From Dehalobacter restrictus DSM 9455 (GTDB lineage: Bacteria > Bacillota > Desulfitobacteriia > Desulfitobacteriales > Syntrophobotulaceae): 64,000 nucleotides of DNA. Shown piece by piece: positions 1 to 64,000 of the stretch. A program made the translations under genes and the position numbers. The stretch's first letter is position 1. Each line of letters starts with the position of its first letter. The notes under the pieces were generated by a model. That model was not told the origin of the DNA and searched no databases. It saw only the letters and a list, made by a program, of their open reading frames with translations. The stretch lies in the NCBI RefSeq assembly GCF_000512895.1, contig NZ_CP007033.1, positions 2,467,001 through 2,531,000 of the forward strand, given 5' to 3'.

Positions 1-234
1 GATTTTCATACCGGCTGCAACGTCAGCCTGCCGGATGAGACGCGCAGTGTCCGCTGCTTCACTGGAATGATCAGCCGTTTGGGCACCGTAGCTTGAGTCT
101 GTCTGAGAATGATCGAGTGCATTGCCGGAAACTATTTTGGATCCCGTTACGACTGCTAAGGCAAATACGATGATTAAGATGGCGAGCAACGGTGTCTTGT
201 TTCGTCTGCGATAGTATCGTCTGGATTTCCTCAT
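1..234 (-). CDS. Membrane-anchored secreted protein, N-terminal fragment (truncated by window edge)
   Basis: Reading the minus strand from the ATG at 234 gives 78 codons that run off the window edge. The start has a GAAGGAG ribosome site a few bases upstream. The protein begins with a basic cluster (RKSRRYYRRRRNK type), then one hydrophobic segment at about residues 16-36, and then a Ser/Ala/Asp-rich extracytoplasmic linker. This is the layout of an uncleaved signal anchor for a surface or wall-active enzyme. The catalytic part lies outside the window, so the family cannot be named. It is divergent from typA. Confidence 0.6.
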   Translation of the reverse strand, partial: MRKSRRYYRRRNKTPLLAILIIVFALAVVTGSKIVSGNALDHSQTDSSYGAQTADHSSEAADTARLIRQADVAAGMKI

Positions 235-278
235 CGGGTCTGCTCCTTCATGATGTGTTTTATACTCGTCCACATGAA

Positions 279-307
279 ATTATATATTTCTCTGCCTATT
301 TAAGCAA
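279..307 (-). promoter_or_regulatory. Sigma-A-type promoter for the truncated membrane protein
   Basis: On the minus strand TTGCTT (307-302) is separated by 17 bases from a perfect TATAAT (284-279). It lies about 45 bases upstream of the ATG at 234. No transcript evidence is available. Confidence 0.5.
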
Positions 308-419
308 GTCTAGCCCATAAAATGCTGATTGCAGAATGCTGTTGAAACAGCTCCAATAAAATATGGACAAAATCTGATTACAGAATAAATAAAATAAAAA
401 TCAGGAAAAATAAATTAAT

Positions 420-447
420 TTGAAAAAAAGTTTAAACGTATTATAAT
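420..447 (+). promoter_or_regulatory. Sigma-A-type promoter for typA
   Basis: TTGAAA at 420-425 and TATAAT at 442-447 with a 16-base spacer. The predicted leader to the typA ATG at 588 is about 130 bases. The rest of the 353-base divergent spacer (235-587) is AT-rich, and I see no further gene in it. Confidence 0.5.
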
Positions 448-587
448 GTTAAAGGTTAAGTCCTCTTCACATGCAGGACGATTGGCAAGTATTACTTCTT
501 TAAGATTTCGATATGCAAATACCAATATTCTTATTTATGTTCTTACTTGTTAAGGAGAAAGAATTAGATTACGACAGGAGAAATTGA

Positions 588-2417
588 ATGTACGCTGACC
601 ATTTAAGAAATTTGGCAATTATTGCCCACGTCGATCATGGCAAGACAAGTCTCGTCGATGTCATGCTCAGACAAAGCGGAGCGTTTCGCTCCAATGAACA
701 AGTCGAAGAAAGAGTCATGGACTCCAATGATCTGGAGAAGGAACGCGGAATTACCATTCTGGCTAAGAATACTTCCGTAAACTGGCAGGGTGTCAAGATC
801 AATATTGTCGATACCCCTGGACATGCCGATTTTGGTGGAGAAGTCGAACGCGTCCTGAAAATGGTCGACGGTGTGCTTCTGGTTGTTGATGCGTTTGAAG
901 GCCCGATGCCTCAGACCAAATTTGTGCTTCGTAAGGCTTTGGAATTGGATTTGAAACCCATCGTCGTCATTAACAAAGTCGACCGGCCTGAAGCGCGTCC
1001 CTACGAAGTTGTCGATGAAGTTCTGGAGCTGTTTATGCAGCTGGGTGCGAGTGATGAACAACTTGATTTCCCAATTGTGTATACTTCGGCCCGTCAGGGA
1101 AATGCCGGTTATGAGCCTGGAGAAATGACTGAAGACTTGATCCCGTTATTTGAAACGATCTTAAAAGAAATTCCGCCCCCGGAATGCGATCCTGAAAGTC
1201 CGCTGCAAATGCTGGCAACAACACTCGACTATAACGATTACCTTGGCAAGATTGCTATCGGGCGTGTCTTTCGGGGCAAGCTGACTGCTAATACTCAAGT
1301 CGCTGTGATTAAAAGAGACGGATCGATCGAGAAAGTCAAAGTCGGTAAAGTATTTACCTTCCAGAACTTAGGCCGGGTTGATGTACTTGAAGCAAATGCC
1401 GGAGACATCGTAGCTATCAGCGGCATTCCCAATATCAATATCGGAGAAACCATAGCTGATCCGTTGAATCCGGAACCTCTTCCGATGATTGAAATTGACG
1501 AACCTACCCTGACCATGCTTTTCATGGTCAATACAGGTCCTTTTGCCGGAACAGAAGGAAAACATATCACGTCCCGCAAGCTCAGGGAAAGACTGTTCAA
1601 AGAGATTGAAACAAATGTTAGTCTCCGCGTGGAAGAAACTGAAAACATGGACTGTTTTCAGGTATCAGGACGCGGAGAACTGCACCTGTCCATCCTGATT
1701 GAAAATATGCGAAGAGAAGGCTTCGAACTGATGGTCTCGAAACCGGAAGTCATTCTGAAGGAGATTGACGGTGTCAAATGCGAGCCATTTGAGCATCTGA
1801 CTTGTGATATTCCTGATTCGTGCACCGGCACCGTGATTGAAATGCTTGGCACCCGTAAAGCTGAGATGCAGAACATGGTCAACATGTCCGGTGGAGTTAC
1901 ACGCCTGGAGTTTTTGATTCCGGCACGCGGATTGATCGGCTTCAGGGGGGACTATCTTACCGAAACCCGCGGGGAAGGAATCATGGCTCATGTCTTCCAT
2001 TCCTATCAACCGTATAAGGGAGATATTCAAGGCCGCAACCGGGGAGTCCTGGTCGCTTCAGATCCGGGAGAATCCACCGCTTATGCGTTGTTTCAGCTGC
2101 AGGACCGCGGCAGAATGTTTATTGATCCCGGAACCAAAGTCTATGAAGGTATGATTGTCGGTCAAAGCAACCGCGAACAGGATATTGATATTAACATTGC
2201 CCGCAAAAAGCAGTTGACCAACATGCGCTCCAGCGGAGCCGATGAAAGCCTGAGACTGGAACCGGCCAAATTGCTCGGTCTGGAAGAAGCCCTGGAATAT
2301 ATCAATGATGATGAATATGTAGAAATTACACCCATCAACGTTCGCCTGCGCAAAAGATTTTTAGACAAAAACACCCGCACCCGTTATGAAAAACAAAAAA
2401 ATATGAGCGGAATCTAA
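588..2417 (+). CDS. typA: Ribosome-associated GTPase TypA/BipA
   Basis: A translational GTPase of the elongation-factor superfamily that binds the 70S ribosome and helps 50S assembly and stress adaptation. At 609 residues it has normal family length. The G domain is intact: G1 [10 protein letters not shown] near residue 14, the switch I region ERGITI, G3 [12 protein letters not shown] near residue 76 and G4 NKVDR near residue 130. Beta-barrel, EF-G-like domains III and V and the TypA-specific C-terminal domain follow (ending [11 protein letters not shown]). The ATG is preceded by GACAGGAGAAATTGA. It is monocistronic: a strong terminator follows at 2451. Confidence 0.97.
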
Positions 2418-2450
2418 TCCTCAAATCAGAAATCAGAACATCTAATAACG

Positions 2451-2512
2451 AAAAAGCCTGAGCGAGAATCCTAAATCCCCTTTCCGGATGATTCTTGCAT
2501 CAGGCTTTTTTG
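2451..2512 (+). terminator. Rho-independent terminator of typA
   Basis: AAAAAGCCTGA (2451-2461) pairs with TCAGGCTTTTT (2500-2510), with extra inner pairing between GAGAATC and GATTCTTGC, followed by a T-run. The symmetric A/T flanks could let it act in both directions. Confidence 0.85.
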
Positions 2513-2617
2513 TTTTTTAATTTTTAACCTGGTCATCATTAACCAGGCACATATTATTTCATTTTACCATAATATGGAATGTAAAAGGACAAATTTTAAA
2601 AAATCAGGTGATCTATA

Positions 2618-2932
2618 ATGGTTTTTGAGCTTCTGCTAGCTTTAAGCCTTCGTTTTTTTCTATTTGACTTTGTCTTATTTAAAAAGATCAGAGATGCCCT
2701 TAGGCAGAAAGGCTATTTTTTTCGCAAGCTGTTTGGCTGCCCGTTCTGCCAGGGCTTCTGGTGCGGTTTAGCTATTTTCTTATATTACCATTCACTTCAG
2801 CCTGACTTGCAGCAGTTCATTGCATTCTTGGGCTTCGGTTTTGTCTCTGCTTACCTGGGTCTTATCTCTGCCGTCCTCATTGACCCTCTTATTCAAAGGT
2901 ATGAGCGGAATACCGGTATACCGCTTCAGTAG
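2618..2932 (+). CDS. Small membrane protein, DUF1360-like
   Basis: A 104-residue hydrophobic protein with two or three membrane segments (about residues 1-20, 47-60 and 66-88). It carries a CPFCQGFWCG motif at about residues 41-50. A Cys-x-x-Cys followed by Trp after a first helix is typical of DUF1360 proteins such as the Bacillus sporulation protein YjcA. The ATG follows AGGTGATCTATA. No function is known. The assignment rests on the Cys/Trp motif and size only. It stands alone between typA and a convergent DUF1540 gene. Confidence 0.65.
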   Translation: MVFELLLALSLRFFLFDFVLFKKIRDALRQKGYFFRKLFGCPFCQGFWCGLAIFLYYHSLQPDLQQFIAFLGFGFVSAYLGLISAVLIDPLIQRYERNTGIPLQ

Positions 2933-2990
2933 AGCAGAAAATCAATAATAAGAGAGAATAATTATCATTGAAACGAAGGTAACAAGAAGA

Positions 2991-3014
2991 GAAAAAGAGG
3001 GGATAAATCCCCCC
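2991..3014 (-). terminator. Terminator of the DUF1540 gene
   Basis: On the minus strand GGGGGAT and ATCCCC form a tight hairpin followed by TCTTTTTC. It begins just 3' of the stop codon at 3028. Confidence 0.75.
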
Positions 3015-3027
3015 TACGTTTTCCCTG

Positions 3028-3195
3028 TTATTCTTTGCTAAAGGTCGCACAGTCGGTCTGTTCGGAGTTGCCTGCATTCCGAGGCTGCACTTCGATTTTT
3101 TCAGCTGTGCAGTGATCCCCATTCATATAATAATAACAGGTATTGACCATACATCTAATTCCGGTGTTAGGTCCTTGCATCTTCTTGGCTTTCAT
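3028..3195 (-). CDS. DUF1540 small cysteine-rich protein
   Basis: A 55-residue protein read from the ATG at 3195, preceded by GGAGGTATTTTTGCG. It shows the DUF1540 pattern: IRCMVNTCYYYMNGDHCTA at residues 13-31, then KIEV and a C-terminal TDCATF. The four cysteines, spaced Cys-x4-Cys-x8-Cys then a distal Cys, suggest a small metal-binding fold. The function of the family is not known; it is common in anaerobic spore-formers. The gene has its own terminator and is convergent with the DUF1360-like gene. Confidence 0.85.
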   Translation of the reverse strand: MKAKKMQGPNTGIRCMVNTCYYYMNGDHCTAEKIEVQPRNAGNSEQTDCATFSKE

Positions 3196-3295
3196 CGCAA
3201 AAATACCTCCGTTTTAATATTTTCGTTTTATTATGGACCGCTGAAAAGAAAATATTCTGTGGCCGGAAAGGTAAATTCTGTGCTTAATTTTTATG

Positions 3296-3323
3296 TAAAA
3301 AAAACCTGACATTTCATCAGGTT
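3296..3323 (-). terminator. Terminator overlapping the GIY-YIG stop codon
   Basis: On the minus strand AACCTGA (3323-3317) pairs with TCAGGTT (3309-3303) and is followed by eight T. The stop codon of the GIY-YIG gene lies inside the stem. Confidence 0.75.
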
Positions 3324-3577
3324 ATTTGATCCGACTTGCTTTGGGCAATCAGCTGATATTTTTGTTCCCGGGTTAATTGTTTGATACTGTATTCCTTTTG
3401 AAATGCTTCCGGTTTGGATGCCACCTGTTCCAGATATTTGAGGACAACAGGAAACCGTGACCGGGTATATTTTGCACCCTTACCCCTGTTATGGGCTGTC
3501 AGCCTCTTCTCTATGTCCACAGTCCAACCCGTATACAGTGTCCCATCTTTGCATTCTACAATATAAACATAAAACAA
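3317..3577 (-). CDS. GIY-YIG domain nuclease-like protein (YhbQ/YazA type)
   Basis: A single-domain member of the UvrC/intron-endonuclease fold. The core YVYIVECKDGTLYTGWT is at the N-terminus (the GIY and YIG positions are YIV and YTG), followed by RLTAHNRGKGAKYTRSRFPV and a conserved Glu in LEQVASKPEAFQKE. I prefer the TTG start at 3577 (86 residues, normal family length). It sits directly before the domain and has GGGGG eight bases upstream; an ATG at 3643 would add an atypical hydrophobic extension. The cellular role of these stand-alone proteins is not settled. Confidence 0.8.
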   Translation of the reverse strand: MFYVYIVECKDGTLYTGWTVDIEKRLTAHNRGKGAKYTRSRFPVVLKYLEQVASKPEAFQKEYSIKQLTREQKYQLIAQSKSDQIT

Positions 3578-3692
3578 TCCGGAAGCCCCCAAAAAGAAAA
3601 AGATACGCATGCTATCTAAAGCTTCAAAATTTAAGCTTAACAAAACAGTTAAGTTGATTTAATCTGGCTCAGTTGGCTCAGCAACTTAGAAC

Positions 3693-4625
3693 TCAGTCCG
3701 ACTCAGCCAATTGTCCAAGGTCGAAAGGCGTCTGCTGGTATACATAGTAGTTCAGCCAATTTAAAAGCAGTAAATTGGCATGTCCTCTCCAGGTGACCTG
3801 AGGCATTCCCTTCGGATCATCATTAGGAAAGTAATTATTGGGGACCGCGATATCCAGGCCTTTATTCACATCCCGATCATACTCGGTTTTCAGCGTAAGC
3901 GCATCATACTCGGGATGGCCGGTAACAAAAAGATGTCGGCCATGCTTCCCGGCGACCATATAGACACCAGCGTCATCCGATGTTGCCAGGACTTCCAGTT
4001 CCGGATGCTTTTCAATGTCTTCGATCCGGACTTCCGTATGTCGGGAGTGCGGTGCATTGAATACTTCGTCAAACCCCCGCAGAAAATTATTGTTGTTGTT
4101 ATGATTGATAATCTTATGGTTGAATATCCCAAACATTTTACTGTCAAGCGGATATTTCGGAATCCCATAATGATAGTATAATCCCGCCTGGGCTCCCCAG
4201 CAGACATGTATGGTTGAATAAACGTTGGTAAGGCTCCACTTCATGATCTGTTTGAGTTCATCCCAGTAGTCTACATCTTCAAATTCCAGATTTTCGACCG
4301 GTGCACCGGTGATAATCAGACCATCAAATTTCTGGTCTTTCACTTCATCAAAAGAGCTGTAGAACCTGCTTAAATGCTCTTCCGAAGTATTTGCAGGCTT
4401 ATGCGTCCAAGTGTAGAGCAGTGTTATCTCTATTTGCAGAGGTGAGTTGCTCATCAAGCGTAAATACTGCGTTTCGGTAACGATTTTGGTAGGCATTAAA
4501 TTAAGCAGTGCTATTCTTAAAGGACGAATATCCTGGTGCTGTGCCCGGTCTTCACCCATAATAAATATATTTTCATTCTCCAGGATTTCTTTTGCCGGTA
4601 AATCGTCCGGAATTTTGATCGGCAT
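3693..4625 (-). CDS. metA: Homoserine O-acetyltransferase, MetA type
   Basis: Acylates homoserine at the start of methionine synthesis. It has 310 residues of the MetA (class-I amidotransferase-like) family, not the MetX alpha/beta hydrolase family. The acyl-cysteine is C142 in [16 protein letters not shown], and the His/Glu partners lie in the VTGHPEYD segment near residue 235. Residue 111 is Glu ([10 protein letters not shown]). In characterised MetA enzymes Glu at this position goes with acetyl-CoA rather than succinyl-CoA use, so the product is probably O-acetylhomoserine. That fits the two MetY sulfhydrylases encoded nearby. The ATG follows GAGGAGGAAAGCT. I see no SAM riboswitch upstream. 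Confidence 0.95.
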
Positions 4626-4760
4626 TAGCTTTCCTCCTCAAGTTCAGTGTCAACAGTATTTGCTCAATTGCATGCTCCAATAGAACAGTATAACCTATTT
4701 TTACTGAGAATGCCATATCTTCAAAAGGCCTTGTCTTATAATGAAAAACTGGCATTTCAT

Positions 4761-5954
4761 TTAAGACAGACGGTTTTTAAAATCCTCATAGCCGAAGCTA
4801 CGGACAGTCTCAATGGTACCGTCAGCCTTGTTCAGGACAATATCCGGCAGCCGTATCCCATTGAATGTATTGTTTTTGACCATGGAGTAAATCGCCATAT
4901 CACAGAAGACAAGACGGTCTCCGGGATTTAAGGCCCGATCAAATGAATAATCCCCAATGATATCACCGGCCAGGCAGGTTGGCCCCCCAAGACGGTACGT
5001 AGTTTTCTTTTCTCCGGGCTGCCCTGAGCCAACTATCCGGGGACGGTACGGAACTTCCAGTACATCCGGCATATGGCAGGCAGCTGAAGCATCCAGGATA
5101 GCAATGTTCATACCGTTATGCAGCGTATCCAGCACGGATGAGACCAAAAAACCGGCATTCAGCGCGACCGCTTCGCCAGGTTCCAGGTACACGGTAATGC
5201 CATAGGTTTCCCGCAGACGCTTGATGGTCCGAATCAGAAGCTCCCGATCGTAATCTTCACGTGTAATGTGGTGCCCCCCACCAAGATTCAGCCATTTCAT
5301 CCCAGGCAAGAACTGACCGAACGACTTCTCAAAGGCTTCAACCGTTGTCACCAGCGCATCGGCATTTTGTTCGCACAGTGTATGCAGATGCAGTCCGGAA
5401 AGGCCTTTGAGCCGATCCTGCTTAAAGTTTGCCCTGGTCACACCGAGTCTGGAATAGGGTCCGCAGGGATCATACATGCCATGACCTTCCTGGGTGGAAC
5501 ATTCCGGGTTGATCCGCAGGCCGCATTCTGCCCCTGCGGCAAGCGCTCGCTTACCAAACTTATCCCACTGAGAAAAGCTATTGAATATGATATGATCGGA
5601 TACAGTCAAGATTTCATCAAATTCATCCTCCCGGTAAGCCGGGCTGAAAATATGCACTTCTTTGCCAAATTCTTCACGGCCAAGCTTCGCCTCGTACAAG
5701 CCGCTGGCTGTTGTTCCGCATAAATATTGAGCAATCAAAGGGTATACCCGGAACATTGAAAACGCCTTCTGGGCGAGCAGAATTTTTGCTCCGCTCTGTT
5801 CCTGAACGTCTTGTAAAATCTTTAAATTTGATATTAACAGATTCTCATCAACCACATAGCTCGGAGTCGGAACACGGTCAAACCAGTTCTCCGCATTTTC
5901 TGCTTCTACAGCCTTCTGCTCCTCAATATTCTGTTTTCTTGTGTATGGATCCAT
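4761..5954 (-). CDS. nspC: Carboxynorspermidine decarboxylase
   Basis: A PLP-dependent alanine-racemase-fold decarboxylase that makes norspermidine or spermidine from the carboxylated precursor. The motifs TPSYVVDENLL (N-terminal barrel entry), LLAQKAFSMF (PLP lysine), LNLGGGHHITREDYD and LEPGEAVALNAGFLV mark the family. I chose the ATG at 5954 because GGGAG lies eight bases upstream (397 residues). An upstream ATG at 5969 overlaps the TGA of the preceding synthase gene as TGATG. Translational coupling with the synthase gene is therefore likely, and the two enzymes act in sequence. Confidence 0.92.
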   Translation of the reverse strand: MDPYTRKQNIEEQKAVEAENAENWFDRVPTPSYVVDENLLISNLKILQDVQEQSGAKILLAQKAFSMFRVYPLIAQYLCGTTASGLYEAKLGREEFGKEVHIFSPAYREDEFDEILTVSDHIIFNSFSQWDKFGKRALAAGAECGLRINPECSTQEGHGMYDPCGPYSRLGVTRANFKQDRLKGLSGLHLHTLCEQNADALVTTVEAFEKSFGQFLPGMKWLNLGGGHHITREDYDRELLIRTIKRLRETYGITVYLEPGEAVALNAGFLVSSVLDTLHNGMNIAILDASAACHMPDVLEVPYRPRIVGSGQPGEKKTTYRLGGPTCLAGDIIGDYSFDRALNPGDRLVFCDMAIYSMVKNNTFNGIRLPDIVLNKADGTIETVRSFGYEDFKNRLS

Positions 5955-5968
5955 TATTGCGTCTCCCA

Positions 5969-7168
5969 TCAGGGTACCAGCACCGGATTGAAGTCCTCTT
6001 CCCAGGGCAGACCCCACTTATTGAGTGCTTCCATAAAAGGATCGGGATCAAACTCTTCCATATTATAAACACCAGGTTTCGCCCAGGTACCATTCATAAC
6101 CAACATCGCCCCGATCATCGCCGGCACGCCGGTGGTATAGCTGATGGCTTGGCTTCCTACTTCTCGATAGCACTCCTCATGATCGCAGATGTTATACAGA
6201 TAGTAGGTTTTTTCCTTGCCGTCTTTAATTCCCTTGAAAATGCAGCCAATATTGGTTTTGCCCTTGGTACGCGGACCAAGGGAAGCCGGATCCGGCAGGA
6301 CAGCTTTTAAGAACTGCAAAGGGATGATTTCCATTCCATTATAATTAATAGGCTCAATGCTCGTCATACCAACGTTCTCGAGACATTTCAGATGTGTCAG
6401 GTAGCTTTGTCCGAAAGTCATAAAGAAACGGATGCGTTTGATGCCTTTAATATTCAGCGCCAGACTTTCCAATTCCTCGTGGTGCAGCAGGTACATATCC
6501 TTGACGCCGACACCCTTGAAATTGTACTCCCTTTTGATTTCCATCGGCTCGGTTTCCACCCAGTGGCCGTTTTCCCAGTAGCTTCCTTTGGCCGTGACTT
6601 CGCGGATATTAATCTCAGGGTTAAAGTTCGTCGCAAACGGATAACCGTGGTCACCGCCATTGCAGTCCAAAATATCAATTTCATGTATCTCATCAAAGTG
6701 GTGCTTTAATGCGTAGGCACTGAATACACTGGTGACCCCCGGGTCAAAACCTGAACCGAGCAGTGCGGTAATTCTGGCTTCTTTAAATTTCTCCCGGTAT
6801 TCCCACTGCCACTTGTATTCAAAATGAGCAGTATCTTCAGGCTCATAATTGGCGGTATCAACATAACTGGTCTTGGTGGCCAGACAGGCATCCATAATAT
6901 GCAGGTCCTGATACGGCAAAGCCAGATTCAGTACAACGTCAGGCTTCTCTTTGTTGATTAGTGCGATCAGTTCTTCCACGTTGTCAGCATCTACCTGGGC
7001 CGTTGTAATTTTGGTTTTACCTCCGCCCAGTTTTTCCGCTAAAGCATCACATTTCGATTTCGTACGGCTGGCAATACACAATTCTCCGAATACCTCTGAA
7101 TTCTGACAGATCTTGTGAATTGCCACACCGGCGACGCCGCCGCAGCCGATAACGAGTACTTTTCCCAT
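5969..7168 (-). CDS. Carboxynorspermidine synthase (saccharopine dehydrogenase-like)
   Basis: Condenses a diamine with aspartate semialdehyde and reduces the product to carboxy(nor)spermidine. It has 399 residues. The N-terminal Rossmann fold GKVLVIGCGGVAGVAIHK is followed by ASRTKSKCDAL, a VLNLALPYQDLHIMDACL segment and GSGFDPGVTSVFSAYA, typical of the Lys9/carboxynorspermidine synthase family. The ATG at 7168 is preceded by GGAGGAAAATGTT; the longer open frame up to 7279 has no ribosome site. It has its own promoter at 7240-7268, just downstream of the terminator of the upstream RNA. Confidence 0.92.
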   Translation of the reverse strand: MGKVLVIGCGGVAGVAIHKICQNSEVFGELCIASRTKSKCDALAEKLGGGKTKITTAQVDADNVEELIALINKEKPDVVLNLALPYQDLHIMDACLATKTSYVDTANYEPEDTAHFEYKWQWEYREKFKEARITALLGSGFDPGVTSVFSAYALKHHFDEIHEIDILDCNGGDHGYPFATNFNPEINIREVTAKGSYWENGHWVETEPMEIKREYNFKGVGVKDMYLLHHEELESLALNIKGIKRIRFFMTFGQSYLTHLKCLENVGMTSIEPINYNGMEIIPLQFLKAVLPDPASLGPRTKGKTNIGCIFKGIKDGKEKTYYLYNICDHEECYREVGSQAISYTTGVPAMIGAMLVMNGTWAKPGVYNMEEFDPDPFMEALNKWGLPWEEDFNPVLVP

Positions 7169-7239
7169 AACATTTTCCTCCAATCGCTGAAATAATTTTT
7201 GCTGTAAGTTCCTGACTTTCATCCCTCTACTGATCATGA

Positions 7240-7268
7240 AACATAAAACTTCGCAGACATTTTGACAA
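7240..7268 (-). promoter_or_regulatory. Promoter of the carboxynorspermidine operon
   Basis: On the minus strand TTGTCA (7268-7263) and TATGTT (7245-7240) with a 17-base spacer, placed directly after the T-run of the upstream RNA terminator. This argues that the upstream RNA and this operon are separate transcription units. Confidence 0.55.
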
Positions 7269-7270
7269 AT

Positions 7271-7676
7271 AAAAAACACTTAAGGAGGCGGTACTGCAAA
7301 ACAGGGCAGTACACCACACCTAAGCGCGACGATCATGAAAAACTTGTTTATTTGGCTCTATTTACGTCAAGGGCGAAGGCCCTTTCCATTTAGAGTTATT
7401 TATTCAGCTTTCGAGGTTTCAGAGTCTATATAGCAAGGAATTACTTTTACTACTCTTATTGATCGTTTCACAAGTGTGATGTGCAGCGGATTTGCACACG
7501 GCTATGAATTAGCCAACTCATAACGTTTCGAGCCGCCCCGGCTCAATCAATAAGGCAACAAAGTTGCCAACTTCGGCTTTTGACCCGGCTGTCCGTATGG
7601 CCTTGGTCCTCTATAGCTTCTACAGAGAACGGTCAAAAAATTCTTTGCTGAAAAGGCTCTACTGCCTCTTTTCGCA
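7271..7676 (-). ncRNA. Candidate structured noncoding RNA of about 400 nt, family not recognised
   Basis: This 400-base spacer has no credible reading frame but carries a perfect-looking promoter (7683-7711) and ends in a 19-bp hairpin (7279-7297 with 7306-7324) plus TTTTTT. From the 5' end it can fold as a GAAAAG(A)GGC/GCCUUUUC hairpin, then a UUUUGACC/GGGUCAAAA helix enclosing an 11-bp stem and a small GGC/GCC stem. Next comes a CUUAUUGAU/AUCAAUAAG helix enclosing a GAGCCG/CGGCUC hairpin and two further stems, then an AAAGGG-CUUCG-type hairpin before the terminator. I do not find RNase P, tmRNA, SRP, 6S, T-box, glmS, lysine, SAM, cobalamin or intron signatures. An independent trans-acting RNA is my reading. 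Confidence 0.7.
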
Positions 7677-7682
7677 ACTGAA

Positions 7683-7711
7683 ATTATATCTAATATTTCG
7701 AGATATTTCAA
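7683..7711 (-). promoter_or_regulatory. Consensus promoter of the orphan RNA
   Basis: On the minus strand TTGAAA (7711-7706), a 17-base spacer and a perfect TATAAT (7688-7683). Transcription should begin near 7676. It is among the best promoters in the window. Confidence 0.7.
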
Positions 7712-7776
7712 TAGTTTTTATAAATTAGTTTTAATAAGCTTCATTTTCATTTTTTTCATTGTTTTCTTTTAAGATC

Positions 7777-8898
7777 TTACTTTTGAATTTCACGTACTTC
7801 TCTCATAGCGGTAAAACCTTTGGATTGTAAAGCTGATCGGATCGCACCGCCGCCCAGGACATGATCTCCGTCATAAAACACGACCGCCTGCCCGGGAGTT
7901 ACCGCTCGCTGTTTTTCTGTGAAGGCCACCTCGGCTGTTCCATCGTGCAACAAATTGACCGCTGCAGAGACTTTTGGTGCATTGTATCTGATCTTAACCG
8001 ATATGTTTTGTAGGAGTTCAGGAGACACAGAGGAAATCAAATGCACATTTTCTGCAAGCAGACCTGAGCTGAATAGTTCTTCTTTTCTTCCGACCCGGAC
8101 TGTATTGGTTTCAGCATCGATCGCTGTCACGTAAACAGGGAAACCGAGGGCGAGTCCGAGTCCCTTATGCTGTCCAACCGTATAGTGGTAAATCCCTTTA
8201 TGCTGCCCAATCAAATTCCCCTCAGCATCAATAATATTGCCTTGTCCAATATCCTGAAGTTGACGGTACATCTCAATAAAATCCCCCGCTGTCCCTTCAA
8301 CAAAACAGATATCCTGGCTTTCCGCTTTTTGCGCGACAGCAAGCCCTTCCCTGCTGGCAATTTGCCTGACATCCGCTTTGCAGTATTTTCCCAGCGGAAA
8401 AAGTGTATAGGTAAGCTGATCCTGGGTCAGATGGTAGAGTGCATAGCTCTGGTCTTTCGTTTCGTCGATCCCGGTTTTTAACACCCACTGCTGTGTTTTG
8501 TCGTCGTATTCTTTCCTTACATAGTGACCGGTTGCAATGAAATCTGCACCCAGACCACGGGCTTTCTGCAGCAAAGCATCAAATTTCAAATGCCTGTTGC
8601 ATTCGATGCATGGGTTGGGCGTTCTGCCCCGGAGGTATTCATTGCAGAAATGGTCAATCACCTTGTCTTCAAACTCCTGCCTGAAATTCATCACGTAATA
8701 CGGAATTTCAAGCTTCCAGGCTACCCTGCGGGCATCGTTAACTGCCTCCAGACTGCAGCATGCCTTGGCCTTGTCCTCGGATTGCGGCCAGATCTGCATG
8801 GTAACACCGATAACACGGTAGCCCTCCCGTTTTAACAACAAAGCGGCGACGGAGCTGTCCACTCCGCCGCTCATGGCAACAACCACAGTTTTCTTCAT
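7777..8898 (-). CDS. mnmA: tRNA-specific 2-thiouridylase
   Basis: Thiolates U34 of Lys, Glu and Gln tRNAs, using sulfur relayed from a cysteine desulfurase. It has 373 residues. The PP-loop AMSGGVDSSVAALLL is at the N-terminus; the catalytic cysteine pair lies in TPNPCIECNRHLKFD near residue 100 and in ESQDICFVEG near residue 200. The C-terminal barrel ends in VFYDGDHVLGGGAI. The gene lies 55 bases downstream of metY and may be transcribed with the cysK-pdxS-metY operon. The usual adjacent iscS is missing here. Confidence 0.97.
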   Translation of the reverse strand: MKKTVVVAMSGGVDSSVAALLLKREGYRVIGVTMQIWPQSEDKAKACCSLEAVNDARRVAWKLEIPYYVMNFRQEFEDKVIDHFCNEYLRGRTPNPCIECNRHLKFDALLQKARGLGADFIATGHYVRKEYDDKTQQWVLKTGIDETKDQSYALYHLTQDQLTYTLFPLGKYCKADVRQIASREGLAVAQKAESQDICFVEGTAGDFIEMYRQLQDIGQGNIIDAEGNLIGQHKGIYHYTVGQHKGLGLALGFPVYVTAIDAETNTVRVGRKEELFSSGLLAENVHLISSVSPELLQNISVKIRYNAPKVSAAVNLLHDGTAEVAFTEKQRAVTPGQAVVFYDGDHVLGGGAIRSALQSKGFTAMREVREIQK

Positions 8899-8953
8899 AA
8901 CATTCTCCTGCCGTTGTTATTCTTCTCAAAACTTAATATTTTAAATTCACTGA

Positions 8954-10237
8954 TTAGTCTATTTTGGAAAAAGCCTGTTCTAAATCAGCAATGATGTCAT
9001 CAGCATCTTCGATCCCAATCGATAACCGAATCATGTCGGGTGATACCCCTGCAGCCAGCTGTTCTTCCTCGGAGAGTTGGGCATGCGTTGTGCTGGCAGG
9101 ATGAATCACGAGGGACTTGGCATCCGCCACATTGGCGAGCAGAGAAAATAATCCAAGATTGTTGATCAGTTTAACTCCCGCTTCCGCACCACCTTTAATG
9201 CCGAACGTAAATATCGATCCAGGGCCTTGCGGAAAATATTTTAACGATAAATCAAAGTATTTATTTCCTTTTAAACCTGGATAATTCACCCACGAAACCT
9301 TGGAATGGTTTTTTAAATAATCAACAACCTTCCAGGTATTTGCCACGTGCTGTTTGACACGTAAAGACAGTGTTTCAAGGCCCTGAATAAACAGGAAAGA
9401 ATTAAACGGGCTCAGGGCCGCACCGGTATCTCTTAAGAGCTGCACTCTGGCTTTCAGAATATAGGCTGGTGCACCCAATGTTGCATAGACCAGTCCGTGA
9501 TAACTCTGATCCGGCTCTGTAAATCCAGGGAACTTGCCGCTTGCAGCCCAGTCAAATTTTCCGCCGTCAATGATCAGCCCGCCGATGGTGGTACCATGAC
9601 CGCCAATAAACTTGGTTGCCGAATGAACCACAATATCTGCTCCGTATTCAATAGGTTTCAGAAGATAAGGCGTTGCAAACGTATTGTCAATAATAAGCGG
9701 TATCCCGTTATCGTGTGCCACTTTGGCAACGGCTTCAATATCGACGATATTGATCCCCGGATTACCGATTGATTCTACATAGATGGCTTTGGTCTTCTCT
9801 GTGATTGCTTTCTTAAAATTTGCGGGATCATCGGGGTTCACAAAATGGGTCTTGATCCCCAGCTTCGGAAGCGTAATTGCGAAAAGATTATGTGTTCCGC
9901 CATACAGCGTGCTGGCAGCGACAATCTCATCTCCGGCCCCGGCAATGTTTAGAATGGAATAGGTGATGGCAGCCGAACCTGACCCTACGGCAAGCGCCCC
10001 AACGCCGCCTTCAAGCGCAGCGATTCTCTGTTCCAGAACATCGGATGTCGGGTTCATAATCCGGGTATAAATGTTGCCGGGTTCTGCCAGAGAAAACAAA
10101 TCAGCGGCATGCTTGGCATCGTTAAATACATATGATGTGGTCTGATAAATCGGGACGGCTCTGGATCCGGTAGTCGGATCAGGGACCTGTCCGGCATGGA
10201 TCTGCAATGTATCAAATTTCCAATTTTCTTTGTTCAT
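8954..10237 (-). CDS. metY: O-acetylhomoserine sulfhydrylase (aminocarboxypropyltransferase), copy 1
   Basis: A PLP enzyme that makes homocysteine from O-acetylhomoserine and sulfide. It has 427 residues. Family marks are YQTTSYVF, the substrate loop [24 protein letters not shown], the PLP lysine in [13 protein letters not shown] and [19 protein letters not shown] near the C-terminus. It lies 61 bases after pdxS. A second copy at 22440-23723 has the same length and is highly similar. MetY fits the acetyl-type MetA at 3693. Confidence 0.95.
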
Positions 10238-10298
10238 ATCAACATCTCCTCATTATGTTTTTATAATTATTTTCTTAATTTATGTTTTAAACTTAATA

Positions 10299-11189
10299 TC
10301 ACCAGCCGCGTTCCTGCATTCGTTCACTGGCATTGATTGAAGAAATCTCCAATCCCGGCATCGCTTCACCTAAATTCCGGGATACTTCGGTTAAGACCTC
10401 AGGCTCGTTATAGTGGGTTGTTGCCAGAACAATGGCCTTAGCCCGTGCCCTCGGATTCGATGACTTGAAGATTCCGGAGCCTACGAAGACCCCATCTACA
10501 CCCAACTGCATCATCAAAGCGGCATCCGCTGGGGTTGCAATTCCGCCTGCGGCAAAATTCACTACTGGCAGCTTCCCGTTTTTGGCGACGGACAACACTA
10601 GGTCATAAGGTGCTCCCATCTCTTTGGCCGCAGTTATTACCTCTTCTTTCGGCATTGTTTTCAGTCTTCTGATTTCACTCAGTACCGTCCGCATATGCCT
10701 TACTGCTTCAACGATATTCCCCGTTCCTGGCTCTCCTTTAGTCCTGATCATCGCTGCGCCTTCTCCGATCCGGCGCAAAGCCTCTCCAAGATTGCGGGCT
10801 CCGCATACGAAAGGTACTGCAAAGGCCTGCTTATCAATGTGATAAAGATCATCCGCCGGGGTAAGGACTTCACTCTCGTCGATATAGTCTACGCCCAGAC
10901 TTTCCAACACCTGTGCCTCGACAAAATGCCCAATCCTCACTTTGGCCATAACCGGAATCGTAACCGCTTCCATAATCTTTAGAATGATTGTTGGATCAGC
11001 CATTCGGGCCACCCCTCCGGCTGCCCGGATATCTGCCGGAACGCGTTCCAAGGCCATAACTGCGCATGCGCCTGCTTCTTCAGCAATCTTGGCCTGATCC
11101 GGAGTTGTCACATCCATGATCACTCCGCCTTTCAGCATCTCCGCTAATCCTGTTTTCAGTTTCCATGTTCCTTTTTCTGTCTTGCTCAT
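10299..11189 (-). CDS. pdxS: Pyridoxal 5'-phosphate synthase subunit PdxS
   Basis: Builds PLP from ribose 5-phosphate, glyceraldehyde 3-phosphate and ammonia. It has 296 residues from the second of two adjacent ATG codons (five bases after GGAGG; the first ATG at 11192 is too close). Conserved stretches include [32 protein letters not shown], the lysine-bearing [14 protein letters not shown], and [31 protein letters not shown]. The glutaminase partner PdxT is not adjacent. It sits between cysK and metY, whose products both need PLP. Confidence 0.96.
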
Positions 11190-11232
11190 CATGGCCTCCG
11201 TATTGATTAAATATTTCTTATTTCGACTGCAC

Positions 11233-12162
11233 TTAACTCTCCTGAAACATTAGCGTACTCAGGTAACGTTCACCGGTGTCAGGAAGGACAACAACAATCC
11301 TTTTTCCTTCATTTTCCGGACGTTTAGCAACCTCCAGGGCTGCATAGACTGCGGCACCGGATGAGATCCCCACCAGGAGCCCTTCCTCCCTGGCCAGTCT
11401 GCGCCCTGTTTCAAAAGCCTGATCATTTGTTACTTTATAAATTTCATCGACAAGCTTTAGATTAAGGACTTGTGGAATAAACCCTGCCCCAATTCCCTGA
11501 ATCTTGTGCGGTCCAGGCTTCCCACCGGATAAAACAGGAGAATCATTCGGTTCCACCGCAATGATTTTAACATCAGGTTTCCGTGATTTAAGAATTTCAC
11601 CAACCCCTGTAATCGTCCCGCCTGTTCCTACGCCGCCTACAAAAATATCGACCTTCCCGTCTGTATCACTCCAAATCTCTTCAGCGGTTGTGTTACGGTG
11701 AATTTCCGGATTGGCGAGATTTTCGAACTGTTGGGGGATAAAAGAATTTGGCACCTCCTCCGCCAGCTCCAGCGCTTTTTTTATAGCCCCGTTCATTCCA
11801 TCAGCCCCAGGGGTCAATACAAGTTCAGCACCATAAGCTTTAAGCAAGCTACGTCTTTCAACACTCATTGTATCCGGCATCGTCAGAATTAATCGGTATC
11901 CTCTGGCTGCTGTAACAAAGGCCAGTCCAATTCCAGTGTTTCCACTCGTTGGTTCAATGATCACCGAATCTTTATTAATCAGCCCTTTTCCCTCAGCCGT
12001 TTTGATCATATTCAGGGCAATTCTGTCTTTGACGCTTCCACCTGGGTTGAAGGATTCCAGTTTAGCCACAATCTCCGATTTTATCCCCACCGTTATTTTA
12101 TTTAATTTTACCAATGGAGTACCACCAATTAAGTCTGTTAACTCTTCATAGATTTTACTCAT
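11233..12162 (-). CDS. cysK: Cysteine synthase (O-acetylserine sulfhydrylase), copy 1
   Basis: Makes cysteine from O-acetylserine and sulfide. It has 309 residues. The PLP lysine is in [16 protein letters not shown], the substrate loop is [12 protein letters not shown], and the phosphate loop is [12 protein letters not shown]. It is the first gene of the cysK-pdxS-metY(-mnmA) run, with a promoter at 12220-12248 and AAGGGGCG before the ATG. A paralogue of the same length is at 23791-24720. cysE, which makes the substrate, lies 0.8 kb upstream. Confidence 0.96.
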
Positions 12163-12219
12163 CTAAACACGCCCCTTCTAAATATCACAATGTCTATAGT
12201 CTTTGTAGTGTTTAAAGAT

Positions 12220-12248
12220 ATAGTAGTAGGGTTTTAAGCATTTGTCAA
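12220..12248 (-). promoter_or_regulatory. Promoter of the cysK-pdxS-metY operon
   Basis: On the minus strand TTGACA (12248-12243), a 17-base spacer and TACTAT (12225-12220). A TCTATAGTCTT element (plus strand 12193-12203) lies just downstream of the expected start site, where a repressor could block it. Confidence 0.6.
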
Positions 12249-12277
12249 TACTATTCTGACTAATTTATCTGTTATTC

Positions 12278-12302
12278 CTATGGACTTTATAGTTTTCCAT
12301 AG
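12278..12302. promoter_or_regulatory. Inverted repeat upstream of the cysK promoter, candidate CymR-type operator
   Basis: CTATGGA (12278-12284) and TCCATAG (12296-12302) form a perfect 7-bp inverted repeat with 11 bases between. It contains the minus-strand core AAAACTATAAA, which recurs as AAAACTATAGA upstream of the Rrf2 gene (12912-12922) and AAAACCATAGA upstream of larE (14862-14872). Assignment to the Rrf2 protein is inference. Confidence 0.45.
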
Positions 12303-12340
12303 AGAAAAATTGACCTTATGCTGCCAGGTAACGGGCATAT

Positions 12341-12375
12341 AAAAAACCCCATGGTTTTTCCAAACAACCATGGGG
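12341..12375 (-). terminator. Terminator of the Rrf2 regulator gene
   Basis: CCCCATGGTT (12347-12356) pairs with AACCATGGGG (12366-12375); on the minus strand six T follow. Confidence 0.85.
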
Positions 12376-12395
12376 CAAGATTAAAATACACAGTA

Positions 12396-12845
12396 TTAAA
12401 TGCAATAATTGTCAAAGGAATTATTGTTCATTTTTTTATATTCCTCCATCAGGTCCGCCAAAGTATAAGAATCCAGTACCTTTACCATTGCATTTTTCAG
12501 ATCGTCCCATACCATTTTGGTTACGCACAATTCAGCTCTGGAACAGGCACCCGGATTATTGTCATTGACGCAGTCGACGGGAGATATCGGGCCTTCCAGT
12601 GCTCTGATCGTATCACCGACCGTAATACTTTCAGGCTCTCTGCCTAAAATATATCCTCCCTGGAATCCGCGGATGCTTTTGATGAGCGCGTTCTGTTTCA
12701 GTGTAATGAGCAGCTGTTCCAAATAGCGTTCAGATAAATCCTGGCGCTCGGAAATACTATGAATGGTTACCGGTCCTGCGTGCTCATTCAGGGCCACGTC
12801 AAGAATCGCACGTAAACCATATCTTCCTTTTGTTGATATTTTCAA
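12396..12845 (-). CDS. cymR: Rrf2-family transcriptional regulator (CymR/IscR type)
   Basis: 149 residues with an N-terminal winged helix (MKISTKGRYGLRAILDVAL, LSERYLEQLLITLK, IRGFQGGYIL). A cysteine cluster follows at about residues 93-108, with spacing Cys-x8-Cys-x5-Cys (DCVNDNNPGACSRAELC), where IscR-type members bind an Fe-S cluster. The start is TTG, with AAAGAGGG just upstream. The position between cysK and cysE suggests control of cysteine synthesis, as CymR does in Bacillus. True CymR lacks the cysteine cluster, so a cluster-sensing role is equally possible. A copy of the shared AAAACTATAGA element lies in its own promoter region, so it may be autoregulated. Confidence 0.9.
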   Translation of the reverse strand: MKISTKGRYGLRAILDVALNEHAGPVTIHSISERQDLSERYLEQLLITLKQNALIKSIRGFQGGYILGREPESITVGDTIRALEGPISPVDCVNDNNPGACSRAELCVTKMVWDDLKNAMVKVLDSYTLADLMEEYKKMNNNSFDNYCI

Positions 12846-12911
12846 GTCGACCCTCTTTCCTTTCTTCAGATTTTATCGCTTCGTTAATAATCTAACTCAT
12901 AATCGCTAATA

Positions 12912-12922
12912 TCTATAGTTTT
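12912..12922 (-). promoter_or_regulatory. Candidate Rrf2 operator in its own promoter region
   Basis: Minus-strand AAAACTATAGA, followed by TATTAG. It lies about 70 bases upstream of the TTG start, near a possible TTGTAA -35 element. It matches elements upstream of cysK and larE. Confidence 0.4.
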
Positions 12923-12974
12923 GTATGCCTTACAATCGTATAAATTGCACTCAGCCAGTGCCCTTTAGCTATTT

Positions 12975-13928
12975 TTAAGTCTCCAGGTCCAGTTCGTTTG
13001 TCAGTTCCATCTTATCTTTTTGCGTTTCCTGCCCCTTAAAGATCAGATCCGGATTTTTGATGATTACCCTGGTTCCAGGCGGGACAGATTGGGTAATAAA
13101 CACGTTACTGCCAATAACTGAACCTTTTCCGATGATCGTTTCCCCGCCAAATATTGAGGCTCCGGAATAGACAGTCACATCATCTTCAATTGTCGGATGG
13201 CGCTTTTGGCTGCGAAGGCTTTGCCCGCCTCTGGTGGATAAGGCTCCCAGCGTTACACCCTGATAGATCTTAACATTATCGCCAATAATAGTAGTTTCGC
13301 CAATAACGACGCCCGTACCATGGTCAATAAAAAAATATTTACCGATTTTGGCCCCTGCATGAATATCAATTCCTGTCTCGTTATGAGCAAATTCAGTCAT
13401 TATCCTCGGGATCAACGGAACAGAGAGAAGGTAAAGCTCGTGCGCCAGCCGGTAAATACTGACTGCCAAAAGACCTGGATATGCAAAGATTACAAGTGCT
13501 TTATCATCAGCAGCCGGGTCTCCGTCAAAAGCAGCCTGTACATCCAGGGCTAGGTATTCCCTTATTTCGGGGATTTTGCTCAAGAAATGTGAACATATTT
13601 CTTCTGTCCTTTCACTGATTTCCATCTCATCGCAAGATGCCGTATTGTCATGTTGATGTCTGAGCGCATGGGTCACCTGTTGATTTAGTTTTTCGTTGAT
13701 CTCAATTAGCAAGTTCCCAATATGATATTCCAAGGTGCTTTCAGTCAGGTTTTGCTTGCCAAAATACCCCGGGAATAAAAGCTGCCGCAAGAGATAAATA
13801 ATCTCGATGATAACATCCCTGTTCGGAAGCTGACAGGACAACTGGTTGTAGGGATTGGGTTGTTCCTGATAGCTGGAGACAATACTCGAAACAAGTTGAT
13901 TCATTCGTGTGTTACCATTTTCCCTCAT
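12975..13928 (-). CDS. cysE: Serine O-acetyltransferase
   Basis: Acetylates serine for the CysK reaction. It has 317 residues and belongs to the longer EpsC/SAT form with a helical N-terminal half. The left-handed beta-helix is clear from about residue 190: GAKIGKYFFIDHGTGVVIGE, then VKIYQGVTLGALS and HPTIEDDVTVYSGASIFG. The catalytic His lies in IDHGTGVVIGE. The ATG at 13928 has GGGGGA upstream. It follows larE by 42 bases in the same direction, so the two probably form one operon. Their upstream region contains a shared regulatory element. Confidence 0.93.
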   Translation of the reverse strand: MRENGNTRMNQLVSSIVSSYQEQPNPYNQLSCQLPNRDVIIEIIYLLRQLLFPGYFGKQNLTESTLEYHIGNLLIEINEKLNQQVTHALRHQHDNTASCDEMEISERTEEICSHFLSKIPEIREYLALDVQAAFDGDPAADDKALVIFAYPGLLAVSIYRLAHELYLLSVPLIPRIMTEFAHNETGIDIHAGAKIGKYFFIDHGTGVVIGETTIIGDNVKIYQGVTLGALSTRGGQSLRSQKRHPTIEDDVTVYSGASIFGGETIIGKGSVIGSNVFITQSVPPGTRVIIKNPDLIFKGQETQKDKMELTNELDLET

Positions 13929-13970
13929 AATGATTCCCCCGAATATTTAAATTTACATAAGCAGATGGTC

Positions 13971-14786
13971 TTAGCCGTTTGTGTTAATCTTTTCATTCAT
14001 GCTGCCGCTACGGTAACCCTTCAGGTCAAGTGTTGTATAAGTAAATCCAATATCAGCAAATGTCTTATAGATCTTCTGTGCTAAATTCGGTTGGACTATC
14101 TTTGTATTCTCCTGCGGGGATACCTCGATCCGGGCAATATCACCATGGTGGCGCACTCTGACTTGACGGAACCCCAAATCGTGCAAATACTGTTCTGCCA
14201 AATCAATCATCTTTAGTTTCTTTTCGTTGATTTCTTCACCATAGGGAATTCTGGAAGACAAACAGGCAAATGAGGGTTTATCCCAGGTTGCCAAGCCATA
14301 TTCTTTGGAGAGAAGGCGTATTTCCTCTTTCGTCAGCCCCGCCTGGAGCAGCGGGCTCTGTATACCCAGCTCTTCTAAAGCCTGCCTTCCCGGACGATAA
14401 TCGCTTAAATCATCCGCATTGGATCCTTCCACGATATATTTTGCGCCGTATTCAGCCGCGATCCCCAATATTTTGCTGAACAATTGTTTTTTACAGAGAT
14501 AACAGCGGTTAAAAGGATTTTTGCCGAATTCAGGATCATCCAGCTCTTCGGATTCAATCAGCAAATGACTAATCCCTTCCTGCCGGCAAAACTGCACAGC
14601 TTCCCGAAGCTCTCTCTCCGGGAAAGCAAAAGACTTGGCCGTGACGGCAATCGCATTTTTGCCAAGAACGTCTCCGGAAACTTTCACTAAGAAAGTACTG
14701 TCCACCCCTCCGGAAAATGCAATCATTACCCTATCCATATTCTTGAGTTCTTGTTTCAGCAGAACAAGTTTATCTTTGTAATCCAT
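13971..14786 (-). CDS. larE: LarE-like ATP-dependent sulfur transferase (PP-loop)
   Basis: 271 residues. The PP-loop IAFSGGVDSTFLVKV is near residue 22. The NPFNRCYLCKKQLFSKI motif near residue 97, GSNADDLSDYRPGRQA and KPSFACLSSRIPYGE near residue 175 are family marks. In lactobacilli LarE gives up its own cysteine sulfur to build the nickel-pincer cofactor of lactate racemase; the Cys in SFACLSSR lies in the equivalent region. No larA, larB or larC is near, and the gene leads an operon with cysE, so its sulfur acceptor here is uncertain. Confidence 0.85.
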   Translation of the reverse strand: MDYKDKLVLLKQELKNMDRVMIAFSGGVDSTFLVKVSGDVLGKNAIAVTAKSFAFPERELREAVQFCRQEGISHLLIESEELDDPEFGKNPFNRCYLCKKQLFSKILGIAAEYGAKYIVEGSNADDLSDYRPGRQALEELGIQSPLLQAGLTKEEIRLLSKEYGLATWDKPSFACLSSRIPYGEEINEKKLKMIDLAEQYLHDLGFRQVRVRHHGDIARIEVSPQENTKIVQPNLAQKIYKTFADIGFTYTTLDLKGYRSGSMNEKINTNG

Positions 14787-14861
14787 TGATCAGCCTCTTT
14801 TTGTATATCTGAATGTTTATTAAGCTGTATGATATTCTTTTCAGCTTAATATACCATAATT

Positions 14862-14872
14862 TCTATGGTTTT
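14862..14872 (-). promoter_or_regulatory. Candidate Rrf2-type operator upstream of larE-cysE
   Basis: Minus-strand AAAACCATAGA lies in the inverted repeat CCATA-N5-TATGG and directly precedes a TGGTATATT extended -10. It is the third instance of the element shared with cysK and the Rrf2 gene. Confidence 0.4.
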
Positions 14873-14922
14873 AATAGGATCAGATGATAGATTCAAAAAA
14901 CACTGCCAAACGCAGCAAGCTG

Positions 14923-14949
14923 AAAAAAGAGCCCGATTAACGGGCTCTT
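14923..14949 (-). terminator. Terminator of the marR/mini-peptide unit
   Basis: AAGAGCCCG and CGGGCTCTT pair around TTAAT; on the minus strand a T-run follows. It lies 28 bases after the mini-peptide stop codon. Confidence 0.85.
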
Positions 14950-14976
14950 CCAGGGAGTTTACCGTCTTCCCCAAGA

Positions 14977-15039
14977 CTAAATTATGCAGCCTTCTTTGCA
15001 ATGAGCGGTTTCACGCAACATCCAATGTTTTGTAAACAT
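14977..15039 (-). CDS. 20-residue cysteine-containing peptide gene downstream of marR
   Basis: The ATG at 15039 is preceded by GAGAGGAGGTGTACACAA, one of the strongest ribosome sites in the window. It opens a 20-codon frame, MFTKHWMLRETAHCKEGCII, ending in TAG. The peptide is basic at the N-terminus, has one Trp, and carries a Cys-x3-Cys pair (HCKEGC). It sits 30 bases after the marR stop and is closed by its own terminator, so it is the last gene of a marR operon. I do not recognise the family. It could be a signalling or modified peptide, a metal-binding peptide, or a leader-like product. Confidence 0.6.
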   Translation of the reverse strand: MFTKHWMLRETAHCKEGCII

Positions 15040-15069
15040 TTGTGTACACCTCCTCTCACCGGAAAATTC

Positions 15070-15531
15070 CTAAGGCATCATATTCATCTCAAAACAATTT
15101 TGATTAAGAACTCTTTTCACCGCTTTGAGAAATATCCACGCGTTCTCGTAAACCTCTTCTTGCTTTTCTTCCGGGATTTCCGCCGATAGTTTTCTTAAAA
15201 AGAAATCCACGCGTTTCCATAAATCGGCCTTCGTTTTCTGACCTTCGCCTGTCAGGATCAGGTTTATGGCCCTGCAGTCAATTTCAGACCTTTGCTTGAT
15301 AATCAGCCCCTGCTGGACAAGGGGTTCAATCAGTCTCGTCGAGGTACTTTTTTCGACGCCAAGTAATGGGTGCAAATCCGAAAGCTGCATTGTGCCATAG
15401 CTTCCTACAAGGTCCAAAATATAAAACTGGGTAAACGTGACACCCCCGCCAAGGATCGCATCCTGCTGGCAGCATCTGGACGTTTTAGTCATTTCAGCAA
15501 GCAGACAAAGCAATTGACGGTTGTTTTTCAT
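15070..15531 (-). CDS. MarR-family transcriptional regulator
   Basis: 153 residues with the winged helix at about residues 35-105 (FTQFYILDLVGSYGTMQLSDLHPLLGVEKSTSTRLIEPLVQQGLI, wing RSEIDCRAINLILT). A Cys-Cys pair at residues 20-21 and a Cys in the wing could make it redox- or metal-responsive. The ATG follows AAGGAGAGGTACCG. A perfect palindrome covers its -10 region, so it is probably autorepressed. The only gene downstream in its transcript is the 20-residue peptide. Confidence 0.9.
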   Translation of the reverse strand: MKNNRQLLCLLAEMTKTSRCCQQDAILGGGVTFTQFYILDLVGSYGTMQLSDLHPLLGVEKSTSTRLIEPLVQQGLIIKQRSEIDCRAINLILTGEGQKTKADLWKRVDFFLRKLSAEIPEEKQEEVYENAWIFLKAVKRVLNQNCFEMNMMP

Positions 15532-15544
15532 CGGTACCTCTCCT

Positions 15545-15563
15545 TAGTTGTATAATACAACTA
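15545..15563. promoter_or_regulatory. Palindromic MarR operator over the -10 box
   Basis: TAGTTGTATAATACAACTA is a perfect 9-bp inverted repeat around one base. On the minus strand it contains the TATTAT -10 hexamer of a TTGACG-18-TATTAT promoter. Binding here would shut off marR and the mini-peptide gene. Confidence 0.75.
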
Positions 15564-15650
15564 CTTATTCTTGTTCGTCAAGTCATTTTTGACTCCATAT
15601 TCACCGTGAAACCAACAATTTTCAATCATCATTCCCAAAATAGGGTTATT

Positions 15651-16418
15651 TTAATCCCGATTAAAATTTTTCTTAATAATATCCTTAACGACTTCCCCTG
15701 CCATCAGCAGACCAGCCATCGACGGAACGTAAGATATACTGCCAGGGATCTGACGTTTCAGGGAACAGTGGGCATCACCACTGGGGCAAATACAATTGGA
15801 CTCGCAGCTCGTTTCCTGTTCCAAAGGCTTCAAAGTAGGTTCCGGAGAAAAGACGACTTTGAACCCCTGCGTAATACCTTCCCGTTTCAGGAGTTTGCGT
15901 ACTGCTTTGGCTAAAGGGCAGCCGCTTGTTTTGGATATATCGGCGACGCGAAAACTGAGTGCATCCAGACGGTTGCCGGCTCCCATACACGAGATGAGCG
16001 GAATCCCTCTCCGGTGACATTCTTTGGCCAGACTTACTTTGCTTTTTACCGTATCGATTGCATCAACCACATAATCCGGTTTCTCGGCAAAGAAAACTTC
16101 AGCTCCTTCCTCTTGATAAAAGAACTGGAAGGTTTCTATTTTTGCGTTGGGGTTGATATCCAGTATCCTTTGTTTCATTACCTCAACCTTGGCTTTGCCA
16201 ATCGTCGAGTGCAGGGCATGAAGCTGCCGGTTAATGTTTGTCAGGCAAATCTCATCAAAATCGACAAGTTTAAAGAAACCTATACCAGCTCTGGCCAGGG
16301 CTTCGGCCGTATAGGAGCCGACCCCGCCCAAACCGAAAATAGTCACTTTGCTGCTCTGAAGTTTTGACAGGCCTTCCTGACCAATCAACAATGCCGTACG
16401 GGAAAACTGATTTTGCAT
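15651..16418 (-). CDS. tcdA: tRNA threonylcarbamoyladenosine dehydratase (TcdA/CsdL)
   Basis: 255 residues of the E1/ThiF superfamily; cyclises t6A37 to ct6A in ANN-decoding tRNAs. The nucleotide loop is IFGLGGVGSYTAEALARAGIG, then LVDFDEICLTNINRQLHAL and the DYVVDAIDTVKSKVSL stretch. The protein extends to PSMAGLLMAGEVVKDI, as in TcdA. Its ATG overlaps the copZ stop (TAATG), so it is translationally linked to the copper genes although no functional tie is known. Confidence 0.92.
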   Translation of the reverse strand: MQNQFSRTALLIGQEGLSKLQSSKVTIFGLGGVGSYTAEALARAGIGFFKLVDFDEICLTNINRQLHALHSTIGKAKVEVMKQRILDINPNAKIETFQFFYQEEGAEVFFAEKPDYVVDAIDTVKSKVSLAKECHRRGIPLISCMGAGNRLDALSFRVADISKTSGCPLAKAVRKLLKREGITQGFKVVFSPEPTLKPLEQETSCESNCICPSGDAHCSLKRQIPGSISYVPSMAGLLMAGEVVKDIIKKNFNRD

Positions 16419-16633
16419 TATAAAACCTCGATTCCTACGACTCCGTAACCGGCATCCTCAATCGCGAATTGAATTGCTTCATCTTTGATGTCACTTAATG
16501 ATTCCAGTATGGCCGTCTTGGACTCCAAATTAACATTGACCTCTGTTACACCTTCAAATTCACTTAAGGCCTCTTTTACATGACTGACACAGTGGCTGCA
16601 GCTCATACCTTCGATTGCAATTTTCTTTTTCAT
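16418..16633 (-). CDS. copZ: Copper chaperone, HMA domain
   Basis: 71 residues, one ferredoxin-like HMA domain that carries Cu(I) to the exporter. The metal site is GMSCSHC at residues 9-15, followed by VKEALSEFEGVTEVNVNLESKTA. It lies 28 bases downstream of copA, and its stop overlaps the tcdA start. Confidence 0.95.
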   Translation of the reverse strand: MKKKIAIEGMSCSHCVSHVKEALSEFEGVTEVNVNLESKTAILESLSDIKDEAIQFAIEDAGYGVVGIEVL

Positions 16634-16661
16634 ATTTTACACTCCTCATAGATTAATTGAG

Positions 16662-18911
16662 TTATCTTACCGGCCTGAACCGTTTTAGCCTCAGTGCATT
16701 CAGCAATACCGATACCGAACTGAAGCTCATGACAGCGGCGGCAATGGCCGGATTCAGCAGGGGGCCTCCAAAGATATACAGGATTCCCATCGCAATAGGG
16801 ATACCAAGGATATTGTAACCAAATGCCCAAAATAGATTTTGCTTAATATTTCTGATTGTATTTTTGCTTAACTGGATCGCAGCCGGAACATCGAGCAGGT
16901 CGCTTCGCATCAGAATAATATCCGCGGATTCCATCGCAACGTCCGTGCCTGAACCGATAGCTATCCCGATATCTGCCTGGGCGAGGGCCGGAGCGTCGTT
17001 GATGCCGTCACCAACCATGGCGACCTTCCTGCCTTCCTGTTGGAGCTTCTTCACTTCGTTTGCCTTATCCTGAGGCAGGACTTCAGCCAGCGTTCTGTCG
17101 ATCCCAACAAGTTTCGCGATGGCCTCGGCCGTTCTTCTGTTGTCACCGGTAATCATGGCAACTTCGATACCCATGTTATGGAGGACCTCAATCGCCCTGC
17201 TGCTGTTTTCCTTTATCGTATCGGCTACGGCGATAATCCCCGCAATGGTGTTGTCAATCGCAATATACATTGGGGTCTTGCCTTCTCCGGCCAATTGATG
17301 CGAGACTTCTTCGAAGTGGCTAAGGACTATTTCTCTTTCATCTGTCAATTTTTTGTTGCCAAGCAGCACATTCCGGCCTTCGATCTGAACTTCAATCCCC
17401 TGACCGGGAATTGCTCTAAATGTATCAGGTTTCTTAAAAGTCAGACCTTTGTCCTCAGCTTCCTTAACAATTGCTTCTCCAAGCGGGTGCTCCGATCCTT
17501 TTTCGGCTGAGGCGGCAAGCTGCAGAAGATCGTTTTGACTGATCCCATCAGCAGTAATAACGTCTGTGACTTTGGGTTTCCCTTCCGTGATCGTACCGGT
17601 CTTATCAAAAACGATGGTATTAATTTTATGTGTAGTTTCTAACGCCACCCCGCTCTTGATCAAAACCCCGTATTCGGCGCCTTTACCTGTTCCGACCATG
17701 ATCGCGGTAGGTGTGGCCAGCCCCAGGGCACAGGGGCAAGCAATAACAAGTACAGAGATAAAGATGGTCAGCACGAAAACTGTAGACTGCCCTCCGATAA
17801 AATACCAGCCTAAAGCTGAAAGAAGAGCAATCCCCATCACCGCCGGCACAAAGTAACCGGAAACCACATCGGCCAGCTTGGCAATCGGCGCTTTGGAACC
17901 CTGTGCTTCCTCAACTAATTTGATGATCTGCGCAAGGACCGTGTCCTTCCCGACTTTGGTCGCTACATATTTGATGATCCCGTTTTTATTAATACTGGCC
18001 CCGATGATTGCATCACCTGGATTCTTTTCCACCGGTATGCTTTCACCGGTAAGCATTGATTCATCCACGGAAGTAGTCCCTTCAACGACATTACCGTCAA
18101 CAGACATTTTTTCTCCCGGTTTCACAAAGATAATATCACCGGCCTCAACCTCTTCGATCGGGATCTCAATTTCTTTTCCATCCCGGATAATGATGGCCGT
18201 CTTTGGTGTAAGCCCCATCAACTTTTTAATCGCTTCCGAGGTTTTGCCCTTCGTCACGGATTCCAGGTATTTCCCCAACGTAATCAGCGTCAGAATTACC
18301 CCCGCCGCTTCAAAGTACAGATGATTGGCGTATTCCGCATTTCCTGTGATAATCCGGGAAACTGCAAACACCCCATAAAGGAATCCTGCCGAAGTGCCGA
18401 TCGCAATCAGGGAGTCCATATTCGGGTTTCCCTTGAACAACGTTTTAAAGCCAACTGTAAAAAATTTATAGCCTGCGACGATCACAGGCAGGATAAGAAT
18501 CAGCTGAACCAGCGCGAAATTCAAAGGATTCATCATCGGATCAATGATCTTCGGCAAATGAAAGCCAATCGCGCTGCCAAACATATGCCCCATCGTGACG
18601 ATCAGCAGCGGAACAGTAAAGATTGCGGACAGGACAAACTTCTGCCAGAGAACCATTCTTTCTCTTTCTTTTCTCACCTTATCTTCATCAATCTTTGTGT
18701 CTTCTTCCAAAGCCCTGTATCCGGCTTTTTCAACCGCCTTTTTGAAATCTGAAACGCGTAGTGTGGAAGGATCATAACGGATGCTTAGTCTCTCTGTAGC
18801 CAGGTTGACACTGGCCTCTTCAACTCCGTGCAGTTTCCGTACTGCCCTTTCAACAGCCTTTGCACAGGCTGCGCAGGTCATGCCTTCTATTTTCAGCGAT
18901 TTTTTCGCCAT
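16662..18911 (-). CDS. copA: Copper-exporting P1B-type ATPase
   Basis: 749 residues. One N-terminal HMA domain has GMTCAAC (Cu site, residues 9-15). Membrane helices follow, then the actuator loop with LTGES, the intramembrane CPC in [14 protein letters not shown], the phosphorylated Asp in [10 protein letters not shown], the HP motif in [11 protein letters not shown] and [14 protein letters not shown]. It pumps Cu(I) out of the cytosol. GAAAGGAGGAACACG precedes the ATG. No csoR or copY gene is adjacent, so its regulator is elsewhere. A TTGACA box lies upstream near 19015. Confidence 0.97.
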
Positions 18912-19074
18912 CGTGTTCCCTCCTTTCAGCTTGGCTTTCTTTCATTCGCTCCAAATAATTTTGTTAAACACAGTCTATTTATTTGTTACCTTAGCTAATA
19001 TCGGATAATCTTGTCAATTTTTCCCCCTGCCATTGCCTTGTTTTTAATTGTATCAGATTTCAATTGACGGTTCA

Positions 19075-19129
19075 AAAACAAACCCACTTTCCCCTGCGAT
19101 GATTCATGTTCGCAGGAGAAAGTGGGTTT
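19075..19129 (-). terminator. Terminator of the double-cubane reductase operon
   Basis: AACCCACTTT-C-CCCTGCGA pairs with TCGCAGG-AG-AAAGTGGGTTT around a short loop. On the minus strand GTTTTTG follows. Confidence 0.8.
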
Positions 19130-19164
19130 CATTAATTAGCAGCACTCGAAGAGGATTTGCTATT

Positions 19165-20307
19165 CTACAACATTTCCAAAAAGGCATCGACTCTGAGTTT
19201 GATTTGCTGGCGGTCAGCATCACTGTAGTCTGTTTCAATCTGCAGAAGCGGGATATTATGATTTTTTTTCAGATGTTCCTTGATCGAGTAAGACTCAATA
19301 TTGTACGTATGACAGGCTTGCAATGTGATATCCACAACCCCGTCCACGTTGTATTCCTGAACCAGTCTGCTCAGCAGTTTAAAGCGGCCGGTATTCGGGG
19401 AACTGCAGGAGCACGGGATCTTGCTGTATTTTTCAGCCAGGGCTTCAAACGGATCCATTTCCTCGGAAACAAGATCAACCAGACCTTTAATGCCGCTGCA
19501 GGATTCCTGCAGCACAATTGCTCCGCCTGCTTCTTCAATAACCTGCATGACTTTTTCCTGTCCGGTACCCGTCGGACAGCCTGTGATGAGTATCCGTTTG
19601 CTGGAAGGCTGGGAAGCACCTTCACCTTTTGCTGTCATTTCTTTAAGTTCAGCAATCAGTTCCTTGACCTTGGCGGTGTATTCATCGCGTTTGAACTGGA
19701 AGCTTCTTCCCCACAGCACTTTCAGCAGGTCTGTACCTGAAATCGGAGTCGGATGCAATTTATTGAGACTAACCAGTTCCATTAAAAGCTTTCTTTCCTC
19801 GTTGTAGGTCCTGATGACCTCAGCGAGCTTCTCGTTGCTGATCTTGACATCTAAATTCTTTTCAAAATAATCCTTGGCTCGGTAAATTTGTTTGACCCAA
19901 TGGGCCTGTCTGTCTTCCAGATTGGAGCTGTTCGGAATATCCAGCACGATCATCGGCTTATGCTCCGCCAGCAGCTCGTACATCTTTTTCTTGCCGTCAC
20001 AGGTCGTTTCGGCCAGGACAATGTCTGCAAAATGAAAAAAGGGACATTTACCGCTTACAGCAAAGCCATAACTGGATTTGACCAGCGGACAGAGATTACG
20101 CGGCAGTACTTTTTCCGCCTCGGCTATTGGTTCCTGTTTGGTCGCACAAAGCCCTACGGGCACTGCCCCTGCAGCCTCGATGAGTTCTATCGGGGAAAAC
20201 ACACAATAATACCCTACTACATTTCTGCCTTGTTCCTTGGCCTCCTTGGCCATGACCATCCCGCTAGGGATCAGCTGGTCGAAGTAAGCCATTGTTTGAG
20301 CTCTCAT
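19165..20307 (-). CDS. Double-cubane-cluster reductase (2-hydroxyacyl-CoA dehydratase D-component family)
   Basis: 380 residues. The protein matches the stand-alone DCCP/YjiM branch of the HgdB-BcrC family, not a classical two-subunit dehydratase. Conserved marks are GYYCVFSPIELIEAAGAVPVGL, LCPLVKSSYGF, ETTCDGKKKMYE, ILITGCPTG and ACHTYN, with cysteines placed for an [8Fe-9S] double cubane. In Carboxydothermus such a protein reduces small substrates such as acetylene and azide; the natural substrate is unknown. I chose the ATG at 20307 because GAGGAGG lies ten bases upstream. The activator gene precedes it by 19 bases. Confidence 0.88.
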   Translation of the reverse strand: MRAQTMAYFDQLIPSGMVMAKEAKEQGRNVVGYYCVFSPIELIEAAGAVPVGLCATKQEPIAEAEKVLPRNLCPLVKSSYGFAVSGKCPFFHFADIVLAETTCDGKKKMYELLAEHKPMIVLDIPNSSNLEDRQAHWVKQIYRAKDYFEKNLDVKISNEKLAEVIRTYNEERKLLMELVSLNKLHPTPISGTDLLKVLWGRSFQFKRDEYTAKVKELIAELKEMTAKGEGASQPSSKRILITGCPTGTGQEKVMQVIEEAGGAIVLQESCSGIKGLVDLVSEEMDPFEALAEKYSKIPCSCSSPNTGRFKLLSRLVQEYNVDGVVDITLQACHTYNIESYSIKEHLKKNHNIPLLQIETDYSDADRQQIKLRVDAFLEML

Positions 20308-20326
20308 TTTTCTTGTTCCTCCTCTT

Positions 20327-21091
20327 TTATAATTCATACCCCAGGATTGCAGCTCCCAGAGCCCCTACAGCCTGAGGACACGGCGGCACAGCCAGCCTGC
20401 ATCCTATTTCCTGACTAAGCAGGTCTTTAAGCACCTGGTTCTGAGCTACCCCGCCGCAAAAAGCAACGGTATCCTGAAAATGGATCTTCCCAGCCATCAC
20501 GCTGATGCGTTTCGCGATGGACTTTAACAAACCGGCGACAATACTTTCGACAGTAATGCCCTGCGCCAGCAAGCCGATGATTTCTGATTCGGCAAATACT
20601 GCGCACATACTGTTGATGTCAGCCGGGTCGGCATCTTCGGCGAGGGCGGATAACTGCGAAACCTCCAGGCCCAGTGTTTGGGCGGTTACTTGCAGGAACC
20701 TTCCAGTTCCGGCCGCGCATTTGTCGTTCAGCACAAAGTCTTCAACTTTGCCCTTTTCGCCAAAACCGATCACCTTGCTGTCCTGACCGCCAATATCAAT
20801 CAACCCGCAGGCTTCCGGCAGCAGATAATGTACACCGCGGGCATGGCAGGTAATTTCACTGAACGTTTTATCAAACATTCCCTGTTGAATACGGCCATAG
20901 CCTGTACCGACAAGCAAACTAATATCATCACGGGTCAGTCCCTGCGGCTTCAGCAGGCGCTCCAGAACCTCCTGCCCTGCCTGGGAAGGGCTCCAGCCAG
21001 TCGGAATAATTTTTGAATCAACCTGTTCTCCATTAAAAAGAACTGCTTTGGTTGATACGGATCCGATGTCGATACCCACTGTCCATTTCAT
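20327..21091 (-). CDS. ATP-dependent activator of the double-cubane reductase (HgdC/BcrAD/YjiL family)
   Basis: 254 residues with the acetate/sugar-kinase/Hsp70 actin fold: GIDIGSVSTKAVLF, DIGGQDSKVIG and GTGYGRIQ nucleotide motifs. The two cysteines of the dimer-bridging [4Fe-4S] cluster are in DKCAAGTGRFLQ and SMCAVFAESEIIGLLAQG. It uses ATP hydrolysis to push one low-potential electron into its partner reductase. It is the first gene of the two-gene operon. Confidence 0.93.
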   Translation of the reverse strand: MKWTVGIDIGSVSTKAVLFNGEQVDSKIIPTGWSPSQAGQEVLERLLKPQGLTRDDISLLVGTGYGRIQQGMFDKTFSEITCHARGVHYLLPEACGLIDIGGQDSKVIGFGEKGKVEDFVLNDKCAAGTGRFLQVTAQTLGLEVSQLSALAEDADPADINSMCAVFAESEIIGLLAQGITVESIVAGLLKSIAKRISVMAGKIHFQDTVAFCGGVAQNQVLKDLLSQEIGCRLAVPPCPQAVGALGAAILGYEL

Positions 21092-21226
21092 CTCGGGCCT
21101 CCAGCATACCTTTTCAATAATTGATTAAGCATTAATTCCCTCTGCTTCAAGCTTTCAAATTACTTTATTATAGCAAGCGTCAGATCTTTCTTGAAATACT
21201 TTTTATCTTCAAATAGGATTGCTATC

Positions 21227-21264
21227 TATCGATAATAACGATAATATAAAATCATTAACGTTAA
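21227..21264. promoter_or_regulatory. Candidate LysR operator between the divergent reductase and lysR genes
   Basis: TATCG-N7-CGATA (21227-21243) is a perfect inverted repeat of LysR-box size, and the palindrome TTAACGTTAA follows at 21255-21264. Both lie in the 230-base divergent spacer, 60-100 bases upstream of the lysR ATG. Confidence 0.45.
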
Positions 21265-21321
21265 CGGACTAACGGATAAAGCAAAGACTAACAGCCTATC
21301 CTATCTGAGGGAGTGAATATC

Positions 21322-22242
21322 ATGTTGTTGCATCAATTGGAGATTTTTACACAAGTAGCGGAAAAAAACAGCTTTTCTAAGGCTGCCCAAAGTCTTTTTT
21401 TAAGCCAGTCGACGGTCAGTACGCATATAAGCAATCTGGAGCACTACTTTGGTCAAAAACTGTTTGACCGGCTTGGAAAGGAAATTGTCTTAACACCTTT
21501 TGGGGAGAAATTATATCCATGGGCGAGGGAAATACTCAATGTAAAAGACAGGGCACTATGGGAAATGAAAGGCTGGACTGCAAAAATTGACGGTCATCTG
21601 CATATTGCTGCCAGCAGCGTTCCGGCTAAATATGCAATTCCGACTTTATTGGCCAAATTCTTAGGGGAGTATAAAGGAATTCAATTTGTCCTTAACCAGA
21701 GCGGTTCGGAAATTGTTGCAGCCAAGCTGTTGAACGGGGATGCCGAAATTGGTGTGCTGGGTAAACAATACCACGAGGATCAGTTGACTTTTATTCCTTT
21801 TCTGCAAGAAAAGCTGGTCTTAATCACACCCAGCAGCATTCATTTAAACAATCATATTTCCATTACTGAACTGGTGGATTACCCTTTTGTTTTTCGTAAG
21901 TCAGATTCGGGCACCCAGGCAAATGTCGTTCAAATGCTGCATACATCAGGTATTACGCTTTCCGACTTGCAGGTTGTCGGCTACTGCGACAACCTCGAAG
22001 CTCTTAAAGAGAGTGTCAGGGAAGGGATTGGCATCTCAATCATTTCAGGCATAGCCGCTCTGGATTATGTCAAAAGCAGACAGATCAATGCCTATGAACT
22101 TGCCGAACTGCCCGAAAAAAGAATGTTCTATTTTGCCCACCATAAAAAAAGAACCCTGTCTCCCTGGGCAGAAACTTTTATTCACTTCTGCCTGGAATCA
22201 GCCGGTCTTGTTTCGAATCAATATGCATCTTTGCCTGACTAA
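21322..22242 (+). CDS. LysR-family transcriptional regulator
   Basis: 306 residues. The N-terminal winged helix is HQLEIFTQVAEKNSFSKAAQSLFLSQSTVSTHISNLEHYFGQKLFDR, and a periplasmic-binding-like effector domain covers about residues 90-300. The ATG at 21322 has GAGGGAG eight bases upstream; a GTG nine bases earlier is less likely. It is divergent from the double-cubane reductase operon and probably controls it. The sequence style is also close to LysR regulators associated with selenium metabolism in anaerobes, a weaker suggestion given the selenium-type cluster at 27.6 kb. Confidence 0.88.
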   Translation: MLLHQLEIFTQVAEKNSFSKAAQSLFLSQSTVSTHISNLEHYFGQKLFDRLGKEIVLTPFGEKLYPWAREILNVKDRALWEMKGWTAKIDGHLHIAASSVPAKYAIPTLLAKFLGEYKGIQFVLNQSGSEIVAAKLLNGDAEIGVLGKQYHEDQLTFIPFLQEKLVLITPSSIHLNNHISITELVDYPFVFRKSDSGTQANVVQMLHTSGITLSDLQVVGYCDNLEALKESVREGIGISIISGIAALDYVKSRQINAYELAELPEKRMFYFAHHKKRTLSPWAETFIHFCLESAGLVSNQYASLPD

Positions 22243-22309
22243 CTTGACATTTTAGACTGCATAAAAATTTATGACCCTAGAAACCATCTATCACTTCTAA
22301 AAAATATAA

Positions 22310-22412
22310 ACGGGATGTAATCTAACCCATCCAAGCGTAACATGGATGTAAAGCACGTCTATTAGCGCCAGGAGGGCGCTAATAGACGAAGAGCGGTTAG
22401 ATTACGTCCCGT
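22310..22412. repeat. Nested palindrome able to form a three-way junction
   Basis: An outer stem ACGGGATGTAATCTAACC (22310-22327) pairs with GGTTAGATTACGTCCCGT (22395-22412), one mismatch. Inside are two hairpins: CATCC/GGATG and a perfect 14-bp CGTCTATTAGCGCC/GGCGCTAATAGACG around AGGAG. It lies between the convergent lysR and metY genes. No T-run follows on either strand. It could be a bidirectional processing or termination structure or a small palindromic mobile repeat. Confidence 0.75.
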
Positions 22413-22439
22413 ATATATACATAATACTTTATGGCTCAC

Positions 22440-23762
<1,323 letters not shown>

Positions 23763-23790
23763 TCATATGTTTCTGGGTTCGCAATTATAT

Positions 23791-24720
23791 TTATTTATCC
23801 TGAAACATTTCAGTACTTATATACCTTTCACCGGTATCCGGAAGAATGACCACAATCATTTTTCCTTCATTTTCTGGACGTTTGGCAACTTCCAGGGCGG
23901 CAAAAGCGGCTGCACCGGCGGAAATCCCGACCAGCATTCCCTCTTTTTTCACCAGTTCTCTTCCCGTCTGATACGCTTCCTGATCCGTCACCTGGAATAT
24001 TTCATCAATGAGGTCAATGTTTAAAACTCCGGGAACAAACCCTGCTCCGATTCCCTGAAGGTTGTGGGAACCCGGCCTGCCCCCTGAGAGGACCGGAGAG
24101 CCTTGAGGTTCCACTGCGATCACCTTTAGTTCAGGTTTACGCACCTTCAGAACTTCTCCTATACCTGTAAGCGTGCCTCCTGTTCCAACTCCGGCAACCA
24201 GAATGTCTATTTCGCCATCTGTATCGGCCCAGATTTCCTCAGCCGTCGTCTCCCGATGGATTTGAGGGTTGGCCTGATTTTCAAACTGCTGGGGAATAAA
24301 GGATCCTGGGATTTCCCGGGCCAACTCCGCTGCTTTTTTAATTGAACCTGTCATCCCTTCCGAACCTGGCGTCAGGATGACTTCAGCACCGTAAGCCTGA
24401 AGCAGCTTCCGCCTCTCTACACTCATTGTTTCCGGCATGGTCAGGATCAGCCGGTACCCTTTGGCCGCTGCAACAAAAGCCAGGCCAATGCCGGTATTAC
24501 CGCTGGTCGGTTCAATGATCACCGAATCCTTTGTCATGAGGCCTTTTTTCTCGGCATCCAGAATCATATTCAAAGCGATCCTGTCCTTGATGCTACCACC
24601 AGGATTGAACGATTCAATCTTCGCAATTACCTCCGCATTGATTCCGGCAGAGATATGATGAAGTCTTACCAGCGGTGTACCGCCAATAAGCTCCGTCAAA
24701 CCGTCATATATTTTTCCCAT
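23791..24720 (-). CDS. cysK: Cysteine synthase, copy 2
   Basis: 309 residues with [16 protein letters not shown] (PLP Lys), [12 protein letters not shown] and [12 protein letters not shown]. The ATG at 24720 gives an N-terminus ([17 protein letters not shown]) that aligns with copy 1; the upstream ATG at 24732 would only add four residues. The shared AAAACYATARA element found before copy 1 is not visible here, so the two copies may be regulated differently. Confidence 0.94.
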
Positions 24721-24786
24721 TTTATGCACCATCCTTACCCAGCTGACAATATTTCATATGTCTGCGAACACTTTCGGTATGCTTCT

Positions 24787-25551
24787 CTACCACCCTCGAG
24801 ATGATCCGCCGCCCCCGGAAGAACCGCCTCCGAACCCGCCACCACCAAAACCACCGCCGGAAGATCCGCCTCCAAATCCGCCTCCGAATCCCCCCCCGAA
24901 AGGACCACGGAAATTGCCGCTCCGCTTGCCTTTGTTACGGCTGTTAAAGTAAATAATGATAACGAGCACAACAATGATGATGATCCAGTCATAATCAAAT
25001 CCTGATGATTCTTCAGCTGCTAATTCCTCCGATGCCCCCAGATCATCAATACCATATTCCTGGCAGACCTCAGCGACCAGGAGATTAAATACCAGATAGA
25101 CGCCGCCGTCGTAATCCCCATCCTGGAAATACGGTGTAGACTGGTCCAGAAAACGACCGGCCTTGGCATCATTAATCCTACCTTCCAGACCATAGCCCAC
25201 TTCTATTCTGCGCTCCCGGTCATCTTTGCTGATCAGGAACAATACACCGTTGTTTTTTTCCTGATCTCCAATGCCCCAGACCCGAAACAGTTTATTGGCA
25301 TACTCCTCAACCGTGCTGCCTTCCAGGGAATCAACCGTCACAACGGCGATCTGGGCCGAGGTTTTTTCATCCAGAGCAGCGGCAATTCTAAGAATTTCCT
25401 GTTTTGTTGTATCTGACAGCATACCGGCATAATCCTGTACATAGATATCCGTTGCCGGCTTGACCGGCAGCGTCACTGCCAGCAGAGAAGGGCAAACCCC
25501 TGCCGTCAGCAAAAATACAGCCAGGAATACGAAAAGCAGTTTCTTTGCCAT
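24787..25551 (-). CDS. TPM-domain (YgcG-type) membrane protein with Gly-rich tail
   Basis: 254 residues. A signal peptide (about 1-26) is followed by a TPM domain: VQDYAGMLS, AQIAVVTVDSLEG, NNGVLFLISKDDRERRIEVGYGLEG. A transmembrane segment lies near residues 196-212 and a tail of GGGFGGG and GGSSGGG repeats ends in SSRGW. Such proteins are usually paired with LemA and are thought to act in envelope or membrane stress or protein turnover; the biochemical role is open. AGGAGG precedes the ATG at 25551, ten bases after the lemA stop. Confidence 0.9.
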   Translation of the reverse strand: MAKKLLFVFLAVFLLTAGVCPSLLAVTLPVKPATDIYVQDYAGMLSDTTKQEILRIAAALDEKTSAQIAVVTVDSLEGSTVEEYANKLFRVWGIGDQEKNNGVLFLISKDDRERRIEVGYGLEGRINDAKAGRFLDQSTPYFQDGDYDGGVYLVFNLLVAEVCQEYGIDDLGASEELAAEESSGFDYDWIIIIVVLVIIIYFNSRNKGKRSGNFRGPFGGGFGGGFGGGSSGGGFGGGGFGGGSSGGGGSSRGW

Positions 25552-25561
25552 TCCTGTCCTC

Positions 25562-26131
25562 CTACTCGCCAAATTTTACTACCGGAGCCTTTTCTGCTCC
25601 TTCCTCGGCTTCGTAGTAAGTGTAGCTTTCAAAATTAAACATCCCTGCAATAATATTTCTCGGGAAACGCTTAATAGAAGTATTAAACGTTTGAACAGCC
25701 TCATTATAATCCTGACGGGCAATTGCCAAGCGGTTCTCAGTCCCGGCCAGTTCATCCTGCAGGGCAATGAAGTTCTGGTTTGCTTTCAGATCCGGATAAT
25801 TCTCAACGATCACCAGTAATCTGGACAAAGCACTGCTCAGCTCATCGTCCGCTGCTACTTTTTCATTGATTGTCTGGGCTCCGGCCAGTTTCGAACGCGC
25901 ATCCGCGATAGCGGTAAATACTTCATTTTCATGCGCAGCATATCCCTTGACTGTTGCAACAAGATTTGGAATCAGGTCCATTCTGCGCTGCAGCTGGTTC
26001 TCGACCTGGCTCCACTTACTTTTTACATTTTCATCAGCAGTCACCAGACTGTTATAGCTGCCGATCAAAGAACCTCCAATTATCATAATCAGAATCAGGA
26101 TAATTCCCAATACAATAGCTGTCTTTTTCAT
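25562..26131 (-). CDS. lemA: LemA family membrane protein
   Basis: 189 residues. One N-terminal membrane helix (about 5-25) is followed by the long helical LemA domain: YNSLVTADENVKSKWSQVENQLQRRMDLIPNLVATVKGYA, then YNEAVQTFNTSIKRFPRNIIAGMF. LemA proteins are membrane-bound helical bundles of unclear function and typically occur next to TPM proteins, as here. Confidence 0.93.
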   Translation of the reverse strand: MKKTAIVLGIILILIMIIGGSLIGSYNSLVTADENVKSKWSQVENQLQRRMDLIPNLVATVKGYAAHENEVFTAIADARSKLAGAQTINEKVAADDELSSALSRLLVIVENYPDLKANQNFIALQDELAGTENRLAIARQDYNEAVQTFNTSIKRFPRNIIAGMFNFESYTYYEAEEGAEKAPVVKFGE

Positions 26132-26168
26132 TTTTCTCCCCCATTCAGTAATTTTCTTTTTGATCTTA

Positions 26169-26202
26169 GGAACATCTTAACATAATTTTAGAAACATCTT
26201 AA
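26169..26202 (-). promoter_or_regulatory. Direct repeat upstream of lemA, candidate response-regulator site
   Basis: TTAAGATGTTTC (26202-26191) and TTAAGATGTTCC (26180-26169) on the minus strand repeat exactly 22 bases apart, two helical turns. Tandem sites of this type are typical of OmpR/PhoP-class regulators. The 26132-26334 spacer is otherwise AT-rich with no clear gene. Confidence 0.45.
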
Positions 26203-26334
26203 ATCCTTTTTTGTCCTTTTTACCTTTTGGATAAAGAAACAAGACGACCGGTATCATAGACAAGATAATTTTTAAGCATAATGAACATATATTGGATCTG
26301 GATATATCTACCAATATATAAAGAGGTGAACAGC

Positions 26335-26421
26335 ATGTTCTTCTTCGGTTTTCCTTTGGGACTTCCCCTTTTCATTGGCGCATACAGGCCGAGATACCGT
26401 TACAGAACCTGGTGGTGGTAA
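26335..26421 (+). CDS. Possible 28-residue hydrophobic/Trp-rich peptide
   Basis: An ATG preceded by AAAGAGGTGAACAGC opens 28 codons. The product is a short hydrophobic stretch (FFFGFPLGLPLFIGAY) followed by a basic-aromatic tail RPRYRYRTWWW, which suggests membrane association. A TTGGAT-17-TATATA pair lies immediately upstream but would leave a very short leader. I do not recognise the family. Confidence 0.45.
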   Translation: MFFFGFPLGLPLFIGAYRPRYRYRTWWW

Positions 26422-26438
26422 AAGTCACTCCCCAAAAA

Positions 26439-27332
26439 CTATAAAGAAAGATGGCTGATTAGGTTTTCCAAATCAGGCGGAACAGGGGCCTGTATTTCAA
26501 TTAACTTTCCGTCCACAGGATGGCAAAACGAGACGGATCTGGCATGCAAGGCCTGTCTGTGTATCAGGGAGGAGCGCTTCCCGTACATTCTGTCTCCGAG
26601 CACAGGATGGCCAAGTGAGGAGAGATGAACGCGAATCTGGTGTGTTCTTCCGGTTTCAAGGGTAAGCTCCAACAGAGAATAATTTTCAAAAGTCTTGATC
26701 GTATTGTAATGGGTAAGCGCACGCTCCCCCTGATCATGAACAGCCCGCCGGTTCGGCAGTGTTGGATGCGGTCCGATCGGTGCGTCAACAGAACCGGATG
26801 GCGGCTCAATTCTTCCCCGGACCACTGCGTAATATTTTCTTTTCAGCCTCCCATCCTGTAACTGTTTTTCCAGTTCAGACTGGGTTCGTGCATCTTTGGC
26901 AAATACCACACAGCCTGTAGTATCCCGATCTAGACGATGTAAAGGACGAATGGTAATTGTCTCTCCATTTTCCCGAAAGTACTCCGCCAGATAGTTAGCC
27001 AGCGTTCCGCCGGTTGTTTGCCCTGCTGGATGCACCAACATGCCGGCTGGTTTATATAAAATAATAAGTGCCGGATCTTCAAACAAAATGTCAATCGATC
27101 CCGGCTCAGGCTTAACCCCAAAGAACTGATCTTCCAAAACGAGAACATCCAAGATGTCCCCACTTTTTATCTTTTTCTGAAGATAAGCATTTCTTTTATT
27201 GAGACGCACTCCGCCTGCTCTGGTCAGCTTTTGAATCTTTCTGCCGGGACATTGTAAAATACTTTTCAGATACTGCTCGACAGTCAAGCCCTGATGTTCT
27301 TCCGTAATCCGAAATGTTTGGAATTTCTTCAT
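26439..27332 (-). CDS. RluA-family pseudouridine synthase
   Basis: 297 residues. An S4-like RNA-binding region (LTVEQYLKSILQCPGRKIQKLTRAGGVRLN) precedes the catalytic domain. The catalytic Asp is in RPLHRLDRDTTGCVVFAKD and later motifs are LELTLETGRTHQIRVHLSSLGHPVLGD. It isomerises uridine in rRNA or tRNA; the target site cannot be told from sequence (RluD-like by layout). The ATG follows GAGAGGGATCTT. Confidence 0.93.
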   Translation of the reverse strand: MKKFQTFRITEEHQGLTVEQYLKSILQCPGRKIQKLTRAGGVRLNKRNAYLQKKIKSGDILDVLVLEDQFFGVKPEPGSIDILFEDPALIILYKPAGMLVHPAGQTTGGTLANYLAEYFRENGETITIRPLHRLDRDTTGCVVFAKDARTQSELEKQLQDGRLKRKYYAVVRGRIEPPSGSVDAPIGPHPTLPNRRAVHDQGERALTHYNTIKTFENYSLLELTLETGRTHQIRVHLSSLGHPVLGDRMYGKRSSLIHRQALHARSVSFCHPVDGKLIEIQAPVPPDLENLISHLSL

Positions 27333-27497
27333 AAGATCCCTCTCTCATGTCTTTTGACCATGCTTTTCCTTCACCATTTTTGACCGCGATCTGGTTAATA
27401 ATAATTTAATTAGATTCAAAACATTGATTAAATTCCGGAGCATCAATTGAATTATAAATAATAATTGTATTTGGGTATCGATTGATGTCTTGAATAC

Positions 27498-27526
27498 TTG
27501 ACAGTAGGACCGATCGGAATTAGAGA
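27498..27526 (+). promoter_or_regulatory. Possible promoter of the selenium/sulfur-trafficking cluster
   Basis: TTGACA (27498-27503), a 17-base spacer and a poor TAGAGA -10 (27521-27526). The 27333-27614 spacer otherwise shows no gene. Confidence 0.4.
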
Positions 27527-27614
27527 TAGCAGATTCTGTCGGGAGAAGATGCAAATCCAATGTCCCTATGCTAAAATAAGTCATATTAAATCCATGTGAT
27601 AAGGGGAGACGGAA

Positions 27615-28709
27615 TTGCTTTATTTTGATAATGCCGCAACTTCCTGGCCGAAACCCGAGGTGGTCTACGAAACCCATGACCGGGTCCTGCGTCAGGGAGG
27701 GAGTGCCGGACGCGGTGTCAATCAATCTTCTCTGCGCGCCGGGCGGGAGCTTCTTCATACCAGAAAGGCTTTAAGCCGCTTGTTTGGCATCGCAAATACT
27801 GAGAGAATTGTTTTTACGCAGAATATCACCGAATCGCTCAATGTGGGACTTCATGGACTTCTTCAGACTGGGGATCATGTTCTGATCAGCTCCCTTGAAC
27901 ATAATGCCGTTGTCCGTCCGCTGGAATATCTCAAAAAGAGCGGAATTTCCTATACAATTGTTCCGTGCAGCCGGGAGGGTTTTTTGGATCCTGCTATCGT
28001 GGAATCTAATTTCCAGCCCAATACCCGCCTGCTTTGTTTTACGCATGCCTCGAATGTGCTGGGCACGATTCTTCCAATCAAGCAGCTCGGACAAATCGCT
28101 AAAGCGCACCATTGCCTGTTTATGGTGGATGCGGCCCAGACTGCCGGCGTGATACCAATTGACGTGGAAGACCAGCACATCGATTTTTTAGCCTTTACCG
28201 GGCATAAGAGCCTGTCGGGACCTCAAGGGGTTGGCGGATACTATGCCAGGCCAGATCTTGTTTTGAATCCCCTGATTTATGGAGGGACAGGCCTTCATTC
28301 CCTGACCCTTGAACAACCGGATATCTGGCCGGAAGGGATGGAGAGCGGCACACGGAATATCCCGGGAATCGCGGCCCTTGGGGCTGCGGTAGAATTCATA
28401 TTGCATGAGGGTCTCCCCAAGATCCGCAGCCATGAACTTCAACTGATGTCTATCCTGCTTGAAGGATTGGAATATATCCCGGAAATCCAAATTCTGGGGC
28501 CCTGTGACATCAATGCGAGAGTCGGCCTGGTGTCCTGTGTTTTCCGGAATCATACCCCTGACAGCGTGGCTCTGGAGCTGGACCGCCGCTTTGATATTGT
28601 TACCCGCTCCGGACTGCATTGTGCCCCCTTAGCCCATCAAACAGCTGGAACCATTGATCGCGGAGCATTGCGCATCAGTATCAATTATTTCAAACAGAGT
28701 CGGATATAG
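27615..28709 (+). CDS. Cysteine desulfurase-family aminotransferase (TIGR01977 type), 3' frameshift
   Basis: PLP enzyme of the NifS/CsdB class. It starts at TTG with AAGGGGAGACGGAA upstream (MLYFDNAATSWPKPE). The PLP lysine is in AFTGHKSLSGPQGVGG, and the active-site cysteine is in RSGLHCAPLAHQTAG. The frame stops after 364 residues at NYFKQSRI, whereas the family continues with NYFNTE-type sequence. The missing tail is present in the next frame at 28690-28756, so one base has been lost near 28695. The catalytic core is complete, so the product may still work. It leads a desulfurase-DUF3343-YedF cluster, a set tied to selenium handling. Confidence 0.88.
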   Translation: MLYFDNAATSWPKPEVVYETHDRVLRQGGSAGRGVNQSSLRAGRELLHTRKALSRLFGIANTERIVFTQNITESLNVGLHGLLQTGDHVLISSLEHNAVVRPLEYLKKSGISYTIVPCSREGFLDPAIVESNFQPNTRLLCFTHASNVLGTILPIKQLGQIAKAHHCLFMVDAAQTAGVIPIDVEDQHIDFLAFTGHKSLSGPQGVGGYYARPDLVLNPLIYGGTGLHSLTLEQPDIWPEGMESGTRNIPGIAALGAAVEFILHEGLPKIRSHELQLMSILLEGLEYIPEIQILGPCDINARVGLVSCVFRNHTPDSVALELDRRFDIVTRSGLHCAPLAHQTAGTIDRGALRISINYFKQSRI

Positions 28710-28756
28710 CGGCGTTATTGGCTGCTTTAAACACCATATTGGGAGGTTCAATGTGA
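28690..28756 (+). other. Out-of-frame C-terminal tail of the cysteine desulfurase
   Basis: In the alternative frame the bases after NYF read TESDIAALLAALNTILGGSM followed by TGA. This is the expected C-terminal helix of the family. Its TGA overlaps the GTG start of the next gene (ATGTGA), as in a translationally coupled operon. This indicates a single-base deletion in TTCAAACAGAG, real or a sequencing error. Confidence 0.75.
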
Positions 28757-28983
28757 CAAGTTCGGAAAATGTCGCCCTTGTTTTCAGGTCCGTTCATCAG
28801 ACGCTTGAAGCAGAAGATCTTTTGAATTCAGGCAGCTGGCCTTTTGTCCTGATACCGGTCCCTCCCTCAATTAACCAGGGCTGCGGGCTCGCGATCCAGA
28901 TCGCCTGCTCCGACCAGCAGGGTGTTGAAGCGTATTTGGAGCAGCATGACATTCTCCCACTCAAAGCTGTCCGTATGGATTGA
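28753..28983 (+). CDS. DUF3343 putative Se/S carrier-like protein
   Basis: 76 residues from a GTG that follows GGGAGGTTCAAT. The sequence VALVFRSVHQTLEAEDLLNSG, then PVPPSINQGCGLAIQIAC and a C-terminal LKAVRM matches the DUF3343 pattern. A conserved Cys sits in NQGCGLAI with a second Cys ten residues on. DUF3343 proteins co-occur with selenium metabolism and are proposed to carry Se or S from a desulfurase; this is comparative evidence, not biochemistry. The start overlaps the ancestral stop of the desulfurase frame. Confidence 0.8.
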   Translation: MTSSENVALVFRSVHQTLEAEDLLNSGSWPFVLIPVPPSINQGCGLAIQIACSDQQGVEAYLEQHDILPLKAVRMD

Positions 28984-29087
28984 TGATTATTTTTTGCTTC
29001 AGGGATCATATTAAATTTTGGATTTAAGATGTATGATTCTTGTCTTTTTGTATAAATGAATATTGGATATTGAAAGGAGCATTTTTT

Positions 29088-29426
29088 ATGGGTTACGTAT
29101 TGTTGGTTACAAGTAAAGGTTTCGGTAAAGGTGAAGAAATCCTAGGAGAAAAATTAATGTATTCCTATCTCTACAGTCTGAGCGAGGGAGACCATTTGCC
29201 CTCTCATATTTTATTCCTGCACGAGGGCGTCAAGCTGGTCACGGCAGATGCCCCAGTTCTGAACATTTTAAAGACTTTAGTCGATAAAGGGGTTACCATT
29301 TATGCCTGTGGCATCTGCCTGGACTTCTACAACCTGAAGGATCAGGTCAAGGTAGGTGAAATCGGCAACATGTATCTGAATATGGATATTATGGCCGAGG
29401 CTGAGAAAGTAATTACCCTTGGGTAA
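29088..29426 (+). CDS. YedF-like DsrE-fold protein linked to selenium metabolism
   Basis: 112 residues from the ATG with GAAAGGAGC upstream. It is a single DsrE/sulfurtransferase-like domain: YVLLVTSKGFGKGEEILGEKLMYSYLYSLSE, then FLHEGVKLV and YACGICLDFYNLKDQVKVGEI. The CGxCLDFY motif is the hallmark of the C-terminal half of YedF; the N-terminal TusA half is absent. It is likely part of Se/S relay with the two genes upstream. Confidence 0.82.
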   Translation: MGYVLLVTSKGFGKGEEILGEKLMYSYLYSLSEGDHLPSHILFLHEGVKLVTADAPVLNILKTLVDKGVTIYACGICLDFYNLKDQVKVGEIGNMYLNMDIMAEAEKVITLG

Positions 29427-29474
29427 CATCCGTTCAGTTATGCCGCAGGAATATACTGTTTAAGCAAAAATGAC

Positions 29475-29651
29475 TTACGATATTACTTGCTTCACCCAGT
29501 TGGCAGCACGTTCCAACTCACCATGTTTCAGTGGTCCTTCAGAGTTTTTAACATAAAATCCTTCAGGAGGGAAAATTCATATTTCCTCCTTTTTCTTTAG
29601 CCGCTCAGCAATTGATTTCGCAGTATAGCCAACGATCTTGACCTTGTTCAA
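29475..29651 (-). pseudogene. Protein-like reading frame interrupted by in-frame TGA
   Basis: Minus-strand frame from a TTG at 29651 reads NKVKIVGYTAKSIAERLKK and KEEI, then TGA (29579-29577), then continues in frame for 33 codons with FPPEGFYVKNSEGPLKHGEL and RAANWVKQVIS before TAA. Both halves look like protein. No ribosome site precedes the TTG, and I see no convincing SECIS hairpin after the TGA. It is most likely a decayed gene fragment; a small selenoprotein is the less likely alternative. I do not recognise the family. Confidence 0.35.
29565..29598 (+). terminator. Terminator downstream of the selenium/sulfur-trafficking cluster
   Basis: AGGAGGGAAA pairs with TTTCCTCCT around a short AT loop, followed by TTTTCTTT. 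It lies 139 bases after the yedF-like stop. Confidence 0.6.
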
Positions 29652-29684
29652 TAAATATCTGTATCTTGTTACTCTTAAACGATT

Positions 29685-30038
29685 TTAATGATGATGACTG
29701 TGCGGTTCCGGATCTACTCCGCTAACCATTACTGTACGGTAGTCACAGCCGATATAGGTCTGCTTTCCGCCCGGCAGGTCTAATGTGCAGTCGGAAGAAT
29801 CCTCCGTCCAGTCTTCGACAAGCGGTTCCAGCAGATCGATGATCGTCTCCAGCCCGTTTTCCTCTTCGTCAATAACCTCAATGGTCGCAAAACCGTAAGC
29901 CGAGGAGTTATTACCATGAATCTCAAACGGGACCAGTTCGCAGTCCTCCGGCAAAAGTGCGAGCACCTTCTGGACATGTTTCTTTTTTAGGCCGCTTTCT
30001 GCAGGCACCATCCATGCCGCTGCATGATAGGTTGACAA
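29685..30038 (-). CDS. Protein of unknown function with His-rich C-terminus
   Basis: 117 residues from a TTG start eight bases after GGAGG. The sequence is acidic, has two cysteines in the C-terminal half (SSDCTLDL and YIGCDYRTVMV), and ends in DPEPHSHHH. The His tail suggests Ni, Zn or Co binding. I do not recognise the family. It is divergent from a sigma-54-type activator, and both promoters carry the same TTTTCAGATAAT element, so the pair is probably co-regulated. Confidence 0.75.
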   Translation of the reverse strand: MSTYHAAAWMVPAESGLKKKHVQKVLALLPEDCELVPFEIHGNNSSAYGFATIEVIDEEENGLETIIDLLEPLVEDWTEDSSDCTLDLPGGKQTYIGCDYRTVMVSGVDPEPHSHHH

Positions 30039-30068
30039 TGGGATAACCTCCTTACCCAGTAACAGGTT

Positions 30069-30108
30069 TTTTCAGATAATTATATTACTTAAGTGTCTGA
30101 CAAGGCAA
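30069..30108 (-). promoter_or_regulatory. Promoter and operator of the His-tailed protein gene
   Basis: On the minus strand TTGCCT (30108-30103), an 18-base spacer and TATAAT (30084-30079). The -10 lies within TTTTCAGATAATTATATTA (plus strand 30069-30087), a near copy of the element in the divergent promoter. Confidence 0.55.
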
Positions 30109-30151
30109 ATTTTATTGATAGATGATTATAACACTTGGGTAAAATTTGAAT

Positions 30152-30180
30152 TGACATAATTTTCAGATAATGATAATATT
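30152..30180 (+). promoter_or_regulatory. Promoter and Fur-like operator of the activator gene
   Basis: TTGACA (30152-30157), 17-base spacer, TAATAT (30175-30180). The segment TTTTCAGATAATGATAATAT (30161-30180) overlaps the -10; its GATAATGATAAT is two consecutive Fur-box hexamers. It repeats the element at 30069-30087. Confidence 0.6.
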
Positions 30181-30225
30181 GACCCTAAGCATCTAATCGA
30201 CAAAACAAAAGGAGCCGAAATTTTC

Positions 30226-31215
30226 ATGCTATCTCAAGAAAGAATTGAAAAGCAATCTCAACTTAATCATGACACCATTCATACTTTTGAAGCAATTGTC
30301 GGGAAAAGCCGGCCTATCGTACAGGCCATTGATTTTGCCAGGAATATCAGCAAGTCTACATATAATGTTCTGCTAAATGGTGAAAGTGGGACAGGAAAAG
30401 AGATATTTGCTCAGGCAATTCATCATGATTATTGTCCTGAAGGGCCTTTTGTCGCCCTTAATTGTGCTTCTATACCCAGAAATTTAATTGAAAGTGAATT
30501 ATTCGGCTATGAAGGAGGGGCTTTTACCGGAGCCAACAAAAACGGTCAGCCCGGTAAAATAGAGGCTGCCAATGGCGGAACTTTGTTTTTGGATGAAATC
30601 GGGGATATGCCTTTGGAAGTCCAGCCTGTATTATTACGTGTCCTCGAGGACAAAAGAGTCGTCAGGATCAACAGCAGCAAGTACACCACGGTAAACTTCA
30701 GACTTATCGCCGCAACTAACCAGAACCTGTTTCAAATGGTACAGGAAAAAACATTTCGAAGCGATCTATATTTCCGTTTATCCGTTTTAGCGATCGACAT
30801 ACCCCCGTTGCGGGACAGAGGAAAGGATATTCTCCTGCTCGCGCATTATTTTTTGGATCAGATCAGTAAAGAACTACAATGTGAACCACCCAAATTAAGT
30901 TTTGAGGTCTATAAAGCGCTTGTGGAATATACCTGGCCCGGAAACATCAGGCAGTTAAAAAATGCGATGGTGTATGCGGTCTTTAAAGCCAAAAACGGCA
31001 TACTGAATATCGGAGACCTTCCGAATGAAATCAAACACAGGCAAACCACCGTAAGTGTAACACAAAGCAATGATCCGCTGCCTTTAAGGGATATACAAAA
31101 AGAAGCCATTATGCATGCTTTGTGTAAAAATAAAAACAAAGACGAAGCGGCCAGAGAGCTGGGCTTATCAAAATCAACATTGTACAGAAAAATCAAGGAG
31201 TATGGTCTTAAGTAA
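30226..31215 (+). CDS. Sigma-54-interacting AAA+ activator lacking a sensory domain
   Basis: 329 residues. After only about 25 N-terminal residues the AAA+ domain begins: Walker A LNGESGTGKEIFAQAI, the sigma-54 contact loop ELFGYEGGAFTGA, Walker B GTLFLDEIGDMP, LIAATNQ and the arginine finger in FRSDLYFRLSV. A Fis-type helix-turn-helix (DEAARELGLSKSTLYRKIKEYGL) ends the protein. No receiver, PAS or GAF domain is present, as in PspF, so activity must be controlled by a partner or by abundance. No -24/-12 promoter is obvious close by. The ATG has AAAAGGAGCC upstream. Confidence 0.9.
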   Translation: MLSQERIEKQSQLNHDTIHTFEAIVGKSRPIVQAIDFARNISKSTYNVLLNGESGTGKEIFAQAIHHDYCPEGPFVALNCASIPRNLIESELFGYEGGAFTGANKNGQPGKIEAANGGTLFLDEIGDMPLEVQPVLLRVLEDKRVVRINSSKYTTVNFRLIAATNQNLFQMVQEKTFRSDLYFRLSVLAIDIPPLRDRGKDILLLAHYFLDQISKELQCEPPKLSFEVYKALVEYTWPGNIRQLKNAMVYAVFKAKNGILNIGDLPNEIKHRQTTVSVTQSNDPLPLRDIQKEAIMHALCKNKNKDEAARELGLSKSTLYRKIKEYGLK

Positions 31216-31283
31216 AATATACCAGGGCGCGCAAACGCCCTAGTTATAGAGCTTCCGTTGGAAAACGGCAATAAGTTGAGAGC

Positions 31284-31319
31284 AAAAAAGCAGCCCACAT
31301 TCAGGGGGCTACTTTTTTT
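31284..31319. terminator. Bidirectional terminator between the activator gene and glmS
   Basis: AAAAAAGCAGCCC pairs with GGGCTACTTTTTTT around ACATTCAGG. A/T runs on both sides serve both convergent genes. Confidence 0.75.
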
Positions 31320-31383
31320 GTTAAAAACTTTATTTGGCCGGCTTTTTCAGTATCTTCCGTAGGATTACCAAATACGCTTCATA

Positions 31384-33213
31384 TTACTCAACCGTCACTG
31401 ATTTAGCCAGGTTCCTGGGCTTATCGACATCGTTCCCTCTGGCGACAGAAACATAGTAGGACAGAAGCTGCAGTGGAATCACCGTTAAGAGCGGAGCAAG
31501 CTCATTGACGGTCTCCGGGATATAGAATATTTCATTAACCGACTTGTGGAAATCGGTATTTCCTTCAAACGTAAACCCGATGACCTTGGCGTCCCTGGCC
31601 TTAACCTCGATCACATTCGAGACCGTTTTCTCGTACAGGTCCCTCTGGGTTGCGAGCGCGATAATCGGTGTATCCTCTGTAATCAGCGCGAGCGTGCCAT
31701 GCTTTAACTCACCTGAAGCATAGGCTTCAGCGTGAATATACGAGATTTCTTTAAGCTTCAGAGAACCTTCCTGCGCAACTGCCCAGTCCAGGCCGCGCCC
31801 GATAAAGAATGCGCTGCCCACTTCTTCAAAGTACCTGGCTAGGGTCTTAATGCGTTCAGCTCCTTCTTTGAGGATAATCTCCGCTTTATCAGGAATTTTG
31901 CCAAGTTCGGAAATAATTTCGGTGATCCATTCCTTCGGCATGGTTCCTTTGGCCTGCGTAAGATAAAGTGCAAGCAGGATCATTCCTTCGATCTGGGTCG
32001 TATAAGCTTTCGTCGAGGCCACGGCAATTTCCGGTCCCGCCCAGGTGTGGATCACATCGTGTGCTTCCCTAGCCACGGAGCTGCCGACGACATTGGTGAT
32101 CGCGATAACTCTGGCTCCCTTCTTTTTTGATTCGCGCAAAGCTGCCAGGGTGTCGGCCGTTTCTCCTGACTGGCTGATTACAACGACCAGAGTTTTATCA
32201 TCAATCAAAGGCGCTCTGTACCGGAACTCTGAAGCGATATCGACTTCGACCGGTATTTTGGCCCAGTGTTCAATTAGCCCTTTGCCGATCAGTCCGGCAT
32301 GATACGCAGTTCCGCAGGCAACAATTGCTACTTTATTGAATAAAGCAACCTCTTTCGGGGTAAGATCCACTTCCTGCAGCACAACATGGTCGTGGTTCAG
32401 TCTTCCGGCCAGCGTGTCCCGCAGGGCCTTCGGCTGTTCAAAAATCTCTTTTAGCATAAAGTGCTCGTAACCGCCTTTTTCGGCTGCCACAGCATCCCAA
32501 GTGACTTCAAAGACGCTCTTTTCAACACATTCGCCTGTCGTAAAATCGGAGAACTTCAAACCTTCGGCCGAGACGGTCACCATTTCCCCGTCTTCCATGA
32601 TGTACGTCTTTCTCGTATATTTAAGTACAGCCGGGATATCGCTCGCGACAAAATATTCTCCGTCTCCAATACCGACGATCAACGGACTGTCTTTGCGGGC
32701 TGCAACCATAACATCGGGATTCTTATAGCTCAAAACGACGACTGCATAGGACCCTTCTACCTTGGCCAGCATTTTTTTGACTGCGTCCTGGAGATCCCCT
32801 TTATAAAAATGTTCGACCAGATGAGCCAGCACTTCCGTATCCGTTTCGGAACGGAAAAGATGTCCCTCCGCAGTCAGCCATTCTCTAAGCTCGAGATAAT
32901 TCTCAATAATTCCGTTATGTACAACGGCAAAATCTCCATGGCAGTCCATATGAGGGTGAGCATTCACATCAGACGGTCTGCCGTGCGTTGCCCACCGGGT
33001 ATGGCCGATTCCGATTCTTGCATTGTAAGTGCGGTTGCCCAGCTTTTCCTCTAAGTTGACAAGTTTCCCAACACTCTTGGTGATCCGGATCCCGCCTTCT
33101 TCCATGACCGCTATGCCCGAGGAATCATATCCCCTATATTCAAGCTTTCTTAAACCTTCAACCAAAATTGGAACAGCCGATTTTTCTCCAAAATATCCTA
33201 CAATACCACACAT
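31384..33213 (-). CDS. glmS: Glutamine--fructose-6-phosphate aminotransferase (isomerizing)
   Basis: 609 residues. Makes glucosamine 6-phosphate for peptidoglycan. The N-terminal glutaminase uses Cys after the initiator Met (MCGIVGYFG) with RGYDSSGIAV, GHTRWATHG and HNGIIENY. Two SIS isomerase domains follow (VACGTAYHAGLIGK, SQSGETADTLAALR, STKAYTTQ), and the C-terminus is KPRNLAKSVTVE. Expression is expected to be controlled by the glmS ribozyme in its leader and possibly by the terminator hairpin at 33304-33330. Confidence 0.98.
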   Translation of the reverse strand: MCGIVGYFGEKSAVPILVEGLRKLEYRGYDSSGIAVMEEGGIRITKSVGKLVNLEEKLGNRTYNARIGIGHTRWATHGRPSDVNAHPHMDCHGDFAVVHNGIIENYLELREWLTAEGHLFRSETDTEVLAHLVEHFYKGDLQDAVKKMLAKVEGSYAVVVLSYKNPDVMVAARKDSPLIVGIGDGEYFVASDIPAVLKYTRKTYIMEDGEMVTVSAEGLKFSDFTTGECVEKSVFEVTWDAVAAEKGGYEHFMLKEIFEQPKALRDTLAGRLNHDHVVLQEVDLTPKEVALFNKVAIVACGTAYHAGLIGKGLIEHWAKIPVEVDIASEFRYRAPLIDDKTLVVVISQSGETADTLAALRESKKKGARVIAITNVVGSSVAREAHDVIHTWAGPEIAVASTKAYTTQIEGMILLALYLTQAKGTMPKEWITEIISELGKIPDKAEIILKEGAERIKTLARYFEEVGSAFFIGRGLDWAVAQEGSLKLKEISYIHAEAYASGELKHGTLALITEDTPIIALATQRDLYEKTVSNVIEVKARDAKVIGFTFEGNTDFHKSVNEIFYIPETVNELAPLLTVIPLQLLSYYVSVARGNDVDKPRNLAKSVTVE

Positions 33214-33303
33214 GTTTTTTGTTCTCCTCGTTTCAATTTTAATAATTTTTTAGTTGTTGTCTCATTCATGACGTGTTCCTATAACATTATATTTCCGTCA
33301 GCC

Positions 33304-33330
33304 ATAAAAAATAGCCGTCAAGGACGGCTA
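33304..33330 (-). terminator. Intrinsic terminator in the glmS leader, between ribozyme and start codon
   Basis: TAGCCGTC and GACGGCTA pair around CTT on the minus strand and TTTTTTAT follows. It lies 90 bases upstream of the glmS ATG and downstream of the ribozyme, so it can cut the leader transcript short. Confidence 0.7.
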
Positions 33331-33399
33331 CAGATCTCTAACATACAAACATAAAGTGAGAGAAGATATAACAAGGCAAGACAAATCAAAACAAGTCAA

Positions 33400-33645
33400 G
33401 ACCTGTTAACCCTGTTCGTGACTTCTTTCCCAACTGCTTCGCAATCGGGCGTAGAAAAGCACGGACAACTGAAGGGATTCCGCAAAGAAAACCTTCTTCC
33501 TGTTTGATCCGCTCTTGTCCCGGAAATTGCTTTCCGGATTTGCAACGAATCTAACGATGACAAGCCACCGAGAGGCACCCGCCGAAAACTTCGATTAACC
33601 TCTTCCTCGTCAACCCAAAATGGGTTCTGGCGCTACATTTCTGTG
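33400..33645 (-). ncRNA. glmS ribozyme (glucosamine-6-phosphate-responsive)
   Basis: Minus-strand sequence has the conserved core in order: AGCGCCAGAACC with the self-cleavage site between A(33634) and G(33633), GUUGACGAGGA, AGAGGUUAAUCGAA, UUUCGGCGGGUGCCUCUCGG, then UCGUUAGAUUCGUUGC. The peripheral P3-P4 region runs to about 33400. Binding of glucosamine 6-phosphate triggers cleavage and loss of the downstream glmS message. It has its own promoter at 33659-33687. The 3' boundary is approximate. Three imperfect 10-base ACAAGxCAAG repeats (33371-33400) follow the core. Confidence 0.93.
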
Positions 33646-33658
33646 CGGAAAGATCCGC

Positions 33659-33687
33659 AGTGTAAACTGTATACTGTAAACCGTCAA
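33659..33687 (-). promoter_or_regulatory. Promoter of the glmS ribozyme-glmS unit
   Basis: Minus strand TTGACG (33687-33682), 17-base spacer, TACACT (33664-33659). The expected start is about 18 bases upstream of the ribozyme cleavage site. The 33700-33930 spacer is AT-rich; only a weak AAAGGG/CCCTTT hairpin is seen after glmM. Confidence 0.55.
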
Positions 33688-33933
33688 AATTATCCACTAT
33701 TCATTTTTTAGTCCCTGAACCTATTCCCAACCACCTCCTCATAAGCAGTCTATTATCTATCAATGTAACAGACCAGCAATGCTTCCGACTTTCCTATTAT
33801 AATCCATATGAGAAAATAGGTACAGACTTATTTTCTCAAGATTATCTGAAGATTATCCGAAAAAAACTTGGTTGGTGCCGGTCTATTACATTTTTATTCT
33901 ATTACATTTTCCGTCAAAGGGTTCTAACCCTTT

Positions 33934-35280
33934 TCAGCCAAGGTCATTCTGATCGACAATACTGACCACCTTGATGACTTCTTCAGCCAGCCTGGTTAGC
34001 TCCTGCTGGTCCGGTCCTTCCAGCATGACCCGGATCAGAGACTCCGTACCGGACGGACGAACAAGGATCCTGCCATCCTCGCCCAGGCTTTCCTGAACCT
34101 CTCTGACCTTCAGGTTCACTTGCTCATTCTGCATAATCTTGTCTTTACTACCGACGCTGGTATTCACCAGGACCTGCGGGAATCGTTTCATTTGTTTGGC
34201 CAGCTCGGACAGCTTGGCTTTTTTCTCTTTTATTACGGACAACAGCTGCAGACCAGAGAGCAGCCCGTCACCCGTCGTATTGTGTTCCAGAAAAATAAGG
34301 TGGCCGGACTGTTCCCCACCGAGGATTGCGCCAGATTCCAGCAGTTTCTCCATGACGTAGCGGTCCCCAACCTTGGTCTCAAGGATCCGGATGCCAGCTT
34401 TGCGGAGAGCTTTATGCAGTCCCATGTTACTCATCACGGTTACAACCAGCGAATCATGGGCCAACTTCCCTTTATCTTTCAGGGCTCGCGCACAGATCAC
34501 CATGATCGCATCGCCATCAAGAATATTGCCGTTCTCATCAACAGCAATGATCCGATCCGCGTCTCCGTCACAGGCCAGCCCGAGATCCGCACCATGCTGC
34601 AGGACTTCTTTAGCGAGCGCTTCCGGATGCGTCGAACCGCAGTGAACATTAATATTGATCCCGTCAGGCTGGTTATAGAGTGGTATGACCTCAGCACCGA
34701 GATCGGCCAGTACTTTTGGGCCCACTTCATAAGCCGCGCCGTTGGCGCAATCCAGGATGATTTTAAGCCCTTTCAGGGATACGGAGGTTTTTTTCAGGAA
34801 TGCGGCATATTTCTCCGACGCATTCTCGACTTCCACAATGCTGCCAATGTCGCCGCCTGAAGGTAATTCCAGCTCATCAATCCTCTTCAGTGTATCTTCA
34901 ATCTCATCTTCCAGCTCGTCCGAAAGTTTGAATCCGCTTCCGGCAAAAAATTTAATACCGTTGTCCTCATAAGGGTTATGCGACGCCGAAATGACAACAC
35001 CGGCACTTGCTTCCAACGTCCGGGTCAAAAATGCGATGCCTGGCGTTGGAAGGACCCCAGCCTTCAGTACATCGACTCCCATCGAACAAATACCTGCTGC
35101 CAGCGCTGCCTCCAACATATCTCCTGATATCCGGGTATCCTTGCCAATGACAATTTTGGCTTTTTCCTGCCCTTTTCCCAAAACGTAGGCTCCTGCTTTT
35201 CCAAGTTTGAAAGCAAGCTCCGGCGTAAGCTCCGTATTTGCTTTTCCTCTGACTCCATCCGTTCCAAAAAGTCTGGCCAA
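33934..35280 (-). CDS. glmM: Phosphoglucosamine mutase
   Basis: 448 residues; converts glucosamine 6-phosphate to the 1-phosphate. The start is the TTG at 35280 ([15 protein letters not shown]), eight bases after GGGGA; a TTG two codons earlier is too close to the ribosome site. The phosphoserine loop is [18 protein letters not shown] near residue 100, the Mg site is [15 protein letters not shown], and the sugar loop is [10 protein letters not shown]. The C-terminal phosphate site is [13 protein letters not shown]. It belongs to the cdaA-cdaR cluster; GlmM is known to bind and inhibit CdaA in Firmicutes. Confidence 0.97.
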
Positions 35281-35367
35281 ATTCAAGCTCCCCTTTCATT
35301 TCCAGTCAACTTAAGGTTATATATATACTGTTAATTGGTTTATTTTTTTTGGATTTTCCAACTTTTT

Positions 35368-36984
35368 TTACTCTTTGGGCGTATATTGCGCCATCAATTT
35401 TTCGGCAGCCCTGAGTCCATCGACCGCCGAACTGGTGATCCCGCCGGCGTACCCAGCTCCTTCTCCTGCCGGAAACAGACCTTTCAGGTTTACGGACTGG
35501 CCTGATTCATTGCGCAGGATCCTGACAGGCGCACTCGTTCTGGATTCAATTCCAGAAAGTGTGGCTTCGGCACCGGCAAAACCTTTCATTTTCTGATCAA
35601 AGGCCAGCAGGGCTCTCTCGATCACGCTGCCGATTTCATCCGGCAAAATCGTATGCAGATCCACCGATGTATATCCCGGCCGATACGTCGGTACAAGCGA
35701 AAATTTCTTAGTCAGCCGATTCCGCAAGAAATCCTGTACCGACTGAGCGGGTACCCAGTAATTCCTTCCTCCGGCCAGAAAAGCCTTCTGCTCCCATTCT
35801 CTCTGAAAATCAATCCCTGCTAATGGGTCGCTAGAAGCAAAGTCCTTGGGACTGACTGTCACAACAACCGCACTGTTCGCAATGGCAGTGTCCCTGGAAA
35901 AGTTACTCATCCCATTGGTGACGATCCCTCCGTCTTCGGAAGAAGAGGCAATCACCTGTCCGCCAGGGCACATGCAAAACGTATAAGCGCCTCGGCCGCT
36001 GCTTATATCTTTATAGGTCAGCTGATAGTCTGCTGGACCTAGCCGAGCGTGGAAAGGGACCCCATATTGAGTCAGGTTGACATATTCCTGCCGGTGCTCG
36101 ATTCGCAGCCCGACCGCCAAAGGCTTCGCTTCTAGCTGCACGCCAAGAACCTTCAGGAACTGATAAACGTCCCGCGCACTGTGTCCGACTGCTAGAATCA
36201 CCGTTTCCGCCGGGATCATCTCCGCACCATCGATCTCCACAGCCTCCAGTTGATTGTTGGCGGTTTTCAAGCCGGTCACTTTGGTCCGGAAGAGCACCTC
36301 ACCGCCCAAAGCTTCAATTTTAGCCCGCATTGCCGCGACGACCTTCTTCAGTATATCGGTTCCGATATGTGGTTTGGCTGCATACAGAATTTCGGGGCTG
36401 GCTCCGAATTCCACAAAACTTTCTAATACTTCCCGTACTCTTCGGTCATCAATCCGAGTGGTCAGCTTGCCGTCGGAAAATGTCCCGGCACCGCCTTCCC
36501 CAAATTGGACATTACTCTCCGGATCGAGGATTCCTGTATTCCAAAAGTGTTCAACTGTTCCACTTCTGTCTTCAACTTTGTCTCCACGTTCCAGCACCAG
36601 CGGCCTGTAGCCTTTCCGGGCCAGGGTCAACGCAGCAAAATATCCCGCAGGTCCTGTCCCCACCACAATCGGCCGGAAAGCAAGTTTGGACGCCGGGTAG
36701 CCATTTAGCGGGTGCTCCGGGACAAACACTTTTTCTTTCAGCCGCGGATAATGGGCCATTGCTTTTCTTAATTCCGGACCGGAAATCTGAGCACAAAACT
36801 CAACGGTATAAACAAAAAAAAGCTCCGGCTTTTGGCGTGCGTCAACAGAACGCCGTAGTATCCGCAGGTTATTGATCTTTTCGCGTGTCACTCTTAATCT
36901 GCGGGCCAGAATATCCGGCAATTCCCCCTCATCCTGGTCCACAGGCAGCTTTAGATCCGACCAAATCAGATTCAATCTATCCAA
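35368..36984 (-). CDS. Uncharacterised FAD-dependent dehydrogenase (COG2509)
   Basis: 538 residues. An N-terminal helical region with RKINNLRILRRSVDARQKPELFFVYTVEF-like sequence (about 30-65) precedes a Rossmann FAD site PIVVGTGPAGYFAALTLARKGYRPLVLERG. QFGEGGAGTFSDGKLTTR, VILAVGHSARDVYQFL and a C-terminal FPAGEGAGYAGGITSSAVDGLRAAE follow. The reaction is unknown. The start is a TTG at 36984 immediately after the cdaR stop, with only a weak ribosome site, so coupling to cdaR is likely. The position within the c-di-AMP/glmM block is unusual. Confidence 0.88.
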   Translation of the reverse strand: MDRLNLIWSDLKLPVDQDEGELPDILARRLRVTREKINNLRILRRSVDARQKPELFFVYTVEFCAQISGPELRKAMAHYPRLKEKVFVPEHPLNGYPASKLAFRPIVVGTGPAGYFAALTLARKGYRPLVLERGDKVEDRSGTVEHFWNTGILDPESNVQFGEGGAGTFSDGKLTTRIDDRRVREVLESFVEFGASPEILYAAKPHIGTDILKKVVAAMRAKIEALGGEVLFRTKVTGLKTANNQLEAVEIDGAEMIPAETVILAVGHSARDVYQFLKVLGVQLEAKPLAVGLRIEHRQEYVNLTQYGVPFHARLGPADYQLTYKDISSGRGAYTFCMCPGGQVIASSSEDGGIVTNGMSNFSRDTAIANSAVVVTVSPKDFASSDPLAGIDFQREWEQKAFLAGGRNYWVPAQSVQDFLRNRLTKKFSLVPTYRPGYTSVDLHTILPDEIGSVIERALLAFDQKMKGFAGAEATLSGIESRTSAPVRILRNESGQSVNLKGLFPAGEGAGYAGGITSSAVDGLRAAEKLMAQYTPKE

Positions 36985-36986
36985 CT

Positions 36987-38234
36987 CTATTCTTTATTAT
37001 CTCCGGAAGTTGCTGTGCTTGCCTTCAGAACAAGCTGCACTTTGGGTATGCTAACCATCGTCACCCCGGATGGGACTTCCCACAGTACCGATACGTCGGA
37101 GTATGTCCCTTCCTTCAGTCCTTTAGCATCTATCCAACAGGAAATATCCTCTTGTTTCAGCGCTTTAAGAATATCCGGATATCCGCTGACCGTGACATCA
37201 ATCGGCTGAATGTTATCAGCAGTCAGTCCGTCGGGAATATTTTTAATCCCGACCGGTATCCCTTTCAGGATCTCATTCTCCGCTTTGGCACCGACATAAA
37301 CCATGACGCTGATTTTTGTTCCCTTACTGAAAGACACTCCTTTGGGCAAAGCAATTGAATTCAGGGAAACATTAATGGTTTTGGTGCTGGTAATTCTGCT
37401 GATATCAATGGTCCCAAGATTTAAATATTCGACCGCTTCAAGTTCTTCCTCTTTACCAACGAGCTGAACCTGTGACGGAAGCGGAGTCACGAGCCGTACT
37501 TCCATTCCATCCGCAGGTGTCCCTTTAGTTACCACCCGGAGCGGCACAGTTTTACTCGCCGTCCCTTTTGCATATACCGGCATGATTACCTCAACAGTAT
37601 CAGGAAAAGCCTGCAGTGTGGGGTACGGATTCGCGTCAAAAATCCCCGCATTTTGGTTATCAGTAAAGTAGACCGGCCTAACCACACTTTTGCTCTCTGT
37701 GAGATCTGTAAATTCTACATCGACGGTGACGCTTGTAAGGTTGGCCAGGACCGACGCAGGTCCCCGTACATTGACCACGGAAGGAGTGAATAACAGTTCG
37801 CCTGCCACATAGCCGGAAGCCGGTTCACCCTTAACGTTGGCCTGAACCTTGACAATCTTGTCTTCAAGCCGATCCAGCTTTAATGTCACTGTTTTCGGAC
37901 TGATTTCTTCAACTTTTATACCTTCCGGTGCATTAATTTGAACATCATAGGTGGATTCCCCGGCTACAGCGTCTTTGAGGTCGACATAAGCAACCAGGTC
38001 TTTGACACTGCTTTCTTGGGAGGAACTGTCAATCCTGATCGTAATCGTCGGAACCGGCGATATGATCCCAATATTGGAGGGCTGGTTGTAAAACACCAGC
38101 TGCCGGGTATCAATATTCTTTGAAAAAATTGAGGAATTATTCTGGCTGGTCAGCCATATCCAGAAAACAATCGCCAGGACCAGAGAGATCACTTTATATC
38201 CAAGGTTTCGCCGTAAAATATCACGTATTGGCAT
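36987..38234 (-). CDS. cdaR: CdaA regulatory protein CdaR (YbbR-domain protein)
   Basis: 415 residues. One N-terminal membrane helix (LGYKVISLVLAIVFWIWLTSQ) is followed by four extracytoplasmic YbbR repeats, each with a PxxVxV(x)Gp-type motif (for example KVQANVKGEPASGYVAGE and SVVNVRGPASVL). The ATG at 38234 has GAGGTGACAACA upstream and lies inside the 3' end of cdaA. It forms a complex with CdaA at the membrane and modulates c-di-AMP synthesis. Confidence 0.92.
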   Translation of the reverse strand: MPIRDILRRNLGYKVISLVLAIVFWIWLTSQNNSSIFSKNIDTRQLVFYNQPSNIGIISPVPTITIRIDSSSQESSVKDLVAYVDLKDAVAGESTYDVQINAPEGIKVEEISPKTVTLKLDRLEDKIVKVQANVKGEPASGYVAGELLFTPSVVNVRGPASVLANLTSVTVDVEFTDLTESKSVVRPVYFTDNQNAGIFDANPYPTLQAFPDTVEVIMPVYAKGTASKTVPLRVVTKGTPADGMEVRLVTPLPSQVQLVGKEEELEAVEYLNLGTIDISRITSTKTINVSLNSIALPKGVSFSKGTKISVMVYVGAKAENEILKGIPVGIKNIPDGLTADNIQPIDVTVSGYPDILKALKQEDISCWIDAKGLKEGTYSDVSVLWEVPSGVTMVSIPKVQLVLKASTATSGDNKE

Positions 38235-39048
38235 TGTTGTCACCTCTTCGGAACAGATTGTGCCCGGAAGCTTTTTCGACCAGTATCTCATTCTTTAAAA
38301 GATCGCGGAGGCTCTTTTCATCGAGGAAGCGAGTGAGCCTGCTGTTTTTGGCCGTAGAAACGACACCAGTTTCTTCAGATACGATAATAACCAGCGCATC
38401 TGATACTTCTGAAAGCCCTAAAGCAGCTCTGTGTCTGGTCCCCAAATCCTTCTGCAGCCCGTTATCCTGGGTCAAAGGCAAAAAACAGCCTGCAGCCGCA
38501 ACTCTGTCCCCACGGATAATCACCGCGCCGTCATGGAGCGGCGACTTTGGAATAAATAGGTTGACCAGGAACTCTGAAGAGACAACCCCATCAATTTTAA
38601 CACCGGTCTCAACATATTCCTGAATCCCGGTTGTTTTTTCAAGGACGATCAAAGCGCCAATGCGGCTTTGCGATAAAACCTGACTGCACCTGACAATTTC
38701 CTCGATCAGCTTCTTATACTCCTCAGGTCCGGTTGTCGCCGGGTGCATGGTAATAAACTTACCTCTACCAATCTGTTCCAGGGTCCTTCTTAACTCAGGC
38801 TGAAAAACGACAGGCAGCGCAACCACCAGCATGGTCCAGACTTTTTCCACCATCCAGTTCAGCGTTGTAAGTCCAAGCTGCCTTGCAATCAAAGAAATGA
38901 CCATAAACACAAAAAGACCCTTGATTAATTGGACGGCCCTTGTTCCTTTAATCAGCATAAGCAATTGATAGATAATGATCGCGACAACGACAATATCTAC
39001 GAAATCTTTCCATTGAACCATTTGTGCAAACGTCTGCAGATATGCCAC
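38221..39048 (-). CDS. cdaA: Diadenylate cyclase CdaA
   Basis: 275 residues; makes the second messenger c-di-AMP from two ATP. Three N-terminal membrane helices (about residues 15-100) precede the DAC domain with the catalytic DGAVIIRGDRVAAAGCFLP and GTRHRAALGLSE (RHR) motifs. The start is GTG with AAGGAGTGAGACA upstream. The 3' end overlaps cdaR by 14 bases. The order cdaA-cdaR-FAD-glmM-glmS links c-di-AMP to wall precursor supply. Confidence 0.97.
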   Translation of the reverse strand: MAYLQTFAQMVQWKDFVDIVVVAIIIYQLLMLIKGTRAVQLIKGLFVFMVISLIARQLGLTTLNWMVEKVWTMLVVALPVVFQPELRRTLEQIGRGKFITMHPATTGPEEYKKLIEEIVRCSQVLSQSRIGALIVLEKTTGIQEYVETGVKIDGVVSSEFLVNLFIPKSPLHDGAVIIRGDRVAAAGCFLPLTQDNGLQKDLGTRHRAALGLSEVSDALVIIVSEETGVVSTAKNSRLTRFLDEKSLRDLLKNEILVEKASGHNLFRRGDNNANT

Positions 39049-39173
39049 TGTCTCACTCCTTAAAAATAGATCAATGGATCATGATTCTACATTAATCCCT
39101 AAATTCCTTGCCTGACAGAAAAAATTCCCTTAAAATTGAACTTACAATAAACTGCAAGGGAGTATTGTTCGCG

Positions 39174-39497
39174 ATGGATATCAAAGATTGGCAAAAAGAA
39201 GTCGATAATTGGATTTCCCAATTTGAAGAGGGTTACTGGCAGCCCTCTTCGATGATGCTCCGGCTGATCGAAGAAGTTGGCGAGCTGGCCAGAGAGGTTA
39301 ATCATCGTTACGGAGAAAAACCCAAGAAACCGTCCGAGCAGGAGGGTGATCTTGCGCTGGAAATGGCCGACATTCTGTTTATCATCATATGTATGGCCAA
39401 TTCGCTTCAGATAGACCTTGAAAAATCCTTTGAAGGAATGATGGAAAAATACCGTCTCCGGGATAGCGACCGCTGGACCAGAAAACAGCCGGAATGA
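39174..39497 (+). CDS. MazG-like nucleotide pyrophosphohydrolase (YpjD type)
   Basis: 107 residues from the ATG at 39174 (GGGAG eleven bases upstream). All-alpha NTP pyrophosphatase fold: WQKEVDNWISQFEEGYWQPSSMMLRLIEEVGELAREVNHRYG has the ExxE metal site and LEMADILFIIICMANSL the second (ExxD). The C-terminus DSDRWTRKQ closely resembles Bacillus YpjD. It probably hydrolyses a non-canonical nucleotide; the substrate is unknown. It is divergent from cdaA. Confidence 0.88.
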   Translation: MDIKDWQKEVDNWISQFEEGYWQPSSMMLRLIEEVGELAREVNHRYGEKPKKPSEQEGDLALEMADILFIIICMANSLQIDLEKSFEGMMEKYRLRDSDRWTRKQPE

Positions 39498-39592
39498 CTA
39501 GCCGGGCGCATTTACAACAAGTACCATTTTATACCTTTTTCTGTAATTAGTAAAATATTTTTTATTCACCCTACCCAGTACTTGGCAAAATC

Positions 39593-39696
39593 TATTGACC
39601 ATCAATATTTCATTATGCTAAAGTAGGCTGAGATACATATTTTATTAGACTTGGCGCAAACTTATCTAATACCCCTGGACGCAGGGGTATTTTTCT
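39593..39696 (+). ncRNA. Possible short RNA or leader with promoter and terminator
   Basis: TTGACC-18-TAAAGT (39596-39625 region) is followed within about 60 bases by a hairpin ATACCCCT/AGGGGTAT and TTTTTCT (39669-39696). The segment has no reading frame. It may be a small RNA, or an attenuated leader of the two small-protein genes that begin at 39810. The rest of the 39498-39803 spacer shows nothing else. Confidence 0.4.
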
Positions 39697-39809
39697 ATCT
39701 AAGTTAGAGATTTTATCAATTGTCAAAAAATTTCATTTAAAGACAGCTAATAAAATTTGCTAAATTGGTTAAAGCTAAAGACAGAATTTTAATTTAGGAG
39801 GGAATGACG

Positions 39810-40004
39810 ATGCGGGAAGGCTTGATACCCAGCGCATTAGGAACTGCAGTCACAGCAGCCGGTGTTGCCTTAAGGGTCAAAGATATGAAAAAAAACGGTA
39901 TGAACAAAAGGGAAGTATATCCCCTAATCAGTGCCGGAATCATCGGGTTTGGTCTAGCCCATATGATATTGGGCGGGATTGACTTATATGAACACCGCTT
40001 TTAA
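39810..40004 (+). CDS. Small two-helix membrane protein of unknown function
   Basis: 64 residues from the ATG eight bases after AGGAGG (an ATG six bases earlier is too close). Sequence MREGLIPSALGTAVTAAGVA, a basic loop RVKDMKKNGMNKREVYP and a second hydrophobic helix LISAGIIGFGLAHMILGGIDL. I do not recognise a characterised family. It is followed 19 bases later by another small gene. Confidence 0.7.
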   Translation: MREGLIPSALGTAVTAAGVALRVKDMKKNGMNKREVYPLISAGIIGFGLAHMILGGIDLYEHRF

Positions 40005-40023
40005 TTTAAGGAGGTCTTAAGCC

Positions 40024-40167
40024 GTGGACAGTGTCATGCATATGGATTTTGCCCAACTTGATCAGACCCAGCTAAATCAGGTCAAACAAGCTGAATCAAC
40101 CCTGAATTCTCAATACAAAGCTAACAATGAAGAACTGGTCTTATTGGCTTTTAAAAAAAGCAAGTAA
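40024..40167 (+). CDS. Small hydrophilic protein of unknown function
   Basis: 47 residues from a GTG ten bases after AAGGAGG. It is rich in Gln and Asn (MDFAQLDQTQLNQVKQAEST, then LNSQYKANNEELVLLAFKKS) and probably one amphipathic helix. The close spacing to the membrane-protein gene and the shared terminator suggest a two-gene operon. No family recognised. Confidence 0.65.
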   Translation: MDSVMHMDFAQLDQTQLNQVKQAESTLNSQYKANNEELVLLAFKKSK

Positions 40168-40192
40168 GAACCAGCTGCCCGGCAAAAGATTC

Positions 40193-40249
40193 GCCCAAAG
40201 AAAAAACCAGATAATTCATGCTGTCTGGTATTTCTTTGGGCTTATTTTC
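40193..40249 (+). terminator. Terminator of the two small-protein genes
   Basis: GCCCAAAGAAA pairs with TTTCTTTGGGC, with an inner CCAGATA/TGTCTGG stem, followed by TTATTTTCT. Confidence 0.75.
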
Positions 40250-40296
40250 TCTTCATTTTAATTATTATTATTTATTTGGATTTTTTTGTTCTTCGA

Positions 40297-40815
40297 TTAT
40301 GATTCGGCTGTCAGATAGGCTATCGCAGCTTCGCAGATCTCCTTGCAATAAATGAGTCCTTTTCCGCGGTTTAACTCCGAAATGATTTCCTGTTTCGACT
40401 GGGCTGCCCTGTATGCTCTATCACTTGCCATCGCATCGATAGTATCCGCGACTCTGATAATTTTGGCTTCAAATCGTATTTCCTGCCCCTTTAAACCGCG
40501 GGGATACCCCGAGCCATCCATATTTTCATGGTGCTCAAGAATGATTTCAGCGATCGGCCATGGGAAATTGACCCTAGATATTGCCGCCCAACCAATTTCG
40601 GGATGCATCCGGATGACCGCAAATTCTGAATCAGTTAATTTTCCGGGTTTCAGGAGAATGTCTGAGGGGATGCTTATTTTCCCAATATCGTGAAGTCGTG
40701 AAGCAATACTAATTGGCTTTAATTGTTCCTCCTTGACAATACCTAAATTCCTCGCTATTTGGAGGGCCAGACGCTGTGTCCTTATCTGATGGTTCAAATC
40801 CCAGGGATCATTCAT
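40297..40815 (-). CDS. Stand-alone HD-GYP domain phosphodiesterase-like protein
   Basis: 172 residues. HD signature in SRLHDIGKISIPSDILLKPGKLTDSE, followed by MHPEIG, EIILEHHENMDGSGYPRGLKG (the GYP region) and RVADTIDAMASDRAYRAA. Such domains hydrolyse c-di-GMP or related cyclic dinucleotides. No sensor or receiver domain is attached. The ATG follows GGGGGGATTGGA. No cyclase partner is adjacent. Confidence 0.9.
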   Translation of the reverse strand: MNDPWDLNHQIRTQRLALQIARNLGIVKEEQLKPISIASRLHDIGKISIPSDILLKPGKLTDSEFAVIRMHPEIGWAAISRVNFPWPIAEIILEHHENMDGSGYPRGLKGQEIRFEAKIIRVADTIDAMASDRAYRAAQSKQEIISELNRGKGLIYCKEICEAAIAYLTAES

Positions 40816-40963
40816 TCCAATCCCCCCTTCATCAGTATATGGACAAGCATCAAATAAGGGAACAAATTGCCGCTAGCAAATGTGGAATTATAATCGATAA
40901 ACTTGCGTTTTTCGATTATAATGGAATCAGGATAGGATAGCACAGCGAAAGAGAGGTCGTTCA

Positions 40964-41890
40964 ATGAAACGCTTCAGAAAAAGGCTTTTAAAAGCACTGT
41001 CCTATCCGGATGTAAATATTAAGAAGACCTATAAGATCTACCGGAAAGTCCAGAAGGTTGTACATCCATATTTTAAGCCGCTGTACAATTTATTGGACCA
41101 TAAGATCATTGTTGCTTCAAGAGAAATCCCGGTGCGCATTTTTCGTCCTGAAAACCAAGAAATCCCCAGAGTTCTAATCTTCTTTCACGGCGGAGGCTGG
41201 GTTACTGGAGACATTGATTCCTACACCAATGTCTGTGCCAAAATGGCGGATCAGACCAATCATACGGTTATTTCCGTAGATTATCTTTTAGCGCCGGAAA
41301 ACCCCTTCCCAGCTGGCATTGAGGAATGTTATCATGTTGCCAGGGAGTTATCCTTACGCTATGATCTGCTGCAATGCAGTCCCAAGGATATTACCTTGAT
41401 TGGGGACAGTGCGGGCGGCAATCTGGCAGCAGCCGTGTCTTTAATGGCCAGAGACAGGGGTGAATTTCTGCCCCCCCGTCAAATACTCATCTATCCCGCA
41501 ACCTATATTGATCATAGCCCAAGCTCTCCATTTCCGTCTATACGGGAAAATGGTACAGATTATATATTAACTGCCAAACGCATTCAGGATTATATGGATC
41601 TATATGTCCAAAGAGAAGAAGACCGCAACAACCCTTACGCGGCACCACTCTTAGCTAAAGATTTATCGAATCAGCCCCAGACACTGATTATCACGGCTGA
41701 ATTTGACCCACTCCGCGATGAGGGGGAGGCTTATGGAATACGTCTGAGGGAATCCGGCAACGATGTCAGGATATATCGAATGAAAGACGCTGTTCATGGT
41801 TTCTTCTCGCTGGCATGGAACACGGAGCACCTCATCACATGCTATAAGGTGATTAATTCTTTTTTAGATGGCAGTACATTGTCAACCTAA
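40964..41890 (+). CDS. Alpha/beta hydrolase (hormone-sensitive lipase family)
   Basis: 308 residues. Oxyanion motif FFHGGGWVTGD near residue 75, nucleophile elbow TLIGDSAGGNLAAAVSLMA with Ser near residue 149, catalytic Asp in TAEFDPLRDEGEAYG and His in DAVHGFFSL. It is an esterase or acyl-hydrolase; the substrate is unknown. The ATG has GAGAGGTCGTTCA upstream. It is the first of three same-strand genes with a condensation-fold protein and a DUF6320 protein, a grouping I recall from other clostridia. Confidence 0.9.
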   Translation: MKRFRKRLLKALSYPDVNIKKTYKIYRKVQKVVHPYFKPLYNLLDHKIIVASREIPVRIFRPENQEIPRVLIFFHGGGWVTGDIDSYTNVCAKMADQTNHTVISVDYLLAPENPFPAGIEECYHVARELSLRYDLLQCSPKDITLIGDSAGGNLAAAVSLMARDRGEFLPPRQILIYPATYIDHSPSSPFPSIRENGTDYILTAKRIQDYMDLYVQREEDRNNPYAAPLLAKDLSNQPQTLIITAEFDPLRDEGEAYGIRLRESGNDVRIYRMKDAVHGFFSLAWNTEHLITCYKVINSFLDGSTLST

Positions 41891-41970
41891 AAATTATAAT
41901 ATGATGGCAAGCAGATTCTCAATATTCTAATTTTTGGGTTAACATAGTACGATATCAGAAAGGTGATCGA

Positions 41971-43254
41971 ATGAGACAGCGAAAGAGCGTTGAGTGGACT
42001 AGACTGGATAATGCCTCTAAGATCTTTCCGGCAACATGCAGCAATAAAGACACGAAAGTATTCCGGCTCGCCTGTGAACTCTATAACGCTGTAGATCCTG
42101 AAATGTTGCAGGAAGCCCTGAATATCACGATGGATTATTTTCCGTTTTACAAATCCGTCTTAAGGAAAGGCGTATTCTGGTATTATTTTCAGACCAGCGA
42201 CCTACATCCTGTAGTTGAAAGGGAGTCTGATCCGGTCTGTGCGCCGATCTATCTTGATGACAGAAAGAATTTGCTTTTCCGTGTGTCCTATTACCATAAC
42301 AGAATCAATCTGGAAATTTTTCATGCTTTATCTGACGGTACTGGGGCGCTCTGGTTCATGAAAACCCTGGTCTATCATTATATCCGTCTGCGGCATAAGG
42401 AAGCCTTTGCGGACCAAATCCCTGAATTCAAGCCAAACGCCTCGATCAGCGAAAAAATGGATGACAGTTTCGGCAGGTATTTTGAAGGCCGGGATCTGGA
42501 TATTCTGAAGCTGATGGATAACCCGAACAAAGCGAAAACAGCCCGGACTTATCGCATCCGTGGAACCAGGCTGGATGAAAACAAAGTGAAAGTAATCGAA
42601 GGTTCGATGTCTGCCAAGGAAGCTTTGGGATTAGCACATAAATATAATGCTACTTTGACTGTTTTTATTGCCGCCTTGTTTATTTATGCCCTACATAAAG
42701 AAAGGCCTGTACGCACGAAGAATGATCCCGTGGTTTTGTCCGTCCCGATTAATTTGCGGAATTTTTTCCAATCTGAGACAACCAGAAATTTTTTCAGCAC
42801 GATGAATATTGGTTATCCCTTTGGCCAAGAAAGCCCCGATTTTCAAGACGTGATTCGAGGTGTAAGTGAGGACTTCCGAAAAGAGCTTACTGCAGAAAGC
42901 TTAAATCAACGCTTAAATCAATTAATGTCAATTGAAAAGAATCTTCTGACCCGGATTATTCCTTTGCCTTTCAAGGATTATTCACTGCGCCTGGCCAGTA
43001 AAATTGCTGACAGGGGGATCACTGCGGCAATAACGAATATTGGTCAAATCTTGCTTCCAGAAGAATTCAAACGCTATATTCGGCAGTTTAGCCTTTGCAG
43101 CAGCGCCAGAATGCCTCATATCAGCATATGCTCCTACAATGACAGGCTGGCTGTAAGTTTTAGTTCACCCTTCCGGGAAACTGAAATTCAACGTACTTTT
43201 TTTGAGTTCCTTTCGGAAAACGGCATCGACATTGAAATTACATGCAATCTTTAA
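41971..43254 (+). CDS. Condensation/alcohol acetyltransferase-fold protein
   Basis: 427 residues. The CoA-dependent acyltransferase/condensation superfamily signature HxxxDG appears as FHALSDGTGALWFMKTL near residue 113. The second half has VPINLRNFF and SICSYNDRLAVSF, comparable to the DFG-like bridge of the fold. A short N-terminal WTRLDNASKIFPA stretch is typical of clostridial relatives. The acyl donor and acceptor are unknown. It overlaps the DUF6320 open frame and probably acts with the neighbouring esterase on the same acylated product. Confidence 0.8.
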   Translation: MRQRKSVEWTRLDNASKIFPATCSNKDTKVFRLACELYNAVDPEMLQEALNITMDYFPFYKSVLRKGVFWYYFQTSDLHPVVERESDPVCAPIYLDDRKNLLFRVSYYHNRINLEIFHALSDGTGALWFMKTLVYHYIRLRHKEAFADQIPEFKPNASISEKMDDSFGRYFEGRDLDILKLMDNPNKAKTARTYRIRGTRLDENKVKVIEGSMSAKEALGLAHKYNATLTVFIAALFIYALHKERPVRTKNDPVVLSVPINLRNFFQSETTRNFFSTMNIGYPFGQESPDFQDVIRGVSEDFRKELTAESLNQRLNQLMSIEKNLLTRIIPLPFKDYSLRLASKIADRGITAAITNIGQILLPEEFKRYIRQFSLCSSARMPHISICSYNDRLAVSFSSPFRETEIQRTFFEFLSENGIDIEITCNL

Positions 43255-43280
43255 TCGAGTTAACAGAGAGGATCATCTTT

Positions 43281-43949
43281 ATGCAATATTGCAGTCATTG
43301 CCAGGTCCGCATACGCGGCAATAAAAGAAATTGTCCCCTATGCGGAAATATTCTGCCGGGACACGATGGTGCCTACGATCAGCAGGAAATCTATCCGGTG
43401 GTTCCTCCTTTCTATGAACGGCATCTGGCCTTGCGGATTATGATCTTTGCCTCTGTCGTTGCTCTGGTCGTCAGTTTTATGGTCTATGCGTTATTCCCCT
43501 CGAGTATAAACTGGCCTGTTTTTGCTTTATTCGGCCTCATCAGCATGTGGCTGAGTTTAATTATCGTCATCAAGAAAAGGCATCACATTACCAAGAATAT
43601 CATGTGGCAGGTAACCATTTTATCTTTTCTCAGTGTTATCTGGGACTGGGGAACCGGCTGGCGGGGCTGGTCCCTAGACTTTGTTGTTCCTATTTTGTTT
43701 GTCTCCGCCATGTTTGTGCTGTATGTAACGGCGAAAATTATGAAGCTCAGGGCCAGAGATTACATTACTTATTTTCTGTTAGATGGTCTTCTCGGCATCA
43801 TTCCGGTAATATTCCTCTTGTTTGACTGGATTCATGTGCTATACCCTTCCGTAATCTCTGTTGCCGTCAGCATCATATTCCTCTCTGCGATCCTGATCTT
43901 TCAAGGGGAAAATATCAAGGCAGAACTAGCCAAACGCATGCATATTTAA
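43281..43949 (+). CDS. DUF6320-type zinc-ribbon membrane protein
   Basis: 222 residues from the ATG at 43281 (AGAGG nine bases upstream). An N-terminal zinc ribbon YCSHCQVRIRGNKRNCPLCG (two CxxC pairs) is followed by about six membrane helices from residue 48 to 210. This layout matches DUF6320 proteins encoded next to condensation-fold and alpha/beta-hydrolase genes. The role is unknown; it may present or flip the product of the two enzymes. Confidence 0.75.
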   Translation: MQYCSHCQVRIRGNKRNCPLCGNILPGHDGAYDQQEIYPVVPPFYERHLALRIMIFASVVALVVSFMVYALFPSSINWPVFALFGLISMWLSLIIVIKKRHHITKNIMWQVTILSFLSVIWDWGTGWRGWSLDFVVPILFVSAMFVLYVTAKIMKLRARDYITYFLLDGLLGIIPVIFLLFDWIHVLYPSVISVAVSIIFLSAILIFQGENIKAELAKRMHI

Positions 43950-44057
43950 CATGGTTGCAACCCAAATATTACCAATGTATATTATGCCTATCCACATAGA
44001 CGATTACCACTTTCACAGGAAACTCTGTCTATAAATATATTAGTAAAGGGCTGCAAA

Positions 44058-44264
44058 ATGATAATCAGAAAAAATGGATTTACAAAAGACGATCTATGTC
44101 TTATGTTGAGCGAAACTACTACAAAAATCGTACAGAATATTGAAGATCGATGCGGAAAACTAAAGTCCTTCGATCTGAACTTCAATTTTGAGAAGTCACA
44201 ATACCGGCTCACTGATCGGGACATAGGAGCATTCCGAAGCAGGAGCCAAAAGGATGACATTTAG
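44058..44264 (+). CDS. Doubtful small protein
   Basis: 68 codons from an ATG with AAAGGGCTGCAAA upstream. The product is mixed-charge with no recognised motif (MIIRKNGFTKDDLCLMLSET at the start). It lies in a 640-base spacer between the DUF6320 gene and tRNA-Thr and overlaps an antisense open frame, so it may not be expressed. Confidence 0.3.
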   Translation: MIIRKNGFTKDDLCLMLSETTTKIVQNIEDRCGKLKSFDLNFNFEKSQYRLTDRDIGAFRSRSQKDDI

Positions 44265-44351
44265 AATAAATTCGGATATTAAAAAAGCATCCAGATTCGT
44301 TCTACCTGCTGCTTATTTTAGCAATTAGCAAAATAGGGGCTGCTGAAAACT

Positions 44352-44453
44352 ATCAAAACCTGCATGGACCTTGGTAATCAATGGTATTTTGCGCTAAAAT
44401 AGTACATGCATAAACTTTATTAAAAAGTCTTGCGTTTTGGTGCAGGTTTTGAT
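44352..44453. repeat. 102-bp element bounded by 13-bp inverted repeats
   Basis: ATCAAAACCTGCA (44352-44364) and TGCAGGTTTTGAT (44441-44453) are a perfect inverted repeat. The preceding GGGGCTGCTGAAAA resembles common insertion-sequence ends. It has no coding content, so it may be a MITE or a leftover IS end. Confidence 0.5.
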
Positions 44454-44554
44454 GCACAAGTAAAAAAGGTCAACTTCAAAGGTCAATTTGTAAAACTGAG
44501 TAAAAACTATTAATAAATTGTAAATTTTTCTGACACACAATACGCATACAAACA

Positions 44555-44594
44555 CAAAAACAACCTCCAAGGAAAAACCCTAGAGGTCTTGTTT
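44555..44594 (-). terminator. Terminator of tRNA-Thr
   Basis: On the minus strand ACAAGACCTC pairs imperfectly with GGAGGTTGT and is followed by TTTTGTG, just 3' of the tRNA. Confidence 0.6.
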
Positions 44595-44598
44595 CTAG

Positions 44599-44673
44599 TG
44601 GAGCCGATGGTCGGAATCGAACCGACGACCTGCTCATTACGAGTGAGCTGCTCTACCCCTGAGCCACATCGGC
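44599..44673 (-). tRNA. tRNA-Thr (anticodon CGU)
   Basis: Full cloverleaf on the minus strand: acceptor GCCGATG/CATCGGC, D-arm GCTC/GAGC, anticodon stem GCTCA/TGAGC with loop CTCGTAA (CGU at 34-36), T-arm GTCGG TTCGATT CCGAC, and an encoded TCCA 3' end. Length is 75. Confidence 0.96.
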
Positions 44674-44801
44674 ATGTTTGGTAACCCATAAGCTTTAACA
44701 GTATAACATAAGAAAAATAATTTGTTAAGGGTAAATTAATCAAAAATGTGGGAAAATGAAAAAATCCTCAATTGACTTTGTAAATGCAACCTATACATTA
44801 C

Positions 44802-44931
44802 TGGGTGATTGCATTTAAATCTTCAAACAGAATAGTGGCATTAAGTCTTACAATCGAAAGTCTCCTTTTTCTTCACTCCCCCATGGGGGAGTGATTGCAT
44901 TTAGTCTGGCAATATTCCGACAAGAACTTTA
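44802..44931. repeat. Degenerate direct repeats and a 20-bp palindrome left of the IS30 element
   Basis: GTGATTGCATTTA occurs at about 44803 and again at 44891, with a degenerate copy AGTGGCATTAAGTCTTACAAT between them. The perfect palindrome CACTCCCCCATGGGGGAGTG lies at 44874-44893. These may be remnants of another mobile-element end. The origin is unknown. Confidence 0.5.
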
Positions 44932-46302
44932 GGATGTGTTCTGCGGGAATCTTTGAGTCAAAGGAGAATTTACCATGGCAAAAAACAAGCATCTCACTGA
45001 TTCGGAGCGTCTACAAATTGAGCAGCTACTGCGAGAGGGCGTATCTCTTAAGCGGATTGCCGTCACCCTTGAAAAAAGCGCATCCACCATTTCCCGTGAA
45101 ATTCGCGCCCGCGCCATTGAAAGCAATAAATATGCGCCATACCGTATCCATAACCGCTGCGCCAATCTCAATGTCTGCCAAAAAATGCAGATCTGCTCCG
45201 ACAAGCCTAATTGCACAAGAAAGTGTTCCCGCTGTAATTACTGCAATGCCGTATGCGAGGAATTCGAGGAGCGACGCTGCCACAGGCTTTATGATCCACC
45301 GTATGTCTGCAACGGTTGTCTTGAAGCTTACCAGTGTGTCCTACGGAAAAAGTATTACCTCCACAGAAATGCTCATGAGGCATACCGAGAGATGCTGGTG
45401 GAATCCCGCTCCGGTGCAAATATTACCGAGGATGAACTGCTCTACCTTGACGAATGGATCAGTCCCCTCATCCAGCGTGGGCAATCTGTTCATCACATCG
45501 CAGTCCACAATGCCGACAGGCTTATCGTCAGTGAGAAATCCATCTACCGCTATGTTTCCGGCGGACTCTTTAAGGCGAGAAACATTGACATGCCCCGGGT
45601 CTGCCGCCTTAAGCCCAGAAAAACCAAAACGGTGGAGCATAAAATCGACAGCACCTGCAGGCTTGGCCGCACCTACGCCGACTTCCTGGCCTTTACGGAA
45701 GCATCAGACGCTCCGGTCGTTGAGATAGATTCAGTTATCGGGCGTGTCGGTGGAAAGGTCCTGCTCACGATGATGTTCAAGTCCTGTGACTTGATGCTTG
45801 CCTTCATCAGGGAACGCAATACCTCCCAGTCCGTTATCGACGTCTTCAACTGCCTAGACGAAACTCTTAGCAGAGAGGTGTTCAGCCGCCTTCTTTCCGT
45901 TTGCCTCACTGACAACGGTTCAGAGTTTTCAAACCCGAAAGCTTTGGAGTATGATGCACAGGGCCGCCGCAGGACGCGGCTGTACTACTGCGACCCATTC
46001 GCATCATACCAGAAGCCCAACGTGGAGTTGAACCACGAGTTCATTAGGAAAATACTGCCCAAAGGCACATCGTTTGACGCCCTGTGCCAAGGGGATATTG
46101 ACCTTATGATGTCGCATATCAACTCCTATTCCAGGGAGAAACTGGGCGACAAATCGCCGTTGGATGTGTTTAGTTTCATCTACGGGTACGATGATGTCCT
46201 TAAAAACCTGGGAATCAGCAGGATTCCTGCTAATAAAATCCTGCTGAAGCCGTCGCTTTTGAAAAAATAATTTCAGTATCATTTAACCCGCAGAACACAT
46301 CC
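44932..46302 (+). mobile_element. IS30-family insertion sequence
   Basis: Perfect 16-bp terminal inverted repeats GGATGTGTTCTGCGGG (44932-44947) and CCCGCAGAACACATCC (46287-46302) bound one transposase gene. The length of 1371 bp is a little long for IS30. No clear target duplication is seen at the ends. Confidence 0.9.
44975..46270 (+). CDS. IS30-family transposase
   Basis: 431 residues, apparently intact. The N-terminal helix-turn-helix (HLTDSERLQIEQLLREGVSLKRIAVTLEKSASTISREIR) is followed by a cysteine-rich segment with repeated CxxC pairs at about 55-115. The catalytic DDE domain has VEIDSVIGRVGGKVLLTMMF, SVCLTDNGSEF and YQKPNVELNHEFIRKILPKGT. The cysteine-rich insert is longer than in classical IS30 and explains the extra length. 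GGAGAATTTACC precedes the ATG. Confidence 0.93.
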   Translation: MAKNKHLTDSERLQIEQLLREGVSLKRIAVTLEKSASTISREIRARAIESNKYAPYRIHNRCANLNVCQKMQICSDKPNCTRKCSRCNYCNAVCEEFEERRCHRLYDPPYVCNGCLEAYQCVLRKKYYLHRNAHEAYREMLVESRSGANITEDELLYLDEWISPLIQRGQSVHHIAVHNADRLIVSEKSIYRYVSGGLFKARNIDMPRVCRLKPRKTKTVEHKIDSTCRLGRTYADFLAFTEASDAPVVEIDSVIGRVGGKVLLTMMFKSCDLMLAFIRERNTSQSVIDVFNCLDETLSREVFSRLLSVCLTDNGSEFSNPKALEYDAQGRRRTRLYYCDPFASYQKPNVELNHEFIRKILPKGTSFDALCQGDIDLMMSHINSYSREKLGDKSPLDVFSFIYGYDDVLKNLGISRIPANKILLKPSLLKK

Positions 46303-46504
46303 ATACCGATCCTGATCAAGGGGACGCGGTTACTCTGTCCGAAAAACGATTTCCGGGTACCCCTTTTATTAGTATACTCTTTTTTAGAACTCGGCTGGCA
46401 GATTTTCACTCCATATAATCTGAATCGGCTATTTTTAACAGGTACTATACCTGTTATTCCCAGTATTTTGACAGACTCAATGAAACCCCACTATATTTAC
46501 TCTG

Positions 46505-47809
46505 TCAAAGGTTGCATTTACTTTGACCGCTCACCAAATGAAAAAATCCTTCGTCTCTCGTCTCTCGTCTCTCGTGCCAGCCTTTTCCGCCGCACTCCCG
46601 GCATTTTTCAGTGTTCCTGGCAGCTAAGGTCTGACCTTCTTTTTTGCGTGTTACCTCAACGAGCCCCAGCCTGGTGCGCCCCACTACTTTACATTTGACC
46701 TTATCCTGTTTAAAAGACTTTTCCAGCATTTCCAGCAGCTGATTCCAATCCTCATTTTGTTCCATGTCAATAAAATCGACGATAATAATCCCGCTAAGGT
46801 TTCTAAGTCTTATCTGCCTGGATATTTCTGTAGCAGCCTCCATATTCAGACTCTGCAGGGTATGCTGCAGGGAGCTTTCTCCAGTGTATTTTCCGGAGTT
46901 GACGTCAATGGCGGTCAGGGCTTCAGTCTGTTCAATCACCAGATAGCCTCCGCTTTCAAGCGGGACCTTGGGTTTTAATGCTTTCAGGATTTCATCACCG
47001 ATATGATAGCGTTCAAACAAATTCCCTTTAAAGTCAGTCCATATTTTCCCGGAAACTGAGCATCTGACTTCCCGGAGCTTTGTCCGTAGCAGCTCGGCCA
47101 TTTCCCCGTCATCGGTAATAATCCTGGTTACCTCTTCGTCGATCGTTTCTCTTAACAGACGGGACAATGGGTCGCTGCTGCTGTAAATCAGTCCCTTGCC
47201 AGACTTGCTTTTGATTCTTTCCGTTAAGGTCTGATTGATTTCTAAAATCTTTTCAATATCATCAGCCAGTTCTTTTTCCGCAACGCCTTCCGCCATCGTC
47301 CGGACAATCAGACCAGCATTCTCAATGCTGAGATTCTGGGCAAGTTGATTAAGACGTTCTCTTTCTGTTTCATCCGTTATTTTACGTGAAATCCCCAAAT
47401 ATCCGCGATTCCCGGGCAAGAGTACCACAAAACGCCCGGGCAGTGAAAGATTGGTCGTAACTCTTGCTCCTTTATTACCGACAGCTTCCCGGGTGACCTG
47501 AACAATCACCTCCTGGCCTTCTTTTAAGAGGCTCTCGATCGGTGGCACCGGCGATCCGGGTACATTTTGCACCTGGACATATTCTGGATTGACAATATCC
47601 CCTGCATAGAGGAAGGCATTCTTCTCGAGCCCAATATCGATGAAAGCAGCCTGTATGCCTGTAACAATATTACTGACCTTCCCCTTGTAGATATTGCCGG
47701 CCAAACGGGATTCTCTTCCGGAATCATCCAGGACTTCTGCCAGTCTGCCTTCTTCCAGTACCGCAGCCCTCATCCGATGATCCTCAGTGGTAATGACAAT
47801 CTCTTTCAA
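46505..47809 (-). CDS. rng: Ribonuclease G/E family endoribonuclease
   Basis: 434 residues from a TTG start (MKEIVITTEDHRMRAAVLEEG) with CAGGGATAAGA upstream. An S1 domain (GNIYKGKVSNIVTGIQAAFIDIGLEKNAFLY) is followed by the catalytic region with Mg-binding Asp in AIDVNSGKYTG and IIIVDFIDM, then KVVGRTRLGLVEVTRKKEGQTL. The zinc-link CRECGGKG leads into an odd tail, HERRETRDEG and on to SKCNL, encoded by a 7-base tandem repeat. It processes rRNA and decays mRNA. Confidence 0.93.
   Translation of the reverse strand: MKEIVITTEDHRMRAAVLEEGRLAEVLDDSGRESRLAGNIYKGKVSNIVTGIQAAFIDIGLEKNAFLYAGDIVNPEYVQVQNVPGSPVPPIESLLKEGQEVIVQVTREAVGNKGARVTTNLSLPGRFVVLLPGNRGYLGISRKITDETERERLNQLAQNLSIENAGLIVRTMAEGVAEKELADDIEKILEINQTLTERIKSKSGKGLIYSSSDPLSRLLRETIDEEVTRIITDDGEMAELLRTKLREVRCSVSGKIWTDFKGNLFERYHIGDEILKALKPKVPLESGGYLVIEQTEALTAIDVNSGKYTGESSLQHTLQSLNMEAATEISRQIRLRNLSGIIIVDFIDMEQNEDWNQLLEMLEKSFKQDKVKCKVVGRTRLGLVEVTRKKEGQTLAARNTEKCRECGGKGWHERRETRDEGFFHLVSGQSKCNL
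46551..46575. repeat. 7-bp tandem repeat inside the 3' end of rng
   Basis: TCGTCTC is repeated three times in a row (46551-46571), followed by a partial fourth copy. Gain or loss of one unit would change the reading frame of the last 22 or so residues of the RNase G/E protein. Confidence 0.8.
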
Positions 47810-47860
47810 TCTTATCCCTGCTTTCAGGCTTAGTATCAAATCCAAATTTCTAAGATGACA

Positions 47861-48658
47861 CTATATCGTTGCGATCACTTCGAGTGGGTTTCTGAGCATC
47901 CCGTCGGACTGTTCGATAAACAGGCCTTCCCTTGTTGTCGTTACGCCTGAAATATCTACCGGAAGTCCTTCCATGTTTTTTAGACTTTCCAGGATTTCAA
48001 CCGGCCGGACTGAACCAGCGTTTCCGGTAATAATATCCAGGCGCAGTTGTACATGATAATTCTGAGCATCCGCAGAAATAACCCCTTCTTCAGAAATCAG
48101 TGTTATGGTTTTAACAAACGGACGAATATTCCGCTCTATTTTTTTGCCCTGCTGATAGCGAATCCCTGTTGCTTCGTCCCTGTTCAGCCAGTTCCGGCAA
48201 GCTTTACGGAGTTCTTCTGCCTCGACCGGACGAAGGAGAGGCGCTTCGGTCCGGTATCTGGCAAGATTAATCACAGCCATCAGTGCCTTGCTTCCCTTTA
48301 CTGCGATCCCAGCGCCTATGATTTTTATGCCCTCGGGCAACTGGCTCTGAAGCCGCTCAACGATATTCCCAATATCACATGCTCCGGCTTCTGTTGCTTC
48401 TCCAGCTTCTTCCCGAATAGCGTCCTTTTCTTGTTCTTTATTCTCTTTGACTTCAATATCGACATATTCCTGTTCTCCTTCCACACCGACTGGCAAAGGG
48501 GGACCAAAAGCAATCTTCGGATGAGGATTGAATCCTTCGGAAAAAGCCACTTCAATTTGGGCTCTGCGCAGGGCCCTGTCCAACATTCTGGTTAAATCCA
48601 GATGCGCAATATACCGGGCTTCACCTTTCTTGGTGTAGGCCAGCCTTATCTTCATCAT
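47861..48658 (-). CDS. Radical SAM-linked protein (TIGR03936/DUF2344)
   Basis: 265 residues. The N-terminus MKIRLAYTKKGEARYIAHLDLTRMLDRALRRAQIEVAFSEGFNPHPK is the family signature. It is always found with a TIGR03960 radical SAM protein, sometimes fused; the partner is encoded at 49230. The next gene in the same direction is RNase G/E, a common trio near ribosomal genes rplU-rpmA. The role is unknown. An ATGATG start lies after AGAGGCGGTT. Confidence 0.9.
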   Translation of the reverse strand: MMKIRLAYTKKGEARYIAHLDLTRMLDRALRRAQIEVAFSEGFNPHPKIAFGPPLPVGVEGEQEYVDIEVKENKEQEKDAIREEAGEATEAGACDIGNIVERLQSQLPEGIKIIGAGIAVKGSKALMAVINLARYRTEAPLLRPVEAEELRKACRNWLNRDEATGIRYQQGKKIERNIRPFVKTITLISEEGVISADAQNYHVQLRLDIITGNAGSVRPVEILESLKNMEGLPVDISGVTTTREGLFIEQSDGMLRNPLEVIATI

Positions 48659-48793
48659 AACCGCCTCTTTTCCAATCTTTCCAAGATATAAATATCAGAG
48701 CTATCTTCCAAAGCTTTGTTGTAAAGCCTTTCTTTATTCCGGCATGTTTGTAAAAAAGCCGAATACATTACTTGTAAACGAGGAGGGATTTCA

Positions 48794-49216
48794 ATGCAAT
48801 TTTCTTCTGGCGAACAGACGCCGCTAAGATTGCTGGATGAGGCCAACTTCTGGAAACACCAGGAATATGAGCATACGAACGTCATCCGGGAAATCGTGCC
48901 GGATCTGGAAAGAAAATTTGTCGAAGAACTTAAAGAATGGGAACAGGCTCTGACAAGGACGCATAGCCAGGTTGTCCAGCTCACTGAAACATTGGTCAGA
49001 TATGGAAATACGCAACCGGTTGTCGCCGATCAGGCACTTCGTCTGATCAGCTTTTCTCTTGAACAAAGCGGCCGGTTTGTAAAATTCCTTTTTGAAATTC
49101 TAGATTTGAGTCAGGCAGTCAAGAAGAATCCGACTGCTGCAGCTGTAATCAAACACATCATCCGTGAATCTGAATATTTCATCGGGATCACCCAGACCAT
49201 CTGCAGTCAAGGCTAG
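48794..49216 (+). CDS. DUF2935-like four-helix protein
   Basis: 140 residues, highly helical: LLDEANFWKHQEYEHTNVIREIVPDLERKFVEELKEWE resembles the FWxxxxxEHxxxI repeat of DUF2935 (ferritin-like bundle). Only one repeat is present instead of two. The ATG follows GAGGAGGGATTTCA. It lies on the opposite strand between the two halves of the radical-SAM pair, which looks like an insertion. The GCATG...CATTA spacing upstream could be a forespore sigma promoter, but this is weak. Confidence 0.7.
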   Translation: MQFSSGEQTPLRLLDEANFWKHQEYEHTNVIREIVPDLERKFVEELKEWEQALTRTHSQVVQLTETLVRYGNTQPVVADQALRLISFSLEQSGRFVKFLFEILDLSQAVKKNPTAAAVIKHIIRESEYFIGITQTICSQG

Positions 49217-49229
49217 GTTCTGTATAAAG

Positions 49230-51104
49230 TTAAAGCGCACTGAATTTTACGGGTCTGGCCAGATCCGGACAGACTCCGCAGTGGCTGCATTTTTCCCGGC
49301 AATCAGGTGTGACAGCTTCAGTCAGGGCCTTTTTATATTCTCCAAGCAAGTAGGATTTCTTGACACCTGAGTTCAGATGGTCCCAGGGAAGGATCTCATC
49401 CTCTGATATCCGCCTGTTGGCATAGAAATGCGGGTCAATGCCGATTTCCTCCATTCCCTGCTTCCACAGATCATACCGAAAATGCTCACTCCACCCGTCA
49501 AATTTGCAACCTGCGTTAACCGCCCATTCCAGTAGCTCCGCAACTTTGCGGTCACCCTTGGCAAATATGGCTTCCAGAAAGCTTGCTTCTACATCGTGGT
49601 AGATAAACTTGATCCGGTAATCCCGCAGTTTCTTGCGGAGGTATTCCTGTTTTTCTCTAAGAGTCACCATGGAATCCTGTGCTGCCCATTGAAAAGGCGT
49701 ATGCGGTTTGGGAACAAACGAACTTGCCGAAACTGTGATCCTGCAGCCGCGTTTCCCAAGTTTTCTGGACAACTCTAGGACTTTTCTGGCCTGTTCGACG
49801 ATTCCGTCCAAGTCCTCATAGGTTTCGGTCGGTAGTCCAATCATATAATACAGCTTGATACTGCTCCATCCTCCTTTAAAGGATGCTTCTGCCGTCCTTA
49901 AAAGATCCTCTTCCGTTACGCCTTTATTGATAACATCCCTTAAGCGCTGGGTTCCGGCTTCCGGTGCAAAGGTCAGTCCGGATTTGCGTACTTTTTGGAC
50001 CTGTTCGGCAATCTCAACATCAAATGAATCCAGGCGGAGTGAGGGAAGGGATACACTGACCCCTTTGGGTTCCATTTTAGCCATCAGACCTTTAAGGACA
50101 CCGTTGATGCAAGTATAATCACTGGTCGACAGCGAAACAAGTGAGATTTCTTCATAACCGGTGGCCTTGATGGATTTCTCCGCCTGTTCCAGCAATGCTT
50201 CAGGAGACCGTTCCCGAAGCGGCCTGTAGATCATTCCGGCCTGACAAAAGCGGCATCCCCTGGTGCAACCCCTCATGACCTCAAGCATTACCCTGTCATG
50301 AATAGCCTCCGTATACGGGACAATCACTTTTTCCGGGAAGTAGGCCGAGCTGAAGTCCCGCAACACCGCCTTTCTGACCGTCTCAGAAATTCCTTCCCTG
50401 ACTGTGATTTGCTGGATTGAACCATCAGGTTTGTATTCGGCCTCATAAAAACCCGGCACATAGATTCCCTGAATCTGGGCCAGTTCGACCAGAATAGCTT
50501 CCTTCAGTTTTCCGTTTTTCCTGGCTTGCTGAATCACGTGAAGAACTGCGGGAAATTGTTCTTCCCCTTCCCCCAGGAAAAAGAAATCTACAAAAGGCGC
50601 CAGAGGTTCAGGATTGTAGGCACATGGACCACCGGCAAATATAAAGGGATACGCACCCCCACTTTCCGTCCCGTTTTTTCTGTCTTCGGATTTTAACGGT
50701 ATCCCGCTGAGCTTTAGGACATTTAATAAATTGGTATAGCTGAGCTCATATTGCAGCGTGAAAGCGACCACATCAAAATCCAGCAGAGGACGAAAAGATT
50801 CCAGTGTGTAAAGCGGGATTCCTCCCTGCTTTAACTTTTCTTCCATATCCGGCCATGGAGCAAAGGCCCTTTCACAGAGAAACTCTTCATAAGAATTGAT
50901 GCGGCCGTACAGGATACGTAACGCAAGATTGGACATGCCGACTTCATATACATCAGGAAAGACAAATGCCACCCGTACATCTGTCTTTTCCCAGTCTTTT
51001 TTTACCATATTCCATTCACCACCGACATAACGACCGGGCTTAATCACCTGCGGTAAAATCCGGTCGAGTTTCTGGCGAATCCATTCACGATCCTTCTGAT
51101 TCAT
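49230..51104 (-). CDS. B12-binding-domain radical SAM protein (TIGR03960)
   Basis: 624 residues. The N-terminal B12-binding-like region has VRVAFVFPDVYEVGMSNLALRILY. The radical SAM core carries the cluster motif MRGCTRGCRFCQAGMIYRP (CxxxCxxC) near residue 285 and SLSTSDYTCINGVLKGL. The C-terminus is DPHFYANRRISEDEILPWDHLNSGV with a distal CREKCSHCGVCP cluster that may bind another Fe-S. Its reaction is not known. Its partner is the TIGR03936 protein at 47861. Confidence 0.92.
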   Translation of the reverse strand: MNQKDREWIRQKLDRILPQVIKPGRYVGGEWNMVKKDWEKTDVRVAFVFPDVYEVGMSNLALRILYGRINSYEEFLCERAFAPWPDMEEKLKQGGIPLYTLESFRPLLDFDVVAFTLQYELSYTNLLNVLKLSGIPLKSEDRKNGTESGGAYPFIFAGGPCAYNPEPLAPFVDFFFLGEGEEQFPAVLHVIQQARKNGKLKEAILVELAQIQGIYVPGFYEAEYKPDGSIQQITVREGISETVRKAVLRDFSSAYFPEKVIVPYTEAIHDRVMLEVMRGCTRGCRFCQAGMIYRPLRERSPEALLEQAEKSIKATGYEEISLVSLSTSDYTCINGVLKGLMAKMEPKGVSVSLPSLRLDSFDVEIAEQVQKVRKSGLTFAPEAGTQRLRDVINKGVTEEDLLRTAEASFKGGWSSIKLYYMIGLPTETYEDLDGIVEQARKVLELSRKLGKRGCRITVSASSFVPKPHTPFQWAAQDSMVTLREKQEYLRKKLRDYRIKFIYHDVEASFLEAIFAKGDRKVAELLEWAVNAGCKFDGWSEHFRYDLWKQGMEEIGIDPHFYANRRISEDEILPWDHLNSGVKKSYLLGEYKKALTEAVTPDCREKCSHCGVCPDLARPVKFSAL

Positions 51105-51292
51105 ATGTATTTCCCCCTTGAGCCTATTTATCCAGGCAGGTCTTCATAATATATACGCTTTCGGCAGCATAAAGGCTTTGACCTGCCTTTATGCCATCCA
51201 TGGCATCGTAACACTAGGCCATCCATAGCCCTCGTGTGCCGCGCTCAGCATCCCTGTTCCGCTTGACGTTGTCTATATATTACGGAGACGGA
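51105..51292. other. Spacer with a perfect 10-bp hairpin
   Basis: GCATAAAGGC and GCCTTTATGC (about 51163-51190) pair around TTTGACCT. No T-run follows, so it is not a classical terminator. No gene is seen in the remaining bases. Confidence 0.4.
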
Positions 51293-51922
51293 TTACTTAA
51301 TTGTGGATAAATTATTATAGCACAGCACCTTATTCTTAAGCAAAAACCTACCTTCCAGGCGCAGAAGGGCTTTCTTTTTGTCCAGGCCGCCGGCATAACC
51401 GGTAAGTTTTCCATTGCCGCCAATCACACGGTGACACGGAATTAAAATGGAGATCGGATTATGCCCGACTGCACTGCCTACCGCCTGAGCGGACATCGTT
51501 GTTAACCCCCGGGCCAGAGCAATACGTTGGGCAATTTCCCCGTAAGTTATGACTTTCCCATACGGTATCTGCAGCAGTATCTCCCAGACAGCCTTCTGGA
51601 AGTCGGTCCCCACAGGAGCCAGATACAAATCCATTTTGGGAACTGAAATACCTGCCATGATACCTTTCGCATTTCTTTCCGTGCTTGCCGCCTGTTCCTC
51701 TTCCCAAGCTTGTCCTTCTTGTCCCGAAAAATAAAAATCCAGCCGCCGACGCAGCGTCTCAAAAACAGGATATTCCCGATTCTCTGTCCATTCGGAAGTA
51801 ACGGCAGGATAATGCTTCTGGCCAATGAACCATAAACCGCTTAGCTTATCTTGGACTGCCGCAGCTGTCATTTTTCCAAGAGGTGTATTCACAGTGCAGG
51901 TATAGGTCATGTTCGTTTTCAT
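51293..51922 (-). CDS. ogt: Methylated-DNA--protein-cysteine methyltransferase
   Basis: 209 residues. Direct repair of O6-alkylguanine by transfer to its own cysteine. The motif ILIPCHRVIGGNGKLTGYAGGLDKKKALLRLEG near residue 160 contains the acceptor Cys in PCHRV. The helix-turn-helix is PYGKVITYGEIAQRIA and SAQAVGSAVGHNPI. An N-terminal half of Ogt type is longer than usual because of a charged loop near 75-95. The ribosome site is weak. Confidence 0.93.
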   Translation of the reverse strand: MKTNMTYTCTVNTPLGKMTAAAVQDKLSGLWFIGQKHYPAVTSEWTENREYPVFETLRRRLDFYFSGQEGQAWEEEQAASTERNAKGIMAGISVPKMDLYLAPVGTDFQKAVWEILLQIPYGKVITYGEIAQRIALARGLTTMSAQAVGSAVGHNPISILIPCHRVIGGNGKLTGYAGGLDKKKALLRLEGRFLLKNKVLCYNNLSTIK

Positions 51923-52083
51923 GTTGACAGGGTACCAGCTCCCTTCACCTATTTGAATAGCCGGTCTGCCAGTCCAACCCTCTTCGAGCTGAAAAGACAG
52001 AGTGACGAATTCTCAGATAGGATAATATAATACAGTAATTGCTCGTATGAAAGCAAGCGAAAAGAAGTATTGGAGGGGAAATT

Positions 52084-52632
52084 ATGTTCAAATACGCCGA
52101 TGCGCTGTTATTTCCAGTAGAAGTCAATTATCCAGACCCGCAGTTCGGCCGGATCATGCTGGAACATTACGGCGGGAAAGATAGCGAGTTCTCCGCAGCC
52201 ACCCAGTATATGAATCACCGTGCTAATATGCCCAACCACTTTGTAAGGGAGTTATTGGGTCTTATCGCAGCAGAAGAACATAGCCATATGGAGATGATTG
52301 CTGAGGCGATTAACAGACTTGGAGGACCACCACTTTGCTACGTCAATTCCGAGGGTATACCCTGGGACCTGACCTATGTCGATCAAAGCCTTGATCCTGT
52401 TGCGATGCTGCAGGCCGATGCTGAAGCTGAGATCCGCGCAAAAATGCTTTATGACACACATTTGACAATGACCAGCGATCCTGGTCTGAAAAAGATGATT
52501 CGCTTTCTGGGTGACAGAGAAGATGTCCACAAACACCTTTTTGAAAAGTCCCAAGCTATGATCCTTCAGGGTGCTGCCCCAGGAAGTTTTAGCACATTAA
52601 TCAGGGAATATCGAATGAGCTTCCCAGTCTGA
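52084..52632 (+). CDS. cotJC: CotJC-like manganese catalase family protein
   Basis: 182 residues. Ferritin-like di-Mn fold: Glu in SEFSAATQYMNHRA, then the metal motif LLGLIAAEEHSHMEMIAEAINRLGG (ExxH) and AEAEIRAKMLYDTHL and DREDVHKHLFEKSQAM. These are the usual metal ligands of Mn catalases. In Bacillus CotJC is a spore-coat catalase; cotJA and cotJB are missing here. TTGGAGGGGAAATT precedes the ATG. It is likely expressed in sporulation, by family analogy. Confidence 0.9.
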   Translation: MFKYADALLFPVEVNYPDPQFGRIMLEHYGGKDSEFSAATQYMNHRANMPNHFVRELLGLIAAEEHSHMEMIAEAINRLGGPPLCYVNSEGIPWDLTYVDQSLDPVAMLQADAEAEIRAKMLYDTHLTMTSDPGLKKMIRFLGDREDVHKHLFEKSQAMILQGAAPGSFSTLIREYRMSFPV

Positions 52633-52714
52633 ATGCTTCTCTATATTTACCGGTGCATGATATTTACATGCTTTTGGATCATTACCACAGTATTCCATTC
52701 TATATGATCTTTTT

Positions 52715-53575
52715 TTATTCTTCTTTTAATTTTCCGACCATGCAATTGAGTCCAAAATCCATCATGCCCTGGATAACTTCAGTCTCACTTAGCATTCTTT
52801 CGATCTTATCGTCTTTACCCATTACACTGACGAGACTGAAATGATCAGCAGAAAACTTATCAATAATCTGTTTAAGCGCAGTGTCCCTACTTACCGCGAG
52901 ACTCCTTCCAGGCATCAGCCCCTGCGCCAAAAGACGCTCTTTCTTGCGGCAGAGCTGCTTTAAAAAAACAATTCTGGCATTGTCCAGCTCTTTGCCGCTG
53001 CCAATCCAGAAAAAGATGCCAAGAACAATAAAAAGAATCGGTTCATAAATATAGAAGCCCATTCCCTGCATCAGGAAACCAGCAAAAACAAAAGCACCCC
53101 CAAGGCATTTACCGGCTGCCGCCAGGAACCGGGTGGTCGGGACAAAACCAAAAGACCCCGCCAGCAGGCCACGGACAATTCTACCACCGTCAAGCGGCAG
53201 AACAGGAAGCAGGTTAAAGGCTGCCAGCCAGAAATTTGTTTTGGCAAATTCCAACGCCCATGCTCCGCTTAAGATTCCGTTTTCACGAAGAATCTGAATA
53301 AAAAAGAACAACACGACATTGACGGCCGGACCAGCAAAAGCAATAATTGTCTCCTCCTTCTTTTTCCCTTCAAAACTGTCGTCAAGAACGGCCGTCCCCC
53401 CATAGGGATAGAGCTCGATACTCCTACACCTGATCCCGTAACCTCTTGCAGCAAGTATATGACAGGCTTCATGAACAATAACCAGACTAAAGACTAGAAG
53501 CGCCCTGACAACCTGACCAGCAAGCATACATAGGATTAACAGGATGATAAAGGTCGGGTGAACTTTAACTTTCAT
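52715..53575 (-). CDS. spoIVFB: Site-2 intramembrane protease, SpoIVFB type
   Basis: 286 residues. M50 protease with HEACH (HExxH) in SLVIVHEACHILAARGYG near residue 35 and the third ligand in AFNLLPVLPLDGGRIVRGL near residue 130. There are about five membrane segments, and a C-terminal CBS-like domain (LKQIIDKFSADHFSLVSVM) covers about 215-280. In Bacillus it cleaves pro-sigma-K in the mother cell and is held by SpoIVFA, whose homologue is directly upstream. Confidence 0.92.
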   Translation of the reverse strand: MKVKVHPTFIILLILCMLAGQVVRALLVFSLVIVHEACHILAARGYGIRCRSIELYPYGGTAVLDDSFEGKKKEETIIAFAGPAVNVVLFFFIQILRENGILSGAWALEFAKTNFWLAAFNLLPVLPLDGGRIVRGLLAGSFGFVPTTRFLAAAGKCLGGAFVFAGFLMQGMGFYIYEPILFIVLGIFFWIGSGKELDNARIVFLKQLCRKKERLLAQGLMPGRSLAVSRDTALKQIIDKFSADHFSLVSVMGKDDKIERMLSETEVIQGMMDFGLNCMVGKLKEE

Positions 53576-53653
53576 CTTGATCCCCCTCTGTCCCCATCCC
53601 TAGCAGATCGATTAAAAAGTATTAAGTACAATCGGGATTTTTGAATTTATATA

Positions 53654-54403
53654 CTAGTTCTGAATTAGGTATGTCAAGGGGTCGACCGGCTGACCGTCTT
53701 TTTGCAGTTCTAGGTAGAGCCAGGGTTTTTCCTGTGCTGAACTGACTCCGACTGTCCCCAATTTTTTCCCCATCGAAACAGGTTCACCCCGTTCAACATT
53801 AATATCGCCAAAATTCCCCAAAAGGCCTTCCCAGCCATTGCCAAAGTTGATCCGTATCACTTTTCCGAGTTTTTTATTTTCACTGACTTCGAGTACAACT
53901 CCTTCCTGGGGGCAGAGCACAGCAGTCCCCAGCGCACTTTCAATTTCAATTCCGCTGCTGATCGTCCCATCCTCATCTGTACTCTCAAACGCTACCTTGA
54001 CAGCTCCGGCTACAGGTGGATAAAAAATCTCTTCTTTTACAGAATTCACCGGCAGGCTTTCAGAGTTCTGAAGGCCTATTGCTTCTTTTGCCATCGTGTT
54101 TAATGCCACATAGATATTTCCACTGCTCATACCGCCTTGATAAACAGCATAGACACCTTTGGAAACAAAGTCCTCTCCGCTGGCACTGAAAACAATCGTT
54201 AAAAACAAAAAAGCCGAAAGAAGTACTCTTTTCTGACTGCCGTTCCAATCGGCCAAAAGACCTCCGGAAGGTTTTTTATTGAAATAAGTCCGATGATCTT
54301 TCCAGTCGCTCCTGACATATTCCTGATCATCCCTGTAACCACGTCCGATCTCCCGGGCAGCCTTTTCAAATTCCCAGTCATCCCAGCGCTCAAACGGATC
54401 CAT
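53654..54403 (-). CDS. spoIVFA: SpoIVFA-like degenerate M23 peptidase-fold protein
   Basis: 249 residues. A hydrophilic cytoplasmic N-terminus (MDPFERWDDWEFEKAAREIG) precedes one membrane helix (about 63-78) and a C-terminal LytM/M23 fold (AVLCPQEGVVLEVSENKKLGKVIRINFGNGWEGLLGNFGDINVERGEPV). The catalytic HxxxD and HxH residues are replaced (WLYLELQKDG), so it is not an active endopeptidase, as for SpoIVFA. It probably tethers and inhibits the downstream SpoIVFB protease until the engulfment signal. Confidence 0.85.
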   Translation of the reverse strand: MDPFERWDDWEFEKAAREIGRGYRDDQEYVRSDWKDHRTYFNKKPSGGLLADWNGSQKRVLLSAFLFLTIVFSASGEDFVSKGVYAVYQGGMSSGNIYVALNTMAKEAIGLQNSESLPVNSVKEEIFYPPVAGAVKVAFESTDEDGTISSGIEIESALGTAVLCPQEGVVLEVSENKKLGKVIRINFGNGWEGLLGNFGDINVERGEPVSMGKKLGTVGVSSAQEKPWLYLELQKDGQPVDPLTYLIQN

Positions 54404-54471
54404 TCATCCACCGCCTTATAAAGGTTTTCCTTCAGGGAGACAACCCTAATAAAGAATATGAACAAATACGC

Positions 54472-54507
54472 AAAAAAGAACATCTTCCTGACGAAAATGT
54501 TCTTTTA
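54472..54507 (-). terminator. Terminator of rodA
   Basis: On the minus strand AAAGAACAT and ATGTTCTTT pair and TTTTTGCG follows; 55 bases after the rodA stop. Confidence 0.8.
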
Positions 54508-54561
54508 GAAATTTCTTTACAGATTTGAATAATGGCTTGTAAACTTTTATCGTTGAAGATG

Positions 54562-55734
54562 TCAGAACATTCGTCGTTCTCCTCTGCGACTTACGCTTAA
54601 GACAAGCCCGACCGCTAGCATATTTGCCCACATCGAGCTGCCGCCGGAAGTAATAAACGGCAGAGGAATTCCGGTGACAGGCATGATTCCTGAAGCCATC
54701 CCAACATTGATGAAAACATGGAAAACAATCATTGCTACGACTCCGGAGACAATCAGGACCCCATACCTGTCTCTCGATTTGGTGGCTACGGTAACCATCC
54801 GCAAAAGCAGGATGCAGAATATAAACAACAGTATCGATGTTCCGATAAAGCCAAATTCCTCGCCCACAACTGAAAAAATAAAGTCTGTATGATGCTCAGG
54901 TAAAAAATTATATTGGGCCTGGGTGCCTTGCTGGTACCCTTTGCCCCAAATGCCTCCGGAACCTATGGCCCAAACCGACTGAATAACATGATATCCATCC
55001 CCTGAAGTATCCTTGGCGGGATCCAGAAAAGCAATAAACCGGTTAATCTGATAATCTTTCAAAGGCAACGGCAATCCTTCCAGAAATTTCAGCGGTCCGG
55101 GAAGGTTCGTGGCTAAGTGCAATGCAACAGCACCAATGGCCGCCCCAATGCAGCCGACAATCACCGCCCCAAATTTAATCGGATTCGCTCCGGCAACAAA
55201 CATCATTCCAATAAAAATCGCCCCGAACACCATCGCAGTCCCCAAATCAGGCTGAAGAAATATTAATAAAGTAGGCGGCAGTACAAACAGCAGGGGTAGA
55301 ATAAAATCCTTTACATTATTCAGCTTTCCTTCCCTCTCATTGAGAAAGCTGGCAAACGTAACAATCAGCAGCACTTTGGCAAATTCCGAGGGCTGAATGC
55401 TTTGCGTAGAGGTGATAGGTATCCAGCGCTGCGCACCCTTCGCTTCAGAACCAAAAGCAAAAACGAGAAGAAGCAGGAATATATTGAAAGCGTAGATCCA
55501 GATACCGATCTTTTTATAGTTTTCATAATCAGTAAACGCAACAATGACTGCAAGAACAATTCCTGTAGCGATCCAGACCACCTGAGTTTTCACATAATGA
55601 TACGGGTCTGACGCCATAACATTGATGGAAGCCGTGCTTAAGATCAGCAGGCTCGCCCCTAAAAGCAGTACAACTGCCAGGACCATTCCAAGATCGAGAC
55701 CTCTGATAAAATTCCAATTTCTTTCTTTTATCAT
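54562..55734 (-). CDS. rodA: Rod-shape SEDS glycosyltransferase RodA
   Basis: 390 residues with about ten membrane helices. SEDS motifs: GAQRWIPITSTQSIQPSEFAKVLLIV, FLQPDLGTAMVFGAIF, the extracellular WAIGSGGIWGKGYQQGTQAQYNFLPEHHTDFIFSVVGEEFGF with the catalytic Asp, and MPVTGIPLPFITSGGSSMWANM. It polymerises glycan strands during elongation together with the class B PBP encoded at 57390. The ATG at 55734 has GGAGTATTGT upstream; earlier ATG codons lack a ribosome site. Confidence 0.95.
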   Translation of the reverse strand: MIKERNWNFIRGLDLGMVLAVVLLLGASLLILSTASINVMASDPYHYVKTQVVWIATGIVLAVIVAFTDYENYKKIGIWIYAFNIFLLLLVFAFGSEAKGAQRWIPITSTQSIQPSEFAKVLLIVTFASFLNEREGKLNNVKDFILPLLFVLPPTLLIFLQPDLGTAMVFGAIFIGMMFVAGANPIKFGAVIVGCIGAAIGAVALHLATNLPGPLKFLEGLPLPLKDYQINRFIAFLDPAKDTSGDGYHVIQSVWAIGSGGIWGKGYQQGTQAQYNFLPEHHTDFIFSVVGEEFGFIGTSILLFIFCILLLRMVTVATKSRDRYGVLIVSGVVAMIVFHVFINVGMASGIMPVTGIPLPFITSGGSSMWANMLAVGLVLSVSRRGERRMF

Positions 55735-55765
55735 ACAATACTCCATATATCGGCTGCTACCAAAG

Positions 55766-55793
55766 ATTATATCACAGATCTCTCCGTTCACAA
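55766..55793 (-). promoter_or_regulatory. Promoter of rodA
   Basis: Minus strand TTGTGA (55793-55788), 16-base spacer, perfect TATAAT (55771-55766), 32 bases upstream of the rodA start. Confidence 0.6.
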
Positions 55794-55900
55794 TGATAAC
55801 TTGACAAGTATGGGTTTTTTCTTACTAAAATACGTTGAACATCTTCATCCCGGCCCGACTCCAGCCGTCCAGGCTTACGAGACAAACCTCATATAGACAG

Positions 55901-55958
55901 CCTGTCCTAAATTCGAATGCGCATTCAAAATCGCCTCCGGGGGCGAATTTGGGACAGG
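55901..55958. repeat. Palindromic element with two inner hairpins upstream of rodA
   Basis: CCTGTCCTAAATTCG (55901-55915) pairs with CGAATTTGGGACAGG (55944-55958), one wobble. Inside are AATGCGCATT and TCGCC/GGGCGA hairpins, giving a second three-way junction in the window. It lies between the minE terminator and the rodA promoter. The adjacent GC-rich stretch to 55825 may belong to the same unit. Confidence 0.65.
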
Positions 55959-55994
55959 CCTGATCCCCATACATCGATGTAAAGTCTTGTTCAC

Positions 55995-56022
55995 AAAAAA
56001 AGAAGCTTAATGCTTCCTTTTT
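55995..56022 (-). terminator. Terminator of minD-minE
   Basis: GGAAGC and GCTTCT pair around ATTAA on the minus strand, followed by seven T. Confidence 0.8.
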
Positions 56023-56042
56023 GTTTGACTTGAGCGATTTAC

Positions 56043-56336
56043 TCACGAAATCGACTGTGTTCTCTCCATATAGTCCCTTCTAATTTTCTTTACAGGAACA
56101 CTGGCCATCAGCGCGACTTCCCTCTCATCTTGATTCAGGTATACCTCCAACCCCTCTTCGTTGATCACCATATAATTCGATATCACCTTGACCAGATCTT
56201 CTTTTAAGCGATTCATCAGGTAGGGCGATATCGTGGCACGGTCATGAACCAGAACCAGCCGCAGCCGATCTTTGGCCTGACTACGGCTTCCGGAATTGTC
56301 CTTGCCCAGCACACGATATAATAATTCCCACAACAT
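56043..56336 (-). CDS. minE: Cell division topological specificity factor MinE
   Basis: 97 residues. The N-terminal anti-MinCD helix region is followed by AKDRLRLVLVHDRATISPYLMNRLKEDLVKVISNYM and EVYLNQDEREVALMASVPV, the MinE topological domain. It drives pole-to-pole cycling of MinD. The ATG lies five bases after GGGAGG, 23 bases after minD. Confidence 0.94.
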   Translation of the reverse strand: MLWELLYRVLGKDNSGSRSQAKDRLRLVLVHDRATISPYLMNRLKEDLVKVISNYMVINEEGLEVYLNQDEREVALMASVPVKKIRRDYMERTQSIS

Positions 56337-56359
56337 AATTACCTCCCCCCAGTGCAGGG

Positions 56360-57154
56360 CTAGCGTATGCCAACTAAATTTTTCAGTTTATCCATCAGGG
56401 AATTCGATACATCCAGATTCATTAATGGGACTTCTTCGCCTCTTACCCTCTGTGCAATCCTCCGGTAAGCTTCGCCCGCTTTGGAAACGCCGTCCATGAC
56501 TGCGGGTTCTCCTCTGTTGGTCGATACAATAATCTTCTCGTCCTCCGGTACCACACCGAGAAGATCAATAGCCAAGATATCAACGATATCCTCAATGTCC
56601 ATCATGTCCCCTTGTTTAACCATCCGTGGTCTGATTCTGTTAATAATTAGTTTTGGATTACGCAGATCCGCACTTTCCAATAGTCCGATAATTCTGTCGG
56701 CATCGCGGACCGCACTGACCTCCGGCGTCGTAACGACAATTGCTTTGTCCGCACCGGCGATTGCATTGTAAAAGCCTTGCTCAATCCCAGCCGGACAATC
56801 GATCAGCGTATAATCAAATTCTTCACGCAGCTCTTCGCAGAGAACCTCCATCTCATCGGGGCTTACTGCTGTTTTGTCTTTCGTCTGAGCAGCCGGAAGC
56901 AAATGCAGGCTGTTGAACCGCTTGTCCTTAATAAGTGCTTGTTTGATCCTGCAGCTGCCGCTTGTAACATCGACAATATCATAGACGATCCTATTCTCGA
57001 GGCCCATAACAACATCAAGATTGCGAAGGCCGATATCCGTGTCGACCAATGCAACTTTAAATCCGGCAAAAGCCAGGGCTGTCCCCAAATTTGCTGTTGT
57101 AGTAGTTTTCCCTACGCCACCTTTCCCTGAAGTTACTACAATTGTTTCACCCAT
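56360..57154 (-). CDS. minD: Septum site-determining ATPase MinD
   Basis: 264 residues. Deviant Walker A VVTSGKGGVGKTTTTANLG, then VDTDIGLRNLDVVMGLENR, IDCPAGIEQGF and the C-terminal amphipathic membrane helix LMDKLKNLVGIR. It is a membrane-cycling ATPase that recruits MinC. minC is missing from its usual place between mrdA/mreD and minD. The ATG at 57154 (AGGCAGG upstream) fits better than the TTG six bases earlier. Confidence 0.95.
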   Translation of the reverse strand: MGETIVVTSGKGGVGKTTTTANLGTALAFAGFKVALVDTDIGLRNLDVVMGLENRIVYDIVDVTSGSCRIKQALIKDKRFNSLHLLPAAQTKDKTAVSPDEMEVLCEELREEFDYTLIDCPAGIEQGFYNAIAGADKAIVVTTPEVSAVRDADRIIGLLESADLRNPKLIINRIRPRMVKQGDMMDIEDIVDILAIDLLGVVPEDEKIIVSTNRGEPAVMDGVSKAGEAYRRIAQRVRGEEVPLMNLDVSNSLMDKLKNLVGIR

Positions 57155-57202
57155 AACCAAGCCTGCCTTTCATCATAAATGATTAATGCATTGTCTTACA
57201 TT

Positions 57203-57319
57203 TCAGTTATAATTTTCCATTGCCAAGTAAAAAATAAATCCCCTCTTCAGAATTTCAACCAGTACCTTATTAGCCCAGCGTGAGCTTTGATCTGTTTCTG
57301 TGTAAGAAGATTCTACAAT
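57203..57319 (-). other. Protein-like open frame without a normal start codon
   Basis: The minus-strand frame ending at TGA (57203-57205) reads as a plausible protein C-terminus: SRWANKVLVEILKRGFIFYL followed by AMENYN. No ATG, GTG or TTG lies in frame upstream; ATT at 57319 follows AAAAGGG directly. It could be a non-canonical small gene or a decayed remnant in the spacer where minC would be expected. It does not look like MinC. Confidence 0.25.
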
Positions 57320-57343
57320 CCCTTTTGCTTTTCCTTTCGCAAA

Positions 57344-57372
57344 GAAAAAAACCGAGGATCAAATTCCCCGGT
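57344..57372 (-). terminator. Terminator of the mre-mrdA operon
   Basis: On the minus strand ACCGGGGA pairs with TCCTCGGT around ATTTGA and is followed by seven T. It separates mrdA from minD. Confidence 0.8.
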
Positions 57373-57389
57373 ATTTCTTATTTATATGA

Positions 57390-59477
57390 CTATTTCCAGC
57401 CAAAATGATATTTAAATGCTGCTTTCGCGACATAACCCGATGTTTCACTGCCGTGTCCGCCATATTCCACCACGCCGGCAAATGCGATCTGAGGATTGTC
57501 ATACGGTGCAAACGCGACAAACATCCCGTTATAAGCTTCTTCTTTGGATGTTCCCTTCGAACCGATCTGGGCCGTACCGGTCTTGCCGCCGCCGGTGAAC
57601 TCTGGTATATCTCTGAAAAGGCAGGCCGCTGTCCCCTCACCGCTCGTTACTTCCGACATTGCTTTTTTGATCGTTTCAATATTTTGTTGGGAAACAGAAA
57701 CTTCGTTTAGAACTTCCGGCTGGTTCTGCTGAACGACTTTCCCGGTCACAGGGTCAAGAATTTTGTCCACAACATAAGGCTTGTAATGTTTTCCGCCATT
57801 GACAATGGTCGCGACATAGTTAGCCATCTGAAGAATTGAATAGTGGTTTGCGCCTTGACCAATCGAACTGTTGAAACTATCGTACAACCGCCAGTTTACA
57901 TACTCATTAATGTTATTTTTATACTCCTGTTCGGCCTGAGCAATTTCATCTTCTTTATCATGCTGAAGTGTATTTTTTTCATCCTGATCTTTTGCACTGG
58001 CCAGAAGCTGCGCATATTTATCCCCAATTTCCTGAAGCTTTTCTTCTCTTTTTTTATCGTAGTAGGGTTTATAATAAGATTCCTTCCAGGCCGGGGAAGG
58101 CACATTTCCTTCCGCTTCATACGGTAAATCTACACCGCTAGTAACCCCCAGGCCAAATTCATTGGCAATTTTCTTGATCAGCTCCGGATTTTTCTCATAA
58201 ACCCGGCGGCCAACAATCTGGAAATAGATGTTGGAAGAATGCGCAAGCCCGCTATAAAGGTTCACCCTGCCAAAGTTATTTCCACCCCACTCGGCGACCC
58301 CTGCACTTTGTACATCCGGGGACCCCAGCGAAGACATGGTATCCATAAAAGTATCGTCCGGTGTAATGACGCCTGCTTCCAGAGCAGCCATTCCCGTAAT
58401 CATCTTAAAAGTCGAACCGGGAGGATACGTACCGGTCAGCGCCCGGTTGAATGATGCGGCATCTTCACTGCTGAAATACTTTTGAGCAGTTTCCTCCGAA
58501 ATTGTCCCGATCAGGTCATTCGGATCCATGAAAGGACGGGAAGCCATGGCCAGTATTTTGCCTGTATTCACATCGATGACCACCGCCGCGCCGGCCTGGG
58601 CATCGGGATGGGTCTTCTGAATATCCTTGATCACTCTGTCCAGTTCGTTCTCCACGACACGCTGCATCTTGCTGTCGATGGTCAGCTGCAGGGTACAACC
58701 TGCCTGGGCTTCCTGGAGCGTTTCTTTGTCGATCGGTCTCGCGTTGCCGTCGACGCTGACAATTTCTACGCCATGACTGCCGCGCAGCCAGGTATCGTAA
58801 CTTTTTTCCACGCCCATTTTCCCTACAAGGTCACCCTGCGTGTAGCGATATTCGTCATCATTGGACTCTGCCTGCTCATTGAATTGTTCAATTTCACTCT
58901 CGCTTATTTCCCTAACATAACCCAAGATCTGACCAAGCAGTGTCTTTTGCGGATAAACCCTTTCCGCTATTGGTTCAATGCTGACGCCGGGCAGCTCATT
59001 GCTGTGCTCGGCGATAATCGCCTGTAGTTCTTTTGGTATATCTTCCAGAATGACAACCGTCTTGTAGCTCTTCCACTGCTGGTTACGAATCATCACCAAA
59101 AGATCCTCGGTAATCAATTCTACCGATTGGTTTGGATAAGGCCAGTACGGTTTAATATATTCTGCGAGGTTAGCAACAACATCTTTCCAGTTGGTGTTCA
59201 CTTTCTGCAGGTCAGTCCAGTCCAGGGTCAGCGCAAAACTCGGCACGCTTTGGGCCAAAACGATATTGTTGCTGTCCACAATCTCTCCGCGGACCGCGGA
59301 CGTCGTGACCGTTTTCATCACATTACCGGCCGCCAGGTTCGAATAATAGGACGCTTTGGCAATCTGCAGCCACCATAGATTAAATCCTAAAATCAAAAAA
59401 AGAAGAATGACAACCACACTGAGCCAGGTCAATCTCCTCTGATAGGGTTGTCTCTCCCTTTCTTCCATCGTGTTCAT
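57390..59477 (-). CDS. mrdA: Penicillin-binding protein 2 (elongation transpeptidase)
   Basis: 695 residues. A short cytoplasmic N-terminus and one membrane helix (LTWLSVVVILLFLILGFNLWWL) precede the PBP dimerisation domain and the transpeptidase domain: nucleophile in YPPGSTFKMITG, SxN in LAHSSNIYFQ and KTG in GGGKTGTAQIG. A charged helical insert (about 480-545, KREEKLQEIGDKYAQLL and QAEQEYKNNI) makes it longer than most PBP2. It works with RodA and MreBCD. Confidence 0.95.
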   Translation of the reverse strand: MNTMEERERQPYQRRLTWLSVVVILLFLILGFNLWWLQIAKASYYSNLAAGNVMKTVTTSAVRGEIVDSNNIVLAQSVPSFALTLDWTDLQKVNTNWKDVVANLAEYIKPYWPYPNQSVELITEDLLVMIRNQQWKSYKTVVILEDIPKELQAIIAEHSNELPGVSIEPIAERVYPQKTLLGQILGYVREISESEIEQFNEQAESNDDEYRYTQGDLVGKMGVEKSYDTWLRGSHGVEIVSVDGNARPIDKETLQEAQAGCTLQLTIDSKMQRVVENELDRVIKDIQKTHPDAQAGAAVVIDVNTGKILAMASRPFMDPNDLIGTISEETAQKYFSSEDAASFNRALTGTYPPGSTFKMITGMAALEAGVITPDDTFMDTMSSLGSPDVQSAGVAEWGGNNFGRVNLYSGLAHSSNIYFQIVGRRVYEKNPELIKKIANEFGLGVTSGVDLPYEAEGNVPSPAWKESYYKPYYDKKREEKLQEIGDKYAQLLASAKDQDEKNTLQHDKEDEIAQAEQEYKNNINEYVNWRLYDSFNSSIGQGANHYSILQMANYVATIVNGGKHYKPYVVDKILDPVTGKVVQQNQPEVLNEVSVSQQNIETIKKAMSEVTSGEGTAACLFRDIPEFTGGGKTGTAQIGSKGTSKEEAYNGMFVAFAPYDNPQIAFAGVVEYGGHGSETSGYVAKAAFKYHFGWK

Positions 59478-59506
59478 CTCCTATTAAGCATCATGTTTAA
59501 CCAACA

Positions 59507-60022
59507 CTATAATTGTTGTTCGATCTTCTTTTTAGGTTGCAAAATTCCTTCTGTAAAAGACTTGTGGATGAAGGGATAGGTAAGCGGAACCAATAGGCAG
59601 TTGTAGAAAGAAATGCCCAGAATGACCTTTACGGCATCCCCGAGGTACCAGTTAAGTCCAGCGGTGGTTGCAATCAAGGCCATCAGGGTCTGCCCAAGAA
59701 CCGTTACGATAAAGACGAGCACCATGGTAAGCGGAATGTTTTCTCTGTACCAGCGCTGCTGAAGCATACTGATCAGCAGTGCAACGACAGCTAAAATGAT
59801 CGCATAGAGTCCGATATACCTTCCGAGATAGAAATCCACAATCAGGCCGATCACAAACCCATACACAATTCCCTGAGCCGGCCGGTGATGCAGAGCGATA
59901 TAAATAACCCAGAGCATGGCCAAATCAGGTTTTATGCCGGCCCATGACCAATAATGGAAGATCGTCCCCGGGAGGATGAGACAGACAATAAGAATCAGTA
60001 ACATTACGATAAAACGTTTCAT
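59507..60022 (-). CDS. mreD: Rod-shape protein MreD
   Basis: 171 residues, five or so membrane helices, with GIKPDLAMLWVIYIALHHRPAQGIVYGFVIGLIVDFYLGRYIGLYA typical of MreD. The ATG overlaps the mreC stop by four bases (ATGA). It is an integral-membrane component of the elongasome. Confidence 0.93.
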   Translation of the reverse strand: MKRFIVMLLILIVCLILPGTIFHYWSWAGIKPDLAMLWVIYIALHHRPAQGIVYGFVIGLIVDFYLGRYIGLYAIILAVVALLISMLQQRWYRENIPLTMVLVFIVTVLGQTLMALIATTAGLNWYLGDAVKVILGISFYNCLLVPLTYPFIHKSFTEGILQPKKKIEQQL

Positions 60023-60885
60023 CGACTGTCCTCCGGAATGCTCACTACATAGACTTCCTCCAGAGAATCAAAATCAACAATGGGTTCGATCGCGGCTACT
60101 TTCAGCAAGCCTTTCGCATCAATTTTAATCTCGGTAACAACACCAATCGGAATGTCCTTGGGATAGACCTCTCCTAAACCCGAAGTATATACCAAATCTC
60201 CTGCATTGACTTCATCGTCCTGCCGGAAATTCATTTCGAGTTCTCCTGAGGAATTCAGCCTGGTGTTTTTCTTATACGTACCTTTGACAATCCCAAAAAT
60301 TGCCTCACCTTTATTACCCCTGGCAAAGGCGCCAACCTGTCCCTCTCCGTCGAGTAGCAGTAAAACATCCGAGGTCTTCGGGGTGACAGAAATGACCTTC
60401 CCGACCAGACCCAGATTGGCAACAACAGGATCATCCACTTTTACGCCGTGATCACTGCCTTTATTGACGGTGACTGTCTGATACCAGGCTGAAGGATTAC
60501 GATTTATAATGGTGGCACCAATTTTCTCATAGCTCTCCAGCGAGGGACTTTGAAAAACAGCATCAAGTTCCTGATAGCGCAGGGCAGCCAGTACCTGTTG
60601 TTTGAGCTGAAGATTGTCTCCCGTGAGCGTTTCTACCTGTTTACGAAGTTCCTCATTTTCTGCTTTGACAGTCCGAAAACTGAAAATCGCCCGAAAATTA
60701 TCTTTAATCCCATCTCCCAGATTCCAAATCGCACTTTCTATCGGTGAAAGTACTCTTTGCATGGCGTTCCCGACAGGGTTCGGAGACTGACTGCCGAGTC
60801 CGGTCAAATGGATCGTCGTCAAAGTGATCAGCAGAACAGCAAAAACGAGAACGGCTATACCCATGGGATTTATTTTTTTCCCCAC
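60019..60885 (-). CDS. mreC: Rod-shape protein MreC
   Basis: 288 residues. N-terminal membrane helix (PMGIAVLVFAVLLITLTTI), coiled coil at about 70-105 (FRTVKAENEELRKQVETLTGDNLQLKQQVL), then two beta domains with INRNPSAWYQTVTVNKGSDHGVKVDDPVV and NAGDLVYTSGLGEVYPKDIPIGVVTEI. It organises PBP2 and RodA around MreB. Confidence 0.95.
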   Translation of the reverse strand: MGKKINPMGIAVLVFAVLLITLTTIHLTGLGSQSPNPVGNAMQRVLSPIESAIWNLGDGIKDNFRAIFSFRTVKAENEELRKQVETLTGDNLQLKQQVLAALRYQELDAVFQSPSLESYEKIGATIINRNPSAWYQTVTVNKGSDHGVKVDDPVVANLGLVGKVISVTPKTSDVLLLLDGEGQVGAFARGNKGEAIFGIVKGTYKKNTRLNSSGELEMNFRQDDEVNAGDLVYTSGLGEVYPKDIPIGVVTEIKIDAKGLLKVAAIEPIVDFDSLEEVYVVSIPEDSR

Positions 60886-60903
60886 CGATTTCTCCTCCCG
60901 CTT

Positions 60904-61920
60904 TTAATTCTTCTGCATAGCGGCAATCCTTCTTAGAATTTCCTCATTCTCAAGCACTTTACCGGTACCCAGTGCAACACAGGAAAGCGGGTCCTCAGCA
61001 AGGTGGACGGGTATCCCTGTCTGATCGGCAATTAGCCTGTCCAGATTTCTTAACAGTGATCCGCCTCCCGCCATAATAATGCCTCTGTCCATGATATCTG
61101 CCGCCAGTTCCGGAGGCGTTTTCTCAAGGCAGTTCTTTACCGCATCAACGATAGCATTTACCGGCTCATTTAAGGCTTCAACAATTTCTTCGGAAGTAAT
61201 CTCAACGTTCTTGGGGAGACCTGTCAGGAGATCGCGTCCTTTGATGGCATACGTCAAACCTTTTTCCGGCATATAGGCCGCTCCGATCTCCATTTTGATA
61301 TTCTCAGCCGACTGATAACCGACGGAGAGGTTATAAGTTTTCTTGATATACGCAATAATGGCATCATCCATCTCATCTCCGGCTACCCGGATCGAGCCGG
61401 CTGTAACGATGCCTCCCATCGAGATCACGGCGACTTCAGTTGTGCCTCCGCCGATATCGACAATCATATTCCCGGTAGGATCGCTCACGGGCAGACCTGC
61501 TCCGATGGCGGCAGCCATCGGCTCTTCCATAATAATCGGATCTTTTGCTCCGGCTGCAAGAGCTGCTTCCTTGACAGCTCTTTTTTCAACTGCGGTAACT
61601 CCGGACGGCACACAAATGACGACCCGGGGCCGCGCAAATAAGAATTTTGATCCTAAAGCCCTGTTGATAAAATATTTAAGCATTTTTTGAGTAACATTGA
61701 AATCCGAGATTACGCCGTCTTTCAACGGTCTGATTGCAACAATATTTCCCGGAGTTCTTCCGATCATCTCCTTGGCTCTGTCTCCAACCGCCAGAGGCTC
61801 GTTCTTCTCTATATCCATAGCAACCACTGAAGGCTCCCGTACTATGATTCCTTTGCCTTTCATATGTACAAGGGTATTGGCGGTTCCCAGATCGATTCCG
61901 AGGTCCTTGGAAAAAACCAT
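60904..61920 (-). CDS. mreB: Rod-shape actin homologue MreB
   Basis: 338 residues. Actin-fold motifs: [70 protein letters not shown] and [17 protein letters not shown]. The ATG at 61920 has AAGGGAG upstream; the seven extra codons before it are not needed. It is first in the mreBCD-mrdA operon. Confidence 0.97.
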
Positions 61921-62044
61921 GTTTTGTAAATCTCCCTTCAAGATAAATCATTTCAAATTTCAAGTGATGCCTGGCAGTCTTTTCTCAGTCTCCCACAAAG
62001 TGGAATTTTTCATACCATATTTCGTATTGCTATGGCATCGTTTT

Positions 62045-62050
62045 ATTATA
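62045..62050 (-). promoter_or_regulatory. Putative -10 of the mreB operon
   Basis: A perfect TATAAT on the minus strand about 125 bases upstream of mreB. The -35 at 17 bases is poor (ATTAAT), so confidence is low. Confidence 0.35.
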
Positions 62051-62151
62051 TCATTTTTTTGCATCAAATTAATGAATATTTCCTATTTTTCAATATTTTT
62101 TTATATTTGTGGTCATCTTTCGACAGTGGTACTGTTAGGCTAAAGATCGGG

Positions 62152-62835
62152 CTAGATGATCCCCTGTTCTTTCAGGCTGACATACTTTTTATCCCCAATG
62201 ATGATATGATCCAATACCTCAATCCCTAATATTTTTCCGCCTTCCACAAGCCTTTTGGTAATATCAAGGTCTTCCCTGCTGGGCGAAGGATCGCCGCTCG
62301 GATGATTATGCAGCAAAATAATAGTATTCGTGTTACGCCGAATGGCATCCTTAAAACACTCCCTGGGATGCACAATGGATGAATTGAGAGACCCGACCGA
62401 TACAGGACTTATACCCAGTACATTGTTTCGAGTGCTTAAGTGTATGATCCTGAAGTGTTCCCGGTCGAGCTTCCGCATCTCCTCCATGACCAGATCAGCC
62501 GCGTCTGATGGCGTGTTGATCACCGGGCGTGACATAGGATCAGTGCAGACACTCCGTTTGCCGATTTCCAAGGCTGCCTTGACTTGAGCCGCTTTGGCCG
62601 GTCCTATGCCGTGAACCTGTTTTAATTCATCAACGGATAATCTGGCCAGGCCAGTCAGTCCGCCCGTTTCCGTCAAGATTCGTTCGGATAGTTCCAGGAC
62701 ATTTTCCCCTCTTGAACCGGTCCTCAGCAGTATCGCCAGTATTTCTTTGGTGGACAGGTTTTCCGGACCATGCTGATGAAGACGTTCCCTTGGTTTTAAA
62801 TCTTCAGGCAAGTCCTTTAGCCGGCGGTAATTCAT
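62152..62835 (-). CDS. radC: RadC family protein (JAB/MPN domain)
   Basis: 227 residues from the ATG at 62835 (GAGGGAAAAGGG upstream). A helix-hairpin-helix region (LSVDELKQVHGIGPAKAAQVKAALEIG) precedes the JAMM metal motif HNHPSGDPSPSREDLDITKRL with upstream Glu in VHPRECF. The exact activity is unsettled, although it is often called a DNA repair protein. Its position between maf and mreB is the usual one in Firmicutes. Confidence 0.94.
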   Translation of the reverse strand: MNYRRLKDLPEDLKPRERLHQHGPENLSTKEILAILLRTGSRGENVLELSERILTETGGLTGLARLSVDELKQVHGIGPAKAAQVKAALEIGKRSVCTDPMSRPVINTPSDAADLVMEEMRKLDREHFRIIHLSTRNNVLGISPVSVGSLNSSIVHPRECFKDAIRRNTNTIILLHNHPSGDPSPSREDLDITKRLVEGGKILGIEVLDHIIIGDKKYVSLKEQGII

Positions 62836-62864
62836 CCCTTTTCCCTCATGCTTCAAGGTATCTT

Positions 62865-63470
62865 TTATTTTTTAGGGGAAATCCCCTTATCCCCAAGCTT
62901 TCGCACCAGAAGCTCCATCGGCAGTCCGACCACATTCGACCAGGAACCGCTAACTGCTGTCACAAACCCGGCAGCTCCGCCCTGAATCCCGTAAGCGGCT
63001 GCTTTATCCATCGGTTCCCCTGTCGTAATATAATCCTTGATTTCCTGAACCTTCAGCTCCCGAAAAGACACAGTTGTAATCTCAACAGCAGTCTCCACGC
63101 TGATCTGCTGACGAACCTTGTCCATTGCGGCTAACGCAATCGCGGTCATTACCCGGTGGGTTTTTCCGCTTAAGTTAAGAAGCATTCGTTCCGCTTCCTC
63201 CTCGTCAGCAGGCTTTCCGAGCACAATATGGTCCAGCACCACAATGGTATCGGCGCCTAAAACCAAATCATCAGCCGAACCACTTAAATCAAGCCACGCT
63301 TCAAATCCGGAAAGCGCCTTGCGTCTGGCAAGATCCTGTACGCCTGTCTCAGGCCAAACATCTGGCGGAAGATATTCGTCGACCGGAGCGCTGACAAGTC
63401 TGAAGTCATATCCCCATTCCTCCAGAAGCTCACGCCTTCGCGGCGAAGCCGAAGCCAAAATCAACATCAT
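62865..63470 (-). CDS. maf: Maf-type nucleoside triphosphate pyrophosphatase
   Basis: 201 residues. The motifs ILASASPRRRELLEEWGYDFRLVSAPVDE at the N-terminus, VLGADTIVVLDHIVLGKPADEEEA, HRVMTAIAL and DKAAAYGIQGGAAGFVTAVSGSWSNVVGLP are diagnostic. It hydrolyses dTTP, UTP or modified nucleotides and is linked to arrest of septation. It lies upstream of radC in the same direction. Confidence 0.95.
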   Translation of the reverse strand: MMLILASASPRRRELLEEWGYDFRLVSAPVDEYLPPDVWPETGVQDLARRKALSGFEAWLDLSGSADDLVLGADTIVVLDHIVLGKPADEEEAERMLLNLSGKTHRVMTAIALAAMDKVRQQISVETAVEITTVSFRELKVQEIKDYITTGEPMDKAAAYGIQGGAAGFVTAVSGSWSNVVGLPMELLVRKLGDKGISPKK

Positions 63471-63521
63471 TCTGTCACATCCTAAGCATCTTACTATTCT
63501 TCAAATCATCAACGTAAGCTA

Positions 63522-63553
63522 CGATAAACAAGCCGGGTTATCGTCCCCCGGCT
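63522..63553 (-). terminator. Probable terminator of cimA
   Basis: AGCCGGG and CCCGGCT pair around GGACGATAA on the minus strand, followed by TGTTTATCG. The T-run is short, so it may be weak. Confidence 0.5.
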
Positions 63554-63639
63554 GTTAAGTCTTCTATCAGTCTAGCACTATTCCCTTTTTTTGACAAGTC
63601 CAGCGTGTATTGACACTTTTACGACAAAAATGGAAAAGT

Positions 63640-64000
63640 CTATGCCTTGCCCTGAGAGCTCAAGATAACCAGATAGAGCGCATCAAGCAATGCTTTGGCG
63701 CTGGCCTTAATAATATTGCTGGATACCCCGATCGTTCCCCAGGTATTGACGCCATGCTTTGTTTCAACCACAACCCGGACAACTGAACCTGTGCCCCGGG
63801 AACCGTCAAGAACCCTAACTTTATAGTCTGTCAGCTCACTCTCTTCAATAGCCGGGAAAAAGGCACCCAAAGTGCTTCTGAGAGCTTGGTCAAGCGCATG
63901 AACCGGCCCGTCTCCCTCGGCTGCAATATGAACCTGCTTGTCTCCGACCTGCACTTTCACAACCGCGACAGAGTCAAGCTCACCGCGCAGCGGATCACTC
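63640..64000 (-). CDS. cimA: Citramalate synthase, C-terminal regulatory part (cut by window edge)
   Basis: About 120 codons are in the window. They form a LeuA-type dimerisation/allosteric domain: AAEGDGPVHALDQALRSTLGAFFPAIEESELTDYKVRVLDG, then TGSVVRVVVETKHGVNTWGTIGVSSNIIKASAKALLDAL. The frame continues past position 64000 (upstream residues read SDPLRGELDSVAV). The sequence fits the CimA (pyruvate to citramalate, isoleucine route) class rather than LeuA. The catalytic barrel lies outside the window. Confidence 0.85.
   Translation of the reverse strand, partial: SDPLRGELDSVAVVKVQVGDKQVHIAAEGDGPVHALDQALRSTLGAFFPAIEESELTDYKVRVLDGSRGTGSVVRVVVETKHGVNTWGTIGVSSNIIKASAKALLDALYLVILSSQGKA

Follow-up and report, generated by a model that had tools for sequence, protein, structure and literature searches.

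Riboswitches that sense polyamines have long been predicted. One class of bacterial spermidine riboswitch has been validated, consisting of rare SAM-I variants that lie upstream of polyamine genes including ldcC and act as OFF switches by termination, and its authors expected more classes to exist (Salvail et al. 2023, PMC10853860). Comparative analysis has also yielded candidate leaders of polyamine genes, among them the potE motif, restricted to Veillonella, and the odc1 motif of alpha-proteobacteria, which contains an upstream open reading frame (uORF) (Brewer et al. 2021, PMC8632094). A further relevant RNA is F59 of Streptococcus pneumoniae (srn235, Spd_sr49; TIGR4 869478–869804), detected between SP0915 and SP0916 on the SP0916 strand and listed as a putative small RNA (sRNA) (PMC3395615, PMC12323649). 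SP_0916 encodes arginine decarboxylase (PMC7531197). Deletion of potABCD in pneumococcus is reported to raise cad/SP_0916 expression 17-fold and speE expression 14.4-fold (PMC4887915), and deletion of speE to raise arginine decarboxylase (PMC7990898); the passages concerned offer no RNA mechanism for the derepression.

We analysed a locus in the window (the whole 64,000-nucleotide stretch of Dehalobacter restrictus DNA) and compared it with these systems. We consider it likely that the RNA encoded there is a cis-acting polyamine riboswitch, with spermidine the most probable ligand, which would sit in the leader of an operon for spermidine synthesis and turn it off by transcription termination. 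A fragment of this RNA is known to Rfam solely as a 54-nt sRNA of Streptococcus, and the larger RNA has not previously been catalogued there. In the open-access papers searched, we found no description of the larger RNA and no reference to SpF59 as a riboswitch.

Layout of the locus and its Rfam match

The whole element, like every feature of this locus described below, lies on the minus strand, and runs in the 5′ to 3′ direction from a promoter through a 5′ hairpin, a structured region, a stretch of about 90 nt where conservation is lower and a terminator to a dehydrogenase gene. The upstream gene, mnmA, ends at 7777. The promoter is the one read in the preliminary description, TTGAAA (7711–7706) and TATAAT (7688–7683) with a 17-nt spacer; it agrees with the consensus at 11 of 12 positions in a consensus scan and is kept in relatives L002–L007, congeners included. 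From its position, transcription is expected to start at about 7677–7674. The structured RNA occupies approximately 7673–7419 (about 250 nt), and its 7660–7419 segment has a folding energy of −85.3 kcal/mol (z = −5.5; 0 of 200 shuffles were as good). The hairpin and T-run already noticed at the 3′ side form an intrinsic terminator (7267–7327), in which a hairpin at 7327–7279 (−22.7 kcal/mol, z = −4.7) is followed by the U-run TGTTTTTTATTT (7278–7267).

The first gene encodes a carboxynorspermidine (saccharopine-type) dehydrogenase (5969–7168; PF03435/PF16653), with its start codon at 7168 and a GGAGG ribosome-binding site at 7181; it scores 418 bits against NF043000, under that model's cut-off of 800. 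The second, nspC, encodes carboxynorspermidine decarboxylase (4761–6017; TIGR01047, 494.9 bits, cut-off 409), and its true start probably lies further in than that of the listed reading frame, as the domain match begins at residue 49. The carboxynorspermidine route to spermidine uses no SAM. An independent promoter for this operon, which had been proposed, was rejected: the sole candidate, TTGTCA-17-TATGTT, matches the consensus at 9 of 12 positions, against a chance expectation of 1.5 promoter-like sites, merely about 45 nt separate the terminator from the start codon in relative L006, and no promoter is conserved downstream. In L005, repeat units (CACGGATGG, GGTGTAGGAGCGA and similar sequences) lie between the terminator and the dehydrogenase gene.

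The single Rfam match in this region is to RF02440 (SpF59_sRNA, 54 nt), which aligns over its full model (1–54) with 7635–7573 at 65.5 bits, far above the cut-off of 37.2, so that the RNA does belong to a known family although none had been recognized before. Other classes named earlier (raiA, ROOL, OLE, GOLLD, HEARO, RNase P, tmRNA, SRP and 6S) indeed gave no match, in the window at the gathering threshold or in positions 7000–8000 at E ≤ 10. The Rfam SAM clan likewise gave no match when both strands were searched to E = 10, nor did the lysine family match here. Elsewhere in the window, a glmS ribozyme/riboswitch (33496–33645, minus strand; 105.5 bits) is ordinary for Bacillota. RF02440 is filed as an sRNA gene and its model spans only one 5′ side domain, whereas the RNA here comprises about 220 nt plus an expression platform. 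The conserved structure runs about 150 nt further 3′ than a self-contained small RNA of the model's size would, and one more helix, the outer one, lies outside the model.

Fold and covariation of the conserved RNA

Among the matches listed, the RNA of about 220 nt is conserved in 138 relatives. A named structure with 44 pairs, arranged in eight helices, was tested on A1, a set of 50 diverse sequences, in which 92.8% of cells are paired. Changes on both sides were found for 18 pairs (139 such cells versus 42.8 in shuffles), none of 500 shuffles reached any of five measures, and the pairing fell by half when the partners were shifted by one column. A mutual-information scan independently ranked pairs of P2, P2a, P3 and P5 at the top; the strong conservation of P4 and P6 leaves little covariation in these two helices. 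The fold is shown by comparison across relatives. The earlier view of a large, conserved and poorly described structured RNA is upheld, except that part of it was already in Rfam as RF02440.

At the 5′ end, a hairpin recognized from its sequence, GAAAAGAGGC...GCCUUUUC (7650–7673), carries in its loop region a GAG(U)C-like motif that is able to pair with GACUCU at the 3′ end. Among the matches listed, GAGTC occurs upstream in 36 of 105 loci, and AGAG/CUCU is paired in the minimum-energy fold. The outer helix P1, identified by a duplex test and in the window's own minimum-energy fold, had been overlooked; its 5′ strand AGCAAAGAAUU (7639–7649) has its partner at 7442–7432, and the pairing is AGCAAaGAAUU (7649–7639) with AAUUCcUUGCU (7442–7432). 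Across loci, the 5′ and 3′ strands resemble GCAAAUAUU and AAUAUUUGC, respectively, and the mean duplex energy is −9.5 kcal/mol for native partners versus −7.0 kcal/mol for permuted ones (p about 1e-4), a difference that may partly reflect kinship because the permutation retains shared ancestry.

Within P1, the RF02440 match constitutes a 5′ side domain (7573–7635) that includes P2, the P2a hairpin and the near-invariant AAGGCCAUACGGACAGCCGG. P2 pairs UUUUGACC with GGGUCAAAA (7638–7631 with 7586–7578), and compensatory changes occur in P2/P2a; hairpin P3 (GGCAAC-UUU-GUUGCC, 7554–7568) has them in all six pairs. The P4 domain (7455–7554) is closed by CUUAUUGAU (7554–7546) and AUCAAUAAG (7463–7455), and holds P5 (7545–7541/7533–7529), P6 and P6a. 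Both long-range helices of the preliminary description, P2 and P4, are real, with 97% and 96% of cells paired, respectively, in the 50 sequences. The switching helix P6 (7468–7523), formed by UUAUGAGU (7523–7516) and ACUUGUGA (7475–7468), is 97.8% paired in the same set. The near-invariant 3′ core AGAGUAGUAAAAGUAAUUCCUUGCUAUAUAGACUCUGA (7419–7456), conserved in A1 and A2, contains the 3′ strand of P1 (7442–7432); in the 138 loci among the matches listed, conservation reaches far past the 54 nt of RF02440 and takes in a 3′ core AGAGUAGUAAAAGU...UUGCUAUAUAGACUCUG. A local AGAGU/ACUCU hairpin that RNAalifold places in the 3′ core was retained merely as a possible alternative, since it hardly varies and since covariation ties its 3′ strand to the 5′ strand of P1.

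Expression platform and proposed switching

The left arm of the terminator, GCGCUUAGGUGUGGUGUACUGC (7306–7327), is complementary to the aptamer segment GCACAUCACACUUGU, and the resulting antiterminator duplex has an energy of −17.5 kcal/mol in the window. To examine this across relatives, terminators were picked by T-run and stem energy, blind to complementarity with the core; terminator and core segment were both located in 116 loci among the matches listed. In the 109 unique loci among these matches, the left arm can pair with the segment that ends in ACUUGUGAAA, with a native mean of −13.4 kcal/mol. The same segment gives −11.5 kcal/mol with the arms of other loci (permutation p about 1e-4; shared ancestry is retained here too, and part of the difference may be kinship) and −6.4 kcal/mol with shuffled arms, and other core segments reach −4.5 to −8.3 kcal/mol against the left arm. 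Among the matches listed, the paired arm base is U in 7 loci and never C where the core reads ACUUGUA, and C in 59 and U in 9 where it reads ACUUGUG; at the remaining 40 loci the G/A position is unpaired in the best duplex.

The invariant ACUUGUG is at once the 3′ strand of P6 and the antiterminator strand, so that P6 cannot form together with the antiterminator. The antiterminator and terminator likewise exclude one another. Judged from sequence comparison, this layout of P6, antiterminator and terminator is the anatomy of a transcription-termination OFF switch. What had been described as an orphan RNA with its own transcription unit apart from the operon instead reads as a cis-acting leader with an antiterminator and terminator, followed by a polyamine gene. 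The preliminary description thus holds as to a large structured RNA, but not as to its orphan status, a separate promoter or the want of a family match.

In the mechanism that we propose, plentiful polyamine would lead to binding of the ligand, directly by the RNA, to the folded domain of about 220 nt, and binding would stabilize P6 inside P1. With P6 formed, the left arm would be free, the terminator (7327–7267) would form and transcription would stop, leaving an RNA of about 400 nt as the terminated product. Under polyamine scarcity, ACUUGUG together with the bases 5′ of it would pair with the left arm as antiterminator, and the carboxynorspermidine dehydrogenase gene and nspC would be transcribed. 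By analogy, the published derepression at the pneumococcal locus supports the OFF direction, although that derepression could alternatively run through a protein; the window RNA appears to be linked to pneumococcal F59 by their shared Rfam family and by where F59 is placed on the published map.

A leader of this kind might instead act by ribosome-mediated attenuation, with a leader peptide stalling on polyamine as for the proteobacterial odc1 motif; the enzymes are of a kind associated with uORFs elsewhere (PMC8632094). Among the matches listed, however, just 13 of 118 leaders have a reading frame of at least 7 codons with a Shine–Dalgarno-like site, and these are at scattered positions; the conserved GTG is followed by 76 different kinds of peptide, and base-level conservation crosses loops and paired strands irrespective of frame. 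The earlier remark that no reading frame intervenes fits the sequences, in which no conserved frame with a ribosome-binding site is found. With no conserved uORF discernible in the sequences of these 118 leaders, we rejected the leader-peptide attenuator, which we regard as scarcely credible beside direct ligand binding by the RNA.

Gene context, candidate ligand and known systems

RF02440 has matches in 7 of 101 close relatives and, in a phylum-wide sample of 398 genomes, in 17; a Lactococcus lactis genome used as control carries it as well. A contig scan with the conserved 21-mer GGCCATRCGGACAGCYGGGTC, which selects for conserved members, returned at least 118 stretches; among the matches listed are Paenibacillus, Neobacillus, Bacillus, Faecalibacterium, Blautia, Flavonifractor, Phascolarctobacterium, Acidaminococcus and many uncultured Clostridia. 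Two matches in metagenome bins, L068 (Spirochaetes) and L098 (Synergistaceae), may reflect contamination or mis-binning, or horizontal transfer. BLAST of the 63-nt segment against plasmids gave no match.

The first downstream gene is co-directional and polyamine-related in 123 of 127 assignable loci (simple reading-frame calling, among the matches listed), and comparison of loci in this way makes the association with polyamine genes a strict one. The first genes, among the matches listed, encode SpeD (42), an Orn/Lys/Arg decarboxylase (36), carboxynorspermidine dehydrogenase (31) or PotA (14); later genes of the operons encode SpeE (spermidine synthase), agmatinase/arginase family proteins, NspC, and ABC-transporter permease and solute-binding subunits. 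Across the phylum, the RNA precedes decarboxylase, SpeD, carboxynorspermidine and Pot-transporter genes. In one of the four exceptions, L084, PotA is second, and two of the other three look like out-of-frame reading frames over the same genes. In L084 the RNA is followed by a PII-like gene and then by PotA, a hint that this operon for polyamine uptake includes a nitrogen-signal protein.

The covariance model R1, restricted to the 3′ domain (127 positions, no overlap with RF02440), matches the window at 7553–7420 with 107 bits. It finds 23 of the 398 phylum genomes, namely all 17 RF02440-positive ones and six more. All six extra loci lie upstream of SpeD or decarboxylase genes and none has an RF02440 match; the RNA is present in about 6% of the 398 sampled genomes. 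Natural miniature forms of about 100 nt occur upstream of speD in L158 and L160. They are without the RF02440 domain and most of the P4–P5 region and retain P1 and the 3′ core, and on this ground the ligand site is likely to lie in the 3′ core. In L149 and L150 the 5′ domains have diverged to below the RF02440 cut-off, and L150 has an ACGGACA motif within a rearranged hairpin context. In L008, a c-di-GMP-I riboswitch (2514–2605) is found close to the polyamine leader.

These gene neighbourhoods bear on two further explanations. The RNA has its own promoter and terminator and is listed as a putative sRNA both in S. pneumoniae and in Rfam, as would be expected of a stand-alone, trans-acting sRNA whose terminator merely ends it and whose neighbouring gene is incidental. 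Such an sRNA would not need antiterminator complementarity, and the co-directional polyamine genes at 123 of 127 loci among the matches listed, together with the want of a conserved downstream promoter, make this account very improbable; the terminated RNA may have a role in trans in addition. Better supported is the alternative raised in the preliminary description, a regulatory RNA connected with polyamines. Sensing by the same terminator leader through a protein (for example, PyrR-like) or of another metabolite (for example, decarboxylated SAM/MTA) is unlikely, although the platform anatomy suits any effector that stabilizes P6 and SpeD is the commonest first gene (42 loci among the matches listed). 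Polyamines are the sole thing common to the regulated genes: the route encoded in the window is without SAM and PotA-type loci import only. Among the operons examined, no regulator gene is a recurrent neighbour of the RNA, and dozens of near-invariant unpaired bases resemble a small-molecule site.

A polyamine riboswitch, our preferred reading, combines a covarying aptamer-like domain, a mutually exclusive platform and genes tied to one metabolite (123 of 127 plus 6 of 6 loci). We infer that spermidine is the best single ligand, because all of the regulated genes have it in common as product or cargo and because the operon in the window makes it without SAM. The best explanation of these sequence data is a new polyamine riboswitch class which, by Rfam, is unrelated to the SAM-I-variant spermidine riboswitch. 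On balance, we favour the view that it is a second natural spermidine (polyamine) aptamer class, structurally unrelated to the SAM-I variant, among the larger riboswitch aptamers, with a modular 5′ domain lost in some members, and carried by gut commensals, by soil bacilli and probably by streptococci; it would then be a main means by which Bacillota hold polyamine synthesis and uptake under feedback control. If so, the 14–17-fold pneumococcal derepression on loss of polyamine uptake would have a testable cause, and a listed pneumococcal sRNA would be re-read as the terminated product of a switch.

The closest relative is pneumococcal RF02440, or 'ldcC RNA', whose full 54-nt model the window RNA matches; the pneumococcal RNA lies on the strand of SP0916, the arginine decarboxylase gene. 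The SAM-I-variant class is similar in its association with polyamine genes and its terminator platform, but the window RNA has a different fold and no Rfam SAM match at E up to 10. The potE and odc1 motifs are likewise candidate leaders found by comparative analysis, from which the window RNA is set apart by their text descriptions. Although the window RNA matches none of the SAM-I, lysine and adenosylcobalamin families of Rfam, its core is large for a riboswitch and its ligand is putative, it shares with those riboswitches a conserved aptamer-like domain, an outer helix that closes it and a mutually exclusive antiterminator and terminator.
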